From Sphaerobacter thermophilus DSM 20745 (lineage in GTDB: Bacteria; Chloroflexota; Chloroflexia; Thermomicrobiales; Thermomicrobiaceae): 64,000 nt of DNA. The position numbers were made by a program, and so were the translations under genes. Position 1 is the stretch's first letter, and every line of letters starts with the position of its first letter. Of this stretch, positions 1-64,000 are shown in pieces. The stretch is taken from contig NC_013524.1 of assembly GCF_000024985.1 (NCBI RefSeq), positions 372,001 to 436,000 on the forward strand. Reading direction: 5' to 3'. A model generated the notes under the pieces. That model did not search any database and had not been told where the DNA came from. It saw only the letters and a list, made by a program, of their open reading frames with translations.

Positions 1-297
1 TCGGTCCTGGCAACGGACTGGGTCTTTCTCGCGGGGACGGGCGTTCCGGTCGCGATCCTGGCGGTGCTGGCGGCGGTGGCGCTGGCGCTGCGCTTCTCGC
101 CAGGGTGGACGCTGGCGATGTTGGCTCAGGGACTCCTGTTGTTCAACTGCCTGGTGACGTACTTTGGGCAACGGCTGGACGTGGTCTATCCGCTGATGGT
201 GGTTGGCATCCTGCTAGTCCTCTACCTGAACTCGTATGCCGTGCGGACGGCCCTGCAGCCTCAACAACCCGCGCCCGAACCTCGGGATGGAGCATGA
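1..297 (+). CDS. C-terminal end of a membrane protein (partial, starts before window)
   Basis: The reading frame is open from base 1 to the stop at 295-297, giving 99 codons, so the start lies upstream of the window. The visible part has about three hydrophobic stretches rich in Leu, Val and Ala, then a short Pro-rich polar tail. I cannot name the family. Its stop overlaps the next start (ATGA), so the two genes are probably co-translated and may act together at the membrane. Confidence 0.6.
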   Translation, partial: SVLATDWVFLAGTGVPVAILAVLAAVALALRFSPGWTLAMLAQGLLLFNCLVTYFGQRLDVVYPLMVVGILLVLYLNSYAVRTALQPQQPAPEPRDGA

Positions 298-2135
298 GCG
301 CTGAGACCGATCTGGCTTTGCTCCGGCGCTTCGAGCCGATTGCCCGCTACACGCGTGGCGAGCAGTTCTACCCGCTCTACGTCGAGCCGTATGTGCGCCG
401 GTCCGGACTCTGGGTACGCCACCGGAACGGCGACTCCGTGTTGCTGGTGCCACCAGGCGAGTTGACGCTCGAACTCCTGGGGCAGCAGCGCGCCAACGGG
501 TTCCATTCAGTCCAGTTCCTCAAGCTGACCGATCCGCTCACCGTCGCGGAGCTCGCGACCTACCGGCTTGAGCGCCTCCGGGAGCGGAAAGAGCCGTCCG
601 AGGTGTTCCACGCAGGGCAGGGGCGGCTGGCGCGAGTCGGCTACATCTCACGTCTCGGCGCTGCGGCCTTCTCTCTCTCCCTCCTGGCGCGGGGGCGGGT
701 GCCCGGTGACACGGCCGCAGCTGCGGCGCTCGTGTACGAGGCAATCCGGCGGGAGCACCCGGAGTTCCGCTACCACGGCCGGGTCGTGCGGCAGGCGGGA
801 TGGGTCGTCCTCCAGTACTGGTTCTTCTACGTCTTCAACGATTGGCGCACCGGGTTCTTCGGCGCCAACGACCACGAGGCCGACTGGGAGATGATCAGCA
901 TCTACCTGGCCGAATCCCCAGACGGCGAGCTGGCGCCGCAGTGGGTCGCCTACGCCAGCCATGACTATCACGGCGACGACCTACGCCGGCGCTGGGATGA
1001 TCCCGAGTTGGAGAAGATCGGCGAGCATCCGGTGATCTACGTCGGCGCCGGGTCACATGCATCCTACTTCGCACCCGGTGAATACCTCACCGAGCTCGAG
1101 GTGCCCTACCTCAACCGGGTGTCGCGAGTCGTCGAGCGGGTCCAGACGGTCTGGTACGAACGGTTGCGGCAATACCGGGCCAACACCGACTCGGACGAGC
1201 AGCGGCGCGGTGTGAACCTGCGTATCCCGTTTGTCGACTATGCCCGCGGCGACGGGTTGGCCATCGGCCCAGGCCAGGAGGCGGAGTGGGGCGAACCAGT
1301 GCTGATTGAGCCGCCACCCTCCTGGGTGTCCGGCTACCGCGGGCTCTGGGGCTACCACGCGCGTGACCCCTTCGCTGGGGAGGATGCCCCGGCCGGGCCC
1401 ATGTACAACCGCGATGGCACCCAGCGTCGCTCGTGGTACGACCCCGTCGGCTGGGCAGGGCTCGATAAGGTCCCGACTCCGCGTGACTTGCTCCCGACCA
1501 TCTATGGCCGCATCTCCACCATCCGCGGGCGCCAGCAGGAGGCCCTGGCGGCGATCGAGACCAAGCAGCGTGAGCTGCAGGGGATCGGCGTTGAGATCGC
1601 CGCGATGGAGGGGCAGCCGCACCTGCGTGTTGCCCACGAAGCGGCGAGCCGCCGCCTCGCGTCTCTCTCCGACGAGGTGGCCCGCCTTCGGGCGCAGGTA
1701 GCAGCCGATGAGGCGCTGCTGGAGGCGCTCACCAACCATGCGAAGGACCTTGAGTCCGGCATGCCCACGGACCCGCGGGCACACATCCGTCGGGCTGCCC
1801 GCCCCGTGTCGGAGCAACAGCTCCGTGCGGCGCGCTTGGCCGAGATCTGGGCGGCCGTCAGCATCGGCATTCTGCTCATCGGCGTCGTCGCGCTGGCGTA
1901 CTTCGAGCGGCAGTACCTCTTCATCGGACTCGTCTACGCGGTGGCACTCTTCGTCCTGATCGAGGCGGCCTTCCGCGGTCAGATTGGCCGGCTCATCACC
2001 GGGCTGACGGTCGTCCTGGCGCTCGTGTCGACCGGCGTGCTCATCTTCGAGTTCTTCTGGCAGGTCGCGCTTGGCCTCGTCGTACTGGTCGGCCTCTACA
2101 TCCTCACCGTGAACCTGCGCGAGCTGCGCCGGTAG
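294..2135 (+). CDS. Vps62/DUF946-like membrane protein with coiled coil
   Basis: The 613-aa product starts at the ATG that overlaps the previous stop. Residues around 195-260 hold NDHEADWEMISIYL, then YASHDYHGDD, then HPVIYVGAGSHASYF. This order of an acidic/Trp motif, a YASH motif and a GSHASYF motif resembles Vps62-related (DUF946-like) proteins, whose biochemical role is poorly known. Residues about 405-485 form a heptad-like charged coiled coil. The last 95 residues hold about four membrane segments. No signal peptide is seen, so the large N-terminal part is probably cytoplasmic and anchored by its C-terminus. The family assignment rests on motif resemblance only. Confidence 0.6.
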   Translation: MSAETDLALLRRFEPIARYTRGEQFYPLYVEPYVRRSGLWVRHRNGDSVLLVPPGELTLELLGQQRANGFHSVQFLKLTDPLTVAELATYRLERLRERKEPSEVFHAGQGRLARVGYISRLGAAAFSLSLLARGRVPGDTAAAAALVYEAIRREHPEFRYHGRVVRQAGWVVLQYWFFYVFNDWRTGFFGANDHEADWEMISIYLAESPDGELAPQWVAYASHDYHGDDLRRRWDDPELEKIGEHPVIYVGAGSHASYFAPGEYLTELEVPYLNRVSRVVERVQTVWYERLRQYRANTDSDEQRRGVNLRIPFVDYARGDGLAIGPGQEAEWGEPVLIEPPPSWVSGYRGLWGYHARDPFAGEDAPAGPMYNRDGTQRRSWYDPVGWAGLDKVPTPRDLLPTIYGRISTIRGRQQEALAAIETKQRELQGIGVEIAAMEGQPHLRVAHEAASRRLASLSDEVARLRAQVAADEALLEALTNHAKDLESGMPTDPRAHIRRAARPVSEQQLRAARLAEIWAAVSIGILLIGVVALAYFERQYLFIGLVYAVALFVLIEAAFRGQIGRLITGLTVVLALVSTGVLIFEFFWQVALGLVVLVGLYILTVNLRELRR

Positions 2136-2502
2136 CGACGGTCGCTGACGTTCACGGCAGCGACGCAGAGGGTGGGAGGCGCTCTCGCGTGTCCCCCGGA
2201 GCGATGCGAAGGATCTCTTCGTGGGGCCGCACTGGCCGGAGAATCTCCGCTCCGCTCAGGAGGACACGGCAACAAACGCTAACCCGCACACAGATGCAGC
2301 CCTGAGGAGAAATGCCGGGCGTCCGCAGTGTTCGAGAGAGTAGGGGGCGCAACCCGAGCCGCGTTCAGCCAACTGCGGGGTGTAATACGACATATCCCGT
2401 TAGCACACACCAAACCCACAACATCACCAACCGCGGCTGTCACCCGCCCCGCATGCTGGCTTGCGGGGCGGACTCCGGAGACCGCGGCCTAGTACGTGGG
2501 TG
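2136..2502. other. Intergenic region between convergent genes
   Basis: No convincing gene is present. The right half is occupied by a long imperfect palindrome, described separately, that lies between the 3' ends of two convergent genes. The left half is plain GC-rich sequence. Confidence 0.5.
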
Positions 2503-2511
2503 TTAACGGGA
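2395..2511. repeat. 117-bp nested imperfect palindrome, terminator-like
   Basis: Outer arms at 2395-2406 and 2500-2511 match in 11 of 12 positions. A middle CCGCGG pair lies at 2431-2436 and 2482-2487. An inner perfect 10-bp stem is formed by 2444-2453 and 2462-2471 with an 8-nt loop. The right outer arm overlaps the stop codon of the XdhC gene. The position between convergent 3' ends fits a bidirectional terminator; a small non-autonomous mobile element is the alternative. Confidence 0.5.
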
Positions 2512-3543
2512 CAGGTACCGCTCCGGATCGGCGGCGAACTGGCGGCGGCACGAGGGACAGCAGAAGTAGTAACGCGTGCCCTGGTAGTCGTAGGTATGGC
2601 GAGCGGTCGCGATCTCGACCGCCATGCCGCAGACTGGGTCGATCGCCTGGGTTTCCGCGGGGTCTGCCTGGATGATCGGCATTGCAACAGTAGGGGTAGC
2701 GTCCTTGGGCGCCAGCTCAGCCCGCTTGGCGATGATCTCGGCCAGGATGCTGACCGCGATTTCCTCCGGTGCGGTGGCCGCGATGTCGAAGCCTGCCGGC
2801 GCCTTGACCCGCGCGAGCAGGTCATCGGGGATGCTGCTGGTCCGCAGGGCGTCACGCATGGTTTCGAAGCGGCGGCCGCTCGCAACCAACGCGACGAAAC
2901 CCACACCCGCCCGCAGCGCCTGCTCGACCGCGTCCTCGTCGTAGACTCCCATCGTCGCCACAACCGCGACGGCGGGACCGCCCGCGGCCGCTGCAACGAC
3001 GTCGAGGCTGTCGAGGACGACGTCCGCTTCGGCCGGAGCGCTCTCCGGCGCGCCGGGCCGGGAGGCGATCACGCGGTATCCCATGACGTGGCCAAGGCGT
3101 ATCAGCGCGTCGGCGACCGGGCTCTCGCCGAAGACGATCAGCCGCAGCGGGGGCAGGAACGGTTCCAGGAAGACCTCCAGCGCGCCGCCGCTGTGGCACG
3201 TGAGCGGCGCGACGACAACGTCCGGCCGCTCGGCCGAACCGCGGCCGTCCGGACTGAGGCGGAGCGTCCGCGGCCGCCCTTCGGCCAGGGCTTCCAGTGC
3301 CTGACGCACGACCGTCGGCTGCGCACAGCTCCCGCCGACCCAGCCGAAGAGGGCGCCGTCCGGCGTGACAATACCCTTCGCGCCCGGCCGCGCCGAGGTA
3401 GGACGCTGGCTCCAGACGACAGTGGCCAGCACGAAGGGCTCGCCCGCCTGTTTGAGCGCCGCGGCGCGGGCGAAGATGTCCTCACTGACCCTCCCCAGCG
3501 CAGGTTGAGTCGTGGTACCGGACCGCTCGCCGTGTTCCGTCAT
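2503..3543 (-). CDS. XdhC/CoxI-family maturation protein fused to a YHS domain
   Basis: The 346-aa protein has an N-terminal XdhC-type region (residues 20-90, with the motif GWVGGSCAQP), a Rossmann-like XdhC C-domain (about 130-265) and, after a linker, a YHS domain at 301-346 with DPVCGM and FCCPSC cysteine motifs. XdhC-family proteins help insert the sulfurated molybdenum cofactor into xanthine-dehydrogenase-type enzymes. YHS domains are metal-binding modules found with copper or heavy-metal proteins. Its place just downstream of coxM-coxS-coxL suggests it matures this CO dehydrogenase, whose active site contains both Mo and Cu. A role of the YHS domain in copper delivery is inference. Confidence 0.85.
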   Translation of the reverse strand: MTEHGERSGTTTQPALGRVSEDIFARAAALKQAGEPFVLATVVWSQRPTSARPGAKGIVTPDGALFGWVGGSCAQPTVVRQALEALAEGRPRTLRLSPDGRGSAERPDVVVAPLTCHSGGALEVFLEPFLPPLRLIVFGESPVADALIRLGHVMGYRVIASRPGAPESAPAEADVVLDSLDVVAAAAGGPAVAVVATMGVYDEDAVEQALRAGVGFVALVASGRRFETMRDALRTSSIPDDLLARVKAPAGFDIAATAPEEIAVSILAEIIAKRAELAPKDATPTVAMPIIQADPAETQAIDPVCGMAVEIATARHTYDYQGTRYYFCCPSCRRQFAADPERYLSR

Positions 3544-3570
3544 CGGGGTTCCGTACCTTCGGTGGTGTGA

Positions 3571-3598
3571 GGGCGTCGCGACTCGGGTCGCGACGCCC
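3571..3598 (-). terminator. Hairpin between coxL and the XdhC gene
   Basis: A perfect 12-bp stem (3571-3582 with 3587-3598) with a 4-nt loop sits in the 69-bp gap between the coxL stop and the XdhC start. There is no clear T-run, so it may be an attenuator or mRNA-processing hairpin that lowers expression of the maturation gene relative to the structural genes. Confidence 0.45.
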
Positions 3599-3612
3599 CA
3601 GAGTATCCAGTG

Positions 3613-5967
3613 CTACTCGGCGACACCCTTCTCCTCGAGGATCTGATAGACCTTCCAGGGCGTGATCGGGATGTCGATGTGGCGGACGCCGAGGTGGCTG
3701 AGCGCGTCCACGACGGCGTTCACGATCGCCGGGGGCGCACCGACCGTCGGGCTCTCGCCCACGCCCTTGGCCCCGATCGGGTGATGGGGCGAGGGCGTCA
3801 CGGTCTTCTCGGTCCGCCAGTTCGGCGTCTCCATCGCCGTCGGGACCAGGTAGTCCATCAGCGTGCCGGTGAGCATCGTGCCGTTGTCGTCGTACACGAT
3901 CTCCTCATACAGCGCCGGCGCCAGCCCCATCGTCAGCCCGCCGTGGATCTGCCCCTCGACGATCATCGGGTTGATGATCGTGCCGCAGTCGTCCAGCGCC
4001 AGGAACTCGCGCACCGTCGGCTGACCGGTGCCGCGGTCGATGTCGACCACGCAGACATAGGCACCGAACGGGAAGGTCAGGTTGGGCGGGTCATAGTAGG
4101 TGACCGCCTCCAGCCCGCCCTCGAGCCCCTGCGGGAAATTCGTGTAGGCGGCGAAGGCGATCTCGCTCATCCTCTTGGCACGCTCGGGCGAGCCCTTGAC
4201 GCGGAAGGCGTAGTCGCGCCACTCCAGATCGTCCGGGTCGACCTCCAGCAGGTGGGCGGCGATTAGCCGTGCCTTCTCCCGGATCTTCCGCGCCGCAACG
4301 GCCGTCGCCGCGCCCGCGGTCGGGGTGCTCCGGCTGGCATAGGTGCCTAGCCCGTAGGGAGCGGTGTCGGTGTCACCGTGCTCGACCACGATGTTCTCAA
4401 CCGGAAGCCCCAGCTCCTCCGCCACGATCTGAGCGAAGGTCGTCTCGTGTCCCTGCCCCTGGGTCTGGACGCCGATGCGGACGATCGCGGAGCCGGTCGG
4501 GTGGACCCGGATCTCGGCGCTGTCGAACATCTTGACCCCGAGGATGTCGAAGGTATGCGACGGACCGGCACCCACGATCTCGGTGAAGGTGGAGATGCCG
4601 ATCCCCATCAACTCCCCGCGCGCTCGCTTCTCGGCCTGCTCACGACGCAGCTCCTGGTAGCCGATCGCATCGAGCGCCTTCTGCAGCGCCGCCGGGTAGT
4701 TGCCACTGTCGTACTCCCAGCCGGTCGGTGACTTGTAGGGGAACTGATCCGGCTGGATGAAGTTCTTGAACCGGATCTCCGCCGGGTCCATGTCCAGCTC
4801 GTCGGCCAGAACATCGACCATGCGCTCGATCATGTGGACCGCTTCCGTCACCCGGAAGGAGCAGCGGTAGGCGACCCCGCCCGGCGCCTTGTTGGTATAG
4901 ACGCCGTCGACGCTGAAGTGCGCCGCCTCCAGGTCGTACGACCCGGTGCCGATGCTGAACAGCCCGGCCGGGAACTTCGACGGGTTGGCCGCGGCGTCGA
5001 ACGCGCCGTGGTCGGCCACCGTGTGCACCCGCAGGGCGCGCATTGTGCCGTCCCGCGTCGCCGCGATCTCGGCGTGGATGTGGTAGTCGCGCGCGAACGA
5101 GTCGGCCTGGAGGTTCTCGGAGCGGTCCTCGATCCACTTGACCGGCCGCCCGGTCTGCAGCGAGACCACGATCGCCAGCACGTAGCCGGGGTAGACCGGC
5201 ACCTTGCCGCCGAACCCGCCGCCGATGTCGGGCGAGATGACCCGGATCTTCGTCTCCGGTATCCCGGAGACGAGCGAGAAGACGGTGCGGTGGGCGTGCG
5301 GCGCCTGGCTCGTCAGCCAGACGGTCAGCTTGCCCGACACCTTGTCGAATGACGCGACACAGCCACAGGTCTCGATCGAGGAGACATGGATCCGCGGGAT
5401 GTACATCTTCTGCGAGACGACGACCTCAGCTTCCTCGAAGATCCGGTCCGTCGCCTCCTTGTCGCCCGCCTGCCAGTTCCAGATGTGGTTGGTCTTCTGC
5501 TCCCGGTCGGGCCGGACGAGCGGGGCATCTGGCTCGAGCGCGCGGAACGGGTCGACAACCGGCTCCAGCGGCTCGTACTCGACATCGATCGCCAGCACGG
5601 CGTCCGCCGCCGTGTAGCGGTCCTCGGCGATGACGGCGGCGACCTCCTGCGCGTAGTAGACGACCCGGTCGGTGGGCAGCACCATCTGCCGGTCACTCAT
5701 CAGGGTCGGCATCCAGGCCAGCCCGGCCGCTTCCAGGTCCTTGCCGGTGATAACCGCGACGACGCCCGGCATGGCAAGCGCCTTGGAGGTGTCGAGCTTG
5801 GTGATGCGCGCATGAGCGTACGGGCTCCGCAGGATGTCGAGGTAGAGCATCCCTGGGAGTTTGACGTCGTCGACGTACGTTCCCTTGCCGCGGATGAAGC
5901 GCGGGTCCTCCTTGCGCTTGACCGAGTGGCCGAGCCCACCGATTGCTGCACGCTCAGTGGCAGTCAT
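3613..5967 (-). CDS. coxL: Form I aerobic CO dehydrogenase, molybdenum large subunit
   Basis: The 784-aa protein belongs to the xanthine dehydrogenase molybdopterin family and is close to the usual CoxL length of about 800 residues. It carries the form I signature AYRCSFR at residues 366-372; Cys369 corresponds to the cysteine that holds copper in the CuSMoO2 centre. The C-terminal GVGES motif contains the conserved catalytic glutamate. The enzyme oxidises CO to CO2 and passes electrons through CoxS and CoxM to the respiratory chain. Its start follows GGAGGAC and lies 3 bp after the coxS stop, and the gene order M-S-L is the one typical of form I. The signature makes a true CO dehydrogenase much more likely than a generic hydroxylase. 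Confidence 0.93.
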   Translation of the reverse strand: MTATERAAIGGLGHSVKRKEDPRFIRGKGTYVDDVKLPGMLYLDILRSPYAHARITKLDTSKALAMPGVVAVITGKDLEAAGLAWMPTLMSDRQMVLPTDRVVYYAQEVAAVIAEDRYTAADAVLAIDVEYEPLEPVVDPFRALEPDAPLVRPDREQKTNHIWNWQAGDKEATDRIFEEAEVVVSQKMYIPRIHVSSIETCGCVASFDKVSGKLTVWLTSQAPHAHRTVFSLVSGIPETKIRVISPDIGGGFGGKVPVYPGYVLAIVVSLQTGRPVKWIEDRSENLQADSFARDYHIHAEIAATRDGTMRALRVHTVADHGAFDAAANPSKFPAGLFSIGTGSYDLEAAHFSVDGVYTNKAPGGVAYRCSFRVTEAVHMIERMVDVLADELDMDPAEIRFKNFIQPDQFPYKSPTGWEYDSGNYPAALQKALDAIGYQELRREQAEKRARGELMGIGISTFTEIVGAGPSHTFDILGVKMFDSAEIRVHPTGSAIVRIGVQTQGQGHETTFAQIVAEELGLPVENIVVEHGDTDTAPYGLGTYASRSTPTAGAATAVAARKIREKARLIAAHLLEVDPDDLEWRDYAFRVKGSPERAKRMSEIAFAAYTNFPQGLEGGLEAVTYYDPPNLTFPFGAYVCVVDIDRGTGQPTVREFLALDDCGTIINPMIVEGQIHGGLTMGLAPALYEEIVYDDNGTMLTGTLMDYLVPTAMETPNWRTEKTVTPSPHHPIGAKGVGESPTVGAPPAIVNAVVDALSHLGVRHIDIPITPWKVYQILEEKGVAE

Positions 5968-5970
5968 CGG

Positions 5971-6507
<537 letters not shown>

Positions 6508-6525
6508 GGGTCACCTCTCCTCCGG

Positions 6526-7404
6526 CTACGCCGCGGCCGCGCCCGCGCGCTCCAGGGCCCGCCGCAGCGCGCGAGCGGTCACCGTGCGCGTCACGGCCCG
6601 CTTGTAGTCCGCCGGCCCGCGCAGGTCACTCGATGGATCGCACTCCTCGCCTGCCAGGCGCGCCGCCTCGCGGATCGCCTCCTCGGTCGGTTCCTTCCCC
6701 AGGAGCGCCGCCTCGGCCTGCTTCGCCCGCATCGGCATGTAGTTCACGTTGGTCAGGCCGATCCGGACCGAAGTCACCTGCCCAGCTTCATCGAGCGTGA
6801 GCTGAACCGCGGCGCCTGCGATGGCGTAGTCGCCGGCCTTGCGCTCGAACTTGACATACGCCCCACCCGAGCGCGGGCCGGGAATCGGGATGCGGATGGC
6901 CGTGAGGACTTCATCCGCGGCGAGGGCAGTGGTGAAGGTGTCGACGAAGAACTCATCGATAGGAATGGTGCGCTCGCCGTTGGGGCCGGTCGCGACGATC
7001 TCCGCACCCAGCGCCAGCATCGTCGCGGGGTGATCGTTGGCCGGATCGGCATGAGCCAGGTTCCCCCCGACGGTCGCCAGGTTGCGCACCAGCGGGTCGG
7101 CGATCACGACCGCCGTGTCGAGGATGATCGGGAACTCAGTGCGGACGGCCTCGTCGTCCTCCAGCTCGGCCTCACGGGTGAGAGCCCCGAGAACAAGGTG
7201 GCCGTTCTCGCGCCGGATCCCTCCGAGGCCCGGGATTCGGTTCAGGTCGACGATGACCGCCGGCTCGACGAAGCGGAACTTCATCAGCGGGATCAGACTC
7301 TGCCCGCCGGCCAGCAGCTTGGCGTCGAGGCCGTGCTCAGAGAGCAGGGCGACGGCTTCGGAGAGCGAAGCCGGAGCATGGTACTCGAAAGGTCCAGGAA
7401 TCAT
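6526..7404 (-). CDS. coxM: CO dehydrogenase FAD-binding medium subunit
   Basis: The 292-aa protein begins with MIPGPFEYHAPASLSEA and has the FAD-binding motifs LLAGGQSLIP near residue 35 and TVGGNLAHADPANDHP near residue 110, as in CoxM. I chose the ATG at 7404 because GAGAGGAG precedes it by about 10 nt and because the length matches family members; an upstream start at 7470 would add a non-conserved leader. It takes electrons from CoxS and donates them to quinone or the respiratory chain. It is the first gene of the M-S-L-XdhC operon. Confidence 0.93.
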   Translation of the reverse strand: MIPGPFEYHAPASLSEAVALLSEHGLDAKLLAGGQSLIPLMKFRFVEPAVIVDLNRIPGLGGIRRENGHLVLGALTREAELEDDEAVRTEFPIILDTAVVIADPLVRNLATVGGNLAHADPANDHPATMLALGAEIVATGPNGERTIPIDEFFVDTFTTALAADEVLTAIRIPIPGPRSGGAYVKFERKAGDYAIAGAAVQLTLDEAGQVTSVRIGLTNVNYMPMRAKQAEAALLGKEPTEEAIREAARLAGEECDPSSDLRGPADYKRAVTRTVTARALRRALERAGAAAA

Positions 7405-7975
7405 GCGAAGCCGACTCCTCTCGCCGGTCGGCGCCCCGGGTCGCCCGACCGATCCTTTACGCTGCCGCACTTACAGGGTACCTAGCCCATATGTACCACC
7501 CTCTTGCGAAATGCGCCAGCCCCCGGCGCCAACATCCGTGAATTGCCCGCTCCGGGGCAGGTCGGTGCAGACTGAAATAATGTTTGGCACAGCGCATTGT
7601 CACTCCGCTCCTGATAGTTGCGCAACGCGGAGCGATCCGCTGGGGTGAGGGGGTGCAGGGCAAGAAGCCCAGGGGCGACAGGAGAAGGCGGCTACGGACT
7701 GAAGGGGTCTACGCCAGGAGAGGGGGGCCTGCGGTTCACCCCGGGCTGGCAAGGCGAAGCCCTCCCACGCGGGCTACGGCACAGGCAAGATGCTGGCACG
7801 ATCTCGCGCCGTCCAACGAGCGCGCGACGAGTGGTGCGAAGGGTCTCGCGCCGTGGCGCGTGCCCGGGGCTAAAGCCGCCGGGCTCACCACGAAAGCCGG
7901 CTCAAGCCGGCTGGGGCCCGTGATCCGAACGGGTGGTGAAAGGATCCCCGCGCTCGGCGCGTGCCCGGGGCTAAA
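7405..7975. other. Region upstream of the CO dehydrogenase operon, with repeats
   Basis: No gene is supported. A weak minus-strand promoter candidate for coxM has GTGACA at 7598-7603 and CATTAT at 7577-7582, but the 15-nt spacer is short. From about 7860 on the sequence consists of GC-rich hairpin repeats, the last of which is interrupted by the first insertion sequence at 7976. Confidence 0.4.
7860..7914 (+). repeat. Intact two-hairpin palindromic repeat unit
   Basis: The unit holds a first GC hairpin (CCCGGGGCTAAAGCCGCCGGG), a spacer reading CTCACCACGAAAG and a second hairpin (AGCCGGCTCAAGCCGGCT). The same design recurs at 9238-9290, 43497-43548 and 43680-43806. It is the uninterrupted form of the site into which both insertion sequences have inserted, so it gives the pre-insertion sequence for comparison. 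Confidence 0.7.
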
Positions 7976-9035
7976 ACGCTTGGTGTGAGTTAGGGCGCCG
8001 TGGCTACCAGGTGATCAGGTTCGCCACGGCCAGCAGCGGCCGCCCCTGCTGCCGATTCAGCCAGCAACAGAGGTTGTGCAGCGCCACCTTGGCCGCCAGT
8101 CGCGCCTGGAAGCCCGCCAGGGTGTGCGGGCGCTCCCGCTCGAGGCCGAAGGTGTGCAGCAGTCGTCCAACGACCGTCTCCACGATCTGGCGATGGCGGG
8201 CCACCCAGCGGCGGACCGCCTTGGGCCAGCGCCGCCGACTGCCCCGCTGCGGGGTGGCCACCAGCGTCACGCCATAGGTGGCCGCCAGGTGCGCCTTGTA
8301 GTCCTCGCCGGCAAAGCCACTGTCGGCCAGATAGGTCGCCACCGGCGTGCCGACACTGGGCAGGCGGGGATCGGGGTGGGCCCGACAGGCAATCAGGGTC
8401 TCGGCGAGGGACCGCTCATTGGTGCTGGCCGGGGCCACGCCCCAGCCGGTGATCGCCCCCTCCAGGCTGACGGCGGTCAGCACGCGGAAGCCGGCAAACC
8501 AGCCCAGGCGCAAGCTGAAGCCGATGTTGGCCTCGCCGGCCAGCCAGCCCCGCCCGCGGCGCTTGGCGTTGCGCACCGGAGCCGGCGCCACATCGAGCAC
8601 ATCCACCGCCACTGGCCCCCGGCCAAGTTGGTCTGCCAGGTAGAGGGCGAACTGGGCCAGGGCGACCTGATGCCGCCGCAGCAGCCGGTTGTATTGGCTG
8701 CGGTGGGGCAGGGTCGGGAAGTAGGGGCGCAGGTGGCGCTCGGCGTAGCGGTAGAAGTCCTGCTCACTGGAGAACCTCATCCACTGCCCGAAGATGGCCA
8801 GGGTCAAGACCTCGCTGCGGCTCAGGGCCGGCGCGGGGCCGGGGCGGTGGGGCTCCGGGGGCAGGTGGGTCTGGCAGAAGGTGTCGACCAGGACATAGAC
8901 TGTAATCAGGAAGGTGTCCACATCCATCGGGTGCTCCTTTCGTGGGAGACGGATACGAGCTATCTCCCGTATGGAAGTGGGCACCTTCCTGTGTCAAGAG
9001 GGCACAGCATGCCCCGGCTAACTCACACCAAGCGT
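7976..9035 (-). mobile_element. IS982-like insertion sequence, copy 1 (1060 bp)
   Basis: The element is bounded by 18-bp inverted ends (ACGCTTGGTGTGAGTTAG at 7976-7993 and its complement at 9018-9035). The 4-bp sequence TAAA directly flanks both ends (7972-7975 and 9036-9039) and is a clear target-site duplication. Removing the element and one TAAA restores the hairpin repeat CCCGGGGCTAAAGCCGCCGGG. It carries one transposase gene on the minus strand. Both ends are intact and the frame is open, so it may be active. Confidence 0.88.
8004..8927 (-). CDS. IS982-family-like DDE transposase, copy 1
   Basis: The 307-aa protein starts at the ATG preceded by AAAGGAG. The N-terminal half has the helix-rich SRSEVLTLAIFGQW segment typical of IS982 transposases. 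The putative DDE triad is Asp109 or Asp112 in VDVLDV, Asp202 in LADSGF and Glu250 in QIVET, with Arg/Lys-rich surroundings. It cuts and joins DNA ends to move the element. Compared with copy 2 it differs at five residues, all after residue 210. Assignment to IS982 rather than the IS5 group rests on motif spacing. Confidence 0.85.
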   Translation of the reverse strand: MDVDTFLITVYVLVDTFCQTHLPPEPHRPGPAPALSRSEVLTLAIFGQWMRFSSEQDFYRYAERHLRPYFPTLPHRSQYNRLLRRHQVALAQFALYLADQLGRGPVAVDVLDVAPAPVRNAKRRGRGWLAGEANIGFSLRLGWFAGFRVLTAVSLEGAITGWGVAPASTNERSLAETLIACRAHPDPRLPSVGTPVATYLADSGFAGEDYKAHLAATYGVTLVATPQRGSRRRWPKAVRRWVARHRQIVETVVGRLLHTFGLERERPHTLAGFQARLAAKVALHNLCCWLNRQQGRPLLAVANLITW

Positions 9036-9187
9036 TAAAGCCGCCGGGCTGCATAATGGGTAAGCCCACTGAAGGGGCTGCGATGGCCACGCCCGGGCGG
9101 AGCCGATCCGGCACCCCGCCGGGCACCGTGTCTCCAGCCCCTTCAGTGGGCTTCGCTTCCTAGCCCGGGGCTTTCAGCCCCGGGCAC
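9036..9187. repeat. Right part of the composite palindromic element split by IS copy 1
   Basis: This holds the second half of the hairpin interrupted by the IS, then perfect 19-bp inverted arms at 9062-9080 and 9135-9153 (AAGCCCACTGAAGGGGCTG and complement) around a 54-bp core, then a closing hairpin at about 9162-9185. The same order of parts is found at 14069-14219 next to IS copy 2. No coding capacity is seen. Confidence 0.65.
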
Positions 9188-9237
9188 ACGTACCGGGCGG
9201 TGGGGGTCATTTCGGCAGGGAGTGCGTAACGGTACGC

Positions 9238-9290
9238 CAGCCGGCTTGAGCCGGCTTTCGTGGTGAGCCCGGGGCTTTCAGCCCCGGGCC
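9238..9290 (-). repeat. Two-hairpin palindromic repeat unit
   Basis: This is the same two-hairpin unit as at 7860-7914, in the opposite direction: AGCCGGCTTGAGCCGGCT, a spacer TTCGTGGTGAG, and CCCGGGGCTTTCAGCCCCGGG. It lies just downstream of the S9 peptidase stop and could act as its terminator. Confidence 0.65.
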
Positions 9291-9346
9291 GCAACCCCAA
9301 TCTGAGATCTTCCCCGTCAGCCGACGCGACCGTTGGCCCCAGTGCC

Positions 9347-11290
9347 TCACCCCGTCTGCTCAGGGCGCAGGTGACGGTCGAACCAGCCGATCACGCGGTC
9401 GATCAGGTCCACTTGGTGCTTGCGCTCCTGGATGGAGTGGCCCTCGCGCGGGTAGGTGACGAACTGGGTCTCGACGCCGAGAGTGCGGAGCGCGACGTAC
9501 ATCTCCTGCCCCTGCGCCATCGCCACCCGCCGATCTTCCTCGCCGTGGAGGATGAGGGTCGGCGTGGTGGCGTTCCGGATGTAGCGGATCGCGGAGCGCT
9601 CGAAGTACGGCTCCGGGTCGTGGTACGGGCTCGTTTCGAAGTAGGAGAGGTTGGCGCTGGGGATGTCGCCCAGACCGTTGTCGCTGATCATGTTCGGCAG
9701 CCCGGCCCCCATGACTGCCGCCTTGAAGCGGGTGGTCTGACTCACGATCCAGGCGGTCATGTAGCCGCCCCAGCTCCAGCCGCCGACGCCCAGCCGCTCA
9801 GGATCGGCGATGCCACGCTCGATCAGGTAGTCGACCCCGGCCATGATGTCCCGGTACTCGCAGCCGCCGACATCACCGAAGAGCGCGTTCGAGTACTCCG
9901 GACCGCGGCCGGTGCTGCCGCGCGGGTTGGGCATGAGGACGGCGTAGCCGCGCCCGGCCAGGGCATGCGCCCACTCGTGCCACGTGGCGGCGAACTGGTT
10001 GGTCCAAAGCCAGGTCGGCCCGCCGTGGATCTGCACCACCAGCGGGTACCGCTGGCCCTCCTGATAGCCGACGGGCTTGAAGAGCAACCCCTCCACCTCG
10101 ACGCCGGGATCGCTCTCCCAACGGACGATCTCAAGCTCGCCCAGGGCGGCGGCCTCCAGCTCCGGGTTGAAGTGGGTACGCCGCTGGAGCGCAGGGGATA
10201 TGTCGTCACGCGAGAGCACCCACACGTCCGGCGCGTGTCTGGCGTCCTCCCACACCACCGCAATCCGTTGCCCGCTGGCGTCCGCCGTCGCGACCGGCGC
10301 GAACGTCCCCAACGGCTCCCCGGCCAGCAGCCGCTCGCGCTCGCCCTCCCAGCTCAGCCGGTAGAGGGTCATGTTGACCCCCTCGTCGGCCACCATCAGC
10401 AGGGCGTCGCGCCCGAGCGGCCACAGCGCTTCGCTCGTCCCGTCGTAACCCGGGGTCAGACAGACCGGCTCGCCTCCCTCGACCGGGATACGGTAGACGT
10501 AATCACCGTGAACGACCCGCCCGGCGCGCGCCCGGTAGGCGAGATACTTTCCGTCTTGCGACCAGGTCAGGTGCTCCGCCATGCCGATCTGCCGGAAGAC
10601 GGGCGTCGGGTCGCCACCCGCGCGCGGCACAATCACGACCTCGTTCTCCAGGAAGATGTCGTCGATGCGCGGCGTCGGGGTGAGGTTGAGCGCCAGACGC
10701 TCACCGTCAGGCGACCAGGCGTAGGTCCAGACCTGCCGCCCCTCGGGCGATACCGCCTTCGCCGTCCCGGCCTCGACGTCGATGACCCAGAGCCGCTGAT
10801 ACTTGTAGTCGGTGTCCCACACGCGGGCGTCGTCGCGCTCCTCCTTGCGCTTCTTCTCTTCCTCCGTCTCGGGATCGGTGAAGAGGACCGCCAGGAAGCG
10901 ACCGTCGGGCGACCAGGAGAGCTGCTCCATGTCACCCTGCTGGTCGAAGACGCGCCGCGCTTCGCCTCCGTCGGCCGGCATGATGTAGACGCTCTTCTTG
11001 CCCCGCTCGGCCCGGTCGGAGAGGAACGCCAGGCGGCGTCCGTCGGGCGACCAGCGCGGTTCCTCGTCATCCCACTGCCCTGCGGTGAACTGGCGCGGCT
11101 CGCCACCGGCAAAGGACACGACCCAGATCGCCGACTCCGGGTGCTCCTTCTCCTTGCTGACCGGCCGCAACGTGAACGCGATCCGCTCGCCGTCGGGCGA
11201 GATCTGCGGGTCGCTCGGTCGCCGGTGAGTGACCAATTGCTCGGTCGTGAGCGGCTGCGGGACGCTGGACGCCTGCTCGTCATCTGCCAC
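9347..11290 (-). CDS. S9-family serine peptidase (prolyl oligopeptidase / acylaminoacyl peptidase type)
   Basis: The 647-aa protein has an N-terminal beta-propeller with repeated SPDG(E/R)RIAF-type blades (residues about 25-370) and a C-terminal alpha/beta-hydrolase domain. The nucleophile lies in GGWSWGGYMT, the acid in HGEEDRRV and the base in REGHSIQERKH. Such enzymes cleave short peptides or remove N-acylated residues in the cytoplasm. No signal peptide is seen. The GTG start at 11290 follows GAGGAGGT with 7-nt spacing. A second peptidase of the same family is at 23876-25813. Confidence 0.9.
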   Translation of the reverse strand: MADDEQASSVPQPLTTEQLVTHRRPSDPQISPDGERIAFTLRPVSKEKEHPESAIWVVSFAGGEPRQFTAGQWDDEEPRWSPDGRRLAFLSDRAERGKKSVYIMPADGGEARRVFDQQGDMEQLSWSPDGRFLAVLFTDPETEEEKKRKEERDDARVWDTDYKYQRLWVIDVEAGTAKAVSPEGRQVWTYAWSPDGERLALNLTPTPRIDDIFLENEVVIVPRAGGDPTPVFRQIGMAEHLTWSQDGKYLAYRARAGRVVHGDYVYRIPVEGGEPVCLTPGYDGTSEALWPLGRDALLMVADEGVNMTLYRLSWEGERERLLAGEPLGTFAPVATADASGQRIAVVWEDARHAPDVWVLSRDDISPALQRRTHFNPELEAAALGELEIVRWESDPGVEVEGLLFKPVGYQEGQRYPLVVQIHGGPTWLWTNQFAATWHEWAHALAGRGYAVLMPNPRGSTGRGPEYSNALFGDVGGCEYRDIMAGVDYLIERGIADPERLGVGGWSWGGYMTAWIVSQTTRFKAAVMGAGLPNMISDNGLGDIPSANLSYFETSPYHDPEPYFERSAIRYIRNATTPTLILHGEEDRRVAMAQGQEMYVALRTLGVETQFVTYPREGHSIQERKHQVDLIDRVIGWFDRHLRPEQTG

Positions 11291-11346
11291 AGGAGCTACC
11301 TCCTCGTGTCATCATGCCGGCCGGCAGCGCACACCGGCCGCGGTTC

Positions 11347-11511
11347 TTACCACTCGGTGAAGGGATCGAGTGCACCGCGCAACCCGTCCCCGATAACGTT
11401 GACCGCCAGGGTCGCCAGGACCAGCACCGCACCCGGTACGACCGGCAGCAGCGGCACCTGGAGATAGTCGTTCGATGCGCCGGTGAGCGTGTTGCCCCAG
11501 GCCGGGAGGTT
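11347..11511 (-). pseudogene. C-terminal remnant of an oligopeptide ABC transporter permease (DppC/OppC type)
   Basis: The last 55 codons of this frame read NLPAWGNTLTGAS and end in ATLAVNVIGDGLRGALDP, which is the conserved C-terminus of DppC/OppC-type permeases. The upstream part of the frame is unrelated low-complexity sequence, and the rest of the permease (about 240 residues) is missing. The other transporter components are not nearby. It looks like the scar of a deletion next to the repeat-rich, IS-bearing region. Confidence 0.7.
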
Positions 11512-11694
11512 GACGGTTGTCACCGGGCGGCTCTGGACGAAGTGATGAACGGCGCTGCTCCGAGCACGCGCCGGACAGCATAGCGCAGGGCGGGCTACGG
11601 TGTCATTCCCACCCGGGGCGAGGCACGGCCACAGCGGGAATGACACCTGGATACCCGCACCCGAACCGGTCTCTACGGTGGTCGGGGGAAGATG

Positions 11695-12429
11695 CTACGC
11701 CAGTACTGGGTTGGCTCGCGGTGCCGCTCTTCTCGGCCGCCGCAGCCGGATCGCGAGGTAGAGCGCGGAGAGGAAGGGGGAGAAGAGAACCAGCATGCCC
11801 AGGACCATGGCTGCTAGCCGCACCGGGACATCCCACCATTCCGAAGACTTCGAAACACGCTCGACCGACGTCGGCGTCGTCTCGACGGAAGGCTCACGCT
11901 CAACGGAGGGTACGGCCCCCGGCCGCTCCACCGGTGCCGGCACGTCCACCTGCTGCACCTGGACCGCAGTGGTCGAACCAACCCGGAACGCCATCAACCC
12001 GACAACAGCAACGACGATCGCGAGGCACCCGATCAGGGTCGCGATGACCTTGTCCCGTGTGCGCCACATCGGTGAGAGCCAAGCCAGCAGGATGCCGACC
12101 GGCCAGAAGAGGGCGGTGAGCACGATGGCGGCGTATTCAAGGAGCCCCGGACCCGCCTGCGCGACCGGCATCGGCTCCGGCACCCCGAGACGCTCGCGCG
12201 TCTCACGTGCCAGTTCCTCAGGGCTCCCAAGACGGTCAAGGATCGTCCGCACGGTCGCCTCGTCGCGCCCCCCGGCGGCCGCCAGCGAGGCATCAATGTG
12301 CGCACGAAGGTCTTCCAGGATCTCCCGCCGCTGCGCCGCCGGCACCCCGACCAGCGCCTCGTCCACCTCCTGGAGATAGCGCTCGATCAGGTGCCGGACT
12401 CCGTCGTCGGTGTCACCGTTGCGGACCAT
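11695..12429 (-). CDS. HAAS-domain membrane protein, partner of PadR regulator
   Basis: The 244-aa protein begins with a HAAS-type domain (about residues 1-90, HLIERYLQEVDEAL and LEDLRAHID) followed by two membrane segments, a Pro/Val/Glu-rich, probably external, stretch and a last pair of hydrophobic segments. HAAS proteins are regularly coded next to PadR repressors and are thought to sense membrane signals. The ATG at 12429 follows GGAGGGG; the frame extends further upstream without conservation. It overlaps the PadR gene by 43 bp in another frame, so the pair is translationally linked. Confidence 0.8.
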   Translation of the reverse strand: MVRNGDTDDGVRHLIERYLQEVDEALVGVPAAQRREILEDLRAHIDASLAAAGGRDEATVRTILDRLGSPEELARETRERLGVPEPMPVAQAGPGLLEYAAIVLTALFWPVGILLAWLSPMWRTRDKVIATLIGCLAIVVAVVGLMAFRVGSTTAVQVQQVDVPAPVERPGAVPSVEREPSVETTPTSVERVSKSSEWWDVPVRLAAMVLGMLVLFSPFLSALYLAIRLRRPRRAAPRANPVLA

Positions 12430-12776
12430 GTGTCCCCTCCAGTTCGTGACGTCCCGAGCACGCCGTCGACGGCGTCCCGAAACTCCACCCACTGCTGCCG
12501 GAAGACGGCCAACGCTTCCCGCCCACGCGGCGTCAGCCGGTAATACTTCCGCGGCGGCCCGGCGGGTGACTCGCGCCACTCGGTCTCGACCAGCCGCTCG
12601 CGGTGGAGGCGGCTCAGCAGCGGGTAGATTGTCCCCTCGCTGGTGAGGAGCGCCGGGGCCTGCCCCAGCCGCTGCACCAGCTCGAACCCATAGCGCGCCT
12701 CGTCCTCCAGCAGGGCTAGGACGCACGCCTCAAGGGCGCCCCTCCGCATCTGTGTCAGCAGCGCGCTCGTATCCAT
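12387..12776 (-). CDS. PadR-family transcriptional regulator
   Basis: The 129-aa protein has the PadR winged helix: MRRGALEACVLALLEDEARYGFELVQ at the N-terminus (helix pair), TSEGTIYPLLSRLHRERLV (recognition helix) and PRKYYRLTPRGREAL (wing). PadR proteins are usually repressors that release DNA on binding small molecules. The ATG at 12776 is chosen because conservation begins there and palindromic operator candidates lie immediately upstream, at 12785-12816. It probably represses itself and the overlapping HAAS gene. Confidence 0.88.
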   Translation of the reverse strand: MDTSALLTQMRRGALEACVLALLEDEARYGFELVQRLGQAPALLTSEGTIYPLLSRLHRERLVETEWRESPAGPPRKYYRLTPRGREALAVFRQQWVEFRDAVDGVLGTSRTGGDTWSATVTPTTESGT

Positions 12777-12784
12777 GGCCACAT

Positions 12785-12816
12785 GGTAGCACAAGCTACC
12801 TTGCGTCACAAGGTAG
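12785..12816 (-). promoter_or_regulatory. Probable PadR operator: two overlapping palindromes
   Basis: GGTAGC-ACAA-GCTACC spans 12785-12800 and CTACCTTG-CGTCA-CAAGGTAG spans 12796-12816; they share CTACC. The second has perfect 8-bp arms of the CTTG/CAAG type known for PadR-family operators. The position 9 nt before the PadR start fits autorepression. Confidence 0.65.
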
Positions 12817-12988
12817 TGGCACAGGCAGGTAGTCCGCCTTCCTCGCGCAGAGCCGCTCTGGCCGAACAACGCGGTGGCGCGATCGCGTGCGGTTGTGCAT
12901 GTCCGTGCGGGGTGGTGAGAGGATCCCCGCGCTGTGGTCAGGGCCCGGGGTTAATGGAGTTTGACGAATTACCTGGGTGTACGCGCTC

Positions 12989-13008
12989 GGCGCGTGCCCG
13001 GGGCTCAA
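12989..13008 (+). repeat. Left half of the hairpin repeat interrupted by IS copy 2
   Basis: The sequence GCGCGTGCCCGGGGCTCAA ends exactly at the insertion sequence. It continues on the other side of the element at 14069 as TCAAGCCGCCGGGCT. The stretch 12817-12988 before it holds no gene and has a diverged copy of the same repeat. Confidence 0.6.
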
Positions 13009-14068
13009 ACGCTTGGTGTGAGTTAGCCGGGGCATGCTGTGCCCTCTTGACACAGGAAGGTGCCCACTTCCATACGGGAGATAGCTCGTATCCGTCTCCC
13101 ACGAAAGGAGCACCCGATGGATGTGGACACCTTCCTGATTACAGTCTATGTCCTGGTCGACACCTTCTGCCAGACCCACCTGCCCCCGGAGCCCCACCGC
13201 CCCGGCCCCGCGCCGGCCCTGAGCCGCAGCGAGGTCTTGACCCTGGCCATCTTCGGGCAGTGGATGAGGTTCTCCAGTGAGCAGGACTTCTACCGCTACG
13301 CCGAGCGCCACCTGCGCCCCTACTTCCCGACCCTGCCCCACCGCAGCCAATACAACCGGCTGCTGCGGCGGCATCAGGTCGCCCTGGCCCAGTTCGCCCT
13401 CTACCTGGCAGACCAACTTGGCCGGGGGCCAGTGGCGGTGGATGTGCTCGATGTGGCGCCGGCTCCGGTGCGCAACGCCAAGCGCCGCGGGCGGGGCTGG
13501 CTGGCCGGCGAGGCCAACATCGGCTTCAGCTTGCGCCTGGGCTGGTTTGCCGGCTTCCGCGTGCTGACCGCCGTCAGCCTGGAGGGGGCGATCACCGGCT
13601 GGGGCGTGGCCCCGGCCAGCACCAATGAGCGGTCCCTCGCCGAGACCCTGATTGCCTGTCGGGCCCACCCCGATCCCCGCCTGCCCAGTGTCGGCACGCC
13701 GGTGGCGACCTATCTGGCGGATAGTGGCTTTGCCGGCGAGGACTACGAGGCGCACCTGGCGGCCACCTACGGGGTGACGCTGGTGGCCACCCCGCAGCGA
13801 GGCAGTCGGCGGCGCTGGCCCAAGGCGGTCCGCCGCTGGGCGGCCCGGCATCGCCAGATCGTGGAGACGGTCATCGGGCGGCTGCTGCACACCTTCGGGC
13901 TGGAGCGCGAGCGGCCGCACACGCTGGCGGGCTTCCAGGCGCGGCTGGCGGCCCGGGTGGCGCTGCACAATCTCTGCTGCTGGCTAAATCGGCAGCGGGG
14001 ACGGCCGCTGCTGGCGGTGGCGAACCTGATCACCTGGTAGCCACGGCGCCCTAACTCACACCAAGCGT
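13009..14068 (+). mobile_element. IS982-like insertion sequence, copy 2 (1060 bp)
   Basis: This copy has the same length and 18-bp ends as copy 1, but its transposase is on the plus strand. TCAA flanks both ends (13005-13008 and 14069-14072) as a target-site duplication. Removing the element and one TCAA gives a hairpin repeat of the same family. Relative to that repeat it sits at the same position as copy 1 but in the opposite orientation. Confidence 0.88.
13117..14040 (+). CDS. IS982-family-like DDE transposase, copy 2
   Basis: The 307-aa protein uses the same AAAGGAG-preceded ATG as copy 1 and keeps the same putative DDE residues. The first 210 residues are identical to copy 1; five substitutions (for example Lys to Glu at 211 and Val to Ala at 242) lie in the C-terminal third. 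The frame is intact. The uneven spread of differences suggests partial gene conversion between the copies or recombination with a third copy elsewhere. Confidence 0.85.
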   Translation: MDVDTFLITVYVLVDTFCQTHLPPEPHRPGPAPALSRSEVLTLAIFGQWMRFSSEQDFYRYAERHLRPYFPTLPHRSQYNRLLRRHQVALAQFALYLADQLGRGPVAVDVLDVAPAPVRNAKRRGRGWLAGEANIGFSLRLGWFAGFRVLTAVSLEGAITGWGVAPASTNERSLAETLIACRAHPDPRLPSVGTPVATYLADSGFAGEDYEAHLAATYGVTLVATPQRGSRRRWPKAVRRWAARHRQIVETVIGRLLHTFGLERERPHTLAGFQARLAARVALHNLCCWLNRQRGRPLLAVANLITW

Positions 14069-14219
14069 TCAAGCCGCCGGGCTGATAGCTGGTAAGCCCA
14101 CTAAAGGGGCTGCGATGGCGACATTCCGGCGTATCCGGTTCGGCCACCTGCCACGCCCAGCGTCCCCAGCCCCTTCAGTGGGCTTCGCCTTATTAGCCCG
14201 GCGGCTTGAGCCCCGGGCC
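14069..14219. repeat. Right part of the composite palindromic element split by IS copy 2
   Basis: After the second half of the interrupted hairpin come inverted arms at 14094-14112 and 14167-14185 (18 of 19 match) around a 54-bp core that is partly different from that at 9081-9134, and a closing hairpin to 14219. The region lies between convergent genes and shows no gene up to 14341. Confidence 0.65.
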
Positions 14220-14296
14220 CACACCACCGCCGCACACCGAATTACGGCATCAGGCCCCAGCACCCTCAGGCCCACGCTACACCGTCGCCCCACACG

Positions 14297-14331
14297 TGAC
14301 GCATGACGCATGACGTATGACGCATGACGCA
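14297..14331. repeat. Short tandem array of TGACGCA units
   Basis: Five direct units of the form TGACG(C/T)A follow each other with 7-bp period. The array lies 10 bp past the stop codon of the lipoprotein gene. A similar array ends 5 bp past the stop of pxpB at 45804-45831. Confidence 0.6.
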
Positions 14332-14341
14332 CCACGCCAGA

Positions 14342-15445
14342 TCACTGATAGATCACCACGTCCGGCTGGGGGTCCAGGAGGTTGACCTGCTCGGGGGTCA
14401 TCAGATCGATGTCCTGGTCGTAGAAGAGCTTGAAGCCGCCGTGGGGTGCGCCGTCCTCGTTGACGAAGCGCTGGTAGCCGCCCATCTTGTCCTCAGCCCA
14501 GCCGAAGCCGTCCATGTCGACCACCAGGTCGACGCCGGGCACCTGCCGCAGTGCTTCCTTGTTGCGGATCATCACGTAGTCGAACTGGTGGACCACCAGG
14601 ATCTTGTTCGGCAGGCCCTCCTCCTCGACCAACCGCGCCAGCATCTCCTGCGCTCGGTTGATCTCCTCGGCGTCCATCCCGCCGATGATCGTACCCGGCA
14701 CCTCGCCGGGGGTGGCAAATTCGGGGTCGAGTGCCAGGTGGACCCGCGGGTTCTTCAGGTACTCCAGCACGTGGGGGATCTCCGCCTCGACCGTGCTGTG
14801 ACCCATCTGAATGTCGAGGATCACGAGGAGGTCACGGCGCTCGGCCACCTCGAGGTACTCCCGCACCAGCTCATCCGGCATCCGGTAGAGGTAGGTACCG
14901 TCGTCGGTTTGGGTTCCCTGCGCCACGGCGTAGATCAACTCCAGCGCCGGGGCGACGGTCCGCTCACCATTGGTCGCGTCGTACTCCGCGGCCTGGGAAC
15001 GAAGCTGGTCGACCACCGTGTCCGGGTCGGCGCTGCCGAGGATACCCATGACCGGGACACCCGGATAGCCGTAGTAGGCGATGACCTGGCAGCTCTGGAA
15101 CACCGATCGTGGGGCGGCCGGGCGGAGGGTGAAGCTCGGCTCCGGCGTTGCCTCACCGGGGGCAGGACGCGGCTCGTAGCAGTGCGCGAGCGGCGGCGGG
15201 ACCGGCGTCGGTATCGGGGTCGGTGTGGGGGTTGGGATCGGCTCCGGGGTGGGAGTCGGACTCGGCGTCGGCGATGGCACCGGCGTGGAAGTGCTTGCCG
15301 GTTCCGGTTCGGTCGTCGCGGTTGCCCCTGGGTTACCGGCCGGCTCACTCGACTCCACGCCTGGCCCGCCCGCAGTCGGCGGTGAGCAGGCCGTCAGCAG
15401 GAACAGGACGAGGAAGACATACGATACCCGACGATACCCGGTGAT
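14342..15445 (-). CDS. Secreted lipoprotein with Pro/Thr linker and unknown C-terminal domain
   Basis: The frame codes a short charged start, a hydrophobic stretch VFLVLFLLTAC with a lipobox ending in Cys, a long Ser/Thr/Pro linker (about residues 30-90) and a 270-residue soluble domain containing VIAYYGYPGVPVMGIL and LVVDMDGFGWAEDK. Diacylation at the Cys would anchor it to the outside of the membrane. I do not recognise the domain; a TIM-barrel glycosidase-like fold is possible. The only well-placed ribosome binding site (GGAAGGGGGA) precedes an ATC codon at 15445, giving 367 aa. The nearest in-frame ATG is at 15535 and would put 30 Cys-rich residues before the signal peptide. Confidence 0.65.
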   Translation of the reverse strand: MTGYRRVSYVFLVLFLLTACSPPTAGGPGVESSEPAGNPGATATTEPEPASTSTPVPSPTPSPTPTPEPIPTPTPTPIPTPVPPPLAHCYEPRPAPGEATPEPSFTLRPAAPRSVFQSCQVIAYYGYPGVPVMGILGSADPDTVVDQLRSQAAEYDATNGERTVAPALELIYAVAQGTQTDDGTYLYRMPDELVREYLEVAERRDLLVILDIQMGHSTVEAEIPHVLEYLKNPRVHLALDPEFATPGEVPGTIIGGMDAEEINRAQEMLARLVEEEGLPNKILVVHQFDYVMIRNKEALRQVPGVDLVVDMDGFGWAEDKMGGYQRFVNEDGAPHGGFKLFYDQDIDLMTPEQVNLLDPQPDVVIYQ

Positions 15446-15700
15446 GGCGGTCCCCCTTCCGTCCGTTCGGTGGCGATCACAATTCTGGCACCCGCCGCAA
15501 GTGCTGCACTCACACACGGTGAACCGGAAAGACATGGCTGATATCCGCATAGTAGCACGGGTCGGAGCACGGTGGGCGTTCCCGCCGTGTCCGGGTGTCT
15601 CTTGCTGAAGTGGGACATCTGTGGCAAGACCTGTGTAGCGGCGCGGCAGGCAGCGCCGGTCGCGCCGTCGCGGCTGACGTGTAGCGTAAGGAGACGGGCA

Positions 15701-17026
15701 ATGGGCAGGGTGACGCCGGATCAGGTCCATGCAGTGCTTGAGCGATCAGTCCTGGCCGACGGATACAGCTTCGTCTACGACCCGGAGCGGAGCCACGGCT
15801 CGTGGCTCGTTGATGCGCGGACCGGGGATGCCTATCTCGACGCCTTCAGCTTCTTCGCTGCGGGCGCGATCGGCCACAACCACCCGGCGCTGCACGACCC
15901 GGCGTTCAGCGAGCGGCTCCTCGTGGCCGCCCGCGTCAAGCCCTCCAACCCGGACGTCTACACCACGTTCTACGCCGAGTTCGTCGACACCTTCGCCACC
16001 CTGGCCGTGCCGAAGGAGTTCCCCCATCTGTTCTTCATCGACGGGGGCGCATTGGCGGTCGAGAACGCGTTGAAGACCGCCTTCGACTGGAAGGTGCGGA
16101 AAAACCTTGCGGCCGGGAAAGAGCCGCGCGGCTCGAAAGTCATCCACTTCACTGAGGCGTTCCACGGCCGCTCGGGCTACACCCTCTCCCTGACCAACAC
16201 CGCCGACCCCCGCAAGTACGAGTACTTCCCCCGCTTCGACTGGCCCCGCATCCCGGTACCCAAGATGCGCTTCCCGCTCACCGAGGAGACGCTGGAGGAG
16301 GTGATCGCACGCGAGTCGGCAGCGCTCCACGCGATCACCGCCATCCTCGAGCGCGAGGCAGACGATATCGCCGCGATCATCATCGAGCCCATCCAAGGCG
16401 AAGGGGGCGACAACCATCTCCGCCCCGAGTTCCTCCGCGCCCTGCGCCAGTTGGCCGACGACTACGAGGTCATGCTGATTTTCGACGAGGTGCAGACGGG
16501 CATGGGGCTGACAGGGTCCTGGTGGGCCTTCCAGCAACTCGGGGTGCAGCCCGACATCTTCGCCTTCGGCAAGAAGACCCAGGTCTGCGGCATCGCGGTG
16601 AGCCGCCGGGTCGACGAGGTGGAGCGGAACGTGTTCGTCGAGCCGAGCCGGATCAGCTCCACCTTTGGCGGCAACCTGGTGGACATGGTGCGCGCCCAGC
16701 GCATCATCGAGGTCATCGTCGAGGAGAACCTGATCGAGAACGCGCGGCGCCAGGGAGAGGTCCTGCTGGGGCAACTGCGGGAGCTGGCGACCCAGGCGCC
16801 GATCGACAACGTGCGCGGGCGCGGCTTGATGATCGCCTTCGACCTACCGACGCCTGAGGACCGCGACGCCGTCATCGCCCGCGCCTACGAGGAGCGGTTG
16901 CTCCTGCTCCCCTGCGGAACGCGCTCGATCCGCTTGCGGCCGCACCTGAGCCTGACGACCGACGAGGCAGAAGCACTCATCCAGCGCCTCACCGCTGCCC
17001 TGGCTGCCGTTCGCCCCGCATCCTGA
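15701..17026 (+). CDS. lat: L-lysine 6-aminotransferase
   Basis: The 441-aa PLP enzyme is of the class III aminotransferase fold and matches lysine epsilon-aminotransferase in motifs and length. It has FFIDGGALAVENALKTAFDWK near residue 115 (PLP phosphate region), IIIEPIQGEGGDNH, IFDEVQTGMGLTG and the PLP lysine in FAFGKKTQVCG. It moves the side-chain amino group of lysine to 2-oxoglutarate, giving a semialdehyde that cyclises to piperideine-6-carboxylate. The ATG at 15701 follows TAAGGAGA. It stands alone, divergent from the lipoprotein gene, so a role in lysine catabolism or stress metabolism cannot be decided here. Confidence 0.9.
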   Translation: MGRVTPDQVHAVLERSVLADGYSFVYDPERSHGSWLVDARTGDAYLDAFSFFAAGAIGHNHPALHDPAFSERLLVAARVKPSNPDVYTTFYAEFVDTFATLAVPKEFPHLFFIDGGALAVENALKTAFDWKVRKNLAAGKEPRGSKVIHFTEAFHGRSGYTLSLTNTADPRKYEYFPRFDWPRIPVPKMRFPLTEETLEEVIARESAALHAITAILEREADDIAAIIIEPIQGEGGDNHLRPEFLRALRQLADDYEVMLIFDEVQTGMGLTGSWWAFQQLGVQPDIFAFGKKTQVCGIAVSRRVDEVERNVFVEPSRISSTFGGNLVDMVRAQRIIEVIVEENLIENARRQGEVLLGQLRELATQAPIDNVRGRGLMIAFDLPTPEDRDAVIARAYEERLLLLPCGTRSIRLRPHLSLTTDEAEALIQRLTAALAAVRPAS

Positions 17027-17040
17027 TACGTCGTTACCGA

Positions 17041-17070
17041 GCGTGGAGCGCGCCTGTGTGCGCTCCACGC
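17041..17070. terminator. Hairpin between convergent lat and MFS genes
   Basis: A perfect 11-bp stem (17041-17051 with 17060-17070) and 8-nt loop lie in the 67-bp gap between two converging stop codons. There is no T-run. A bidirectional terminator role is likely. Confidence 0.5.
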
Positions 17071-17093
17071 GCCGAGGCGCGCCGCGGACGCCG

Positions 17094-18590
17094 TCAGTCG
17101 GCTGTCCGTGGCTCCGGGCTGCCCGCGGACAGTTCGGTCCTGGGAGCACGCGCGCGGCTGGCCGCAAAGGCCGCGAGAGCCGCCAGGGCGAAGGCCACGG
17201 TGCCGAACAGAAGGGCATCGCTGTACTCGGTGAAGTCCTCCGCCCCGATATAGAAGGGGAGCAGCGCGCGCCCGGTGCCCGCCCGGGACTCGAGGAGCGC
17301 GGTCGCGACCGCTGCCCCGAGGCTTGTGCCGACGAAGAAGAGCATGTTGAAGATGCCCAGTCCCACGCCGTAGATCCGCGCCGGGATCGTCCGCGTCAGG
17401 ACGGTCATCAGGGGCGCGTTCACCAGCGCCTGCCCGAGGCCGAGGAACATAGTCACAGCGGAGAAGGCCGCGGCCGGCCAGCCGATGGCGACTGAGCTCA
17501 GGAACAGCACCGTCGCGCAGGAGATCAGCAGCCCGGGGATGATCAGGATGAACGGGTTCCAACGGTCTGCCAGGCGGCCGGCAGTGCCCGCCAGGAGGAC
17601 CACCACGAGCGCCTGCGGCAGCAGCGCCAGGCCCACCTGGCCAGACGGCAGCCCGTTCACGTTGGTGTAGAGGAACGGTGCGATCACGATCACGCCCATG
17701 CCGCCGTTCATCGTGAGAAACCCGACGAGCGCGAGCAGCACGTAGCGCCGGTTCGCCAGCAGCGCCCGATCGATGAACGGGGACGCGACGGTCTGCTGCC
17801 GGTGGATCGTGAGCACCGTCCCGACGAGCCCGACGATCGCGGCCGTGATGACCACTCCGGTCAGTCCCCCTTGCCGTTGGAGACTGGTGAATGCCAGGAG
17901 CACCCCCGAGACAGCCGCGGCCACCGCGATGCCGCCGAGCCAATCGATCCGCACCTGCTGGTGCAGAAGCGGAGGCGGCAGGTAGCGTGCGGCCAGGGGG
18001 ATTACCGCCGCCAGCATTGCCGCGAAGAGGAACACCATGCGCCAGGCGATGAGCTGCGTGATGATCCCGCCGAGCGTCGGACCGATCGCCGTTCCGGCAC
18101 TGACGGCGGTCGCGATGATCCCCATCGTCCGACCGCGCCGCTCGGGCGGCACGATGCGGGCGACCATGGCCATGCCCAGGCTGGTGATGGCTCCAGCGCC
18201 CAGGCCCTGGATACAGCGGGCAATGACGAGCATGGGAAACGCGAAGGCAAGCCCAGCGAGCGCCGCGCCGATCACGAAGAGCACCATGCCACCCAGGTAG
18301 ATCCGGCGCTCGCCGAAGCGGTCGCCCAGACGGCCGTGGAACGGCATCGCGACACCGAAGGTGAGCAGGTAGATCGAAACCAGCCAGCCGAGCGCGCCGG
18401 CATCGACGCCGAAATGGTCGCCGATCGGCGGCAGCGCAACGTTCACCATGGTGCCGCTGGTCACCGTCATGAAGCTCGCCAGGCCGACGATGGCGACGAC
18501 CCATCGCTCGTGGGCCCGCGCGTCTCTCGTGAGGCGCGCCTGCGGCTGTGCGACTACCTCCATCGTGCGAGGGGAGTCGTTGTGGTGCAC
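17094..18590 (-). CDS. MFS exporter of the DHA2 (14-TM) type
   Basis: The 498-aa product has about 14 hydrophobic helices and the MFS motif A-like loop GRLGDRFGERRIYL after helix 2, followed by RCIQGLGAGAITSLG typical of drug:H+ antiporters. It probably exports a small toxic molecule by proton exchange; the substrate is unknown. I place the start at the GTG at 18590, preceded by TAGGAG at 5 nt, rather than the ATG at 18563, which lacks a ribosome binding site. The divergent M24 peptidase gene starts 376 bp away. Confidence 0.85.
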   Translation of the reverse strand: MHHNDSPRTMEVVAQPQARLTRDARAHERWVVAIVGLASFMTVTSGTMVNVALPPIGDHFGVDAGALGWLVSIYLLTFGVAMPFHGRLGDRFGERRIYLGGMVLFVIGAALAGLAFAFPMLVIARCIQGLGAGAITSLGMAMVARIVPPERRGRTMGIIATAVSAGTAIGPTLGGIITQLIAWRMVFLFAAMLAAVIPLAARYLPPPLLHQQVRIDWLGGIAVAAAVSGVLLAFTSLQRQGGLTGVVITAAIVGLVGTVLTIHRQQTVASPFIDRALLANRRYVLLALVGFLTMNGGMGVIVIAPFLYTNVNGLPSGQVGLALLPQALVVVLLAGTAGRLADRWNPFILIIPGLLISCATVLFLSSVAIGWPAAAFSAVTMFLGLGQALVNAPLMTVLTRTIPARIYGVGLGIFNMLFFVGTSLGAAVATALLESRAGTGRALLPFYIGAEDFTEYSDALLFGTVAFALAALAAFAASRARAPRTELSAGSPEPRTAD

Positions 18591-18966
18591 TCGGTCTCCT
18601 ACGATCCGGTTCAGCGCGACGATCGCGAATGCCAGGGAACCGCCTGGCGGGCGGACGGCGCGCCGCACGGCGCGCCGGTATCGACGAAACAGCAGAGGAA
18701 CATGCCGCGTGGCGATCCTGAGCGTTTCGCTCCAACGGTGTCCGGGAGCGGGGACGGCCCGCCGGGAACGCCGACCACAGCCGCCTCGCCTCCCAATCTC
18801 CCTATTGTACAGCGGTCGGCCACGGGGCGAGCTGAAGGGGGATCGGCCGGAACATGCACAAAGGGCAATGTATCGCTCGCTGATTCGGGTATAGTGGCCT
18901 GGTTGGCAACCCCGGGGTGGCCCGGGTCGGAATATTTCAGACGTGGGTGGGGAGCGAGGAGCACCA
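18591..18966. other. Divergent intergenic region between MFS and M24 genes
   Basis: No gene is convincing. A TATAGT at 18890-18895 could be a -10 box for the downstream M24 gene, but no good -35 box accompanies it. The rest should contain the MFS promoter; nothing else recognisable is seen. Confidence 0.4.
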
Positions 18967-20076
18967 ATGAGCCAAGACGCACAGGTCACCGCGCAGCGGT
19001 TGAACCGCGTACGGGAGGTCATGGAGCAGGCCGGGGTCGACCTGCTGGTGATCGGCCCGTCATCCGACTTCCGCTACTTTACCGGCCACGCGCCGCGGCT
19101 GAGTGAGCGCCTGACCGCGCTGATCATCCCGCGCGAGGGCGAGGCGACCATCACGGTTCCCCGGCTCGAAGCGCCGCTGCTGGCCCACCTCTCCGATCGC
19201 TTCGCCATGGCAATCTGGGACGAGACGGAGCGGCCCACCGAGCGCATCGCGGCGATGGGGCGTGAGGCAGGCGTGCGTGCTGTCGCCGTCAACGACCAGT
19301 TCTGGAGCGTGTTCCTGCTCCAGCTCGAAGAGCTGCTGCCCTCGGCATCGTTCCAGAGTGCGTCCAAGATCATGACCCGGATGCGGGTCGTGAAGGACCC
19401 GGCGGAGATCGCGCTGCTGCGCGAGGCGGCACGCCGCACCGACGCCGCCTGGGAGGAGTTCTGCGCGACTGTCCGCCTCACCGGCCGGACCGAACGCGAG
19501 GTCGCGGTGGACCTGCAGGCGCTGATGGCGAAGCAGGGCTTCCCCACCCTCGCGTTCTGCGCGGTCGCTTCCGGCCCCAACGCCGCCTCGCCGCACCATG
19601 AGACGTCCGACCGGGTCATCCAGCCGGGAGACCCGGTGGTGATCGACTTCGGCGGCGAATACGAGGGCTACTACTCCGACATCACCCGCACCCCGGTGGC
19701 GGGGGAGCCGCATCCGGAGTTTGTGAAGATCTACGAGATCGTGAAGCAGGCGCAGCAGGCGGCCTTCGAGACGATTCGCCCGGGTGTCGCCTGCCAGGAT
19801 GTCGACCGCGCCGCCCGCAAGATCATCAGCGACGCGGGCTACGGCGAGTACTTCATCCACCGCGTCGGCCACGGCCTGGGCCTCGAGATCCACGAGCCGC
19901 CGTACCTGGTCGAGGGCAACACCCAGCCACTGGAGGCGGGCATGGTCACCTCCGACGAGCCGGGAATCTACATTCCCGGGAAGTGGGGCGTCCGGATCGA
20001 GGATGCCGTGCTGGTCACGGAGGACGGCGCGGAGCGCCTGAACACGGTGTCGCGCGACCTCGTCTCGCTGCCGTAG
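18967..20076 (+). CDS. M24-family metallopeptidase, Xaa-Pro dipeptidase/aminopeptidase type
   Basis: The 369-aa protein has a creatinase-like N-terminal domain (residues 1-130) and a pita-bread catalytic domain. Metal ligands are visible as the two Asp in DFGGEYEGYYSDITRT, the His in RVGHGLGLEIHEPP, and Glu in SDEPGIYIPG and RIEDAVLV. It releases residues next to proline from small peptides in the cytoplasm. The ATG at 18967 follows GAGGAG. Its stop is only 12 bp from the stop of the converging diguanylate cyclase gene. Confidence 0.9.
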   Translation: MSQDAQVTAQRLNRVREVMEQAGVDLLVIGPSSDFRYFTGHAPRLSERLTALIIPREGEATITVPRLEAPLLAHLSDRFAMAIWDETERPTERIAAMGREAGVRAVAVNDQFWSVFLLQLEELLPSASFQSASKIMTRMRVVKDPAEIALLREAARRTDAAWEEFCATVRLTGRTEREVAVDLQALMAKQGFPTLAFCAVASGPNAASPHHETSDRVIQPGDPVVIDFGGEYEGYYSDITRTPVAGEPHPEFVKIYEIVKQAQQAAFETIRPGVACQDVDRAARKIISDAGYGEYFIHRVGHGLGLEIHEPPYLVEGNTQPLEAGMVTSDEPGIYIPGKWGVRIEDAVLVTEDGAERLNTVSRDLVSLP

Positions 20077-20088
20077 CAGCTCGCGCCG

Positions 20089-22356
20089 CTATATGGACGT
20101 GAGGTCGCTGTGGACGGCGTTCCCGCCACGGAGCTTCGCTCCGTACATAGCCTGGTCGGCCGCAGCCAGCAACTCGTCCGGGGTCGTACCCTGGTGCGGG
20201 AACATGGCGATGCCGACCGAGATGGTTAACGGCAGGAGCGCATCGCCGTGCTCGAAGGGTAGGTCGGCCACCGTGCGTCGCAGCCGGTCAGCGACCTCCA
20301 GCGCGGCGCGGAGGTCGACGTTCCGCAGCACGACCGCAAGCTCATCGCCCGCGTAGCGGGCCAGCAGGTCGTCCGGCCGCAGGTTCCCAGCCAGCCGCCG
20401 GACGACCTGCTCCAGCACGGCATCGCCCACCAGGTGGCCGTACTGGTCGTTGACCTCCTTGAACTTGTCCATGTCGATCAGGAAGAGGGCCGCGGTCGAC
20501 ACCCGCGGGTTTCCGGCCAGGCTCTGGAGGTGCTCGAGGAGCACACGGCGGTTGGCGATCCCTGTCGCCGGGTCGGTGCGCGCCTGCAACTCCAGCCGCT
20601 GAGTGAACTCCATCTGGTCCAACAGCAGGCCGAGATGCACGGCGATCCCCTCCGCCAGCGCCATGTCCTGGTCGTCGAGCGGGTGGGAGATGTCGGTCTC
20701 GATGTTCAAGACGCCGACCGGCCGACCGGCCGACCGGATCACGGCCACCAGCTCGCTGCGGATGGCCGGGTCGATCTCAATGTAGTCCGGGTCGCTGCGT
20801 ACGTCGTGGACGAGGAGTGAGCGATTCTCACGCAGGGCACGACCGGTGATACCCCGGTCGATCGGCCAACGCAGCGCAAGGTCGGGTATCGACCCCATCT
20901 GGGAGCGGTCCTCCAGGTGCTCGCCATCGGGCGTCAGCGTCGCCAGTACCACGCGGCGATAGCCGAGGCCGCCGGTGAGGCGCTCGGCCACCAACCGGAA
21001 GGCAACGTCGGCATCCCCGCCGCGGGCGATGAGCTGGCTCAGGTCGTGGAGCAGTTCGAGCTCATGCAGGCGCCGGTGGGGAACGGTGATGTCCTCGACC
21101 GTCACCTGCACGTAGGTGGTGGGAGCGGTGCCGGCTTCACCGGGCAGCGACAGTGTTCGGGCGCGACACGCCGTCGTCAGGCGTCGTCCGCCAGGCCCGC
21201 AGAAGAAGAGCACGACTTCGTCGGAGGGTGTCTGCGAAACAGCCCGCCACGCCTCCCAGGGGATCGCCGCGGGGTTGAGGAAGAGGCTCGCGAGCGGCGT
21301 GCCGACGAGCGACTCCGCGGAACGACCGGTCAGATCGCTCATCGCAGCGTTGACCAGGTGGATGGTCCCCTCCGTATCGCAGAGGACCACCCCCATCGGC
21401 ATCCCCTCGACCAGTTCGCGGTAGAGTTGCTCGGTGATCGCCAGCTTGCGGCGCAGCCGCATGGTCGCGAGCGCAGCGGCCAGCGCCGCTGCCAGCACAT
21501 CGCCGATCGGTCGGTCCAACGGCTCGTAGTCCGCCGCGTCGCCATAGTAGACGGAGAGCAGGCCGTAGATCGTCGATCCATGCCGTACCGGCACGATGGT
21601 GGCCAGACCGATGCCGGCTTCCTCGGCGACCGCCGGGTCGCTCAAACGGCGGGCATCGCTGCTCGCACCCGTGTAGCGGAGCGGCTCATGCTGATTCCGA
21701 ACCACCGCTTCCACCAGCGCCTGCCCGCGACCGACCGACCGCTCCTCGATGTGGCGCACGAAGGCGTCCGGCACCCCGACAACGGCAAGCGCGGCGAGCC
21801 GGTTCTCCCCCTCGGCAAGCAACCACACCGCGAGGCCACGGGCATCCAGCAGCCGCCGGGCCACCTCCAGCGCCTCCCCTAGCTGCTCCGGGGACTCCGT
21901 GAGGTCGAGTACTTCTAGCGCCAGTTGCCGGATCGCGTTCATCCGGCGCAGGTGCCGGCGCTGTTCAGCTTTGGATTCGAGCGTGAGCGCACGCCGCAAG
22001 CCGAGGAGCCGCTCCACGTCCGCCTCCGTGAGCGGTATCCCCAGCACGGCATCCACGCCGGCCGCCATCAGGGCTGCAGTCTGTGTGGTCTCGGCGTCGG
22101 CGAGTGCGCCGACTACGATGGGGTCTCCAAGGCGCGGGCGGAGGGATTCCACCCATCCGGCATCATCGTCAGGGATGAGGGTCACATCGAGCACGACCAC
22201 CTCCGGCGGGTGTTCGGCGGCGTGGGCGATCGCTTCCGCCACCGTCGCCACACCGGTTGCGCTTCCTCCCAGTCGCTCCAGGATGGCCAGGAGGTGCTCC
22301 CTCAGGTCGTGGCGGTCGCTGACGACCAGCACACGGCACCCCTCAGCCTGATCCAT
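20089..22356 (-). CDS. Multi-sensor diguanylate cyclase (receiver-GAF-PAS-GAF-GGDEF)
   Basis: The 755-aa protein has an N-terminal receiver-like domain (1-125), a GAF domain (about 150-295), a PAS domain (about 310-430), a second GAF domain (about 440-590) and a GGDEF domain (595-755). The active-site loop is AGDEL at 669-673 instead of GGDEF. A feedback-inhibition site RPDD is at 660-663, five residues before it. The receiver lacks the usual acidic pair (SD in VLVVSD) and the C-terminal Lys (GIP in place of KP), so phosphorylation may be lost. It is predicted to make cyclic di-GMP in response to cytoplasmic signals; activity is uncertain because of the altered loop. Confidence 0.85.
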   Translation of the reverse strand: MDQAEGCRVLVVSDRHDLREHLLAILERLGGSATGVATVAEAIAHAAEHPPEVVVLDVTLIPDDDAGWVESLRPRLGDPIVVGALADAETTQTAALMAAGVDAVLGIPLTEADVERLLGLRRALTLESKAEQRRHLRRMNAIRQLALEVLDLTESPEQLGEALEVARRLLDARGLAVWLLAEGENRLAALAVVGVPDAFVRHIEERSVGRGQALVEAVVRNQHEPLRYTGASSDARRLSDPAVAEEAGIGLATIVPVRHGSTIYGLLSVYYGDAADYEPLDRPIGDVLAAALAAALATMRLRRKLAITEQLYRELVEGMPMGVVLCDTEGTIHLVNAAMSDLTGRSAESLVGTPLASLFLNPAAIPWEAWRAVSQTPSDEVVLFFCGPGGRRLTTACRARTLSLPGEAGTAPTTYVQVTVEDITVPHRRLHELELLHDLSQLIARGGDADVAFRLVAERLTGGLGYRRVVLATLTPDGEHLEDRSQMGSIPDLALRWPIDRGITGRALRENRSLLVHDVRSDPDYIEIDPAIRSELVAVIRSAGRPVGVLNIETDISHPLDDQDMALAEGIAVHLGLLLDQMEFTQRLELQARTDPATGIANRRVLLEHLQSLAGNPRVSTAALFLIDMDKFKEVNDQYGHLVGDAVLEQVVRRLAGNLRPDDLLARYAGDELAVVLRNVDLRAALEVADRLRRTVADLPFEHGDALLPLTISVGIAMFPHQGTTPDELLAAADQAMYGAKLRGGNAVHSDLTSI

Positions 22357-22552
22357 CTGTTGCCCACTACCCTCCGCACTCGGTTACGGTGCCGTGGCTC
22401 CGGGGCACCCCGGCCCGGCTATCACGTACTCGCCATGAATGTTAGCGCGTCGCCAGTTACATGGAAACAATTATAGAAAAAGTGTTCCACATGGTCCACA
22501 TCCAATACCGAGACGCCGAGAACACCGCGCAACATGATCGTATGCACGCGGC

Positions 22553-23848
22553 CTAGTCCACACCGGCAACGGATGACTCCGCCGCGCCGGGCACCTCAGC
22601 CTCCACCCGCGGCTCTTCACTTTCCTCCGGCAGTTCCTCACCCCGGTACTGCCAGAGCTGGCGCGCCCACCAGCGAGAGGTCACGACCATCAGCAGGCAG
22701 GCGCCCCCGCCGAGGACCATGGCATAGCGCGCGCCGACCACGCTCGCGACCATCCCGGCCTGGAACTCGCCCAGCCGCGGCCCGCCGGCGGAAAAAACCG
22801 AGGCCAGGGCACCGACCCGGCCCCGGAGCGAGTCCGGTGTCGCCAACTGCCGCACGGTATGGCGCATCGCCATACTGACGGCATCCAGCCCTCCGGCCAG
22901 CGCCAGCAGTCCGAGTGCCACCGGGAAGGACCGGGCCATGCCGAACAGCGCCAGGGAGATCCCGTACGCCGCGACGGCCAGCGCCACGACGCGCCCCGGT
23001 CGACGCGGCGTCGGCAGCAGCGTGAAGATCACCGAACCGGCGACGGCCCCCGCCGCCGGGGCCGAATAGAGCAGGCCCAACCCGTCCGAGCCCACCGCCA
23101 GCACATCGCGCGCGAAGACCGGAAGCAGCCCCATCGACGAGACGAAGAGCACGGCCAGGAAGTCGACCAGCATCAACTGCCACAAAATGGCACGACCTCG
23201 CACGAACTCCAGGCCCTCGACCACCGCGGACAATCCCCGTCGCGGCCCGGCCGGCACCGGGACGCGGGTGCGCATCGCAACGATCGCGCCGAGAACCACC
23301 AGGAAGGACGCCGCATTGATCCAGTAGGCCGCACTCACTCCGAACACCTTGATGATCACACCCCCCGTGGCCGGGCCGAGGACGGCTGCGGTCTGCCAGG
23401 CGAGCACGTTCAGCGTCAAGGCGTTCGGCAGCCGCTCGCGCGGCACAAGGGAGGGGATCAAGGCCTGCCGCGTTGGCGAGTCAAACGCCGCGGCCGCCGC
23501 AGTGAGGGCCGCAAAGGCGTAGAGGATCGGCACGTTCGCCTTACCGAGCGAGATGATCAAGGCAAGGAGCGCGCTGAGCCCGGCGAGGAAGCTCTGCGAC
23601 ACGAGCAGGAGCCGGCGGCGGTCGACCTGATCCGCCAGCGTCCCTCCGAAGATCGACAGCAGGATCGTCGGGATCGCCCGCGCCAGCCCGACCCCACCCA
23701 GCGCCGCGGTCGAACCGGTCAAGGAATAGACGAGCCAGCCCAGCGCCACGGTCTGCACCTGGGTGCCGAGCATGTCCACGAACTGCCCGGCCCAGAGGAG
23801 CCGGAAGTCCCGGTAGGCAAGAGCTGCTAATGCTGTGGGAAGCCTCAC
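22553..23848 (-). CDS. MFS transporter (MFS_3 / enterobactin-exporter-like, 12 TM)
   Basis: The 431-aa protein starts RLPTALAALAYRDFRLLWAGQ, a form typical of this MFS branch, and has about 12 helices. The loop after helix 2 reads FGGTLADQVDRRRLLL (motif A variant). Family members export siderophores or drugs; no substrate can be named. The GTG at 23848 lies at good distance from AGGGG; a TTG six bases upstream overlaps that site and is less likely. The C-terminus is acidic. It lies 27 bp downstream of the S9 peptidase stop, on the same strand, so they may share a transcript. Confidence 0.85.
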   Translation of the reverse strand: MRLPTALAALAYRDFRLLWAGQFVDMLGTQVQTVALGWLVYSLTGSTAALGGVGLARAIPTILLSIFGGTLADQVDRRRLLLVSQSFLAGLSALLALIISLGKANVPILYAFAALTAAAAAFDSPTRQALIPSLVPRERLPNALTLNVLAWQTAAVLGPATGGVIIKVFGVSAAYWINAASFLVVLGAIVAMRTRVPVPAGPRRGLSAVVEGLEFVRGRAILWQLMLVDFLAVLFVSSMGLLPVFARDVLAVGSDGLGLLYSAPAAGAVAGSVIFTLLPTPRRPGRVVALAVAAYGISLALFGMARSFPVALGLLALAGGLDAVSMAMRHTVRQLATPDSLRGRVGALASVFSAGGPRLGEFQAGMVASVVGARYAMVLGGGACLLMVVTSRWWARQLWQYRGEELPEESEEPRVEAEVPGAAESSVAGVD

Positions 23849-23875
23849 CCTCAATCCCCTGCGAGTAGACGCCGC

Positions 23876-25813
23876 CTAGGACGGCCGCGCGACGCCGAGC
23901 CGCTCCACAAACCAGTTCACCGCCCGTTCCATCACATCCCGCTGGTGCTCACGCTCGCGGACGCCGTGTGGCTCGCGCGGGTAGACGACGCACTGGGCCT
24001 CGACCCCGCGGGATCGGAGGCCGCGCGTCATCTCGTACGCCTGTCCAACGGGGCAACACGGATCCTGCTCCCCGTGGAGGAACAGGGTCGGCGTCCGAAC
24101 CCGATCCACGTAGAAGATCGGCGAGCGGGGCGCGTAGCGCCCGTCCAGCGTGAAGGGGTTGTCCCGGAGAAAGATCTCGTCGAAGCCGGGAATGTTCGTG
24201 CCTCCGTGGAACGAATACCAGTTGGTGATGCTGGCCCCGGCCACCGCTGCCCGGAAGCGGTCGGTCTGGGTGATAGCCCAGCAGGTGAGGTAGCCGCCGT
24301 AGCTCCAGCCGCCGACGCCCAGCCGCTCCGGGTCGGCGATGCCGTCCCGGACGCAGGCGTCCACCCCAGCCAGGATATCCTGCAGGTCCCCACCGCCGAG
24401 GTCGCCGATGTTGGCCTCAGCGAAGGCCAGCCCGTATCCGGCGCTCCCTCGCGGGTTCGGCAGCAGGACGGCGCACCCGCGCGCGGCCAGCAGGTGGATC
24501 CAGCTTCCGGGGCCGGACGGGCGCAGCCCGTAGGCCCAAGAGGCGGTCGGGCCGCCGTGGATGAGCGTCACCAGTGGCCACGGTGGGTTGCCCGCACCCC
24601 GCGGGCGAACCAGCATCCCCTCGATCTCCATGCCGTCGGGCCCGGTCCAGCGCAGCGTCTCGTACGGGCTGAGCAAGTCCGCCGGGAAGTCGGCGTTGAC
24701 CGCGCTGCGCCGTGCCCACCGGACCCCTTCCGGTCCCTGATCCGCGATCCGCCCGACCCACAGCTCCACCGGCTCCGTCGGGGCACTCATCCCCGTGGCC
24801 ACCCACCGGCCGTCGGCACTGATGTCGACGCCGGTGCCGTAGACGTTGAAGAAGCGCTCCCCGGCCCACAGCGTCTGCGTCCGTCCGGCGCCGGTCGGAT
24901 CAAGCAGGCAGATCGCCGCCCGGTTGCGCTCGAGCGCCGCGGCGAAGAGCCGCCCATCCGCAACCCAGTGGAGCGACAGGTACGACCGCGGCTCCCCCGC
25001 GGTCAGCGGCTGCGCCGTACCTCCCGCGGCCGGGACGACGAGCACGTCGCCCCCGCTCATGCCCGGGTCGCTCCAGGTGCTGGTGATCAGCACGATTGCG
25101 CGCCCATCCGGCGACCAGACCGGACCGGTGATCTGCCGCTCGGGCGCGTAGAGGGTCGTCACCTCGCCCGTCGCCACGTCGATGCGTACCAGCCGCGCCC
25201 GGTACCAGGACCAGGCGTAGGGCAGATCGCTGACGATCGCCGCGATCGCCGACCCATCGGGCGACCAGGCCAACTCCCAGACGTGCACGGGTCCGGTCGT
25301 GAGGCAGCGCGCCTCCCCGCTGGCCACATCCACCAGCCAGATTCGACCGAAGGCGTGCTCCTCCTCAAAGAGAACCCAGTCCTTCCCCTCGGGCCGGTTG
25401 CGTCCCACGGCGTCGGGAGCGATGACCGCGATCGTGCGCCCGTCCGGTGCCCAGGCGATTGCGCTGATCCCGGCGTCGAACTCGCGCAGCAACTCCGGTT
25501 CCGCCCAGGACCGCAGCAGGTAGAGCTGCCCGGTACCGCGCTTCTTCCGGTCGGACCGGAACGCCAGCGTCTCCCCGTCCGGCGACCAGCGCGGCAGGTC
25601 GTCCGTCCCCGGCCCCTGGGACACCTGCCGGGGCTCGCCGCCCGCCACATCCACCAGCCAGATCCGGCTGCGCGGCGACGGTTCCTGGTAGTCCACCGAT
25701 GCCTCAGCCACGACGAAGGCCACCCGGCGGCCGCCTGGGTCGATCTGCGCATCATTCACCGACTTGAGGGTCAGCAGGTCATCCGCGGTCAGCACTGCCC
25801 GCGCTTCCATCAT
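23876..25813 (-). CDS. S9-family serine peptidase, second copy
   Basis: The 645-aa protein has the same beta-propeller plus alpha/beta-hydrolase design as the one at 9347-11290. The propeller shows repeated WSPDG motifs. The catalytic Ser is in GGWSYGGYLTCW, the Asp in HGEQDPCCPV and the His in REPHGVREREHQ. The presence of two neighbouring Cys after the Asp is unlike the first copy. The ATG at 25813 is used because conservation begins with ARAVLTADDLL; the frame runs 34 codons further upstream. It is cytoplasmic and probably degrades peptides. Confidence 0.88.
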   Translation of the reverse strand: MMEARAVLTADDLLTLKSVNDAQIDPGGRRVAFVVAEASVDYQEPSPRSRIWLVDVAGGEPRQVSQGPGTDDLPRWSPDGETLAFRSDRKKRGTGQLYLLRSWAEPELLREFDAGISAIAWAPDGRTIAVIAPDAVGRNRPEGKDWVLFEEEHAFGRIWLVDVASGEARCLTTGPVHVWELAWSPDGSAIAAIVSDLPYAWSWYRARLVRIDVATGEVTTLYAPERQITGPVWSPDGRAIVLITSTWSDPGMSGGDVLVVPAAGGTAQPLTAGEPRSYLSLHWVADGRLFAAALERNRAAICLLDPTGAGRTQTLWAGERFFNVYGTGVDISADGRWVATGMSAPTEPVELWVGRIADQGPEGVRWARRSAVNADFPADLLSPYETLRWTGPDGMEIEGMLVRPRGAGNPPWPLVTLIHGGPTASWAYGLRPSGPGSWIHLLAARGCAVLLPNPRGSAGYGLAFAEANIGDLGGGDLQDILAGVDACVRDGIADPERLGVGGWSYGGYLTCWAITQTDRFRAAVAGASITNWYSFHGGTNIPGFDEIFLRDNPFTLDGRYAPRSPIFYVDRVRTPTLFLHGEQDPCCPVGQAYEMTRGLRSRGVEAQCVVYPREPHGVREREHQRDVMERAVNWFVERLGVARPS

Positions 25814-25971
25814 CGCCTCTATTCCCGCCACAGTATTGGGTGCCGGTCCTCCGGCAAACGCGTACGCTAGTTGACCACAGGCAATCCGCGCTGTCGAGAG
25901 CGCACCTTGCAACACATCCCGGCGCTGGGTAGAGTCAGAGTGATCGCGCCCGACGGCGAAGGGGGATTCGC

Positions 25972-26430
25972 ATGATCGACAGGGGAGCGAGAATCTCGAC
26001 CGGCACCCTCGCGCGCGCCGTAGCCTACGGGCTGGGTACCGGCGCGGCGGTCCTGCTGCTCGTTGGCATCCCGACGGTGCTCATCCCGAACCCCTGGTTC
26101 AGCCGCATGGTGCCCACCCGGCCGCAGGATTACGCCTTCCTAGCGCTGACCGTCCTGCTGAGCGCCCTGATCGGCGCGACCTACGCCTTCCCCGCCGCCT
26201 GTCCGCTGCAGGAGGGCAAGCTTACCGCGGGCGGTTTCCTCTCGTTCCTGGCCGTCGGCTGCCCGGTGTGCAACAAGATCGTCGTGCTGGCGCTCGGCAC
26301 CACCGGCGCCATGCGCTACTTCGAGCCGGCCCAGCCGCTCCTCGCCATCGCCGGGATCGCCCTCCTCGGCTACGCCCTCTTCGTCAGGCTCCGTGCCACC
26401 CGCCACGCCTGGTGGCCGTCGTCTACATAA
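25972..26430 (+). CDS. Small membrane protein with conserved CPVCN motif
   Basis: The 152-aa protein has four predicted membrane segments. A Cys in FPAACPLQEGK precedes helix 3, and the motif GCPVCNKIVVLALGTTGAM opens the third hydrophobic region. A CxxC next to the membrane suggests thiol-disulfide chemistry or metal binding, but the family has no function that I know. The ATG follows AAGGGGG. The gene is divergent from the S9 peptidase. Confidence 0.75.
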   Translation: MIDRGARISTGTLARAVAYGLGTGAAVLLLVGIPTVLIPNPWFSRMVPTRPQDYAFLALTVLLSALIGATYAFPAACPLQEGKLTAGGFLSFLAVGCPVCNKIVVLALGTTGAMRYFEPAQPLLAIAGIALLGYALFVRLRATRHAWWPSST

Positions 26431-27203
26431 CGAGCGACCAGCGGCTTCGGACCTGTGGATCGCGCCGGCGGCTGAAAGAGGCATCTTGGCGGCGTGCGCG
26501 TCGGCGCGCATCTCCCCGGTGAGAAGCGCGGCCCCGCCCTCTTTGGGCAATGGCCCACCCAGCATGCCCCAACCTTACCAGCAACTCAGCCCTTGGCTTC
26601 CTGCAGGATAACGCCGTGGCGCCTCCCACGTCGACGCGGTAGCGCCCGTATGGGCGCTACCGCGCCAGTGCCCCGCCGCAACATTGGCTGGGTCGTCTCC
26701 TGCCGAACAGGCGGCTTGGTTCCGTCCGGCACGATCGCGGCCGAGCTTCCGCGTCGAGCAGCGGTAGCCCGTTCGTTTTTTTCACGGCCGCCTATGGGCT
26801 CTCCCAGATGTGCCCCCCAACCACAACGGCAGGCACTCTCGACATGAGCACAGGATCCTAGCGCGATCCGAAGTCGGATCGAACACGGCTTGTCCGGGAC
26901 AGGCCGAGTGGACCAACGCGTTAGGCCCGCATATGCCGGAATCTTTGCGATCACCTCACCATGGATCTTACGTTCGGACACAAGATCGGCTACTATGGTG
27001 CCATCACAGGCTGTACAAGCTAGTTTGTGGGGAGCATCTGCGTCATATGTGATTGACCCACCAGATTCAAGACTCGCAAACTTGTTCTGTGCGCCATAGG
27101 TGATGTCAAGCGCAAGCTAGACAGGCAACCGCTACACCCGTGATCGCGCGTTGTTCCTGAAGGGAATCCATTCGATAGCCGTTATTGACGGAAGGAGGGG
27201 CAC
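26431..27203. other. Long intergenic region with one strong hairpin
   Basis: No gene is supported over 770 bp. A perfect 10-bp stem with GTAT loop lies at 26638-26661 and may end transcription from the upstream gene. From about 26850 the GC content falls toward that of the next gene. Confidence 0.45.
26638..26661 (+). terminator. Perfect 10-bp hairpin
   Basis: GGTAGCGCCC at 26638-26647 pairs fully with GGGCGCTACC at 26652-26661 around a GTAT loop. There is no T-run behind it. It lies 208 bp past the upstream stop. Confidence 0.4.
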
Positions 27204-27864
27204 ATGAAACGACTCGGTTTGGCGACACTGGTTGTCCTTCTCGTTACCAGCTCTGGCACCGCATTTGCTGCCTGGGGCGTTACCTGGAAGGGACCGCGAT
27301 ACTCGCCCACCTCGGGGCTCGCCTGGTACACCCCAACTTATATTAAACTATTGGGGTGGACATAAGTTGTACAGTCAGACGGGCGCATGGGGGCGGCATA
27401 TCTATGCCAGCACTGATTGGACATACTACGATCAAAACCGGCTGAACAGCCTCTATTCATACTGGCAAGCAACAAACTACCAGTACGTACCCACGACCAT
27501 CCACTTCGATGATCAAGCGTACGGCGGCGGAACGCACTATTCGGGGTTACATGCTACCGGCTGGTACTATACGAACTTTCCTAACCCGGAGTACCGCTCA
27601 GGAGACGATGACGGCGACACTCGACACGAGGAGATTGAAGTCCGGTGGTCTCCAACCTTCGCGGCAGGAGGATACAATATCGAGGTTGAGTACTGGGATC
27701 CTCTCTACAACGATAACACTGGTGTTGGGAACACTGGTGAGGTGAATGTGGCCAGTTACATCACAACGGCTATTGGATGGCTACGGATCGGCCATCAGTG
27801 GATGTGCAAGTTCTACTATCCGGAGCGTGATTACCTCCCCTGGTCATTCGATTGTCGCGCATAG
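27204..27864 (+). pseudogene. Secreted protein gene broken by a +1 frameshift
   Basis: A good ribosome binding site (GAAGGAGGGG) precedes ATG 27204, which opens a clear signal peptide MKRLGLATLVVLLVTSSG ending in AFA. This frame stops at 27364-27366. The following 170 codons, rich in Tyr, Trp, Asn and Gly and with GGTHYSGLHATGWYYT, are open in the +1 frame until 27864 and have no start of their own. Joining the frames near the CCCC run at 27331-27334 gives a secreted protein of about 220 aa. I do not recognise the mature domain. GC content is lower than in neighbours, which suggests foreign origin. A sequencing error or true frameshift cannot be told apart here. Confidence 0.7.
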
Positions 27865-27897
27865 GTACCACACGTACGCGGAAGGGGGTCGAGCCAG

Positions 27898-28638
27898 ATG
27901 AGACCAAGACTGGCCATCGGGCGGTTTTGGCGGTTGGCTGTCTTGCTCGTGGCCGTGGGGCTGGTCATTTCGGCGTGGGTGGTCCGGTCCAGTCAATCGA
28001 CTGCGGCTGATCCACTAATCCCCGCGCCAGCCACTGCAGACCTGATGCGAGGCAGCGGATGGAGTGTGAAGACCGAGGTGCTCGGCGACCAAGTGGCAGC
28101 GGGAGTGAGCTTCTCTACCTACGAACGGTCAGCGCTCCTCGACTACGCAGAGCGTGTGCGAGGAGCGGGAGCACACGTCTTTGACAGACATGACACAGTG
28201 CCAGCACTCGTCACGTTCCGCCATCCAATCTCGCTAGAGACCTTCCCGGAACTGATGGAACGGGCCGGCGCATCGGTGGTGAGTTTCAGAATTCGGACAG
28301 TGGAGCCTGATGGGCGACGAGGCACACTCGGTGGCGCTCCGGAACCCGATGGTACAGTCCTCGACGTTGAGCACGTCGCCACCTTTACCGAGCGGCAAGA
28401 ACAAAGCAAGGGTGGTCCACTGAAGGTACTGGGTGTCATCGATGCTGAGGTCCTGGTCGACCGTGCTGCGTTCGACCGACTGACAAGTAACGTGGACGAT
28501 GTGTTCTTGGTCGATATCATGCGAGCGGTCGTATACGACCATCTCCCAGACACGGCAAAGGACCGGGTTCCGATGCGTGATGTACGCTTGGAGCCACTGT
28601 ACTGGCATCTCGAGGACAATGGGCTCACTACATCCTAG
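27898..28638 (+). CDS. Membrane-anchored exported protein of unknown function
   Basis: The 246-aa protein begins with Arg-rich residues and one hydrophobic segment (LAVLLVAVGLVISAWVV), which is a signal anchor, and the rest is predicted to be outside. I see no known domain. It starts 33 bp after the frameshifted secreted protein and has its own GGAAGGGGG site, so the two were probably one operon. Like its neighbour it has lower GC than the surrounding genes. Confidence 0.7.
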   Translation: MRPRLAIGRFWRLAVLLVAVGLVISAWVVRSSQSTAADPLIPAPATADLMRGSGWSVKTEVLGDQVAAGVSFSTYERSALLDYAERVRGAGAHVFDRHDTVPALVTFRHPISLETFPELMERAGASVVSFRIRTVEPDGRRGTLGGAPEPDGTVLDVEHVATFTERQEQSKGGPLKVLGVIDAEVLVDRAAFDRLTSNVDDVFLVDIMRAVVYDHLPDTAKDRVPMRDVRLEPLYWHLEDNGLTTS

Positions 28639-28973
28639 CGTGTGGTAGTCAAGCGGGTTAGGTACGAGCCTCGCCAGGCACGTCTACACTGCTGGAACGA
28701 CCGACGCGAGAGCACCCTAGCCCGCTGAACAGATGCGACGAATACCGCTCTCCGTCCTCTGTCTACCATCATCCATCTGGTGAGCGGCGATGGCAGAGGC
28801 GGAGCCAGAGCAGGAGCGCCGGCGTGGACGCCGGCGCCCGTCCGGGGCCACCCCCGCAGCAAAGCCGGCGAGAGGGCGGGCGCTCCTGTTCGCGGCTCAT
28901 CGGACAGATAACGCTGGACGGAGCAGTGAGCGAGCGGGCCTCACAACCGTTGAGTAGCAAAGGGGCTCGTCTC
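28639..28973. other. Intergenic region with a GC hairpin
   Basis: No gene is seen. A perfect 9-bp stem of GCGCCGGCG (28816-28824 with 28829-28837) with a TGGA loop may be a terminator for the upstream pair. The remaining sequence should carry the promoter of the next gene. Confidence 0.4.
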
Positions 28974-29444
28974 ATGAGTGACGGACCCGCCGTACGAGCC
29001 GAGGAACTCGTGACCCGCGCGATGCGCTACGTCACTTGGTCCGGCTACTTCGCCCTGTTCGCCCTGGCGACGCTCATCTTCGGGCTGATCGCAGCATGCT
29101 TCGTCCCCACTGACTGGGTCGTGACGCGGAAGGACTACGTCTATCTCCAAATGCACCCACGCGGCGTCCTCGATCTGGCTGAAGACTATGAGCAATTCAT
29201 CGCCACCAGCCAGAAGGATCCGATTCAGAACCAGCAGTGGCGTGAGCGGCGGCAGCACTTGTGGGTGAACTACTGGCTGCGATGGGGAACCGTGATGATC
29301 GTGGTTGGGGCAGTCACGCTCGGCCTCGATCGGCTGTTCGGGCGCCGGGTGAGCGTCCGCTTCGTTGCCGCGCTGTTCCTCGCCTTTACCATCGCCATCG
29401 GGATCTATCTCGTTACACACCCCGGCTTCAATCCGCTGGTGTGA
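28974..29444 (+). CDS. Small membrane protein of unknown function
   Basis: The 156-aa protein starts at an ATG behind AAGGGG. It has one membrane helix at about residues 22-45, a polar middle of about 55 residues with DYEQFIATSQKDP, and two more helices near the C-terminus. No family is recognised. It is not clearly linked to either neighbour. Confidence 0.65.
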   Translation: MSDGPAVRAEELVTRAMRYVTWSGYFALFALATLIFGLIAACFVPTDWVVTRKDYVYLQMHPRGVLDLAEDYEQFIATSQKDPIQNQQWRERRQHLWVNYWLRWGTVMIVVGAVTLGLDRLFGRRVSVRFVAALFLAFTIAIGIYLVTHPGFNPLV

Positions 29445-29675
29445 GGATGGGGTGGGCATCCCCAGCCGCGGGACATCCGGACGGCGGACCTCCCACTCAT
29501 CCGGATAGACCGAAGGGAGGGACCGGGCACGGTGCAGTCACTTTCTCACCATCCTAGCGCCTGCCGCGGCGACGACCGCCTCCGCGCCACCCGCGACGCA
29601 TGGTGGTGCGGATAGAACTGCAGGCGTAAGACTGAGCCCCGCTCGACCCCGTGCGCGATCGATGCGCCAAAGAGC

Positions 29676-29819
29676 GGCCCTCACCCCCGGCCCCTCTCCC
29701 GGGGTCGGAAGAGGGGAGGAGGCCGGAGTCGCCAGCACGCGATTCCGAACCGGCACACGCAGGACGCACCAGGTCCCCCCTCTCCCAACGTTGGGAGAGG
29801 GGGTCAGGGGGTGAGGGCC
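29676..29819. repeat. MITE-like element with inverted ends
   Basis: The ends GGCCCTCACCCCC are inverted copies of each other and continue into C/T-rich arms. The right arm contains a perfect 28-bp palindrome at 29776-29803 centred on CCAACGTTGG. A 26-bp form of this palindrome, followed by the same GGGTGAGGGCC, recurs at 52748-52773. Confidence 0.6.
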
Positions 29820-29846
29820 GTCCTCACCCAAGGCATCCCCTTGATG

Positions 29847-29872
29847 TCATATATGATCTCCTCTATGATCAT
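29847..29872 (+). promoter_or_regulatory. Candidate operator palindromes upstream of GntR gene
   Basis: TCATATATGA (29847-29856) and ATGATCAT (29865-29872) are both perfect palindromes, with TATGATC repeated in each. They stand out as AT-rich in a GC-rich region 30-55 bp before the GntR start. Autoregulation by the GntR protein is inference. Confidence 0.4.
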
Positions 29873-29900
29873 CCCTGTCAGTGACCATTCGCGAGGGTGC

Positions 29901-30647
29901 ATGAACAGCAAGCAGGAGCTGGCCTACCAGACGATCCGCGCGCGCATCATCGACGGCGCCTACGGCCCCGGCTACCGCATCGTGATCGACGAAGTGGCGC
30001 GTGAGCTCGGGGTCAGTCCAATCCCGGTGCGGGAGGCTGTCCGGCGGTTGGAAGCCGAGGGGCTGATCACTTACACCCGCCATGCCGGCGCCCGCGTCGT
30101 CGCCATCGACGAGCGGCAATACGTCGATACTCTAGCGACCCTCGCGGTGCTTGAGGGCTACGCGACGGCACTCGCCGCGCCACGGCTCGATGAGAGCGAC
30201 CTGGCCGAACTGCACCGCCTGACCGGCGAGATGCGCGCGGCGCTCGACCGGGGCGACCTGCTGCGCTACGGCACGCTCAACCGCGCCTACCACGAGGCAA
30301 TCTATCGCCGCTGCCCGAACGACTATCTGACCGATCAGATCCGCGCGGCGTGGGCACGGCTCGACTCGATGCGCCACTCGATCTTCGTCCTGCTGCCGGA
30401 GCGAGCACGCGCCTCGATCGTCGACCACGAGCGCATCAACGTTCTGCTCGCCTCCGGTGCGCCGGCAGTCGAAATCGAGCGGGTGGTGCGGCAGCACAAG
30501 CTCGCCACCGCCGAGGCGTTCCATGACCGAACGGTGCGCTGCCGCGCAGCTGCATCCGATGGTGCCGCACCAGGCGGCAGCGGCACCACCGGTCAGGCAA
30601 CGGAGGAGGTGACCACCCTGGGCTCAGACCGGGTTCTGCCTTCCTAG
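29901..30647 (+). CDS. GntR-family regulator with FCD-type ligand domain
   Basis: The 248-aa protein has an N-terminal winged helix (AYQTIRARIIDGAYGPGYRI, ARELGVSPIPVREAVRRLEAEGL) and an all-helical C-terminal FCD domain with the metal or ligand residues spread over LNRAYHEAIYRRC and ERINVLLAS. FCD regulators usually respond to carboxylic acids. It stands at the head of the aromatic island on the same strand and most likely controls it. The ATG at 29901 fits the start of the winged helix; an in-frame start at 29811 would add a leader that covers the candidate operators. Confidence 0.87.
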   Translation: MNSKQELAYQTIRARIIDGAYGPGYRIVIDEVARELGVSPIPVREAVRRLEAEGLITYTRHAGARVVAIDERQYVDTLATLAVLEGYATALAAPRLDESDLAELHRLTGEMRAALDRGDLLRYGTLNRAYHEAIYRRCPNDYLTDQIRAAWARLDSMRHSIFVLLPERARASIVDHERINVLLASGAPAVEIERVVRQHKLATAEAFHDRTVRCRAAASDGAAPGGSGTTGQATEEVTTLGSDRVLPS

Positions 30648-31080
30648 TGCGGCCCGGTCCTTTCCAGGATCTCCATTCCGACCGGGAGGAGGAGACCGAT
30701 GCGCACGATCCCGAATTCACGTCACCGCGATCCGTGGCGCGTCTCATCCCTCATTGTGACGCTCCCGGTCATGGCCCTGGGGCGCAGCGCGAGCGATACG
30801 CCCGCCCCACGGGCAACAAAGGCAGCTACGGTCGCAACGCCACACCATACCAGCGGCGCTGCACCCTGTAGCATCCACCGTTACCACGGTGCCAGCGCAC
30901 ACAGACCGCATCGAGATCTTCTCCAGCACACTACTGGCGCCCACGGGTCCAGGGCGCTGCTCGATCGTGAGGTGCGTGATCCATGCCAACCCGTTCCGAC
31001 CGTGCAGAAGGAGTCGGCGTTAGTGAGAGCCAGGTAGGTCGCGGAATCTGAAGGCCACCTCGCCAGGAAGGAGGCGATTC
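30648..31080. other. Leader region with possible decayed gene start
   Basis: A strong ribosome binding site (GGGAGGAGGAG) precedes an ATG at 30699. The following 112 codons have a weak hydrophobic stretch and then low-complexity sequence without family resemblance. It may be the start of a decayed exported protein gene. Otherwise nothing is recognised before the ribosome binding site of the next gene. Confidence 0.35.
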
Positions 31081-32481
31081 ATGCAGAACGCGAAACCGCG
31101 GACACTACAGCACCTTCTCGACGAGACCCCGGCGATCCAGGAACGCCTGTACCACAACCCCTCCGGTGGACGCTTCTGGCCGAACGTTCCGCCTGAGTTC
31201 ACGAACTGGCGGGACGAACAGCGGGCCTGGCGGGAGACGGTGGCACTCTTCAATCAGTCCTACCACATGACCGACATGTTCCTGCGCGGCCCGGACGCCT
31301 TCTCGCTCCTGGAGCGGCTCGCCATCAACTCATTCGACGGCTTCGAACCGGGACAGGCCAAGCACCTCGTCTGTGTCACACCAGACGGCTACTACGTCGG
31401 CGACTGCATCCTGTTCTACCTCGAGGACGGCACGTTCCAACTCGTTGGGGTGGGAGCGATCCACAACTGGGTGCAGTATCACGCTGAAACCAGCGGAGCA
31501 GACGTCACCTGGGAGCGGGATGAATCGTCCCGCGTGGATCCGAATCGCAAGCGACTGACGTACCGGTTCCAACTCCAGGGCCCAAACGCAACCAAGCTCT
31601 TGGAGAAGCTGACCGGCGGGAAGCTTCCCGATGTCCCCTTCTTCCACTTCGCCCGGATCAACATCGCCGGCCACACCGTCGGCATGCTCCACCACGGCAT
31701 GGTCGGAGTACCCGGCGCGGAGCTGTTTGGTCCGTACGATGAGGGGTCGGCCGTCAGAGAAGCGATTGTCGAAGCGGGCAAGGAGTTTGGACTCCGCCAA
31801 GTCGGCTCGCGCACCTATGCGACGAACACGCTCGAGTCAGGCTGGATCCCGAATCCTCTCCCAGCCGTGTACACCGGCCAGGCGTTGCAAGGCTACCGAG
31901 AGTGGCTCCCTGCCACGGCATTCGAGGCGGTCAGCTCCCTGGGGGGAAGCTTTGTGTCCCAGCGCATCGAGGACTACTACCTCACGCCGTGGGACCTCGG
32001 CTATGGCCGCTTGCTGAAGTTCGACCACGACTTCATCGGTCGTGCAGCGCTCGAGCGAATGGCGAACGATCCACATCGCCGCAGAGTCACGCTGGTGTGG
32101 GACGGCGAGGACACCGCACGGATCCTCGGCAGCATCGCCCAGAAGCCCTATGGCGAGCAGTTCAAGTACTTCGAGCTCCCGCTGGCACAGTACGCGACCT
32201 GGATGTACGACGCGGTGCGCAACGACAATGGCGACGTTGTGGGATTCGCCATGTGGACCGGATACAGCATCAACGAGCAAGCGGTCCTCTCCCTGGCAAC
32301 CGTTGACCGCGAGTACGCCGAGCCGGGTAGCCGCCTCCGCCTCATCTGGGGAGAGCCGAATGGCGGCTCGCGAAAGCCGTCGGTTGAGCCGCATGTCCAG
32401 ACCGAGGTGGGTGTCACCGTGGGGCCGGTCCCCTATGCGGAACCGGCGCGGCAATACCGGAAGGCCGTGGTCAGGCGATAG
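31081..32481 (+). CDS. GcvT-fold aromatic O-demethylase, LigM/DesA-like
   Basis: The 466-aa protein is of the folate-binding aminomethyltransferase (GcvT) fold and fits LigM and DesA (about 460-470 aa), which move the methyl group of methoxylated aromatic acids to tetrahydrofolate. Recognisable segments are FNQSYHMTDMFLRGPDA, LGGSFVSQRIEDYYLTPWDLGYG and KFDHDFIGRAALE. It starts behind AAGGAGG and begins a plus-strand run with the ABC importer and homoprotocatechuate genes. A methoxyphenylacetate such as homovanillate is the logical substrate, since demethylation would give the substrate of the HpaD-like enzyme. The exact substrate is inference; a glycine-betaine-type demethylase is the alternative. 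Confidence 0.75.
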   Translation: MQNAKPRTLQHLLDETPAIQERLYHNPSGGRFWPNVPPEFTNWRDEQRAWRETVALFNQSYHMTDMFLRGPDAFSLLERLAINSFDGFEPGQAKHLVCVTPDGYYVGDCILFYLEDGTFQLVGVGAIHNWVQYHAETSGADVTWERDESSRVDPNRKRLTYRFQLQGPNATKLLEKLTGGKLPDVPFFHFARINIAGHTVGMLHHGMVGVPGAELFGPYDEGSAVREAIVEAGKEFGLRQVGSRTYATNTLESGWIPNPLPAVYTGQALQGYREWLPATAFEAVSSLGGSFVSQRIEDYYLTPWDLGYGRLLKFDHDFIGRAALERMANDPHRRRVTLVWDGEDTARILGSIAQKPYGEQFKYFELPLAQYATWMYDAVRNDNGDVVGFAMWTGYSINEQAVLSLATVDREYAEPGSRLRLIWGEPNGGSRKPSVEPHVQTEVGVTVGPVPYAEPARQYRKAVVRR

Positions 32482-32564
32482 CTGACGAGGGGGCTCTACG
32501 CGTTCGACCATACCGCGCCACGACATCGCAGGAGGAGTCGCATTCTCGCATCAGGGAGAGCACC

Positions 32565-33881
32565 ATGTACCGGAACCGATCGCGTCGCTTGATGCTGCAT
32601 CTTGCAATCGTGATCAGCATATTGCTCCTCGTAGCGTGCGGCGGGGAAGCTGCCGAACCCACCAGCCCTGCTCAGGCGGCCGCAGAAACCCCGACTGCGG
32701 CGACGACTGATGCAACGCCGAGCGGGCAGCCGACTGGATCTCCGGCCGGGGACGAGACAGCCGAAGAAGAGTCAGCAGAGCAAGGTGAGCCCTACAGGAT
32801 CGGAGCGGTCCTCTCGATCACGGGCGGGGCCGCGACCCTCGGCGCTCCGGAACGGGATGCGTTGCAGCTCTTGCAAGATCAGGTCAACGAGCAGGGTGGC
32901 ATCCTCGGGCCCGACGGGCTCCGTCATCCCGTGGAAGTGATCATCTACGACGATCAGAGCGACGAGTCGCAGGCGGTTCTCGCCGTCACGCGGCTGATCG
33001 AATCGGACCAGGTTCCCGCGATCATCTGCTGCAGCCAAAGCGGCACGTCGCTTGCCGCCGTCGATGTGGTGACGCGCAACGAGGTCCCCATGATCTCGCT
33101 CGCCTCCAGCGAGACGATTACTCAGCCGGTCGAGGAGCGCTACTGGGCATTCAAGCCGGCATGGGACAATCTCCAGGTCTCCGAGCGTCTCATGCTCTAC
33201 TTCCAGCGGGAGGGCATCACGCGTATCGGGCTCCTCTCCGTCAGCACGGAGTATGGCGATAGCGGGCGAAATGCACTCCATGAACTGGCTGACGACTACG
33301 GAGTCTCCATCGTTGTCGATGAGCGCTTCAACCCGGGGACAACTGACGTCACCACGCACCTGAACCGCGTGCGCACCAGCGACGCTGAAGCGGTTGTCGT
33401 CTACGCCCTGGTTCCCGAGAGCGTCGTGGCGATGAAGAACTACCGCGATCTCGGGATGGACATTCCCATCGTCTTCACCAACTCCGTGGCAACACCCGCG
33501 TTCATCGAGGCCGCGGGTCCGCTCGCGGAGGGGGCAATCGTGCCGGCTGGAAAGATCATCGTCTACGACACCCTGCCCGACAGCGACCACCAGAAAGAGG
33601 TTCTCGAGCAGTTTGCCGTCGAGTATCAGGAACGCTACGGAGAACCACCCAACACCTTCGCCGGTCACGCCTGGGATGCGTTCTGGCTCTACGTCCGGGC
33701 CTTTGAGAAGCACGGTCCTGACCCTGCGGCCATTCGCGATGAGATTGAGCAGACGTCCGACTTCGTGGGGATCACGGGGGTGCTGACCTTCTCACCCGAG
33801 CGCCACACGGGATTCCAGACCGAGGACATGGTGATGGTGGTGGTCCAAGACGGGAGGTTCGTGGCACTCGCTGAGGAGTAG
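32565..33881 (+). CDS. livK: Branched-chain-type ABC transporter substrate-binding lipoprotein
   Basis: The 438-aa protein has a signal peptide with lipobox LLLVAC, an Ala/Thr/Pro-rich linker (to about residue 72) and a type I periplasmic-binding fold beginning YRIGAVLSITGGAATLGAPERDA. It belongs to the LivK/aromatic-binding group that often takes up aromatic acids. It is anchored outside the membrane and delivers ligand to the LivH-LivM permease that follows. The ATG follows GGGAGAG. Its place next to aromatic genes suggests an aromatic acid as ligand. Confidence 0.88.
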   Translation: MYRNRSRRLMLHLAIVISILLLVACGGEAAEPTSPAQAAAETPTAATTDATPSGQPTGSPAGDETAEEESAEQGEPYRIGAVLSITGGAATLGAPERDALQLLQDQVNEQGGILGPDGLRHPVEVIIYDDQSDESQAVLAVTRLIESDQVPAIICCSQSGTSLAAVDVVTRNEVPMISLASSETITQPVEERYWAFKPAWDNLQVSERLMLYFQREGITRIGLLSVSTEYGDSGRNALHELADDYGVSIVVDERFNPGTTDVTTHLNRVRTSDAEAVVVYALVPESVVAMKNYRDLGMDIPIVFTNSVATPAFIEAAGPLAEGAIVPAGKIIVYDTLPDSDHQKEVLEQFAVEYQERYGEPPNTFAGHAWDAFWLYVRAFEKHGPDPAAIRDEIEQTSDFVGITGVLTFSPERHTGFQTEDMVMVVVQDGRFVALAEE

Positions 33882-33991
33882 GCGTGACCGGTCCGGCCTG
33901 GACCGGTCACGTCCCGCTACCCAATGGAGCGGGATATCGGCACCGACGACCTGCGCGAGCCAGCCACAAACGGAACGGCTAAGGTGCACCG

Positions 33992-34882
33992 ATGAATCTG
34001 TCGCTCGAACTACCACAATGGATCATCTCCGGGATCACCATCGGGGGAATCTACGCGCTGGTCGCTCTGGGGTTCGTCACGATCTACAGCGTCACGCGGG
34101 TGATCAACATTGCCCAAGGCGAGTTCGTCATGCTCGGGGCGATGCTGACCGCCACGCTTCACAACCGCATGCCGCTGGCACTGGCCATCCTGGTTGCGGT
34201 CATCGCCGTGACGGCCATCGGAGCAGGCGTGCAGCGGGTCGCCCTCTACCCGGCTCGCCGGGCTTCCATGGTAACGCTGATCATGATCACCATCGGCGTT
34301 GATATCGTCCTCCGCGGGATCGCGCTCATCATCTGGGGCACCGCGCCGTACTCCGTGCGCCCCTTCACGCCAGGACCACCCATCATCGTCGGCCCCGCGG
34401 TGATCACCCGACAGGCTCTGTGGGTCATCGCCTCGGTCATCGTGATCGTGGTCGTGACCTACCTCTTCTTCCAGCGCACGATGGCTGGTCGCGCGCTACG
34501 CGCCAGCGCCGCCAACCCGGTTGCGGCGCGTCTCGTCGGTATCCGTCCCGAGCGCATGGCACTGCTGGCCTGGGCCGGCAGCGCCGCGCTGGCTGCGCTC
34601 GGTGGAGCGGTTGTGGCGCCGATCACCTTCGCGACCTACTCGATGGGGCTTGATCTCGGCCTCAAAGGGTTCGTCGCCGCCGTCGCGGGAGGCCTGACCA
34701 ACCCGGCGGCCGCCGTCATCGGTGGCCTGCTGCTTGGGGTGTTGGAGTCCGTCGGCGCAGGACTCCATTCCGGTCTACAAGACGTGATCGCCTTCGCCGT
34801 GCTGCTCGTGGTGCTCATCGTTCGCCAGGTCGGCATTCTTGGCCTACGTGGGCGGTTCGGCCCGAGGCCCCGCCCCGCATGA
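33992..34882 (+). CDS. livH: Branched-chain-type ABC transporter permease LivH
   Basis: The 296-aa protein has about eight helices and the LivH features ISGITIGGIYALVALGF at the N-terminus, NIAQGEFVMLGAM, and a central loop RALRASAANPVAARLVGI that contacts the ATPase. It forms half of the import channel. It overlaps the next gene by 4 bp (ATGA). Confidence 0.9.
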   Translation: MNLSLELPQWIISGITIGGIYALVALGFVTIYSVTRVINIAQGEFVMLGAMLTATLHNRMPLALAILVAVIAVTAIGAGVQRVALYPARRASMVTLIMITIGVDIVLRGIALIIWGTAPYSVRPFTPGPPIIVGPAVITRQALWVIASVIVIVVVTYLFFQRTMAGRALRASAANPVAARLVGIRPERMALLAWAGSAALAALGGAVVAPITFATYSMGLDLGLKGFVAAVAGGLTNPAAAVIGGLLLGVLESVGAGLHSGLQDVIAFAVLLVVLIVRQVGILGLRGRFGPRPRPA

Positions 34883-36822
34883 GTGGAGGGCCCGCGCTCA
34901 TGGTTTCCTCGGCTAACTCCAAAGCTCCCTTCCACGTCGCCGGGGTCGCGCGGAACGACCTGCTCGCACTGTTGGCGTTCCTCGTGGCGCTGGCCGCCAC
35001 GGGGGTCTTGGGCGCGTATCACCTGACGATCCTCAACTTCGTCCTGCTCCGTGCGATCGTCGTGCTCGGCCTGGTCCTCTTGACGGGCTATACCGGCCAG
35101 ATCTCGTTCGGGCAGGCCGCGTTCGTCGGGATTGGCGCGTACACCAGTGCCATCCTCACCACGCGCTACGACATCTCTCCCTGGCTGGCACTGATAGCGG
35201 CGATGCTTCTCGTCGGGATCCTGGCGGCGCTGGTAGGGCTGCCGCTCCTCCAGCTCGAAGGTCACTACCTCGCGCTCGGCACCCTTGCTTTCGGGTTGAT
35301 CGTCTACACAGGCATGCTCGAGTGGCACAGCCTGACCGGCGGGCCCTCCGGCTTCAGCGGCATTCCCGCCTTCTCCATACTCGGCATCACGTTCGATACA
35401 CCTCGCGCCAATGCGTACCTCCTAGTCGTCATCACCGCCCTCGTTACCTGGGTCGCCCGCAACGTGGCCCACGGCCGTATCAGCCGCCAGGCGCGAGCAG
35501 TCCGCGACAGCCAGATCACCGCCGAGTGCCTCGGCGTCGGGACCGCATCGCTCAAACTGCGCATGTTCGTCCTCGCAGCCGTGTTTGCCGCCCTCTCCGG
35601 TGGTCTCTACGTTCACCTGATCCGGTTCGTGAACCCGGCACCCTTCGACTTCCTCTACTCCGTCGAACTCCTCACAATGGCGGTTGTCGGTGGACTGACC
35701 AGCATCTGGGGAGGTCTGCTGGGTGCCGCTGTGTTGACCGTGCTGACCGAAGCGCTGCGGTCGGCCGTACCCGGCGCTACCGGCGAGGTGCAACTGGTGC
35801 TGTTTGGCGCCCTGCTGGTCGTCATGCTCATCTTCTGGCCGAGCGGGCTGGCCGGCGGGATCACGCGTGCCTATCACTGGATCACGACCCAGATGCGCGG
35901 CCGGAGCAATTCGGCTGGCACCGAGTCGCCGGCTCTACCAAGAGTCGCAGAGACGATCCCGGACTGGCTCACTCAGTCGATGGAGGGGAGCCCTTCCGGG
36001 GTGGCCGGCGAGCCGCTGCTGCGCGTCGCCGGGCTGACCTGCCGCTTCGGGGGACTGGTTGCACTCAGACAGCTTGACCTGACAGTGCCGTCGAACCGTT
36101 TGCTGGCAGTCATCGGCCCGAACGGCGCCGGCAAGACCACGCTGTTCAACGTGATCTCCGGACTCCTGGCGCCCACCAGCGGCACCGTCGAGTTCGCCGG
36201 GCACCAGATCGGTGGTACTCGACCAGCACCCATCGCACGGCTCGGGGTTGCGCGCACCTTCCAGAACGTCGAAGTCTTCCCACGGATGACCTGCCTAGAA
36301 AACGTGCTCGTGGCGCTGGAGGCCGAGCAGGGGCCTGGCGTGCTCGCATCGATGATCCGCCTCCCGCGCGTCCGTGCCGTCGAACGCGAACTCGAAGAAC
36401 AGGCATCCGACCTGCTCCGGTTCGTTGGTCTGGCCGATCACGCGAGTACCCTCGCCGGAGACCTACCGCTCGGCCAACAGCGCGCACTGGAGCTCGCGCG
36501 CGCGATGGCGCAGCGGCCACGCCTGCTCCTGCTCGACGAACCAGCCTCGGGTCTCAACCCGAGCGAACGCGCCGAGCTGGCTCGACTGATCCGTACGCTC
36601 AGAGAGCTCGGGATCGCGATCATGCTCGTCGAACACGACATGGAGTTCGTCATGAATCTTGCCGACGAAATCGCAGTGCTCAACTACGGCGAGAAGATCG
36701 CGGAAGGACCGCCCGCCACCATTCAGCGCGACCCTGCCGTCATCGCTGCCTATCTTGGTGATACCCTGGACGATGGACAGATCCAGCAGACCAATCCCGG
36801 ATTGAAGGGAATCGGAGCATGA
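34879..36822 (+). CDS. LivM permease fused to LivG ATPase
   Basis: The 647-aa protein has an N-terminal LivM permease (about 1-330, with TGYTGQISFGQAAFVGIGAY and a GLTSIWGGLLGA loop), a linker of about 45 residues and a C-terminal ATPase. The ATPase has Walker A GPNGAGKTT, a signature LPLGQQRALELARAM that differs from LSGGQ, and Walker B LLLLDEPASGLNP. Fusions of these two parts occur in some actinobacterial and Chloroflexota systems. The start overlaps livH and the end overlaps livF, each by 4 bp, which fixes their stoichiometry. Confidence 0.9.
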   Translation: MSGGPALMVSSANSKAPFHVAGVARNDLLALLAFLVALAATGVLGAYHLTILNFVLLRAIVVLGLVLLTGYTGQISFGQAAFVGIGAYTSAILTTRYDISPWLALIAAMLLVGILAALVGLPLLQLEGHYLALGTLAFGLIVYTGMLEWHSLTGGPSGFSGIPAFSILGITFDTPRANAYLLVVITALVTWVARNVAHGRISRQARAVRDSQITAECLGVGTASLKLRMFVLAAVFAALSGGLYVHLIRFVNPAPFDFLYSVELLTMAVVGGLTSIWGGLLGAAVLTVLTEALRSAVPGATGEVQLVLFGALLVVMLIFWPSGLAGGITRAYHWITTQMRGRSNSAGTESPALPRVAETIPDWLTQSMEGSPSGVAGEPLLRVAGLTCRFGGLVALRQLDLTVPSNRLLAVIGPNGAGKTTLFNVISGLLAPTSGTVEFAGHQIGGTRPAPIARLGVARTFQNVEVFPRMTCLENVLVALEAEQGPGVLASMIRLPRVRAVERELEEQASDLLRFVGLADHASTLAGDLPLGQQRALELARAMAQRPRLLLLDEPASGLNPSERAELARLIRTLRELGIAIMLVEHDMEFVMNLADEIAVLNYGEKIAEGPPATIQRDPAVIAAYLGDTLDDGQIQQTNPGLKGIGA

Positions 36823-37610
36823 GCGGGGACACGCTCTGCGCGCTGGAAGCACAGGATATCGAGGCTGGATACGGCGGGATCGTCGCGCTGCACGGGGTCA
36901 GCCTGCACGTCGGTGCTCGCGAGATCGTGACGGTGATCGGCCCCAACGGTGCCGGCAAGACAACGCTGCTGCGGGCCATCAGTGGGCTAGTGCCGCTCCG
37001 CCGTGGGCGCGTGTCCCTGGACGGCTCCGACGTCACCGGCCAGTCGACCGAAGCGCTCGTGCGGCGCGGGCTGGTCCACGTTCCGGAGCGCCGTCAGCTC
37101 TTCGCCGATCTCACCGTCGAGGAGAACCTCCGCCTCGGCGCCTACACCCGATACCGGCATGAGCCGGAGGCAGTCGAGCGCGACTTCGAGCGGGTCCTGG
37201 AGCTCTTCCCGATCCTCCGGGAACGTCGCCGGCAGCGTGCGGGAACCTTGTCCGGTGGCGAGCAGCAAATGCTTGCCATTGGTCGCGGCCTGATGAGCTC
37301 CGCTCGGGTGCTTCTGCTCGATGAGCCCTCGCTAGGCCTCGCCCCGCTCATCACACGGCAGATCTTCGACACGATCGCCCAGCTTCGGGGTCAGGGCATC
37401 GCGGTTCTGCTGGTCGAGCAGAACGCCCGCCAGGCGCTCCGGGTCGTCGATCGCGGCTATGTCCTGATCAACGGGCGAATCGTTCTCAGCGGCACGGCAG
37501 AGGAACTGATGGCCAGCCGCTTGGTACAGCAAGTCTATCTCGGTGCACTTCCCGAGAGCGGACGCGAGCTGGAAGGCGTTGCTCCGGATCCGGAGCAACC
37601 CGAGATGTGA
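36819..37610 (+). CDS. livF: Branched-chain-type ABC transporter ATPase LivF
   Basis: The 263-aa ATPase has Walker A GPNGAGKTTLLRAISG, signature LSGGEQQMLAIGRGLM, Walker B VLLLDEPSLGLAP and the H-loop-like position in LLVEQNARQAL, as usual for LivF. It pairs with the LivG half of the preceding fusion to power import. The C-terminal tail after about residue 240 is longer than usual and acidic. Confidence 0.9.
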   Translation: MSGDTLCALEAQDIEAGYGGIVALHGVSLHVGAREIVTVIGPNGAGKTTLLRAISGLVPLRRGRVSLDGSDVTGQSTEALVRRGLVHVPERRQLFADLTVEENLRLGAYTRYRHEPEAVERDFERVLELFPILRERRRQRAGTLSGGEQQMLAIGRGLMSSARVLLLDEPSLGLAPLITRQIFDTIAQLRGQGIAVLLVEQNARQALRVVDRGYVLINGRIVLSGTAEELMASRLVQQVYLGALPESGRELEGVAPDPEQPEM

Positions 37611-37653
37611 TCAGGAAATAACGGAACCGAGTGGAACGAAAGGTGAAGCCCAA

Positions 37654-38583
37654 ATGGCCAGACATGACTTACGCGGATCGATTGTGCCGCTGGTGACGCC
37701 GTTCAAGGACGGCCAGTTCGATGAGGCTGCGTTCCGAGATCTGATCGAGTGGCAGATCGAGAGCGGCAGCCACGGCATCTCCGTGACCGGCTCGACCGGT
37801 GAGCCGTCCGCGCTCACGGAGGAGGAGCGCAAGTACGTCATCGAGACCGCCGTGTCGGCGGTGCGAGGCCGGGTCCCGGTCGTGGCCGGGACGGGCACGA
37901 ACAACTTCGACGAGACGGTGCGTCTGACCACCTTCGCCGAGAAGGTCGGAGTCGATGCCGTGCTGGTCATGGTCCCGTACTACAACCGTCCGAGCCAGGA
38001 GGGGTTGTATCAACACTTCGTCGGCGTGGCCGAGCGCACCTCGCTGCCGATCATCATCTACAACATCCCCGGCCGCACCGCGGTGAACATGGAACCGGAG
38101 ACCGTCGCTCGCGTGGTGCGGGCGCGCTCCAACGTGATCGGCGTCAAGGAAGCCAACAAGGACTTCGAGCAGGTCACCAAACTGATGCATCTGTGCGGGC
38201 GGGACTTCCGGGTCTACTCCGGCATCGAGGTGCTCTGCTTCCCGCTACTCGCACTCGGCGGCGCCGGTTACATAAGCGCCACCGGCAACGTGCTTCCGGA
38301 GCAGTCGGCACGGCTGTACAATCTCGTCACCGCCGGCAAGTACGATGAGGCACGGGACCTCCACTATGAGATGTACGAGATGAACGAGGCGCTCTTCTGG
38401 GAGACGAACCCGGGCCCCGTGAAGTACGTGCTGGGCCTGATGGGCAAGATCCAGCCTGAGCTGCGCCTCCCTCTCGTGCTCCCCTCCGAGGAGAACCAGC
38501 GGAAGCTGCGCGCCGTGGCAGAGCGCTACGGCCTGATCCCAAGCTCGGCCCCCGTGGCCGGTGGCGAGAACGGAGCGGCCTGA
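37654..38583 (+). CDS. DapA-family class I aldolase, probably for homoprotocatechuate pathway
   Basis: The 309-aa TIM-barrel protein has the DapA-family motifs SVTGSTGEPSALTEEE, MVPYYNRPSQEGLYQH, IYNIPGRTAVNM and the Schiff-base lysine in VIGVKEANKD. DapA itself makes dihydrodipicolinate, but the family includes many 2-oxo acid aldolases. It lies 43 bp after livF and overlaps the HpaG-like gene by 1 bp. No HpaI-type aldolase is present here, so it may cleave 4-hydroxy-2-oxoheptanedioate at the end of the pathway. That role is inference. Confidence 0.8.
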   Translation: MARHDLRGSIVPLVTPFKDGQFDEAAFRDLIEWQIESGSHGISVTGSTGEPSALTEEERKYVIETAVSAVRGRVPVVAGTGTNNFDETVRLTTFAEKVGVDAVLVMVPYYNRPSQEGLYQHFVGVAERTSLPIIIYNIPGRTAVNMEPETVARVVRARSNVIGVKEANKDFEQVTKLMHLCGRDFRVYSGIEVLCFPLLALGGAGYISATGNVLPEQSARLYNLVTAGKYDEARDLHYEMYEMNEALFWETNPGPVKYVLGLMGKIQPELRLPLVLPSEENQRKLRAVAERYGLIPSSAPVAGGENGAA

Positions 38584-39338
38584 TGCGGTACGTGCGTTTC
38601 ATCGCGGATGGACGTCTGCACACCGGGTACGCCGACGAGGACCGGCTGATCGACGAGTCCGGTCGCGCCTACCACCAGGATGCGGTCGTCTGGCTGCCGC
38701 CGGTGACGCCGACCAAGGTGGTCGGCTTGGTGCTCAACTACGCTGAACACGCCAAGGAACTGGGGCTGGAGACGCCCAAGGACCCGGTCCTCTTCTTCAA
38801 GCCGCTCACCTCGCTCATCGGCCACCGCGCGCCGATCGTCTATCCCACCGGGGTGACGCAGCTCCACTACGAGGTCGAGTTGGGCGTCGTCATCGGGCGG
38901 CGCTGCCGCAACGTGAAGGCGGAGCAGGCGCGTGACGTCATTCGTGGCTACACCGTGGCCAACGACGTGACCGCGCGCGACTTCATCACCAACTACTTCC
39001 GCCCGCCGGTCAAGGCCAAAGGCTTCGACACTTTCGGTCCGCTCGGCCCCTGGGTGGTCGAGGACGAGGACATCGACCCGGACAACCTAACGCTGCGCGC
39101 CTACGTCAACGGCGAGCTGCGCCAGGAGGGCCACACCTCCAACCTGATCCACAAGGTCGGCCCGATCATCGAGTACATCAGCGCCTTCATGACGCTGGAG
39201 CCGGACGACGTGATCCTGACCGGAACACCGGAGGGGATCTCCTTCGTCCAGCCGGGCGATACCCTGCGCGTCGAGGTCGTGGGGATCGGCGCCCTGGAGA
39301 ACCCGATCGTCGCTGAGCACGCCGAGGGGACGGTCTGA
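38583..39338 (+). CDS. hpaG: Fumarylacetoacetate-hydrolase-family enzyme, HpaG-like decarboxylase/isomerase
   Basis: The 251-aa protein is a single FAH domain with VVGLVLNYAEHAKEL, metal ligands in LHYEVELGVVIG, and TVANDVTARDFITNYFRP, ending in ILTGTPEGISFVQPGD. In homoprotocatechuate degradation, HpaG-type proteins decarboxylate 5-oxopent-3-ene-1,2,5-tricarboxylate and isomerise the product. HpcE of enteric bacteria has two such domains; here there is one. Start and stop overlap both neighbours by one base. Confidence 0.8.
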   Translation: MRYVRFIADGRLHTGYADEDRLIDESGRAYHQDAVVWLPPVTPTKVVGLVLNYAEHAKELGLETPKDPVLFFKPLTSLIGHRAPIVYPTGVTQLHYEVELGVVIGRRCRNVKAEQARDVIRGYTVANDVTARDFITNYFRPPVKAKGFDTFGPLGPWVVEDEDIDPDNLTLRAYVNGELRQEGHTSNLIHKVGPIIEYISAFMTLEPDDVILTGTPEGISFVQPGDTLRVEVVGIGALENPIVAEHAEGTV

Positions 39339-40870
39339 TGACCACAACGACCGACTACGCGGCCTTGAGCAAGCGGCTGCTCGATGACCTGCCGCCGCTC
39401 CAGAACTACATCGGCGGGGAATGGACTCCCGGCCCGATCGGCGAGACCTTCATGTCCATCAACCCGGCGACGAACCAGCCGATCGCGACGGTCCACTCCG
39501 CCGGGCGCGCCGGAGCGCAGCAGGCCGTTATTGCCGCCCGCGAGGCGTTCGAGAGCGGCGCCTGGTCACGGATGCCCGCCGCCGACCGCGCCCGGGCCCT
39601 GCGCCGGATCGCGGAGCAGATCCGCAAGCGGGCCGATGAAATCTCGGTGCTCGAGACGAGCGACACCGGCATCCCGATCACCCAGATCCGGGCCGGGCAG
39701 GTGCTGCGCGCCGCCGACAACTTCGACTTCTTCGCCGAGATGGCGACGCAGATCACTGGCGAGACCTTCCCGGTCGAGGGCACCTTCCTCAACTACACCG
39801 TCCACAAGCCGGTAGGGGTCGCCGTGCTGATCACACCCTGGAATACGCCCTTCATGCTGGAGACGTGGAAGGTCGCCCCGGCGCTCGCGGCCGGCAACAC
39901 CTGCATCCTCAAGCCCGCAAGCTGGTCGCCGATCTCGGCCTACCTGCTGGCGAAGGCCATCGAGGAGGCGGATCTGCCGCCCGGCACCTTCAACCTCGTC
40001 TACGGCTCCGGCGAGACGGTCGGCACCGCGCTCGTCGCCCACCCGGAGGTTAACCTGGTCTCCTTCACCGGCGAGACGACAACCGGCAAGCAGTTGATGC
40101 GCACCGGCGCCGAGACGCTGAAGCGCTTCTCGATGGAGCTGGGTGGGAAGTCACCCGTCATCGTCTTCGCCGACGCCGACCTGGACCGCGCGCTCGACGC
40201 CGCTATCTTCGGCGTCTTCTCCCTCAACGGCGAGCGCTGCACCGCCGGCACCCGCCTCTTCCTGGAGCGCCCGATCTACGACGACTTCGTGAGCCGCCTG
40301 ATCGAGCGCGTGCGCCGGATTCGCGTCGGCGATCCGCTCGACCCGGCGACCGAGGTCGGCCCACTGATCCACCGGCGGCACCTGGAGCGGGTCATGGGCT
40401 ATCTCGACATCGCCCGGGAGGAAGGCGCCACCATCGCCGTTGGCGGCCGGCGACCGGACCGACCCGAACTGGCGGACGGCAACTACCTGGAGCCGACGGT
40501 GATCGTCGACGTGCGCAACGAGATGCGCGTGGCCCAGGAGGAGATCTTCGGCCCGGTCCTCACCGTGATCCCGTTCGAGGACGAGGCCGAGGTCCTGCGC
40601 ATGGCGAACGATGTCCGCTACGGCCTGGCCGCCTACCTCTGGACGTCGGAAGTCAGCCGCGCCACGCGGCTCGCGCCCGAGATCGAGTCCGGGATGGTCT
40701 GGGTTAACTCCCAGAACGTCCGCGATCTGCGGACGCCGTTCGGCGGCATGAAGGAGAGCGGCATCGGCCGCGAGGGCGGCCGCTACTCCTTCGAGTTCTA
40801 CACCGAGACGAAGACGATCCACGTGGCGCTCGGGCAGCATCGCATCCCGAAGTTCGGGGCGACGTCCTGA
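39338..40870 (+). CDS. hpaE: Aldehyde dehydrogenase, 5-carboxymethyl-2-hydroxymuconate semialdehyde type
   Basis: The 510-aa NAD(P)-dependent aldehyde dehydrogenase has ITPWNTPFMLETWKVAPALA, the catalytic Glu in MELGGKSPVIVF and the catalytic Cys in NGERCTAGTRLF. Length and gene context match HpaE, which oxidises the semialdehyde made by extradiol cleavage of homoprotocatechuate. The start overlaps the hpaG-like stop by one base. Substrate assignment relies on context. Confidence 0.85.
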   Translation: MTTTTDYAALSKRLLDDLPPLQNYIGGEWTPGPIGETFMSINPATNQPIATVHSAGRAGAQQAVIAAREAFESGAWSRMPAADRARALRRIAEQIRKRADEISVLETSDTGIPITQIRAGQVLRAADNFDFFAEMATQITGETFPVEGTFLNYTVHKPVGVAVLITPWNTPFMLETWKVAPALAAGNTCILKPASWSPISAYLLAKAIEEADLPPGTFNLVYGSGETVGTALVAHPEVNLVSFTGETTTGKQLMRTGAETLKRFSMELGGKSPVIVFADADLDRALDAAIFGVFSLNGERCTAGTRLFLERPIYDDFVSRLIERVRRIRVGDPLDPATEVGPLIHRRHLERVMGYLDIAREEGATIAVGGRRPDRPELADGNYLEPTVIVDVRNEMRVAQEEIFGPVLTVIPFEDEAEVLRMANDVRYGLAAYLWTSEVSRATRLAPEIESGMVWVNSQNVRDLRTPFGGMKESGIGREGGRYSFEFYTETKTIHVALGQHRIPKFGATS

Positions 40871-40933
40871 GCGGAGAGAGATCTATCGAGCACGACGGCG
40901 TGCGTATGCACCTAGCGCAGCGGAGGGACAACG

Positions 40934-42409
40934 ATGGGGGCTCGGACCGGTGCGGAGTATCTCGAAGGGCTGAGGGAGCGCCCTCGCGAGGTCTGGATCC
41001 ACGGCGAGCGGGTCATCGGTGACATCACCGAGCATCCCGCCTTCAAGAACGTGACCCGCAGCCTCGCGGCGCTCTACGACATGCAGCACGACCCGGAGCT
41101 GCGCGAGGAGATGACCTACGTCTCGCCGACCACCGGCGAGCGCGTCGGGATGTCGTTCCTCCAGCCACGCTCCCGCGAGGATCTCGCCCGGCGTCGAATC
41201 ATGATGAAACGCTGGGCCGACTACTCCGGCGGGATGATGGGCCGCTCACCCGACTACCTCAACGCGGGATTGATGGCCATGGCGGCGGCCGCCGAGTACT
41301 TCGGCCGCAACAACCCTGCGAACGCCGACCATATCCGGCGCTACTACGAGGAGGTCCGGGAGCGGGACCTGGCACTGACCCACACCCTCATCACCCCGCA
41401 GGTCAACCGCTCTGTCGGCTCCGCCAGGCAGGCCGACCCTTACATCGTCGCCCGCGTGGTGAAGGAGACCGACGCCGGGCTCGTCATCCGCGGGGCGCGG
41501 ATGTTGGCCACGCTCGGGCCGATCGCCGACGAGATCGAGGTCTTCCCCTCGACGGTGCTACGCGGTACCGAGGAGGACCGCCCGTATACCTTCGCCTTCG
41601 CGATCCCGTGCGACACGCCCGGGCTGAAGTTCATCTGCCGCGAGTCGTTCGACATCGGCCGCTCGCACTTCGACCACCCGCTCGGCTCCCGGTTCGAGGA
41701 GATGGACGCGGTGGTCGTCTTCGACGACGTGCTGGTGCCCTGGGAGCGAGTCTTCCTCTACGGCGACGTGGAGCTGGCCAACGGTGTCTTCGCCGAGACC
41801 AACGCAGTCGTCCACATGGCCCATCAGGTGGTGGTGAAGAACGTCGCCAAGGCCGAGTTCATCTTCGGGATCGCCGCCCTGATCGCGGACCGGATCGGTA
41901 TCGACCAGTTCCAGCACGTACAGGAGAAGCTGGCGGAGATCATCATCGACCTGGAGGCGATGCGCGCGTTCCTGCGTGCCAGCGAGGCCGATGCCGCGGT
42001 CGACCAGTGGGGCCTGATGACCCCTGCGTGGGGTCCGCTCAACGCCGCCCGCAACCTCTTCCCGCGCCTCTACCCGCGCATGATCGAGATCATCCAGATC
42101 CTCGGCGCCAGCGGCCTGATGGCGATCCCGACCGAGGCCGACATGCGCAGCCCGGCACGGGCAATGATCGACCGCTACCTGCAGGGCCGGAACTCCGACG
42201 CGTACGAGCGGGTGAAGCTCTTCCGCCTGGCATGGGACGCTGCGCTCAGTTCCTTCGGCTCGCGCCAGGTGCTCTACGAGCGCTTCTTCTTCGGCGACCC
42301 GGTGCGCATGGCAGGTGCCCTGTACACCAGCTACAACAAGGAGCCGTACAAGGAACGAGTGCAAGCGTTCCTCGACCGGGTCGAGCAGGAGGAGCCGGCG
42401 CGGCAGTGA
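40934..42409 (+). CDS. hpaB: 4-hydroxyphenylacetate 3-monooxygenase, oxygenase component
   Basis: The 491-aa protein matches the two-component HpaB family in length and motifs: RTGAEYLEGLRERPREVWIHGERV at the N-terminus with an N-terminal Arg-rich turn, THTLITPQVNRS, and FGSRQVLYERFFFGDPVRM near the end. It hydroxylates 4-hydroxyphenylacetate to 3,4-dihydroxyphenylacetate with reduced FADH2. The partner flavin reductase HpaC is not in this window, so it must be supplied from elsewhere. The ATG follows GGAGGGA. Confidence 0.92.
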   Translation: MGARTGAEYLEGLRERPREVWIHGERVIGDITEHPAFKNVTRSLAALYDMQHDPELREEMTYVSPTTGERVGMSFLQPRSREDLARRRIMMKRWADYSGGMMGRSPDYLNAGLMAMAAAAEYFGRNNPANADHIRRYYEEVRERDLALTHTLITPQVNRSVGSARQADPYIVARVVKETDAGLVIRGARMLATLGPIADEIEVFPSTVLRGTEEDRPYTFAFAIPCDTPGLKFICRESFDIGRSHFDHPLGSRFEEMDAVVVFDDVLVPWERVFLYGDVELANGVFAETNAVVHMAHQVVVKNVAKAEFIFGIAALIADRIGIDQFQHVQEKLAEIIIDLEAMRAFLRASEADAAVDQWGLMTPAWGPLNAARNLFPRLYPRMIEIIQILGASGLMAIPTEADMRSPARAMIDRYLQGRNSDAYERVKLFRLAWDAALSSFGSRQVLYERFFFGDPVRMAGALYTSYNKEPYKERVQAFLDRVEQEEPARQ

Positions 42410-42461
42410 GCCTGCTCAGGCCCGCCGCTACCCGGTGCAGCCGTGCTGAGAGGAGGGGTCA

Positions 42462-43475
42462 ATGGGAGCGTCTATGCCACCGACTCCGGACTTCACCATC
42501 CTGAAGACGGGGCACGTCGAGCTTCGGGTGACCGACCTGGAGCGAGCGTGCGCCTTCTACGACGGCCTCCTCGGCTTCGTCGAGACCGAGCGCGATGATG
42601 ACCGCGTGTATCTCCGCTGCCTGGAGGACTGGGAGCACCACAGCCTGATCCTGACCCGGGCCGATGCACCGGGGCTGGGCCACATCGCCTACCGCGTCGC
42701 CAGCGAGCGCGACCTGGACGCCCTGCACCGGCTCGCGACGGAGCGGGGGCTGCCGACACGCTGGGTCGAGCCCGGCGAGGAGCGGGGCCAGGGGCGCGCC
42801 CTGCGCATCCAGGATCCGCTCGGCTTCCCGGTCGAGTTCTACCACGCGGTCGAGCGCGTCCCGCGGATGCTTCAGCGGTTCCACGAGTACCGGGGACCGC
42901 ACGTGATGCGGGTCGATCACGTCAACCTCCAGGTGCCCGACGTCGACGCCGGCACCTCCTGGTACCGTGACACGCTCGGCTTCTACTGTTCGGAGTACAC
43001 CGAGACGGAGGACACCCCGCCGCGGCTCTGGGCCGTCTGGCTCCACCGCAAGCAGAACGTCCACGACGTCGCGCTCATGACCGGCCCTGGCCCGCGCCTG
43101 CACCATGTCGGGTTCTGGCTGCCCGAATCGAGCAACGTGCTGCGCGCTGCCGACATCCTGTCCGCCGCGGGGTACGAGGCGTCCATCGAGCGCGGCCCCG
43201 GCCGCCACGGCATCTCAAACGCGATGTTCCTCTACCTGCGCGACCCGGACGGCAACCGGGTGGAGCTCTACACCTGCGACTACCTGATTGCCGACCCGGA
43301 CTTCGAGCCGATCCGCTGGCGTTTGAACGATCCCAAGCGCCAGACCTACTGGGGCCACCCCGCGCCCCCGAGCTGGTTCAACGACGCCTCCCACGTTGCC
43401 ACCTTCGACGGCGACGGCTACATGCCGATCCAGGCACCGGCGATGGCCGACCGGCCAAGCTATGTGGGGCATTGA
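42462..43475 (+). CDS. hpaD: 3,4-dihydroxyphenylacetate 2,3-dioxygenase (extradiol, VOC type)
   Basis: The 337-aa protein has two vicinal-oxygen-chelate modules. Metal ligands are His153 (RVDHVNLQ), His215 (LHHVGFW) and Glu268 (NRVELY), and His201 in NVHDVALM fits the acid-base residue of known homoprotocatechuate dioxygenases. It opens the ring of 3,4-dihydroxyphenylacetate using Fe(II) or Mn(II) and oxygen. The ATG at 42462 has an ideal AGAGGAGGGG site. It is the last gene of the aromatic run and is followed by hairpin repeats. Confidence 0.92.
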   Translation: MGASMPPTPDFTILKTGHVELRVTDLERACAFYDGLLGFVETERDDDRVYLRCLEDWEHHSLILTRADAPGLGHIAYRVASERDLDALHRLATERGLPTRWVEPGEERGQGRALRIQDPLGFPVEFYHAVERVPRMLQRFHEYRGPHVMRVDHVNLQVPDVDAGTSWYRDTLGFYCSEYTETEDTPPRLWAVWLHRKQNVHDVALMTGPGPRLHHVGFWLPESSNVLRAADILSAAGYEASIERGPGRHGISNAMFLYLRDPDGNRVELYTCDYLIADPDFEPIRWRLNDPKRQTYWGHPAPPSWFNDASHVATFDGDGYMPIQAPAMADRPSYVGH

Positions 43476-43918
43476 CGGCTCCAACACCGAGGCTTGAGCC
43501 CGGGGGTAAACCCCCGGGCTCACAAAGAAAAGCCCGCTAAAGCGGGCTCAGCACTTTGGAGTGCGGCGGCCGGCGCCGCCGCTTTGGTATGGGGGGCATG
43601 ATGCCGCGCCGGGATCGGTTTCGTACCGTCGTCCGGGACGCGGGATGAGCGGCGTTTGGATCCCCGTGCCGAGGTACGTGCCCGGGGCTAAACCTCCGGG
43701 CACCCCGCCGACCGGTGGACACCGAATCACTAGGGTCGGAGCCCTACGGTGCCCCAGCCGGCTTCAGCCGGCTCTTGTTGTGAGCCCGGGGGTAACCCCC
43801 CGGGCACGTGCCGACACTGATACGTATTCACGCACGAACCTGGCACCGGAGACACAACCCGCGCCAACCGGCTCTAGGCACTTGGTGCCGGTCGAGTGAG
43901 CATTGGGGAAGCCGGTGG
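43476..43918. repeat. Cluster of two-hairpin palindromic repeats between convergent genes
   Basis: Three repeat units are seen: perfect hairpins at 43497-43520 and 43531-43548, a lone hairpin half at 43680-43700, and a unit at 43755-43806 with AGCCGGCTTCAGCCGGCT, spacer CTTGTTGTGAG and a CCCGGGGG hairpin. They belong to the same family as the units near 7.9, 9.2 and 14.1 kb. They lie between the converging hpaD and pxpA genes and could stop transcription from both. No gene is seen in the stretch. Confidence 0.7.
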
Positions 43919-44683
43919 CTACCCCCGCATCTCCCGCATCGGGACGATCTCGACTCCGGCGGCTTCGAGCCGCTCGCGGACGCGGCGGGCGACTTCGCCG
44001 GAGTTCGGCGCGTCGCCGTGGATGCAGAGCGTCTTGACGTCCATCGGCAGCGTGGTGCCGTCGATGGTGTTCACGGTCTTCTGGGTCGCGATCTGCACCG
44101 CGCGGTTGGCGACCTCATCCGGGTCCCAGGCCTGCTTGCTCCGCTCCAGTACGAGCCCGCCCTGAGCGTTGTAGTTGAGGTCGATATACCCCTCCGGCAT
44201 ATAGGGCACGCCGTGGGCCGCCGCGGCCTTGGGAGCCACGTCGCCCATCATCACCAGGATCACGTCATCGCCGAGCGCCTTCACCGCACGCGCCAGGGCG
44301 TCGGCGTACTCCGGGTTCTGGGCGCACATGACGTAGAAGGCACCGTGCGGCTTGACGTGCTGCAGGCGTCCGCCGGCTGCCTCGGCAAAGGCCGCCAGCG
44401 CACCCGCCTGGTACAGGGTGTAGTCGTAGATCTCTTGCGGGCTGACCTCCATACGCCGCCGGCCAAAGCCCAGCAGGTCGGGCAGCGCAACGTGGGCGCC
44501 GATCCCGACGCCATGCTGCACCGCCAGGGCGACCGTCTCCCGCATCACCGCCGGATCACCGGCGTGCCAGCCGCACGCGATGTTGGCCGAGGTGATGACG
44601 GTCATGAGCTCGGCGTCGTTCCCGATGGTGTAGCGGCCGAAGCTCTCGCCCATGTCGGAGTTGATGTCCATGCGGATCGCCAT
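43919..44683 (-). CDS. pxpA: 5-oxoprolinase subunit A-like (LamB/YcsF family)
   Basis: The 254-aa protein has the family motifs IDINSDMGESFGRY-like start (MDINSDMGESFGRYTIG), ANIACGWHAGDPAVMRET, VGIGAHVALPDLLGFGRR and FVKPHGA-like HVKPHGAFY. PxpA works with PxpB and PxpC to open 5-oxoproline to glutamate using ATP. It follows the pxpC stop after 3 bp. Given the unusual operon with a molybdenum hydroxylase and a biotin carrier, the substrate may be a different lactam or cyclic amide. Confidence 0.9.
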   Translation of the reverse strand: MAIRMDINSDMGESFGRYTIGNDAELMTVITSANIACGWHAGDPAVMRETVALAVQHGVGIGAHVALPDLLGFGRRRMEVSPQEIYDYTLYQAGALAAFAEAAGGRLQHVKPHGAFYVMCAQNPEYADALARAVKALGDDVILVMMGDVAPKAAAAHGVPYMPEGYIDLNYNAQGGLVLERSKQAWDPDEVANRAVQIATQKTVNTIDGTTLPMDVKTLCIHGDAPNSGEVARRVRERLEAAGVEIVPMREMRG

Positions 44684-44686
44684 GGC

Positions 44687-45661
44687 TCAGACCCCTTCCA
44701 GGCTCTCCTCACTGATGAGTTGATTCATCTGCTGGACCAGTTCGGCAGCCTGGGCGATGTTCACCTCTTTGAAGCGGATCTTGTCCCAGCCGGGCACCAT
44801 TTGTCCCAGCTTCCACATCGCGCCCATGGCCACGACCGCGCAGCAGACGAAGCCCCCCAACGTCGGGCCGTCGACCGTGAGGATGATCGGCTGGTCTCCG
44901 GCCACGTTCACCGCGCCGACCGGATAGCCGTTGTCGAGGATGTTCGAGGGGTGGCCACCCGCGACGCCGCCGGTCTTGCGCGCCCACTGCCACCGGTGGA
45001 TGTCCAGCCGGTAGCCGGTGCGGTTGGAGTTCCGGTCCAGCGTCCAGGCGTGGCTGAAGAAGAACTCCATGTCCTCGGTGGTGAAGTAGTCAGGGTCCGC
45101 CTGCGGCCCACGCACCGCTTCGAGGACCCACTCGCTCGTGTAGGTCGGGACCAGAGAAGGCTTGACCCGCCGTCCCGGGGTCGCGTTCCCGGCGCTCCCC
45201 AGCGGCAACTGATCGCCCTCCTTGAGGGCGCGCCCCTCGTGGCCGCCGATCTCGCCCGGCGCGTAGGTGGCGCGGCTGCCGAGCACGACCGGCACGTCGA
45301 TCCCGCCGCTCACCGCCACGTAGGAGCGGAACCCCGGGCCGTTCAGCCAGCCGAGCGTCAGCGTGTCACCCGCCTTCACCCCGTAGGAGCGCCAGAGCTC
45401 GATCGGCTCTCCATTGATCCGCGGCTGCATGTCGGCGCCGCAGACCGCCACGACCCGGTCGTCGGTGAAGGCGAACTCCGCGCCCCCGGCGGTCACCTCC
45501 AGGCCGGCTGCGCCCGGATCGTTGCCGACCAGCAGGTTAGCCATCCGGAAGGCAAGATCGTCCATCGGCCCGGCTGGGAAGATGCCCTGATCGAGCAGCC
45601 CGACCCGGCCGGGGTAGTCCTGCACCGTTGTTTCAATCCCACCGCTCTTGACCTCGAGCAT
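44687..45661 (-). CDS. pxpC: 5-oxoprolinase subunit C-like (biotin-dependent carboxyltransferase family)
   Basis: The 324-aa protein shows the AHS2/KipA family pattern: GGIETTVQDYPGRVGLLDQGIFPAGPMDD at the N-terminus, LVGNDPGAAGLEVTAGG, and VDGPTLGGFVCCAVV near residue 270. The ATG at 45661 has GGAGGT at 8 nt; an in-frame GTG nine bases upstream overlaps that site. It acts with PxpB. The gap of 175 bp to pxpB holds inverted TGACGCA-type arrays. Confidence 0.88.
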   Translation of the reverse strand: MLEVKSGGIETTVQDYPGRVGLLDQGIFPAGPMDDLAFRMANLLVGNDPGAAGLEVTAGGAEFAFTDDRVVAVCGADMQPRINGEPIELWRSYGVKAGDTLTLGWLNGPGFRSYVAVSGGIDVPVVLGSRATYAPGEIGGHEGRALKEGDQLPLGSAGNATPGRRVKPSLVPTYTSEWVLEAVRGPQADPDYFTTEDMEFFFSHAWTLDRNSNRTGYRLDIHRWQWARKTGGVAGGHPSNILDNGYPVGAVNVAGDQPIILTVDGPTLGGFVCCAVVAMGAMWKLGQMVPGWDKIRFKEVNIAQAAELVQQMNQLISEESLEGV

Positions 45662-45675
45662 GGGCTCCACCTCCG

Positions 45676-45831
45676 TGATGCGTACTGCGTCATGCGTGCT
45701 TCGTCATGCGTCATGCGTTCCCCGTGTTCCGTGTTGCGTGTTCCGTCTCAGACCCAGCGGGCGATCCAGCGGGGAACAGTGAAGACGGAGCAGGCTTCGC
45801 TCCTGACGTATGACGCATGACGTATGACGCA
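45676..45831. repeat. Inverted TGACGCA-type arrays between pxpB and pxpC
   Basis: TGCGTCATGCG-type units run from 45676 to 45717, and the opposite-strand form TGACGTATGACGCATGACG runs from 45804 to 45831. They bracket about 85 bp with GTGTTCCGTGTTGCGTGTTCC repeats broken into short units. A matching array lies at 14297-14331. The function is unknown. Confidence 0.55.
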
Positions 45832-45836
45832 CCCCT

Positions 45837-46829
45837 CTACGGCACCGGCGTCCGCTGCGCGGCTTCCTCCTGGCGGCGGCGGAAGGCTTCGGCCTCCTCG
45901 CGCGTCTCTTCGAGGAAGCGCAGGTACTCCCCGACATCGAAGGTCGCGTCGTGGTCGATCTGGTACTCGTACGTCCCGTTGTACACCGCTTCGCGGATCT
46001 CGATTAGTTCCTCGTCGGTGACGCGCGGGCCGAAGGTGACCCGGTCGCCCGGACGCAGCAGGATCGGGTTCTCGGCGAAGGCGGCGTTGCGCTGCTTCGG
46101 GTCGTAGATCGGGATCGTGCGCCCGAAGAGCTGGTAGCCGCCGGCCGACGCCACCGGGTAGATCGCCAGGCACGGCCCCGCGATGCCGACGGCACCTTCC
46201 GGGGTCCATGGCCGCGTCGGGTTGTACTTGGGCAACACGATGGCGTAGCGCCGGTCAAGCGGGTAGAGGAACGGCAGGCCCGGGAAGAAGCCGATGGCCG
46301 CGCTCCACCACTCGGTGGCCATCACGTACTCCATCAGCTCCTCGGCATCGCGCAGCCCGTTGTACATCGCCCCGTACTCCAGGTTGTTGCCGTTGATGAT
46401 GTTGGGGGCGTCCTTGCGGATGTGCTCGACGTAGCGGGCAATGTCGGCACGCGTCCACCGGTCGTTGAAGGCGATCGGCAGCGAGATGCGACGGCTCGGA
46501 ATCGTCAGCGTCTCGAACGGCGGGAGTTGCTCGTAGAGGTCCTCGACCGCCTGGATCAGGCGATCCGGCTTCAGCCGCGTGCTGTCGTAGTGGATCAGGA
46601 TGCTGCGGATCGCAGGCACCGTCTCGATCAGCCCGTCGAGCCCGTGGTCCTTGAGCGCCTGGTTCAGCCCCAGGACGCGGAAGCTCATCGTCAGGTCGAA
46701 CTCCATGTCGCCGAACTCGACGAGCATGAAGCGGTCACCGGCCTGGCGATAGACGATCTTCGGCCGTCCTTCCTTGGCCGGGACACTTGCCAGGATCACA
46801 CCGCTGGTCTGGCCGTCATGCTGAGCCAC
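45837..46829 (-). CDS. pxpB: 5-oxoprolinase subunit B-like (KipI/AHS1 family)
   Basis: The 330-aa protein contains the AHS1 core: FMLVEFGDMEFDLTMSFRVLGL, SILIHYDSTRLKP, IGFFPGLPFLYPLD and GAVGIAGPCLAIYPVASAGGYQLFGRT. It is about 90 residues longer than typical PxpB, with an extra N-terminal segment and a charged C-terminal helix. The GTG at 46829 has GGAAGGAGGGAG. It acts with PxpC as the ATP-using part of the lactam-opening enzyme. Confidence 0.87.
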   Translation of the reverse strand: MAQHDGQTSGVILASVPAKEGRPKIVYRQAGDRFMLVEFGDMEFDLTMSFRVLGLNQALKDHGLDGLIETVPAIRSILIHYDSTRLKPDRLIQAVEDLYEQLPPFETLTIPSRRISLPIAFNDRWTRADIARYVEHIRKDAPNIINGNNLEYGAMYNGLRDAEELMEYVMATEWWSAAIGFFPGLPFLYPLDRRYAIVLPKYNPTRPWTPEGAVGIAGPCLAIYPVASAGGYQLFGRTIPIYDPKQRNAAFAENPILLRPGDRVTFGPRVTDEELIEIREAVYNGTYEYQIDHDATFDVGEYLRFLEETREEAEAFRRRQEEAAQRTPVP

Positions 46830-46868
46830 GGCTCCCTCCTTCCGGCTTCACCGGTCGTGCGTGCCTGC

Positions 46869-47108
46869 CTAGTCGCCCAGCACCAGCAGGTCCTGGCCGA
46901 CGCGGATCGGCTCCTCGTTCTCCACGAGGAATCGGAGCACGACGCCGCCGCTCTCCGCCTTGATCTCGTGGAAGGACTTCATCACGCCCACGAGCCCAAT
47001 CGTCGTCCCGGCCTCGATGCGGTCGCCTTCCTTTACATACGACTCCGGGTTCGGCCGCCGGTAGAAGACCCCCGGCAGGGGGGACTTGATGGTGCGCTCT
47101 TGCGCCAC
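46869..47108 (-). CDS. Small biotin carboxyl carrier protein
   Basis: The 79-aa protein is only a biotinyl domain. The lysine to be biotinylated is in GVMKSFHEIKA, where the usual AMKM is VMKS. The fold continues with a beta strand VVLRFLVENEEPIRVGQ. It starts at GTG 47108 behind GGAAGGGAG. A separate biotin carboxylase is divergent at 51370 and could charge it. It lies between the molybdenum subunit gene and pxpB in the same operon. Confidence 0.85.
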   Translation of the reverse strand: MAQERTIKSPLPGVFYRRPNPESYVKEGDRIEAGTTIGLVGVMKSFHEIKAESGGVVLRFLVENEEPIRVGQDLLVLGD

Positions 47109-47204
47109 GCAGGTCTCCCTTCCTGTTCTGGTGCTGGCCGGCGGGTGGACCCGCCGGCCAGCGATACGATCGGCCGCTCGTAGGAGCGGGGTCCGATTCG
47201 CCTC

Positions 47205-49562
47205 TCAATCGGTGATCGTACCAATCGCCCGCAGGATGCGCTCGGGCGAAAGCGGCAACTCCTCGACCTTCGGGTTGAACGGGGTCAGCGCGTCGATCAC
47301 CGCCCCGGCCACCGCAGCCGGGGAGGCCATCAGGCCGCCTTCGCCCATACCCTTGATGCCCTGCACCGTCACCGGCGAGGGCGTCTCCAGGTGCTCGACC
47401 TGGATCGGCGGAACCTCGGTCGCGGTCGGCAGCAGGTAGTCCATGAAGGTGCCGGTCAGCAGTTGACCCTGGTCGTCGTAGACCAGGTGCTCGTAGAGCG
47501 TGCCACCGATCCCCTGCGCCACCGCACCGTGGATCTGCCCGTCGACGATCATCGGGTTGAGGATCGTACCGCAGTCCTCGACCGACACGACCCGATCGAG
47601 GCGCACCTGCCCCGTCTCGGGATCGACCTCGGCCACGACGACGATACAACCGTTGGAGTAGGTCGCCTTGGGATCGTAGAAGCGCGTGGCGGTCAGGGTG
47701 GGATCCTCACCCTCGGCCCGGACGCTGTTGACGAAGTAGGACGACACCGCGACCTCGGCCAGGGTGACCGAGCGGTCGGGCGCCCCCTGCACCGACACCT
47801 TGCCGTCAGCGAGTACCAGATCCGCCGGGTCGGCTTCGAGCATCCGGCCCGCGATCTTCAGGATCTTCTCGCGCACCTCCTGCGCGGCCAGTGTGACCGC
47901 GCCGCCGCCGATGACGGCGCTGCGCGAGGCATAGGTCCCCATACCCCAGGGGGTCGAGGCCGTATCGCCGAAGACCACGGTGACATCGGCCAGGTCAACC
48001 CCGAGGATGTCGGCAGCGACCTGCGCCAGCGTCGTCTCGTGCCCCTGCCCGTGGCTGTGCGTCGTCACCGCCACCGTCACCTTGCCGCTGGGCTCGATGC
48101 TGACCCGGGCGTTGTCGTGAGACGGGAAGGGGAAGCCGACCTGCAGGGCGATCTCCGAGCCCCAGGCCGTCGGCTCCACGTACGGGCTGATGCCGATGCC
48201 CAGGTAGCGCCCCTGCGCGCGCAGCTCCTCCTGCCGCGCTCGCAGCTCGTCGTAGCCAACGGCTTGCAGCGCCATGTCCAGAGACTTGACGTAACTCCCG
48301 CTATCGTAGACCTGACCGGTGCAGGTCGTGTAGGGGAGTTCATCCTCATGGATCATATTCTTGCGGCGGAACTCGACCGGGTCCATGCCCAGCTCGCGGG
48401 CGATCTCGTTGAAGAACAGCTCGCGAGCGGTGTGGCCGGCGGTCCAGCCGACGGCCCGGAAGGCACCGACCGGGGTCTTATTGGTCACGACCGCCACCAC
48501 GCGCCCCTCGTAGTGCGCCACGCGATAGAGCCCGGGCATCATGAGCGCCGACGCCTGCGGCTCAACCAGCGCGCTGGCGGTGTTGAACGAGTAGCCGCCG
48601 CCGTCGCCGATGCAGGTCGCGCGGAGGCCGAGCAGCGTGCCGTCGTTCTTGACCGCGGCCTCCAGCTCGATGATCTGCTCCTTGCCGTGCGTGGCGGACA
48701 TCAGGTTCTCGCGCCGGTCTTCGATCCACTTCACCGGGCGCTGGAGGTGCCGCGCCAGGAAGGCGACGACGACTTCCTCCGGGTACATGGTCATCTTCTG
48801 GCCGAAGCCGCCGCCGACCTCCGGCGTGATGACCCGGATCTTCTGCTCTGGGATGCCGAGGAAGCCGGCGAGCGAGAGGCGCAGCATGTGCGGCATCTGG
48901 GATGAGGACCAGAAGGTCAGTTCCCCGAGCCCGCGGTCGTACTGCCCGATGCAGCCGCGCGTCTCCATCGGTGACGCCATGAAGCGGTTGGTGTGCAGCC
49001 GCTTCTTGAAGACCCGGTCGGCCTGCTGGAAGGCGCTGTCCGGGTCCCCAAAGCGGTAGGTCTGGTCGTAGACGACGTTGCTGCCCAGGTCCTCGAAGAG
49101 GAGCGGCGCACCCTCCGCCATGGCGGCCTCGGCGTCGGTCACGGCCGGCAGCGGCTCGTAGTCGACCTGCACCAGCTCGGCCGCGTCCTCCGCCAGGTAG
49201 CGGTCCTCGGCAATCACCACCGCGACCGGCTCCCCGACGAAGCGCACCTTGTCGCTCGCCAGGATCGTCTGCGGGGTCTTCTTCAGGCCGTCCAGGGCGA
49301 TCGGGTCCTGCAGCGGCGGGACCGAGGCCACGTCGGCGTGCGTGATCACCGCGATCACACCCGGCGCCGCAAGCGCCGCGCTCGCGTCGATCCCCTTGAT
49401 GCGGGCGTGGCCGTACGGCGAGCGGACGAAGGCGGCGTGGACCATCCGGGGCAGCGTGAGGTCGGCGACATAGCGCGCGTCGCCGGTGAGGAAGCGGGGG
49501 TCTTCCACCCGCTTGACGCGGGCGCCGATCCATTTCCCTCGCGGGGTCGCTATCTGTACCAT
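47205..49562 (-). CDS. Xanthine-dehydrogenase-family molybdenum subunit, unknown substrate
   Basis: The 785-aa protein has the family domains: an N-terminal domain from RVKRVEDPRFLTGDARYV and molybdopterin-binding parts with GGGFGQKMTMYPEE and the C-terminal catalytic Glu in GMGEGG. The active-site loop reads AFRAVGW at 367-373. It lacks the AYRCSFR of CO dehydrogenase form I and the AYRGAGR of form II, and is not the AFRGFG of xanthine dehydrogenase. It therefore hydroxylates some other substrate at a ring or CH position. The location with Pxp-like genes suggests an N-heterocycle or lactam precursor. That suggestion is inference. Confidence 0.88.
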   Translation of the reverse strand: MVQIATPRGKWIGARVKRVEDPRFLTGDARYVADLTLPRMVHAAFVRSPYGHARIKGIDASAALAAPGVIAVITHADVASVPPLQDPIALDGLKKTPQTILASDKVRFVGEPVAVVIAEDRYLAEDAAELVQVDYEPLPAVTDAEAAMAEGAPLLFEDLGSNVVYDQTYRFGDPDSAFQQADRVFKKRLHTNRFMASPMETRGCIGQYDRGLGELTFWSSSQMPHMLRLSLAGFLGIPEQKIRVITPEVGGGFGQKMTMYPEEVVVAFLARHLQRPVKWIEDRRENLMSATHGKEQIIELEAAVKNDGTLLGLRATCIGDGGGYSFNTASALVEPQASALMMPGLYRVAHYEGRVVAVVTNKTPVGAFRAVGWTAGHTARELFFNEIARELGMDPVEFRRKNMIHEDELPYTTCTGQVYDSGSYVKSLDMALQAVGYDELRARQEELRAQGRYLGIGISPYVEPTAWGSEIALQVGFPFPSHDNARVSIEPSGKVTVAVTTHSHGQGHETTLAQVAADILGVDLADVTVVFGDTASTPWGMGTYASRSAVIGGGAVTLAAQEVREKILKIAGRMLEADPADLVLADGKVSVQGAPDRSVTLAEVAVSSYFVNSVRAEGEDPTLTATRFYDPKATYSNGCIVVVAEVDPETGQVRLDRVVSVEDCGTILNPMIVDGQIHGAVAQGIGGTLYEHLVYDDQGQLLTGTFMDYLLPTATEVPPIQVEHLETPSPVTVQGIKGMGEGGLMASPAAVAGAVIDALTPFNPKVEELPLSPERILRAIGTITD

Positions 49563-49580
49563 CGTCGACAGCCTCCCGTC

Positions 49581-50048
49581 CTACTCCGCCGAGCCGGCGA
49601 CCGACTTGACCGCCGCCACGATCCCCTGATAGCCGGTGCAACGGCAGATGTTGCCGGAGAGCCCCTCGCGGATCTCGTCCTCGGTCGGGTTCGGGTTCTC
49701 CTGGAGGAGCGCGTAGGAGGACATCAGGAAGCCCGGCGTGCAGAACCCGCACTGCAGCGCGTGGTTCTCCCAGAATGCCTGCTGCAGCTTGTGGAATTGC
49801 CCGTTCTGCGCCAGGCCCTCGACCGTCATGATCTCGGCGCCGTCCGCCTGGACAGCGAAGATCAGGCAGGAGCGCACAGCCTCGCCGTTGAGCAGGACGG
49901 TGCAGGCGCCACACACGCCGTGCTCACAGCCCAGCTTGGTGCCGGTCAGTTCGGCATCCTCGCGGATGAAATCGGCCAGTGTTTTTCGGGGCTCGACCTC
50001 GGCCTCCACGCGAACCCCGTTGATGGTCAGCGCGATCGCGCGCTTCAT
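49581..50048 (-). CDS. Molybdenum hydroxylase iron-sulfur subunit
   Basis: The 155-aa protein has two [2Fe-2S] sites: CEHGVCGAC with a later Cys in RSCLIF, and CGFC with CRC. It starts at the ATG at 50048; conserved sequence begins there (MKRAIALTINGVRVEAEV). It links the molybdenum subunit to the FAD subunit. It is closely similar in pattern to CoxS of the first cluster but lacks its long C-terminal tail. Confidence 0.92.
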   Translation of the reverse strand: MKRAIALTINGVRVEAEVEPRKTLADFIREDAELTGTKLGCEHGVCGACTVLLNGEAVRSCLIFAVQADGAEIMTVEGLAQNGQFHKLQQAFWENHALQCGFCTPGFLMSSYALLQENPNPTEDEIREGLSGNICRCTGYQGIVAAVKSVAGSAE

Positions 50049-50079
50049 GGCAGTGGCCCCCTTCTCGTCTCGTTGCCCA

Positions 50080-50958
50080 CTAACCGCTCGCCTGCGCGCG
50101 CTCGCGCGCCTCGCGCAGGGCCCGTCCCACGAGCACCCCGGCAACATGGCGCCGGTACGCCGCAGAGGCATGCACGTCGGACGGCGGATCGACCAGCGCC
50201 GCACGCGCGGCCTCGGACGCCGCTGCGATCCGGTCGTCGTCCGGTCGCTCGCCGCGCAGCACCTGCTCGGCCTCCGGCACCCGGACCGGCCGATCGGCCA
50301 CGCCGAACAGCGCGACCCGCGCGTCACTCGCGGCGCCCTGGTCATCGAGCGTCAGCGTCGCCACCGCGCCTGCCAGCGCAAAGTCACCGAAGCGCCGGGC
50401 GACCTCCACGATCGACCACCCAGTGCGCGGCGACAACGAGGGGAAGCGCACCTCCTTCAGCACCTCATCGGGCGACAGATCGACCGTCAGGTAGGAGACG
50501 AAGAAGTCATCGGCCGCGACGACCCGCTCCCCGCTCGACCCGGTGACGACCATCTCCGCGTCCAGCGCGACCGCGACCGCCGGCAACTCGGCCGCCGGGT
50601 CGGCGTGCGCCAGCGACCCGACCACCGTGCCCCGATTCCGCACTGCGGGGTGCCCGATCAGCCGGATCGCCGCGCCGATCAGCGGCTGGCGTTCGGCCAC
50701 GTCGGACGACCGTTCGACCGCACGCTGGCGCGCGAGCGCGCCGATCGTCACGTGGCCGTTCTCGGCCCGCACGTAGTCCAGCTCCGTGATCCGGTTCAGG
50801 TCCACCAGAGCGGCGGGCCGCGCGAGGCGCAGGTTCATCATCGGCACGAGGCTCTGGCCCCCGGCGAGCACCTTCGCCTCGCCCCCGTGCTGCGCCAGAA
50901 GCGCCACCGCCTCATCGAGCGTGGTGGGCACGAAGTACTCAAAACTGGGTGGTTTCAC
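50080..50958 (-). CDS. Molybdenum hydroxylase FAD-binding subunit
   Basis: The 292-aa protein has the FAD motifs VLAGGQSLVPMMNLRLARP and TVVGSLAHADPAAELPAVA. It has no insert for an extra [4Fe-4S] cluster, which argues against a 4-hydroxybenzoyl-CoA reductase. I place the start at the GTG at 50958 because GGAGGT lies 6 nt before it and it fits the family start. The order FAD, FeS, Mo is the same as in the CO dehydrogenase operon. Confidence 0.9.
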   Translation of the reverse strand: MKPPSFEYFVPTTLDEAVALLAQHGGEAKVLAGGQSLVPMMNLRLARPAALVDLNRITELDYVRAENGHVTIGALARQRAVERSSDVAERQPLIGAAIRLIGHPAVRNRGTVVGSLAHADPAAELPAVAVALDAEMVVTGSSGERVVAADDFFVSYLTVDLSPDEVLKEVRFPSLSPRTGWSIVEVARRFGDFALAGAVATLTLDDQGAASDARVALFGVADRPVRVPEAEQVLRGERPDDDRIAAASEAARAALVDPPSDVHASAAYRRHVAGVLVGRALREARERAQASG

Positions 50959-51369
50959 CGGTAAACCTCCCTCCGCCGGTACTATGCCGGCCATCCCCTC
51001 CCCGCGCGGACACCGCCGCGGGGTCCCATGCCCGGCCCGGGCGGCCAGGCGTACTCGATGAGGATTGACTTCTATGAACCCTTCCGTGGTTCGAAGGGCC
51101 GTCCCACTTAGCAAGTGGCGCCACCCCGTAGTGGCTCTGAGACCGTGGGTAGCGCCGGATGATCGGTGAAGCACGCTAGCGTCGTCAAGATATGCGTACA
51201 GTAGGGTCAATGGCGGACTCTGTCAAGTACATTGGCCTGCGGTTTCGTGCCGGAATTGGCCGGGTCGCGCCACCACACGGCACCGGGAGTTGATAAGATG
51301 CATCCCGCGCTGAGCCCGTGGGCCGCTCAGCGCCGCCCCGTGGTGTACGATGCGAGGAAGCGAGACGTC
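50959..51369. other. Divergent promoter region between hydroxylase operon and biotin carboxylase
   Basis: No gene is seen in 410 bp. A good promoter candidate on the minus strand is listed separately. No comparable plus-strand promoter was recognised for the biotin carboxylase, although the region must supply one. Confidence 0.45.
51198..51226 (-). promoter_or_regulatory. Promoter candidate for the molybdenum hydroxylase-Pxp operon
   Basis: On the minus strand the -35 box is TTGACA (51221-51226), the spacer is 17 nt and the -10 box is TACTGT (51198-51203). This is a near-consensus sigma-70-type arrangement. It would give a leader of about 230 nt before the GTG at 50958. Confidence 0.5.
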
Positions 51370-52701
<1,332 letters not shown>

Positions 52702-52747
52702 CGCGGCGACGCCCGAAGGCATCACACTCGCCCCCAGCAAAGAAACG

Positions 52748-52773
52748 CCCCTCTCCCAACGTTGGGAGAGGGG
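52748..52773. terminator. Perfect 26-bp palindrome between convergent genes
   Basis: CCCCTCTCCCAAC followed by its exact complement GTTGGGAGAGGGG forms a 13-bp stem without a loop base to spare. It lies 47 bp past the biotin carboxylase stop and 25 bp from the MetE-like stop on the other strand. The same palindrome is part of the element at 29676-29819, so it is a mobile-like repeat that may serve as a terminator. Confidence 0.55.
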
Positions 52774-52797
52774 CCGGGGGTGAGGGCCATTCCCCGA

Positions 52798-53889
52798 TCA
52801 GGAGTCGCCCCACATCTCGCGTGCCGTCTCGGCCACTAGCCGCAGCTTCGCCTCCTGGTCCATCGGCGTGACCAGGTTCCCCTCTTCGGTCGAGGCAAAG
52901 CCGCACTGCGTGCTCAGCGCCAGCCGCTCCATGGGCACGTAGCGCGACGCCTCCTCGATGCGCCGCTTCAGCAGGTCCTTCGACTCCAGCTCCGGCTTTT
53001 TGCTCGTCACCAGCCCCAGCACCACCACGCGGTCCTCCGGCACGTGCTGGAGCGGCTCGAAGCTGCCCGAGCGCGCATCGTCGTACTCCAGCAGGAAGCG
53101 ATGGAAGCGGGTCCGCTCGAACACTCGCGCCACCGGCTCGTAACCGCCGCTGGCGTAGTACCGGCTCTGGTTGTTGCCGCGGCAGAGGTGCAGCCCGAAC
53201 ACCACCCCGGGGTGATCCCCGATCACCGCGTTGTCCAGCTCGATACACTGGTCCAGCAGCCGGTCCGGGTCGTTGCCCCGCTGCCGGTACCCCTCGCGGA
53301 TCTCCGGGTCGATCAGCGCCGCATACTGCGGCGCATCCACCTGGATGTAGGTGCAGCCCAGCCGCACCAGCTCCGCTACCTCTTGCCGCAGAATGTCCAC
53401 CACATCCGCGAGATAGGCGTCGATGGTCGGGTAGGCCCCCTTCGACTTCTCCGGGTCGTAGTACGCGGCTGCCTGCTGCGCGCTGATGAGCGTCACCTTC
53501 GCCTGCCGGTCGGTCCGGCCGCGAAGGTAGATGAACTCCTCGGCCGCCATCGGCCGGCGACGCTTCAGCCGGTCCACCACGACCGGGCGCCGCACCACGT
53601 GCTCGCGGCCCTCATCGTCGCGGAACGGCATCGCCCAGCCGCCGAACTTGTCGAACCCCTCGACCGAGTCGACCAGGTGCCCGTAGAAGGCATAGCGCCG
53701 GAACTCGCCGTCGGTGATGACGTCCAGCCCGACCCCCTCCTGCAGGGCGATCGCGCCATCGACCGCCCGGTCCTCGATCCGCTTGAACTCCGCCGGGCTC
53801 AACTCGCCAGCCTCATGCCGGCGCCGGGCTTCCTTTAGATATTCCGGCCGGAGCAGGCTCCCGACCACGTCACTCCGCCACGACCGCAT
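52798..53889 (-). CDS. MetE-like (cobalamin-independent methionine synthase family) single-domain methyltransferase
   Basis: The 363-aa protein resembles the C-terminal catalytic half of MetE: WRSDVVGSLLRPEYL, VGLDVITDGEFRRYAFYG, VDAPQYAALID, and putative zinc ligands His and Cys in GLHLCRGN and Cys in STQCGF. Single-domain relatives transfer methyl groups from donors other than methyltetrahydropteroyl-triglutamate or cleave C-S or C-P substrates. It starts at the ATG at 53889 with GGGAGGT. It could take part in methyl-group handling, but a link to the O-demethylase island is not supported by position. Confidence 0.82.
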   Translation of the reverse strand: MRSWRSDVVGSLLRPEYLKEARRRHEAGELSPAEFKRIEDRAVDGAIALQEGVGLDVITDGEFRRYAFYGHLVDSVEGFDKFGGWAMPFRDDEGREHVVRRPVVVDRLKRRRPMAAEEFIYLRGRTDRQAKVTLISAQQAAAYYDPEKSKGAYPTIDAYLADVVDILRQEVAELVRLGCTYIQVDAPQYAALIDPEIREGYRQRGNDPDRLLDQCIELDNAVIGDHPGVVFGLHLCRGNNQSRYYASGGYEPVARVFERTRFHRFLLEYDDARSGSFEPLQHVPEDRVVVLGLVTSKKPELESKDLLKRRIEEASRYVPMERLALSTQCGFASTEEGNLVTPMDQEAKLRLVAETAREMWGDS

Positions 53890-53988
53890 CACCGACCTCC
53901 CTGGTAGTCCCCTATTTCACGCGGCGCATTGTACCACCGGCTTATTCGCTGCCCGGAACGAATCCGGCTCCGCGCCCCGTCCGTCCGA

Positions 53989-54669
53989 TCACTCCCGGTC
54001 CACCACCGCGTAGGCCCGCACCGGCACGGCGGAGCCACCCCGGAACGGGAGCGGAGCCGCAAAGAAGCGGAAGCCGCTCGGCGGCAGGTGCTCAAGCCCG
54101 CGCAGGTTCTCAATGATCGGGATCCCCGCCCGGAGGAGCGCCGAATGGACCGGTCGCGTCCGATCCTCGACATCGTCGATGTTCCAGGTGTCGATGCCGA
54201 CCAGGACGACACCCGCTGCGACCAGCACCTCGGCGGCCGCTGCCGTCACGTACGGGTTCGGGTCCAGGTAGTGCTCCTGACCCCAGCGCGCCGCCCATCC
54301 AGTGTGGATCAGTAGCGCGCGACCCGTCAGATCCAGGCCGTCCAGGTCCGCGACATCGATCGCCCGCTGCCCCACCGCCACACGCTCCGCGCGGTCGAGG
54401 ACGAGGCTCGGCAGGTCGACCAGGCGCTCGAGCGGGAGCGTGGCGAGGTCGGCCCCGTCGGCGTACCGATGGAACGGAGCGTCCAGGTAGGTTCCGCTGT
54501 TGCCGATCAGCGAGTAGCGATGGATCACGAACTCGGTGCCGCCTGCGTAGTGCGCACGCGACGCCTCCCGCGACAGATGTTCGGCGATCTCCGGCGCCGG
54601 CAGCCCCGGGAACATCGGGATCGCCGCATCGATGGGATGACTGAGGTCGACCACCCTCCGCGGACTCAT
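53989..54669 (-). CDS. Cyclase-family metal-dependent hydrolase (kynurenine-formamidase-like)
   Basis: The 226-aa protein has the start VVDLSHPIDAAIPMFPGLP and the core GNSGTYLDAPFHRYADGADL. The usual metal motif HxGTHxDxPxH is changed: the first His is Asn and the second is Tyr, while Asp and the last His remain. It ends with ENLRGLEHLPPSGFRFFAAPLPF, as usual for the family. Members hydrolyse formamides or cyclic amides and isatin. The ATG at 54669 has GAAGGAGGGGG. It is 99 bp upstream of the MetE-like gene on the same strand. Confidence 0.8.
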   Translation of the reverse strand: MSPRRVVDLSHPIDAAIPMFPGLPAPEIAEHLSREASRAHYAGGTEFVIHRYSLIGNSGTYLDAPFHRYADGADLATLPLERLVDLPSLVLDRAERVAVGQRAIDVADLDGLDLTGRALLIHTGWAARWGQEHYLDPNPYVTAAAAEVLVAAGVVLVGIDTWNIDDVEDRTRPVHSALLRAGIPIIENLRGLEHLPPSGFRFFAAPLPFRGGSAVPVRAYAVVDRE

Positions 54670-55175
54670 CGCCCCCTCCTTCACTCATCGCGCCTGTTAC
54701 CGCCGGGACGCGCCCCTCACATCACCGCACTCTCCACCGGCCTCTGGCATTGTTCCGCCGGAGCACGTTCCCGACCGCATTCCCGATCACCCTGGTCGTC
54801 CTCAACCGCGCGCAGCGCATCGTACCACCTGCACGCCGCAGCACCACCCGTGCCGATGTGATGCGTAACGCACGCTACCCCATCCGGTGTGACGCGCCAC
54901 GAGCAGTCACAGGCACGACCGCCAGGCACATCCCGCAGTTCCAGCACAGGGTGGGGCAATTCGCAGCGCAGATGATGACATAACGAGTCCGACTTGCACG
55001 CTCAGCAAGGTCGCCATTAGACTGTATCCACTCCAACGCGGTCAAAGCGAGGCGGAGTGGGCGTGATAGGGGCCCACTTCTTGGCTCGACTGGCTTACCT
55101 GTCGATCCCGCACCTGAGGCAATCGCCACCATGCTGTATCGGTGATGCGGGCGTACGAGGGGGAGGGGGATAGCA
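54670..55175. other. Divergent intergenic region upstream of dikinase cluster
   Basis: About 500 bp without a supported gene. A plus-strand promoter candidate lies at 54994-55023. Nothing else is recognised. Confidence 0.45.
54994..55023 (+). promoter_or_regulatory. Promoter candidate for the split-dikinase cluster
   Basis: TTGCAC (54994-54999), an 18-nt spacer and TAGACT (55018-55023) make a plausible sigma-70-type promoter 150 bp before the first dikinase gene. Confidence 0.4.
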
Positions 55176-56993
55176 GTGAGCGGTGAGATTCGGTTTCCCA
55201 GCCCGTTCGAAGTCCCGACGCCAGCCGGCGCCGAGGGCTGGCAGGAAATGTACCCCTACTACGTCCTGTTCAGCGAAGACCGGCGGGCCGACGAGGAGAA
55301 CCGGCTCTGGTTCTATAACGGGATGCACTTCCCGGAGCCGATCACCCCGTTCGACATCATCACCGCCGAGGCCGCGTATGTCGCCATCGGCGAGATGAGC
55401 ACCCGCATCTTCTGCATCCCGCCGGCTAAGGGGATCGACTTCCGCGTCCTCAACGGGTACGTCTACATCAGCCCCACACCCGTCACCGACCCCGAGGCGA
55501 TCCAGGAACGAGCCCAGCTCTTCGAGAAGCGCGCCGGCTACTACTACGCGAACTGGCGGTCGATCTACGACGAGTGGAAGCAGAAGCTGACCCGAGAGAT
55601 CGAGCAACTCAAGGCGATCACTTTCCCGGACCTGCCTGAGGTCGAGGACGAAAAGATCGTCTTTGAGCGCCTGGGGATCGGCACCTCCTACGACCTGCTA
55701 CGGAGCTACCACCAAGCCATCGAGAGCATCTACCGTGTGTGGCAGATCCACATGGAGATCATCATGATCGGCTTTGGTGCGTACTTCTCCTTCTACGACT
55801 TCTGCAAGCGCAGCTTCCCGGAGATCACGGACCAGCAGGTCACCCTGATGGTCGGCGCGATCGATGTGAGCATGTTCCGCCCCAACTACGAGTTGATGCG
55901 CCTCGCGCGGAAGGCACTGGAGCTGGGCGTCGCCGACTACTTCAAGCCCGGCGCCTCACCGCAGGATGTCTTCGCGCAACTTGAGCAGGTGGAAGCCGGG
56001 CGCGCCTGGCTGTCCGAGTGGGAAGCGAGCGCCGATCCGTGGTTCTACATGAACTCGGGCGACGGTTTCCAGCATCACCATCGCGCCTGGGTCGATGACC
56101 CGACGCCCATCTTCAACGTCCTGCCCGACTACATCGCCCGCCTCCAGCGGGGCGACCGCCTCGAGCGCGACGTCGAGGCGCTCCGCCAACGGCGCGATGA
56201 GATCACCGAGGGCTACCGCAATCTGCTCCAGACCGACGCCGATCGCCAGGCGTTCGATCAGCTCATCGGGCTCGTGCGCGACGTCTACTACTCGATGGAG
56301 GACCACAAGTTCTACGTCGAGCACTGGTACATGAGCATCTTCTGGAACAAGATGCGCGAGCTCGGCCGCGTCTTCGTCGCCCACGGGTTCTTCGAGGACG
56401 AAGACGACCTGTTCCTGCTCCACTACACCGAGGTCTACCAGGCGCTCTTCGACCTCCTCCTCGGCTGGTCGATCGGCGCGCCGTCCCGCGGGCCGGCCTA
56501 CTGGCCGCAACTAATCGCGCGGCGGAAGGCGCTCATGGAGCAGCTTCGCAAGTGGACGCCGCCGCCCGCTCTCGGCGTCGTCCCGGAGACGATCGGTGAC
56601 CCGGCGGTAGTGATGCTCTGGGGAATCACGTCCGACCGGCTACGCGCCTGGCTCAGCCCGGAAGACGGGAGTGTGTTGAACGGCTTTGCGGCTGCGCCCG
56701 GAGTGGCAGAAGGGCCGGCACGGGTCGTGCTGAGCGTGGAAGGTCTCCAGCACGTACAGGACGGAGAGATCCTTGTCTGCTCAGTTACGGAGCCAAGCTG
56801 GGCGCCGATCTTCACCAAGGTCCGCGCGACGGTCGCCGATATCGGCGGCGTCATGTCGCACGCGGCCATTGTGGCGCGCGAGTACCACATCCCGGCGGTG
56901 CTCGGTACCGGCAACGCGACGAAGCGGATTCGTACCGGGCAGCGCATCCGGGTCGATGGCGACAGCGGAACGGTGACGATTCTCGACGACTGA
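55176..56993 (+). CDS. Phosphohistidine (mobile-domain) subunit of a split PEP-synthase-like enzyme, alpha 1
   Basis: The 605-aa protein ends in a PEP-utilising mobile domain: the phosphorylated His is His562 in GGVMSHAAIVAREY, followed by HIPAVLGTGNATKRI. The first 480 residues are mostly helical, with a region FPSPFEVPTPAGAEGWQEMYP at the N-terminus and WYMSIFWNKM in the middle, and probably bind substrate. Length and domain order fit the phosphohistidine subunit of phenylphosphate synthase (about 70 kDa). It is expected to take phosphate from the ATP-grasp partner and pass it to an unknown acceptor. The GTG start follows GGGAGGGGG. It is followed 31 bp later by the ATP-grasp gene. Confidence 0.82.
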   Translation: MSGEIRFPSPFEVPTPAGAEGWQEMYPYYVLFSEDRRADEENRLWFYNGMHFPEPITPFDIITAEAAYVAIGEMSTRIFCIPPAKGIDFRVLNGYVYISPTPVTDPEAIQERAQLFEKRAGYYYANWRSIYDEWKQKLTREIEQLKAITFPDLPEVEDEKIVFERLGIGTSYDLLRSYHQAIESIYRVWQIHMEIIMIGFGAYFSFYDFCKRSFPEITDQQVTLMVGAIDVSMFRPNYELMRLARKALELGVADYFKPGASPQDVFAQLEQVEAGRAWLSEWEASADPWFYMNSGDGFQHHHRAWVDDPTPIFNVLPDYIARLQRGDRLERDVEALRQRRDEITEGYRNLLQTDADRQAFDQLIGLVRDVYYSMEDHKFYVEHWYMSIFWNKMRELGRVFVAHGFFEDEDDLFLLHYTEVYQALFDLLLGWSIGAPSRGPAYWPQLIARRKALMEQLRKWTPPPALGVVPETIGDPAVVMLWGITSDRLRAWLSPEDGSVLNGFAAAPGVAEGPARVVLSVEGLQHVQDGEILVCSVTEPSWAPIFTKVRATVADIGGVMSHAAIVAREYHIPAVLGTGNATKRIRTGQRIRVDGDSGTVTILDD

Positions 56994-57024
56994 GGTAGTC
57001 GCGAATCAGGGTAGAGGAGGCACA

Positions 57025-58101
57025 GTGTCTGGCGAGCTGAGCACCCCGCTCACGTTGTGGTTCTCCGACGTCGGGCGCGATGCACGCCCACTCGTCGGAG
57101 GAAAGGTGGCCAGTCTCGGTGAGTTGCTCCGCGCGGGCTGTCGCGTACCGAACGGATACGCGGTCACGAGCGCGGCATACCGACGCTTCATCGAGGCCAC
57201 CGGCCTGGATCGCCTCATCCAGGACACAATTGGTGGGCTCAACGCCGATGACGTGGCCGCTGTCGATGCCGCCTCGCAGAAGATCCAGCAGGCATTCCTG
57301 AATTGCTCCGTCCCGGTCGAACTTGCGGATCCTATCCGGGCGGAGTACGAGCGGCTGGCCGACACCCTCGGTGATCCGGCTCCGGCAGTGGCAGTTCGGT
57401 CGAGCGCCGTCGCGGAAGACACCGAGGCGGCGAGCTTCGCCGGGCAACACGACACGTATCTGTGGGTGCAGGGATCGGACGAGGTACTCGACGCCGTGCT
57501 CCGCTGCTGGGCGAGTGCGTTTACCCCGCGCGCGATCGCCTACCGCGCCCACCAACGGATCGGGCTGGAGGACGCGGCCGTGGCCGTCGGCGTGCAGCAG
57601 ATGGTTGACCCGCGTGCCGCCGGCGTCATGTTCACCCTGAGCCCGCGCAGCGGTGACCCGTCGCTGGTCGTCGTCGAGGGAAGTTGGGGCCCCGGCGTCG
57701 CGGTCGTCGGCGGCGAGGTGACGCCCGACGAGTACTGGGTGAACAAGGTCACGCTGGAGATCACGCGCAAGCACATCTCCTGCAAGAGCCACCAGTACAA
57801 GGCGGAAGGCCGTCAGGGCGACCTCCGCAAGGTCGAGGTACCGGAAGACCAGCAGAACGAGCCCTGCCTGACCGGCGACGAGGTGGTCGAACTCGCCAAG
57901 GTCGGGCGGCAGTTGGAGCGCCATTACGGTCACGCCCTCGACATCGAATGGGCCGTGGCGGATTCGCTCCCGTTCCCGGAGAACATCTTCATCCTCCAGG
58001 CCCGCCCGGAGACGGTCTGGAGCCAGCGTAGGCGCGAGCCGGTGGCCGCGGGCTTCACCGATCCGCTCTCGTTCATCGTCCGGCGGCTCGCCAACACCTG
58101 A
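57025..58101 (+). CDS. ATP-grasp subunit of a split PEP-synthase-like enzyme, beta
   Basis: The 358-aa protein corresponds to the N-terminal ATP-binding part of PEP synthase and pyruvate phosphate dikinase. It has VGGKVASLGELLRAGCRVPNGYAV, AVRSSAVAEDTEAASFAGQHDTYL (nucleotide site) and ends with FILQARPETVWS. It lacks the His domain and the PEP/pyruvate TIM barrel, so it needs a partner, as the about 40-kDa subunit of phenylphosphate synthase does. It probably converts ATP to AMP and Pi while phosphorylating the His of alpha 1 or alpha 2. GTG 57025 follows TAGAGGAGG. Confidence 0.85.
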   Translation: MSGELSTPLTLWFSDVGRDARPLVGGKVASLGELLRAGCRVPNGYAVTSAAYRRFIEATGLDRLIQDTIGGLNADDVAAVDAASQKIQQAFLNCSVPVELADPIRAEYERLADTLGDPAPAVAVRSSAVAEDTEAASFAGQHDTYLWVQGSDEVLDAVLRCWASAFTPRAIAYRAHQRIGLEDAAVAVGVQQMVDPRAAGVMFTLSPRSGDPSLVVVEGSWGPGVAVVGGEVTPDEYWVNKVTLEITRKHISCKSHQYKAEGRQGDLRKVEVPEDQQNEPCLTGDEVVELAKVGRQLERHYGHALDIEWAVADSLPFPENIFILQARPETVWSQRRREPVAAGFTDPLSFIVRRLANT

Positions 58102-58245
58102 TCCGGCGGTTGCTCATCCTGCCGCATGACCGGGACACGGCTGCGGCGAGGCGCGCGTGGCTCGCCCACGACCCCGGGCGGCATGCGCCTGTCGATCGAC
58201 GAAGCGCGCGACGCCGCGCGTGAGGAAGGAGAGGAGAAGTCTGCC

Positions 58246-60066
58246 GTGAGCGGAGAACTGCGGTTCCCGAGCCCGTTTGAGGTGGAGACACCACTCGGGG
58301 CTGAGGGATGGCAGGAGATGTACCCGAAGCACGTGCTCTTCTCCGAGGAGCGCCGTGAGTCGGAGGAAGCGCGCCTCTGGTTCTACAACGGGATGCACTT
58401 CCCCGAGCCGATGACGCCGTTCGACATCATCACGGCCGAATCCTTCTACGTCGCCATCGGGGAGATGAGCGCCCGCTTCTTCTGCATCCCACCAGCCATG
58501 GGCATCGACTTCCGCGTGCTCAACGGGTACGTCTACATCAACTCGATCCCGGTGCTCGATCCGCAGGAGGTGCAGGAGCGCGCGCAGCTCTTCCAGCGTC
58601 GCGCGGGGCACTACTACGCGAACTGGGAGCGGATCTACGAGGGATGGCGGGAGCGCGTCAAACAGGAGATCGCGGCGCTGCGGGCCGTCTCGTTCCCCGA
58701 GTTGCCGGACATCGAACCCGACGAACTTGTCTTCGCCGAGCGCGGCATCGGCACGTCCATGTCCGTGCTCGAGGGCTATAACCGAGTGATCGAGAGCCTC
58801 TTCCGCCTGGCTCAGATCCACTCGGAAATCGTCATGATCGGCTTCGCGGCCTACCTGACCTTCTACGACTTCTGCAAGCAGGCCTTCCCGGAGATCTCCG
58901 ACCAGCAGATCACGGGGATGATCGGCGCGATCGACGTGAGCATGCTGCGCCCGGACGAGGAGTTCAAGGCCCTGGCACGGCGTGCGGTCGAACTCGGCAT
59001 CGCCGACAAGTTCGTCGAGGGTCGCGATTGGCAAGAGGTCTTCGCCGAACTCCGCCAGAGCGACGCCGGCCAGGCGTGGCTCCGTGAGTGGGACGAGCGG
59101 AGCGATCCCTGGTTCTACGTCAACTCCGGCGGCGGCTTGCAGCATCACTTCCGCGCCTGGGTCGATGATCCAAGCCCGATCTTCGGGGCCCTGATCGACT
59201 ACATCCGGCGGGTCGAGCGTGGCGAGAACCTCGAGCGCGACATCGAGGCCCAGCGGCAGGAGCGCGACCGCATCACCGCCGAGTACCGCGAGCTGCTGCG
59301 GACCGACGAGGATCGCAAGGCCTTCGACGAGCTCATCGGGCTCGTCCGGAAGGTCTACTTCTCGATCGAGGACCACCGGTTCTTCGCCGACCACTGGTAC
59401 ATGAGCACCTTCTGGAACAAGCTCCGGGAGCTCGGTCAGCTCTTCGTCGATCACGGGTTCTTCCGTGAGGTCGACGACATGTTCTACCTGCACTGGACCG
59501 AGGTCTCCCAGGCGCTGACCGACCTGCTCCTCTCCTGGTCGGTGGGCGGCGAGGCCCTTGGTCCTCGGCACTGGCCGTCGGTCGTCGAACGCCGGAAAGC
59601 GATCCTGGCCAAGCTGCGCAAGTTCAACCCACCCCCGGCGCTCGGCGTGGTGCCCGAGACGATTGCCGACCCGGCGATCGTGATGCTGTGGGGGATCACG
59701 CCCGACCGGCTGCGCGCCTGGCTCACCCCGGCCGATGGCGACGGAAACATCCTGCGCGGTTTCCCGGCCTCGTCCGGCACAGTCGAAGGCCCAGCACGCG
59801 TGATCTCCAGCGTCAACGAGCTGGAGACGGTGCAGGACGGCGAGATCCTCGTCTGCCCGGTGACCGAGCCGAGTTGGGCGCCGATCTTCACCAAGGTGCG
59901 CGGCACCGTTACCGACATCGGCGGCGTGATGTCGCACGCGGCCATCGTCACGCGCGAGTACAACATCCCGGCGGTGCTGGGCACCGGCGTGGCGACCAAG
60001 CGCATCCGCACCGGCCAGCGCATCCGCGTGGACGGCGATCAGGGGATCGTGACCATCCTCGACTGA
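58246..60066 (+). CDS. Phosphohistidine (mobile-domain) subunit, alpha 2
   Basis: The 606-aa protein is a full-length paralogue of the one at 55176, with the same start (SGELRFPSPFEVETPLGAEG) and the same end. The phosphorylated His is His564 in GGVMSHAAIVTREY. The GTG at 58246 follows GGAGAGGAGAAG; an in-frame start at 58126 would add 40 non-conserved residues. Both paralogues keep all the visible motifs, so either may be active. They differ mainly in the helical middle, which suggests different acceptors or a mixed complex around one ATP-grasp subunit. Confidence 0.82.
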   Translation: MSGELRFPSPFEVETPLGAEGWQEMYPKHVLFSEERRESEEARLWFYNGMHFPEPMTPFDIITAESFYVAIGEMSARFFCIPPAMGIDFRVLNGYVYINSIPVLDPQEVQERAQLFQRRAGHYYANWERIYEGWRERVKQEIAALRAVSFPELPDIEPDELVFAERGIGTSMSVLEGYNRVIESLFRLAQIHSEIVMIGFAAYLTFYDFCKQAFPEISDQQITGMIGAIDVSMLRPDEEFKALARRAVELGIADKFVEGRDWQEVFAELRQSDAGQAWLREWDERSDPWFYVNSGGGLQHHFRAWVDDPSPIFGALIDYIRRVERGENLERDIEAQRQERDRITAEYRELLRTDEDRKAFDELIGLVRKVYFSIEDHRFFADHWYMSTFWNKLRELGQLFVDHGFFREVDDMFYLHWTEVSQALTDLLLSWSVGGEALGPRHWPSVVERRKAILAKLRKFNPPPALGVVPETIADPAIVMLWGITPDRLRAWLTPADGDGNILRGFPASSGTVEGPARVISSVNELETVQDGEILVCPVTEPSWAPIFTKVRGTVTDIGGVMSHAAIVTREYNIPAVLGTGVATKRIRTGQRIRVDGDQGIVTILD

Positions 60067-60366
60067 GGCATGAGGTCGGCGCCGGCGGCGGGGGCGAGAC
60101 ACCCTGCCGCCGCGCGCCGACCTCGTTCAACCGTCCGCGAGGTGATCCGGCAGGTGCCGTCCGCCCTATGCCCACGGCCGCCGGTGTACGTCCAGGCCAG
60201 CGTCCCAGCCAACCAGCCTGATCGATGCCACGCGCATCCCGAAGCGGTCCCGCCGGTTCGACCGCGAAGCCGGGTGGCCGGTACGTGCGCGGCCGAGGTA
60301 TCGGGCACTGCCGAACCATGTGGTACAAAGAAAGCGTTCGTGAACGCCAACTAGGAGAGCGGTGAT
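60067..60366. other. Intergenic region before the carboxylase genes
   Basis: About 300 bp without a supported gene. No clear promoter or terminator was recognised; a strand-internal ribosome binding site TAGGAGAGCG precedes the next gene. Confidence 0.4.
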
Positions 60367-60897
60367 ATGGGGCTCACCCCGGAAGATGTCGACGAGATCC
60401 TACGCTACCTGGAGCACTCCGCCTTCGACGAGCTCGAGCTCGAGACGCCTGAGTTCAAGCTGGTCGTGCGACGCGGGCAGGGTGCCGGCGGATCGAACAA
60501 CGTGCCCGCGGAGCCACTTTCCGCTGGAAACCAGGCGACGGATACGGCGCCGCCGCCCAGCGCGGGGACTACCGAGCCGACGAGCCAGGACGTTCGCACC
60601 GACGAGGAGAAGCAACCACCGGCGGCCGCCGCGTCCGATGGGCAGATTGCGATCCCGGCACCGCTACGCGGGATCTTCTATCGAGCACCCCGGCCCGGCG
60701 CCGATCCCTTCGTCGATGTCGGCACGCAGGTCCAGGAAGACACCGTTGTCTGCATCATCGAAGTCATGAAGCTGATGCACTCGATCACCGCTGGCGTCAA
60801 GGGCACCATCACCGCCGTCTGCGCCGAAAATGGGGAAGCCGTGGAGAAGGGGCAGCCCCTCTTCATGGTGCGCCCCGAGCGTGCCTCGGATGCCTGA
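60367..60897 (+). CDS. accB: Biotin carboxyl carrier protein (AccB type)
   Basis: The 176-aa protein has an N-terminal helical region (LTPEDVDEILRYLEHSAFDELELE), an Ala/Pro/Thr-rich linker (about 40-95) and a C-terminal biotinyl domain with the biotinylation site EVMKLMHSI. The linker is typical of AccB. It carries carboxybiotin from a biotin carboxylase to the carboxyltransferase that follows 70 bp later. The ATG follows TAGGAGAG. Confidence 0.9.
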   Translation: MGLTPEDVDEILRYLEHSAFDELELETPEFKLVVRRGQGAGGSNNVPAEPLSAGNQATDTAPPPSAGTTEPTSQDVRTDEEKQPPAAAASDGQIAIPAPLRGIFYRAPRPGADPFVDVGTQVQEDTVVCIIEVMKLMHSITAGVKGTITAVCAENGEAVEKGQPLFMVRPERASDA

Positions 60898-60966
60898 TCG
60901 GTGCGGGAACGGCGGATGCTGCCCCGGCGTTTCCCCTGGGGCTTGGACCATGGGAAGTGAGGGCGA

Positions 60967-62535
60967 ATGACGTCGCGAATCCAGCTCATCGACGTCACGC
61001 TCCGTGACGGCAATCAGAGTCTCTGGAGCGCCACCGGCATTGACACGGAGACGGTCCTCGCCGTCGCGCCCCTGCTCGACCAGGTGGGCTTCAAGGCGCT
61101 CGACTTCACCACCAGCACGCACATGGCCATCAGCGTGCGCTACCACCAGGAGGACCCCTTCGAGCGCATCCGACTGACCAGCCAGCTCATGCCCAACACG
61201 CCGCTCATCTTCATGACGACCGGCATGCGCTTCATCACCTGGGAGCCGGCACCGCGCGCGATCATCCGCCTCGCCATGCAGCTCGTCATCAAACACGGCA
61301 TCCGGCGCATCCAGATCGTCGAGCCAATGAACAATATGCCGGCGCTGCTGGAAGCAGCCAAGATCGCGCGTGAGGAAGGGGCGGAGCAGGTTGTCGCCGG
61401 TCTGGTGTACAGCATCAGCCCGGTGCATACCGACGAGTTCTACGTCGGGTGCGCGGCCGCCCTGGCCGGCGCCACCGACCTGATCGACACCGTCTACATC
61501 AAAGACCCGTCGGGCCTGCTGACCCCCGAGCGAGTGGAGACCATCGTGCCCGCCATGCGCAAGGCCCTCGGCTCGATGCCGCTCGAAATCCACTCGCACT
61601 GCAATGCCGGCATGGCGCCGCTCTGCTATCTCCGCGCGGCCGAGCTCGGCGTCGAGACGGTGCATACAGCGATTCCGCCACTCGCTGAAGGCACCTCGCT
61701 TCCGTCGATCACGCGCACTGTCGCGAACCTGCGGGAACTCGGTTTCGACGTCGACATCGACCTCGAGCCGATCGAGCGCATCTCGCAGCACCTGTTCGAG
61801 CTCGCCCGGCGCAAGGGCTATCGGATCGGTCAGCCGCTCGAGTACGACGTCGCCTACTACCGCCATCAGGTACCTGGCGGGATGGTGACCACCCTGCGGC
61901 GGCACCTCGCGGAAGTCGGCGCCGAGGATCGGTTCGACGAAGTCCTCGAGGAGATCGTCCGCGTCCGGGCCGAGCTGGGGTACCCCATCATGGTCACCCC
62001 CTTCTCCCAGCTCGTCGCCACGCAAGCCCTCCTCAACGTGCAGGCCGGTGAACGCTACGCGAGCGCTCCGGATGAGGTCATCAAGTACGTCCTCGGGCGC
62101 TTCGGCGACCCGCCGGCCCCGATCGACCCCGAGGTGCGCGACCGCGTCCTCTCCATGCCCCGCGCGCGGGAGCTCGATGTCCCGCTGGAAGAGCCGACCC
62201 TCGAGGATCTGCGCCGACAGATCGGCCCCAACCTGTCCGACGAGGAGCTGCTGCTGCGCTGGGCACTGCCCGGGGAGCAGGTCGACGCCGCCCTCAGCGG
62301 CAAGCGCACCCGACCGGCACAACCGGTCGCCGGGCCGTACCACCCGCTCAAGAAGCTGATCGCCGAAGTCTCGAAACGCACCGACATTACCTATTTCTAT
62401 CTCCAGAAGGGAGACACACGGGTCATCCTGCGGCGGAACAAGCCCGCCGCGACGGGGAAGGGGATCGTGCCGGATGGACACGCAGAGCCAGCATCGCCTC
62501 CAGAACGTGCTGCAGGCGAAGGCGTTCGTGTTTGA
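60967..62535 (+). CDS. Carboxyltransferase subunit (pyruvate carboxylase B / oxaloacetate decarboxylase alpha type)
   Basis: The 522-aa protein is a TIM-barrel carboxyltransferase with LIDVTLRDGNQSLWS (metal-binding Asp), TVYIKDPSGLLTPE (carboxylated Lys site) and IHSHCNAGMAPL (metal-binding His pair). It lacks a fused biotin domain and ends with a short KRTDITYFYLQKGDTRVILR tail. Pyruvate carboxylase and oxaloacetate decarboxylase are the best-known members. With the biotin carrier just upstream, and the phosphotransferase genes before, its substrate could be a phosphorylated or enolic compound; pyruvate is the default. Its 3' end overlaps the HAD gene by 62 bp. Confidence 0.85.
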   Translation: MTSRIQLIDVTLRDGNQSLWSATGIDTETVLAVAPLLDQVGFKALDFTTSTHMAISVRYHQEDPFERIRLTSQLMPNTPLIFMTTGMRFITWEPAPRAIIRLAMQLVIKHGIRRIQIVEPMNNMPALLEAAKIAREEGAEQVVAGLVYSISPVHTDEFYVGCAAALAGATDLIDTVYIKDPSGLLTPERVETIVPAMRKALGSMPLEIHSHCNAGMAPLCYLRAAELGVETVHTAIPPLAEGTSLPSITRTVANLRELGFDVDIDLEPIERISQHLFELARRKGYRIGQPLEYDVAYYRHQVPGGMVTTLRRHLAEVGAEDRFDEVLEEIVRVRAELGYPIMVTPFSQLVATQALLNVQAGERYASAPDEVIKYVLGRFGDPPAPIDPEVRDRVLSMPRARELDVPLEEPTLEDLRRQIGPNLSDEELLLRWALPGEQVDAALSGKRTRPAQPVAGPYHPLKKLIAEVSKRTDITYFYLQKGDTRVILRRNKPAATGKGIVPDGHAEPASPPERAAGEGVRV

Positions 62536-63322
62536 CGTCGATGGCACGCTGACCGTCTCCGACGGCGCCGACTGGCGCGGGGCGGTCGCGCTCCCCGGCG
62601 CCGTCGACCTGCTCACCTGGCTCCGCCAATCGGGCCTCCCCTACGTGCTGTTCACCAACGGCAGCACCGAACCACCGGCCGTGTACGCCGAGCGCCTGCG
62701 GGCGGCGGGCCTGCCGATCGACGACTGGCAGATGATCACCCCGGGCGTCACCGCCGCCGAGATCATCGCCCACGAGTATCCCGGCCGTGCCGTGCTAGTG
62801 CTGGGCACCGACGGCGTGCGCGCCCCGCTCACCGAGCGTCGAATCCCGATCGTGGACCCGGAGGACGCGGAGCAGGCCGGCGTGGTGCTCGTCGGCTGGG
62901 ACACGGTACTCACCTACGAGCAGATCGAGGCCGCCGCCCGTGCGATCTGGTCCGGCGCCGACCTCCTGGTGACGTCCCTGGCGCCCGTCTTCGTGACCAA
63001 GCGCGGCCCGCGGCCCGGCTGGTCCGGGTCGGTGGCAGCGGCAATCACCTGGATCACCGGCAAAGAGGCTCGCGTGACCGGCAAGCCGGCACTGGAAGGG
63101 CTGCGGGCAATCGCCCGCATGCTCGACCTGCAACCGGAGGATCTGACGCTGGTAGGGGACGACCTGGACCTGGAGCTGCGGATGGGACACGAGGCGGGCA
63201 GCGCGACGGTGCTTGTCCGGACCGGCACGAGCGCCGACGCAGCCGTCACCCCCGACGTGCCGGACCTCGCGATCCCCCAGCTCACTGAGCTGCTCACCAT
63301 GCTGCAACAGGAGAGAAACTGA
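62474..63322 (+). CDS. HAD-superfamily phosphatase (NagD-like, type IIA)
   Basis: The 282-aa protein has the HAD motifs: motif I FDVDGTLT, motif II VLFTNGSTEPP, motif III in the Lys of VTGKPALEGL and motif IV LVGDDLDLELRM. It has the C2 cap of the NagD group. It dephosphorylates a small phosphorylated compound in the cytoplasm. The start overlaps the carboxyltransferase gene. Phenylphosphate carboxylase also contains a HAD phosphatase subunit, so this gene fits a phosphorylated carboxylation intermediate. Confidence 0.85.
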   Translation: MDTQSQHRLQNVLQAKAFVFDVDGTLTVSDGADWRGAVALPGAVDLLTWLRQSGLPYVLFTNGSTEPPAVYAERLRAAGLPIDDWQMITPGVTAAEIIAHEYPGRAVLVLGTDGVRAPLTERRIPIVDPEDAEQAGVVLVGWDTVLTYEQIEAAARAIWSGADLLVTSLAPVFVTKRGPRPGWSGSVAAAITWITGKEARVTGKPALEGLRAIARMLDLQPEDLTLVGDDLDLELRMGHEAGSATVLVRTGTSADAAVTPDVPDLAIPQLTELLTMLQQERN

Positions 63323-63355
63323 ACCACGGCCGACAACAGGGAGGATGGATAACCG

Positions 63356-64000
63356 ATGGCGGAACGGCGCTACTGGAACGAGGCGATGGAGACCATCGAC
63401 CCGAACCGGCTCTGGCGCCTCGAAGACGAACGCTTGCGCTGGCAGTTGCGGTGGATCTGGGAGCGCTCCCCCCTCTACCGCCAGAAGTGGGAGGAGGCTG
63501 GCGTCGATCCCCTGAGCATCGGCAGGGGATCGCTGCACGAGCTGCCCTTCACGGTGAAAGATGAGATCCGCCGCTCGCAGGAGAAGGCCCCGCCCCTCGG
63601 TGAGCACGCCTGCGTCCCGCTGACCGAGGTCGTCAAGATCCACGCCTCGTCGGGCACGACCGGCCGGCCCACTCTGATCGGCGTCTCCGCCGCGGACGCG
63701 GCCATGTGGAACGAGGTGCTGGCGCGCTTCTTCTGGGCCACCGGCGTGCGCCCCGGCACCCGCTCCTGGGTCGCCGTAAGCCTGGGCTGGTACATCGCGG
63801 GGCTGGGCTTCTACGACGCGCTCCAGGCGATGCGGGCGACGGTGCTGCCGTCGAGCAACACCGAGGCGGCGCGCACCTTCTCGGTCCTGCAGGAGACCGG
63901 CGTCGATTACATGGTCTCCAGCCCCTCGTTCGTCAACTACCTCGCCAACTTCGCCCGTGAGCGGCTGAACCTGGATCCGAAGTCGCTCGGGCTCAAGTCG
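63356..64000 (+). CDS. Phenylacetate-CoA-ligase-like AMP-forming ligase (partial, runs off window)
   Basis: The frame is open from the ATG at 63356 to the end of the window (215 codons). The start RYWNEAMETIDPNRLWRLE and the ATP-binding motif HASSGTTGRPTLIGV match PaaK-type ligases, which activate aryl carboxylic acids as CoA thioesters. The ribosome binding site is GGGAGGA. It is the fourth gene after the dikinase subunits and would activate the carboxylated product. The substrate cannot be told. Confidence 0.85.
   Translation, partial: MAERRYWNEAMETIDPNRLWRLEDERLRWQLRWIWERSPLYRQKWEEAGVDPLSIGRGSLHELPFTVKDEIRRSQEKAPPLGEHACVPLTEVVKIHASSGTTGRPTLIGVSAADAAMWNEVLARFFWATGVRPGTRSWVAVSLGWYIAGLGFYDALQAMRATVLPSSNTEAARTFSVLQETGVDYMVSSPSFVNYLANFARERLNLDPKSLGLKS

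Follow-up and report, generated by a model that had tools for sequence, protein, structure and literature searches.

Why should the signal peptide of a small exported protein lie in one reading frame and its main domain in another? Such a gene may be broken, wrongly sequenced, translated across the frame change, or in fact two genes. We analysed one in a 64,000-nucleotide stretch of the genome of the thermophilic bacterium Sphaerobacter thermophilus DSM 20745 (the window; C2:372001-436000 in a two-contig genome of 3,993,764 bases), where the gene, here called A, occupies 27204-27864 and is followed 33 bases downstream by a second gene, B. Our comparisons indicate that A is probably a pseudogene, inactivated recently, and that the small islet which it shares with B was probably acquired.

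Gene A is divided between two frames

The first part of A (27204-27365, plus strand) encodes 53 aa in frame 0, comprising a signal peptide and about 30 more residues; its ATG is preceded by GGAAGGAGGGG and it ends with a TAA at 27363-27365. Its N-terminus is signal-peptide-like, with a top 12-residue hydropathy mean of 2.63. The second part (27340-27864, plus strand) is a Tyr/Trp-rich domain (W 5.5%, Y 12.1%) in the +1 frame, which is open for 218 codons to a stop at 27864. Over 27367-27861 this frame contains no stop, compared with 9 and 2 in the remaining two frames, and a stop-free frame over the same interval arose in 9 of 20,000 mononucleotide shuffles. The earliest start in the +1 frame, a TTG at 27232, crosses the signal region out of frame (top hydropathy mean 1.13). 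The open frames, stops and shuffles thus bear out the original prediction that signal peptide and domain are in different frames (+1). The frame change severs the domain-coding part from its start, as in a frameshift pseudogene.

The change is bounded to about 27208-27362. Its likeliest location is the AT-rich stretch at 27326-27373 (plus strand), in which an 8-base inverted repeat (27329-27336 / 27351-27358) lies between two short direct repeats at 27326 and 27369. Nowhere else in the 64-kb window do 18-mers containing 16 or more A/T cluster; the inverted repeat alone is not significant, since 107 of similar size are present in the window. We ruled out the AT-rich stretch as a repeated element: 26 of its bases occur once in the genome with up to 3 mismatches allowed, and a mobile-element origin of the break is therefore not shown. 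Either an indel of one base or the insertion of a short segment could account for the break.

Gene B is intact and lies with A in a low-GC islet

Gene B (27898-28638, plus strand) is intact, with 246 aa, its own ribosome-binding site and one N-terminal membrane segment. Because this single segment is strongly hydrophobic (hydropathy mean 3.31), B is better described as membrane-anchored than as exported; of the predicted pair of exported proteins, the intact B was upheld, but its export was not. The pair was also said to differ in base composition from its neighbours, and it does: GC is 53-61% in 500-base windows starting at 26750-28250, against 64-73% (starts 24000-26500) and 62-69% (starts 28750-31500) in the flanks.

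In G413, a genome of the same genus, the flanks of this islet (26517-28929, unstranded) adjoin each other. G413 matches 26010-26516 (82%) and 28930-29492 (89%) with 227 bases between the two matches and without A and B; a weak additional match at 26910-26992 (71%), if counted, would leave 26993-28929 as the missing segment. The empty site may reflect either acquisition of the pair by the window or its loss from G413. The neighbouring membrane-protein gene P0004 (28974-29444, plus strand) is part of the conserved flank and lies outside the islet.

Two repeats were seen nearby. A GC-rich inverted repeat with 28-base arms (75% complementary) lies at 28808-28891, between B and the next gene and close to the right edge of the islet. 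At 29671-29830 there is an interspersed palindromic repeat of the CCCCTCTCCC...GGGAGAGGGG type, with many more copies in the same genome and in genomes of the family.

Neither protein matches a named family in the libraries searched

Neither domain had been recognised at the outset, and Pfam, NCBIfam, PADLOC and the PDB sequences confirmed this. A has no match in Pfam, NCBIfam, PADLOC or PDB sequences, and B none in Pfam, NCBIfam or PADLOC; for B, PHROGs gave two hits of borderline significance, at E 0.054 and 0.12, and PDB sequences one at E 0.67. Profile searches of the PDB gave best E values of 0.48 (B) and 0.22 (A). Several leads were dropped: Pfam Roadblock (E 0.013, 1 of 10 B members), DUF4405 (E 0.36, 1 of 5), and an NCBIfam acylphosphatase match to the G015 B alone (E 0.00037, spanning 40 residues and scoring 20.5 bits where the cut-off is 114). 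The AlphaFold single-sequence models, with mean pLDDT 32.2 for the A domain and 41.6 for B, are worthless.

Scans of genome contigs and of plasmids with P0001 and P0002, and of phages and viral contigs with P0002, yielded no relative. Among 400 phylum genomes, the lone match to P0001 outside the window (G356, E 0.00134) spans stops and other-frame genes and was attributed to chance. Literature searches on Sphaerobacter frameshifted secreted proteins and on orphan immunity found none. The A-B cassette is undescribed in the family libraries searched.

B marks a sporadic and often decaying cassette

Distant relatives of B (22-28% identity) occur in a few Chloroflexota. At E 0.01, a single-sequence search with B hit 11 of the 400 genomes from the phylum, and 7 were upheld; the matches in G008, G023, G155 and G363 were not recovered by the profile and were set aside as chance. 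Profile A1 detects B in 8 of the 400 phylum genomes and in 5 of 61 order genomes, with G000 and G316 common to both. With the window left out, a profile from 8 relatives scores the window B at E 2.1e-34, against 1.4 for the best of 1000 shuffles, which places B in the family. No second B copy was found in its own genome, and among the 5 order genomes matched only the window B is intact (G401 being judged on its listed pieces).

We tallied 14 places with B, most of them in draft genomes, where base errors can mimic breaks. An intact A-like gene precedes an intact B at 4 of these (G318, G015, G209 and G078), the upstream gene being exported, aromatic-rich and in one frame. At 3 others B is intact and A is broken or vestigial: the window, G353:C286 and G309. 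The A-like gene of G353:C286 (L020:2738-3400, minus strand) has a TAG in frame and a start that is not clear, and the G309 remnant is a short piece with a weak match (E 0.65). Three places carry an intact B with no A seen, namely the second G318 copy and, both near contig ends, G353:C129 and G353:C253. B itself is broken at the remaining 4, being split over two frames in G413 and reduced to C-terminal pieces in G316, G414 and the second G209 copy. G401, with three weak out-of-order pieces, was left out of the tally.

The G413 copy of B lies elsewhere in that genome, adjoining nadA, and its two frames are 62% and 42% identical to the window B. Over 240 codons the two copies differ with pN 0.308 and pS 0.688, dS being near saturation, and B was under constraint. 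Taken together, the 14-place tally and the G413 flanks without A and B point to a pair that is low in GC, can move and frequently decays.

Some loci differ in further respects. G318:C62 (L022) carries two B copies that differ from each other and are separated by about 1 kb; only the first is preceded by an A-like gene. At four loci B has a gene for a small multi-pass membrane protein behind it (L047:1961-2446, L022:4744-5439, L021:4189-4620 and L017:1027-1542); its product matches no family at that family's cut-off. This gene may be a third cassette member absent from the window, where, unlike the extra membrane-protein gene after some relatives' B, the gene downstream of B belongs to the conserved flank.

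Relationship of A to the upstream genes elsewhere

The original prediction called for an unbroken homologue in relatives. Exported upstream genes in one frame were found at 4 of the 14 places, but their sequence homology to A is not established. Their spacing to B in G015, G078, G318 and G209 is -10 to 71 bases, and aromatic content in five relatives (W 3.7-5.8%, Y 4.7-8.8%) may be compared with the W 5.5% and Y 12.1% of A. In G209 the frame is open across the hydrophobic stretch, and the start codon could not be fixed. A profile of four relatives (G318, G015, G209 and G353), built without the window, scores A no better than 1000 shuffles, and pairwise shuffle z values are 1.56 (G318), 1.07 (G015), -0.65 (G209) and 0.33 (G353). 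Against G078, A gives z 3.42 (1 of 400 shuffles; 40 and 38 of 5000, in the +1 frame only) and a BLASTP E of 0.17; profile-profile comparison gives E 0.0035 but a probability of 9.3%. We discounted as evidence a multiple alignment in which A is 17-27% identical to the others, because it is forced. Where other profile searches for A listed the window, the match arises by construction, since those profiles included the window sequence. Position, export signal and composition nevertheless suggest that A is the counterpart of these upstream genes.

What the frame change represents

A recent break is the best supported of the three readings first offered for A, as the upstream exported gene, wherever it is intact beside a B relative (4 of the 14 places), occupies a single frame, and as elsewhere the cassette has been damaged by changes of a different kind. 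In its earlier form A would have specified a small, aromatic-rich protein destined for export. An indel or a short insert after the signal-peptide codons would then have caused translation to end at the TAA at 27363-27365; with translation halted there, the domain could no longer be exported and would presumably no longer be produced at all. B, retaining its own ribosome-binding site, would have remained intact.

If the gene were whole in the organism, the deposited sequence would be off by an indel. 454 reads are weak on runs, and both a CCCC and a GGGG run occur within the critical stretch, in a domain frame that is otherwise clean. Moreover, most of the coverage came from 454 (28.5x, against 7.4x Sanger), but the genome was finished and Illumina-polished, and the genome report puts its error rate at less than 1 in 100,000 (PMC3035262). 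Other copies of the cassette have also decayed, some through truncation, and we consider a sequencing error unlikely.

If A were divided into two genes, one encoding an exported peptide of 53 residues and the other a domain that is not exported and is re-initiated just past the TAA, the second could begin at a +1-frame TTG 2 bases past that stop and about 8 bases after a GGGGTGG. Such a division would leave without an export signal an aromatic-rich domain that resembles exported genes, and the arrangement is absent from all 4 intact relatives; nor is a 53-residue peptide of this make-up (a signal plus some 30 residues) found next to B at those loci. Two separate genes with their own starts, the finding named in advance as telling against a broken gene, were thus looked for in relatives and not seen, and this reading is very unlikely.

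Motifs of the CUU-UGA type are known to promote +1 frameshifting. A programmed +1 ribosomal frameshift, by which both frames would be translated as one exported protein, might be suggested by two apparently well-kept parts and a hairpin-forming 8-base inverted repeat at the site, but is very unlikely, given that the upstream genes of G318, G015, G209 and G078 are intact without a shift, that the G353 A has its in-frame TAG elsewhere, that the RNA fold of 27290-27420 is ordinary (z -0.64; 56 of 200 shuffles equally stable) and that no known +1 motif is evident by eye at the stop.

Possible function and comparison with known systems

With A taken as a recently inactivated gene, its pairing with B allows a tentative suggestion as to function. 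The two may possibly represent an exported factor and a membrane-anchored cell-surface partner of the toxin-immunity or factor-receptor kind, a fit that rests on a small exported aromatic-rich protein, a membrane-anchored partner, a sporadic and unstable distribution, and the outlasting of A by B at several of the places. A more specific proposal, which we regard as rather doubtful, is an undescribed, horizontally moving Chloroflexota pair in which an exported factor, rich in aromatic residues and perhaps antibacterial, diversifies quickly and a membrane-anchored partner protects the producing cell, with the factor gene repeatedly inactivated and the partner kept.

Pairs of the toxin-immunity (bacteriocin) type resemble this cassette in having a small exported-protein gene directly upstream of a membrane-protein gene and a sporadic distribution; A is also very divergent, and B is without A at 3 of the 14 places. 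Unlike such pairs, A and B have no homology to known toxin or immunity families in PADLOC, Pfam or NCBIfam. The B ectodomain may resemble subtilase-propeptide-like inhibitors (Inhibitor_I9): by eye it follows a strand-helix-strand / strand-helix-strand order and ends in 'VxGVI...L..D..VFLVDV'. Inhibitor_I9 was absent from the 5 Pfam families listed for 10 B members at E up to 1, and unlike Inhibitor_I9 systems there is no protease next to B.

The frame break itself is ordinary. Its value is as a pointer to an unnamed two-gene cassette of Chloroflexota, reached by following B. A genome of the same genus shows the site unoccupied, and four other genomes have intact copies on which function could be studied. 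In a 1106-genome survey, pseudogene clusters dominate over recoding clusters (4010 vs 146; PMC3711429), which also argues against a programmed shift in A. A is like the GeneTack frameshift pseudogenes described in that survey in that its frame changes once and is clean elsewhere, that the shift is not conserved, and, if the upstream genes are its counterparts, that relatives' copies are intact or broken in other ways. It is unlike them in being one of a pair without a named family, whose partner, B, is intact.
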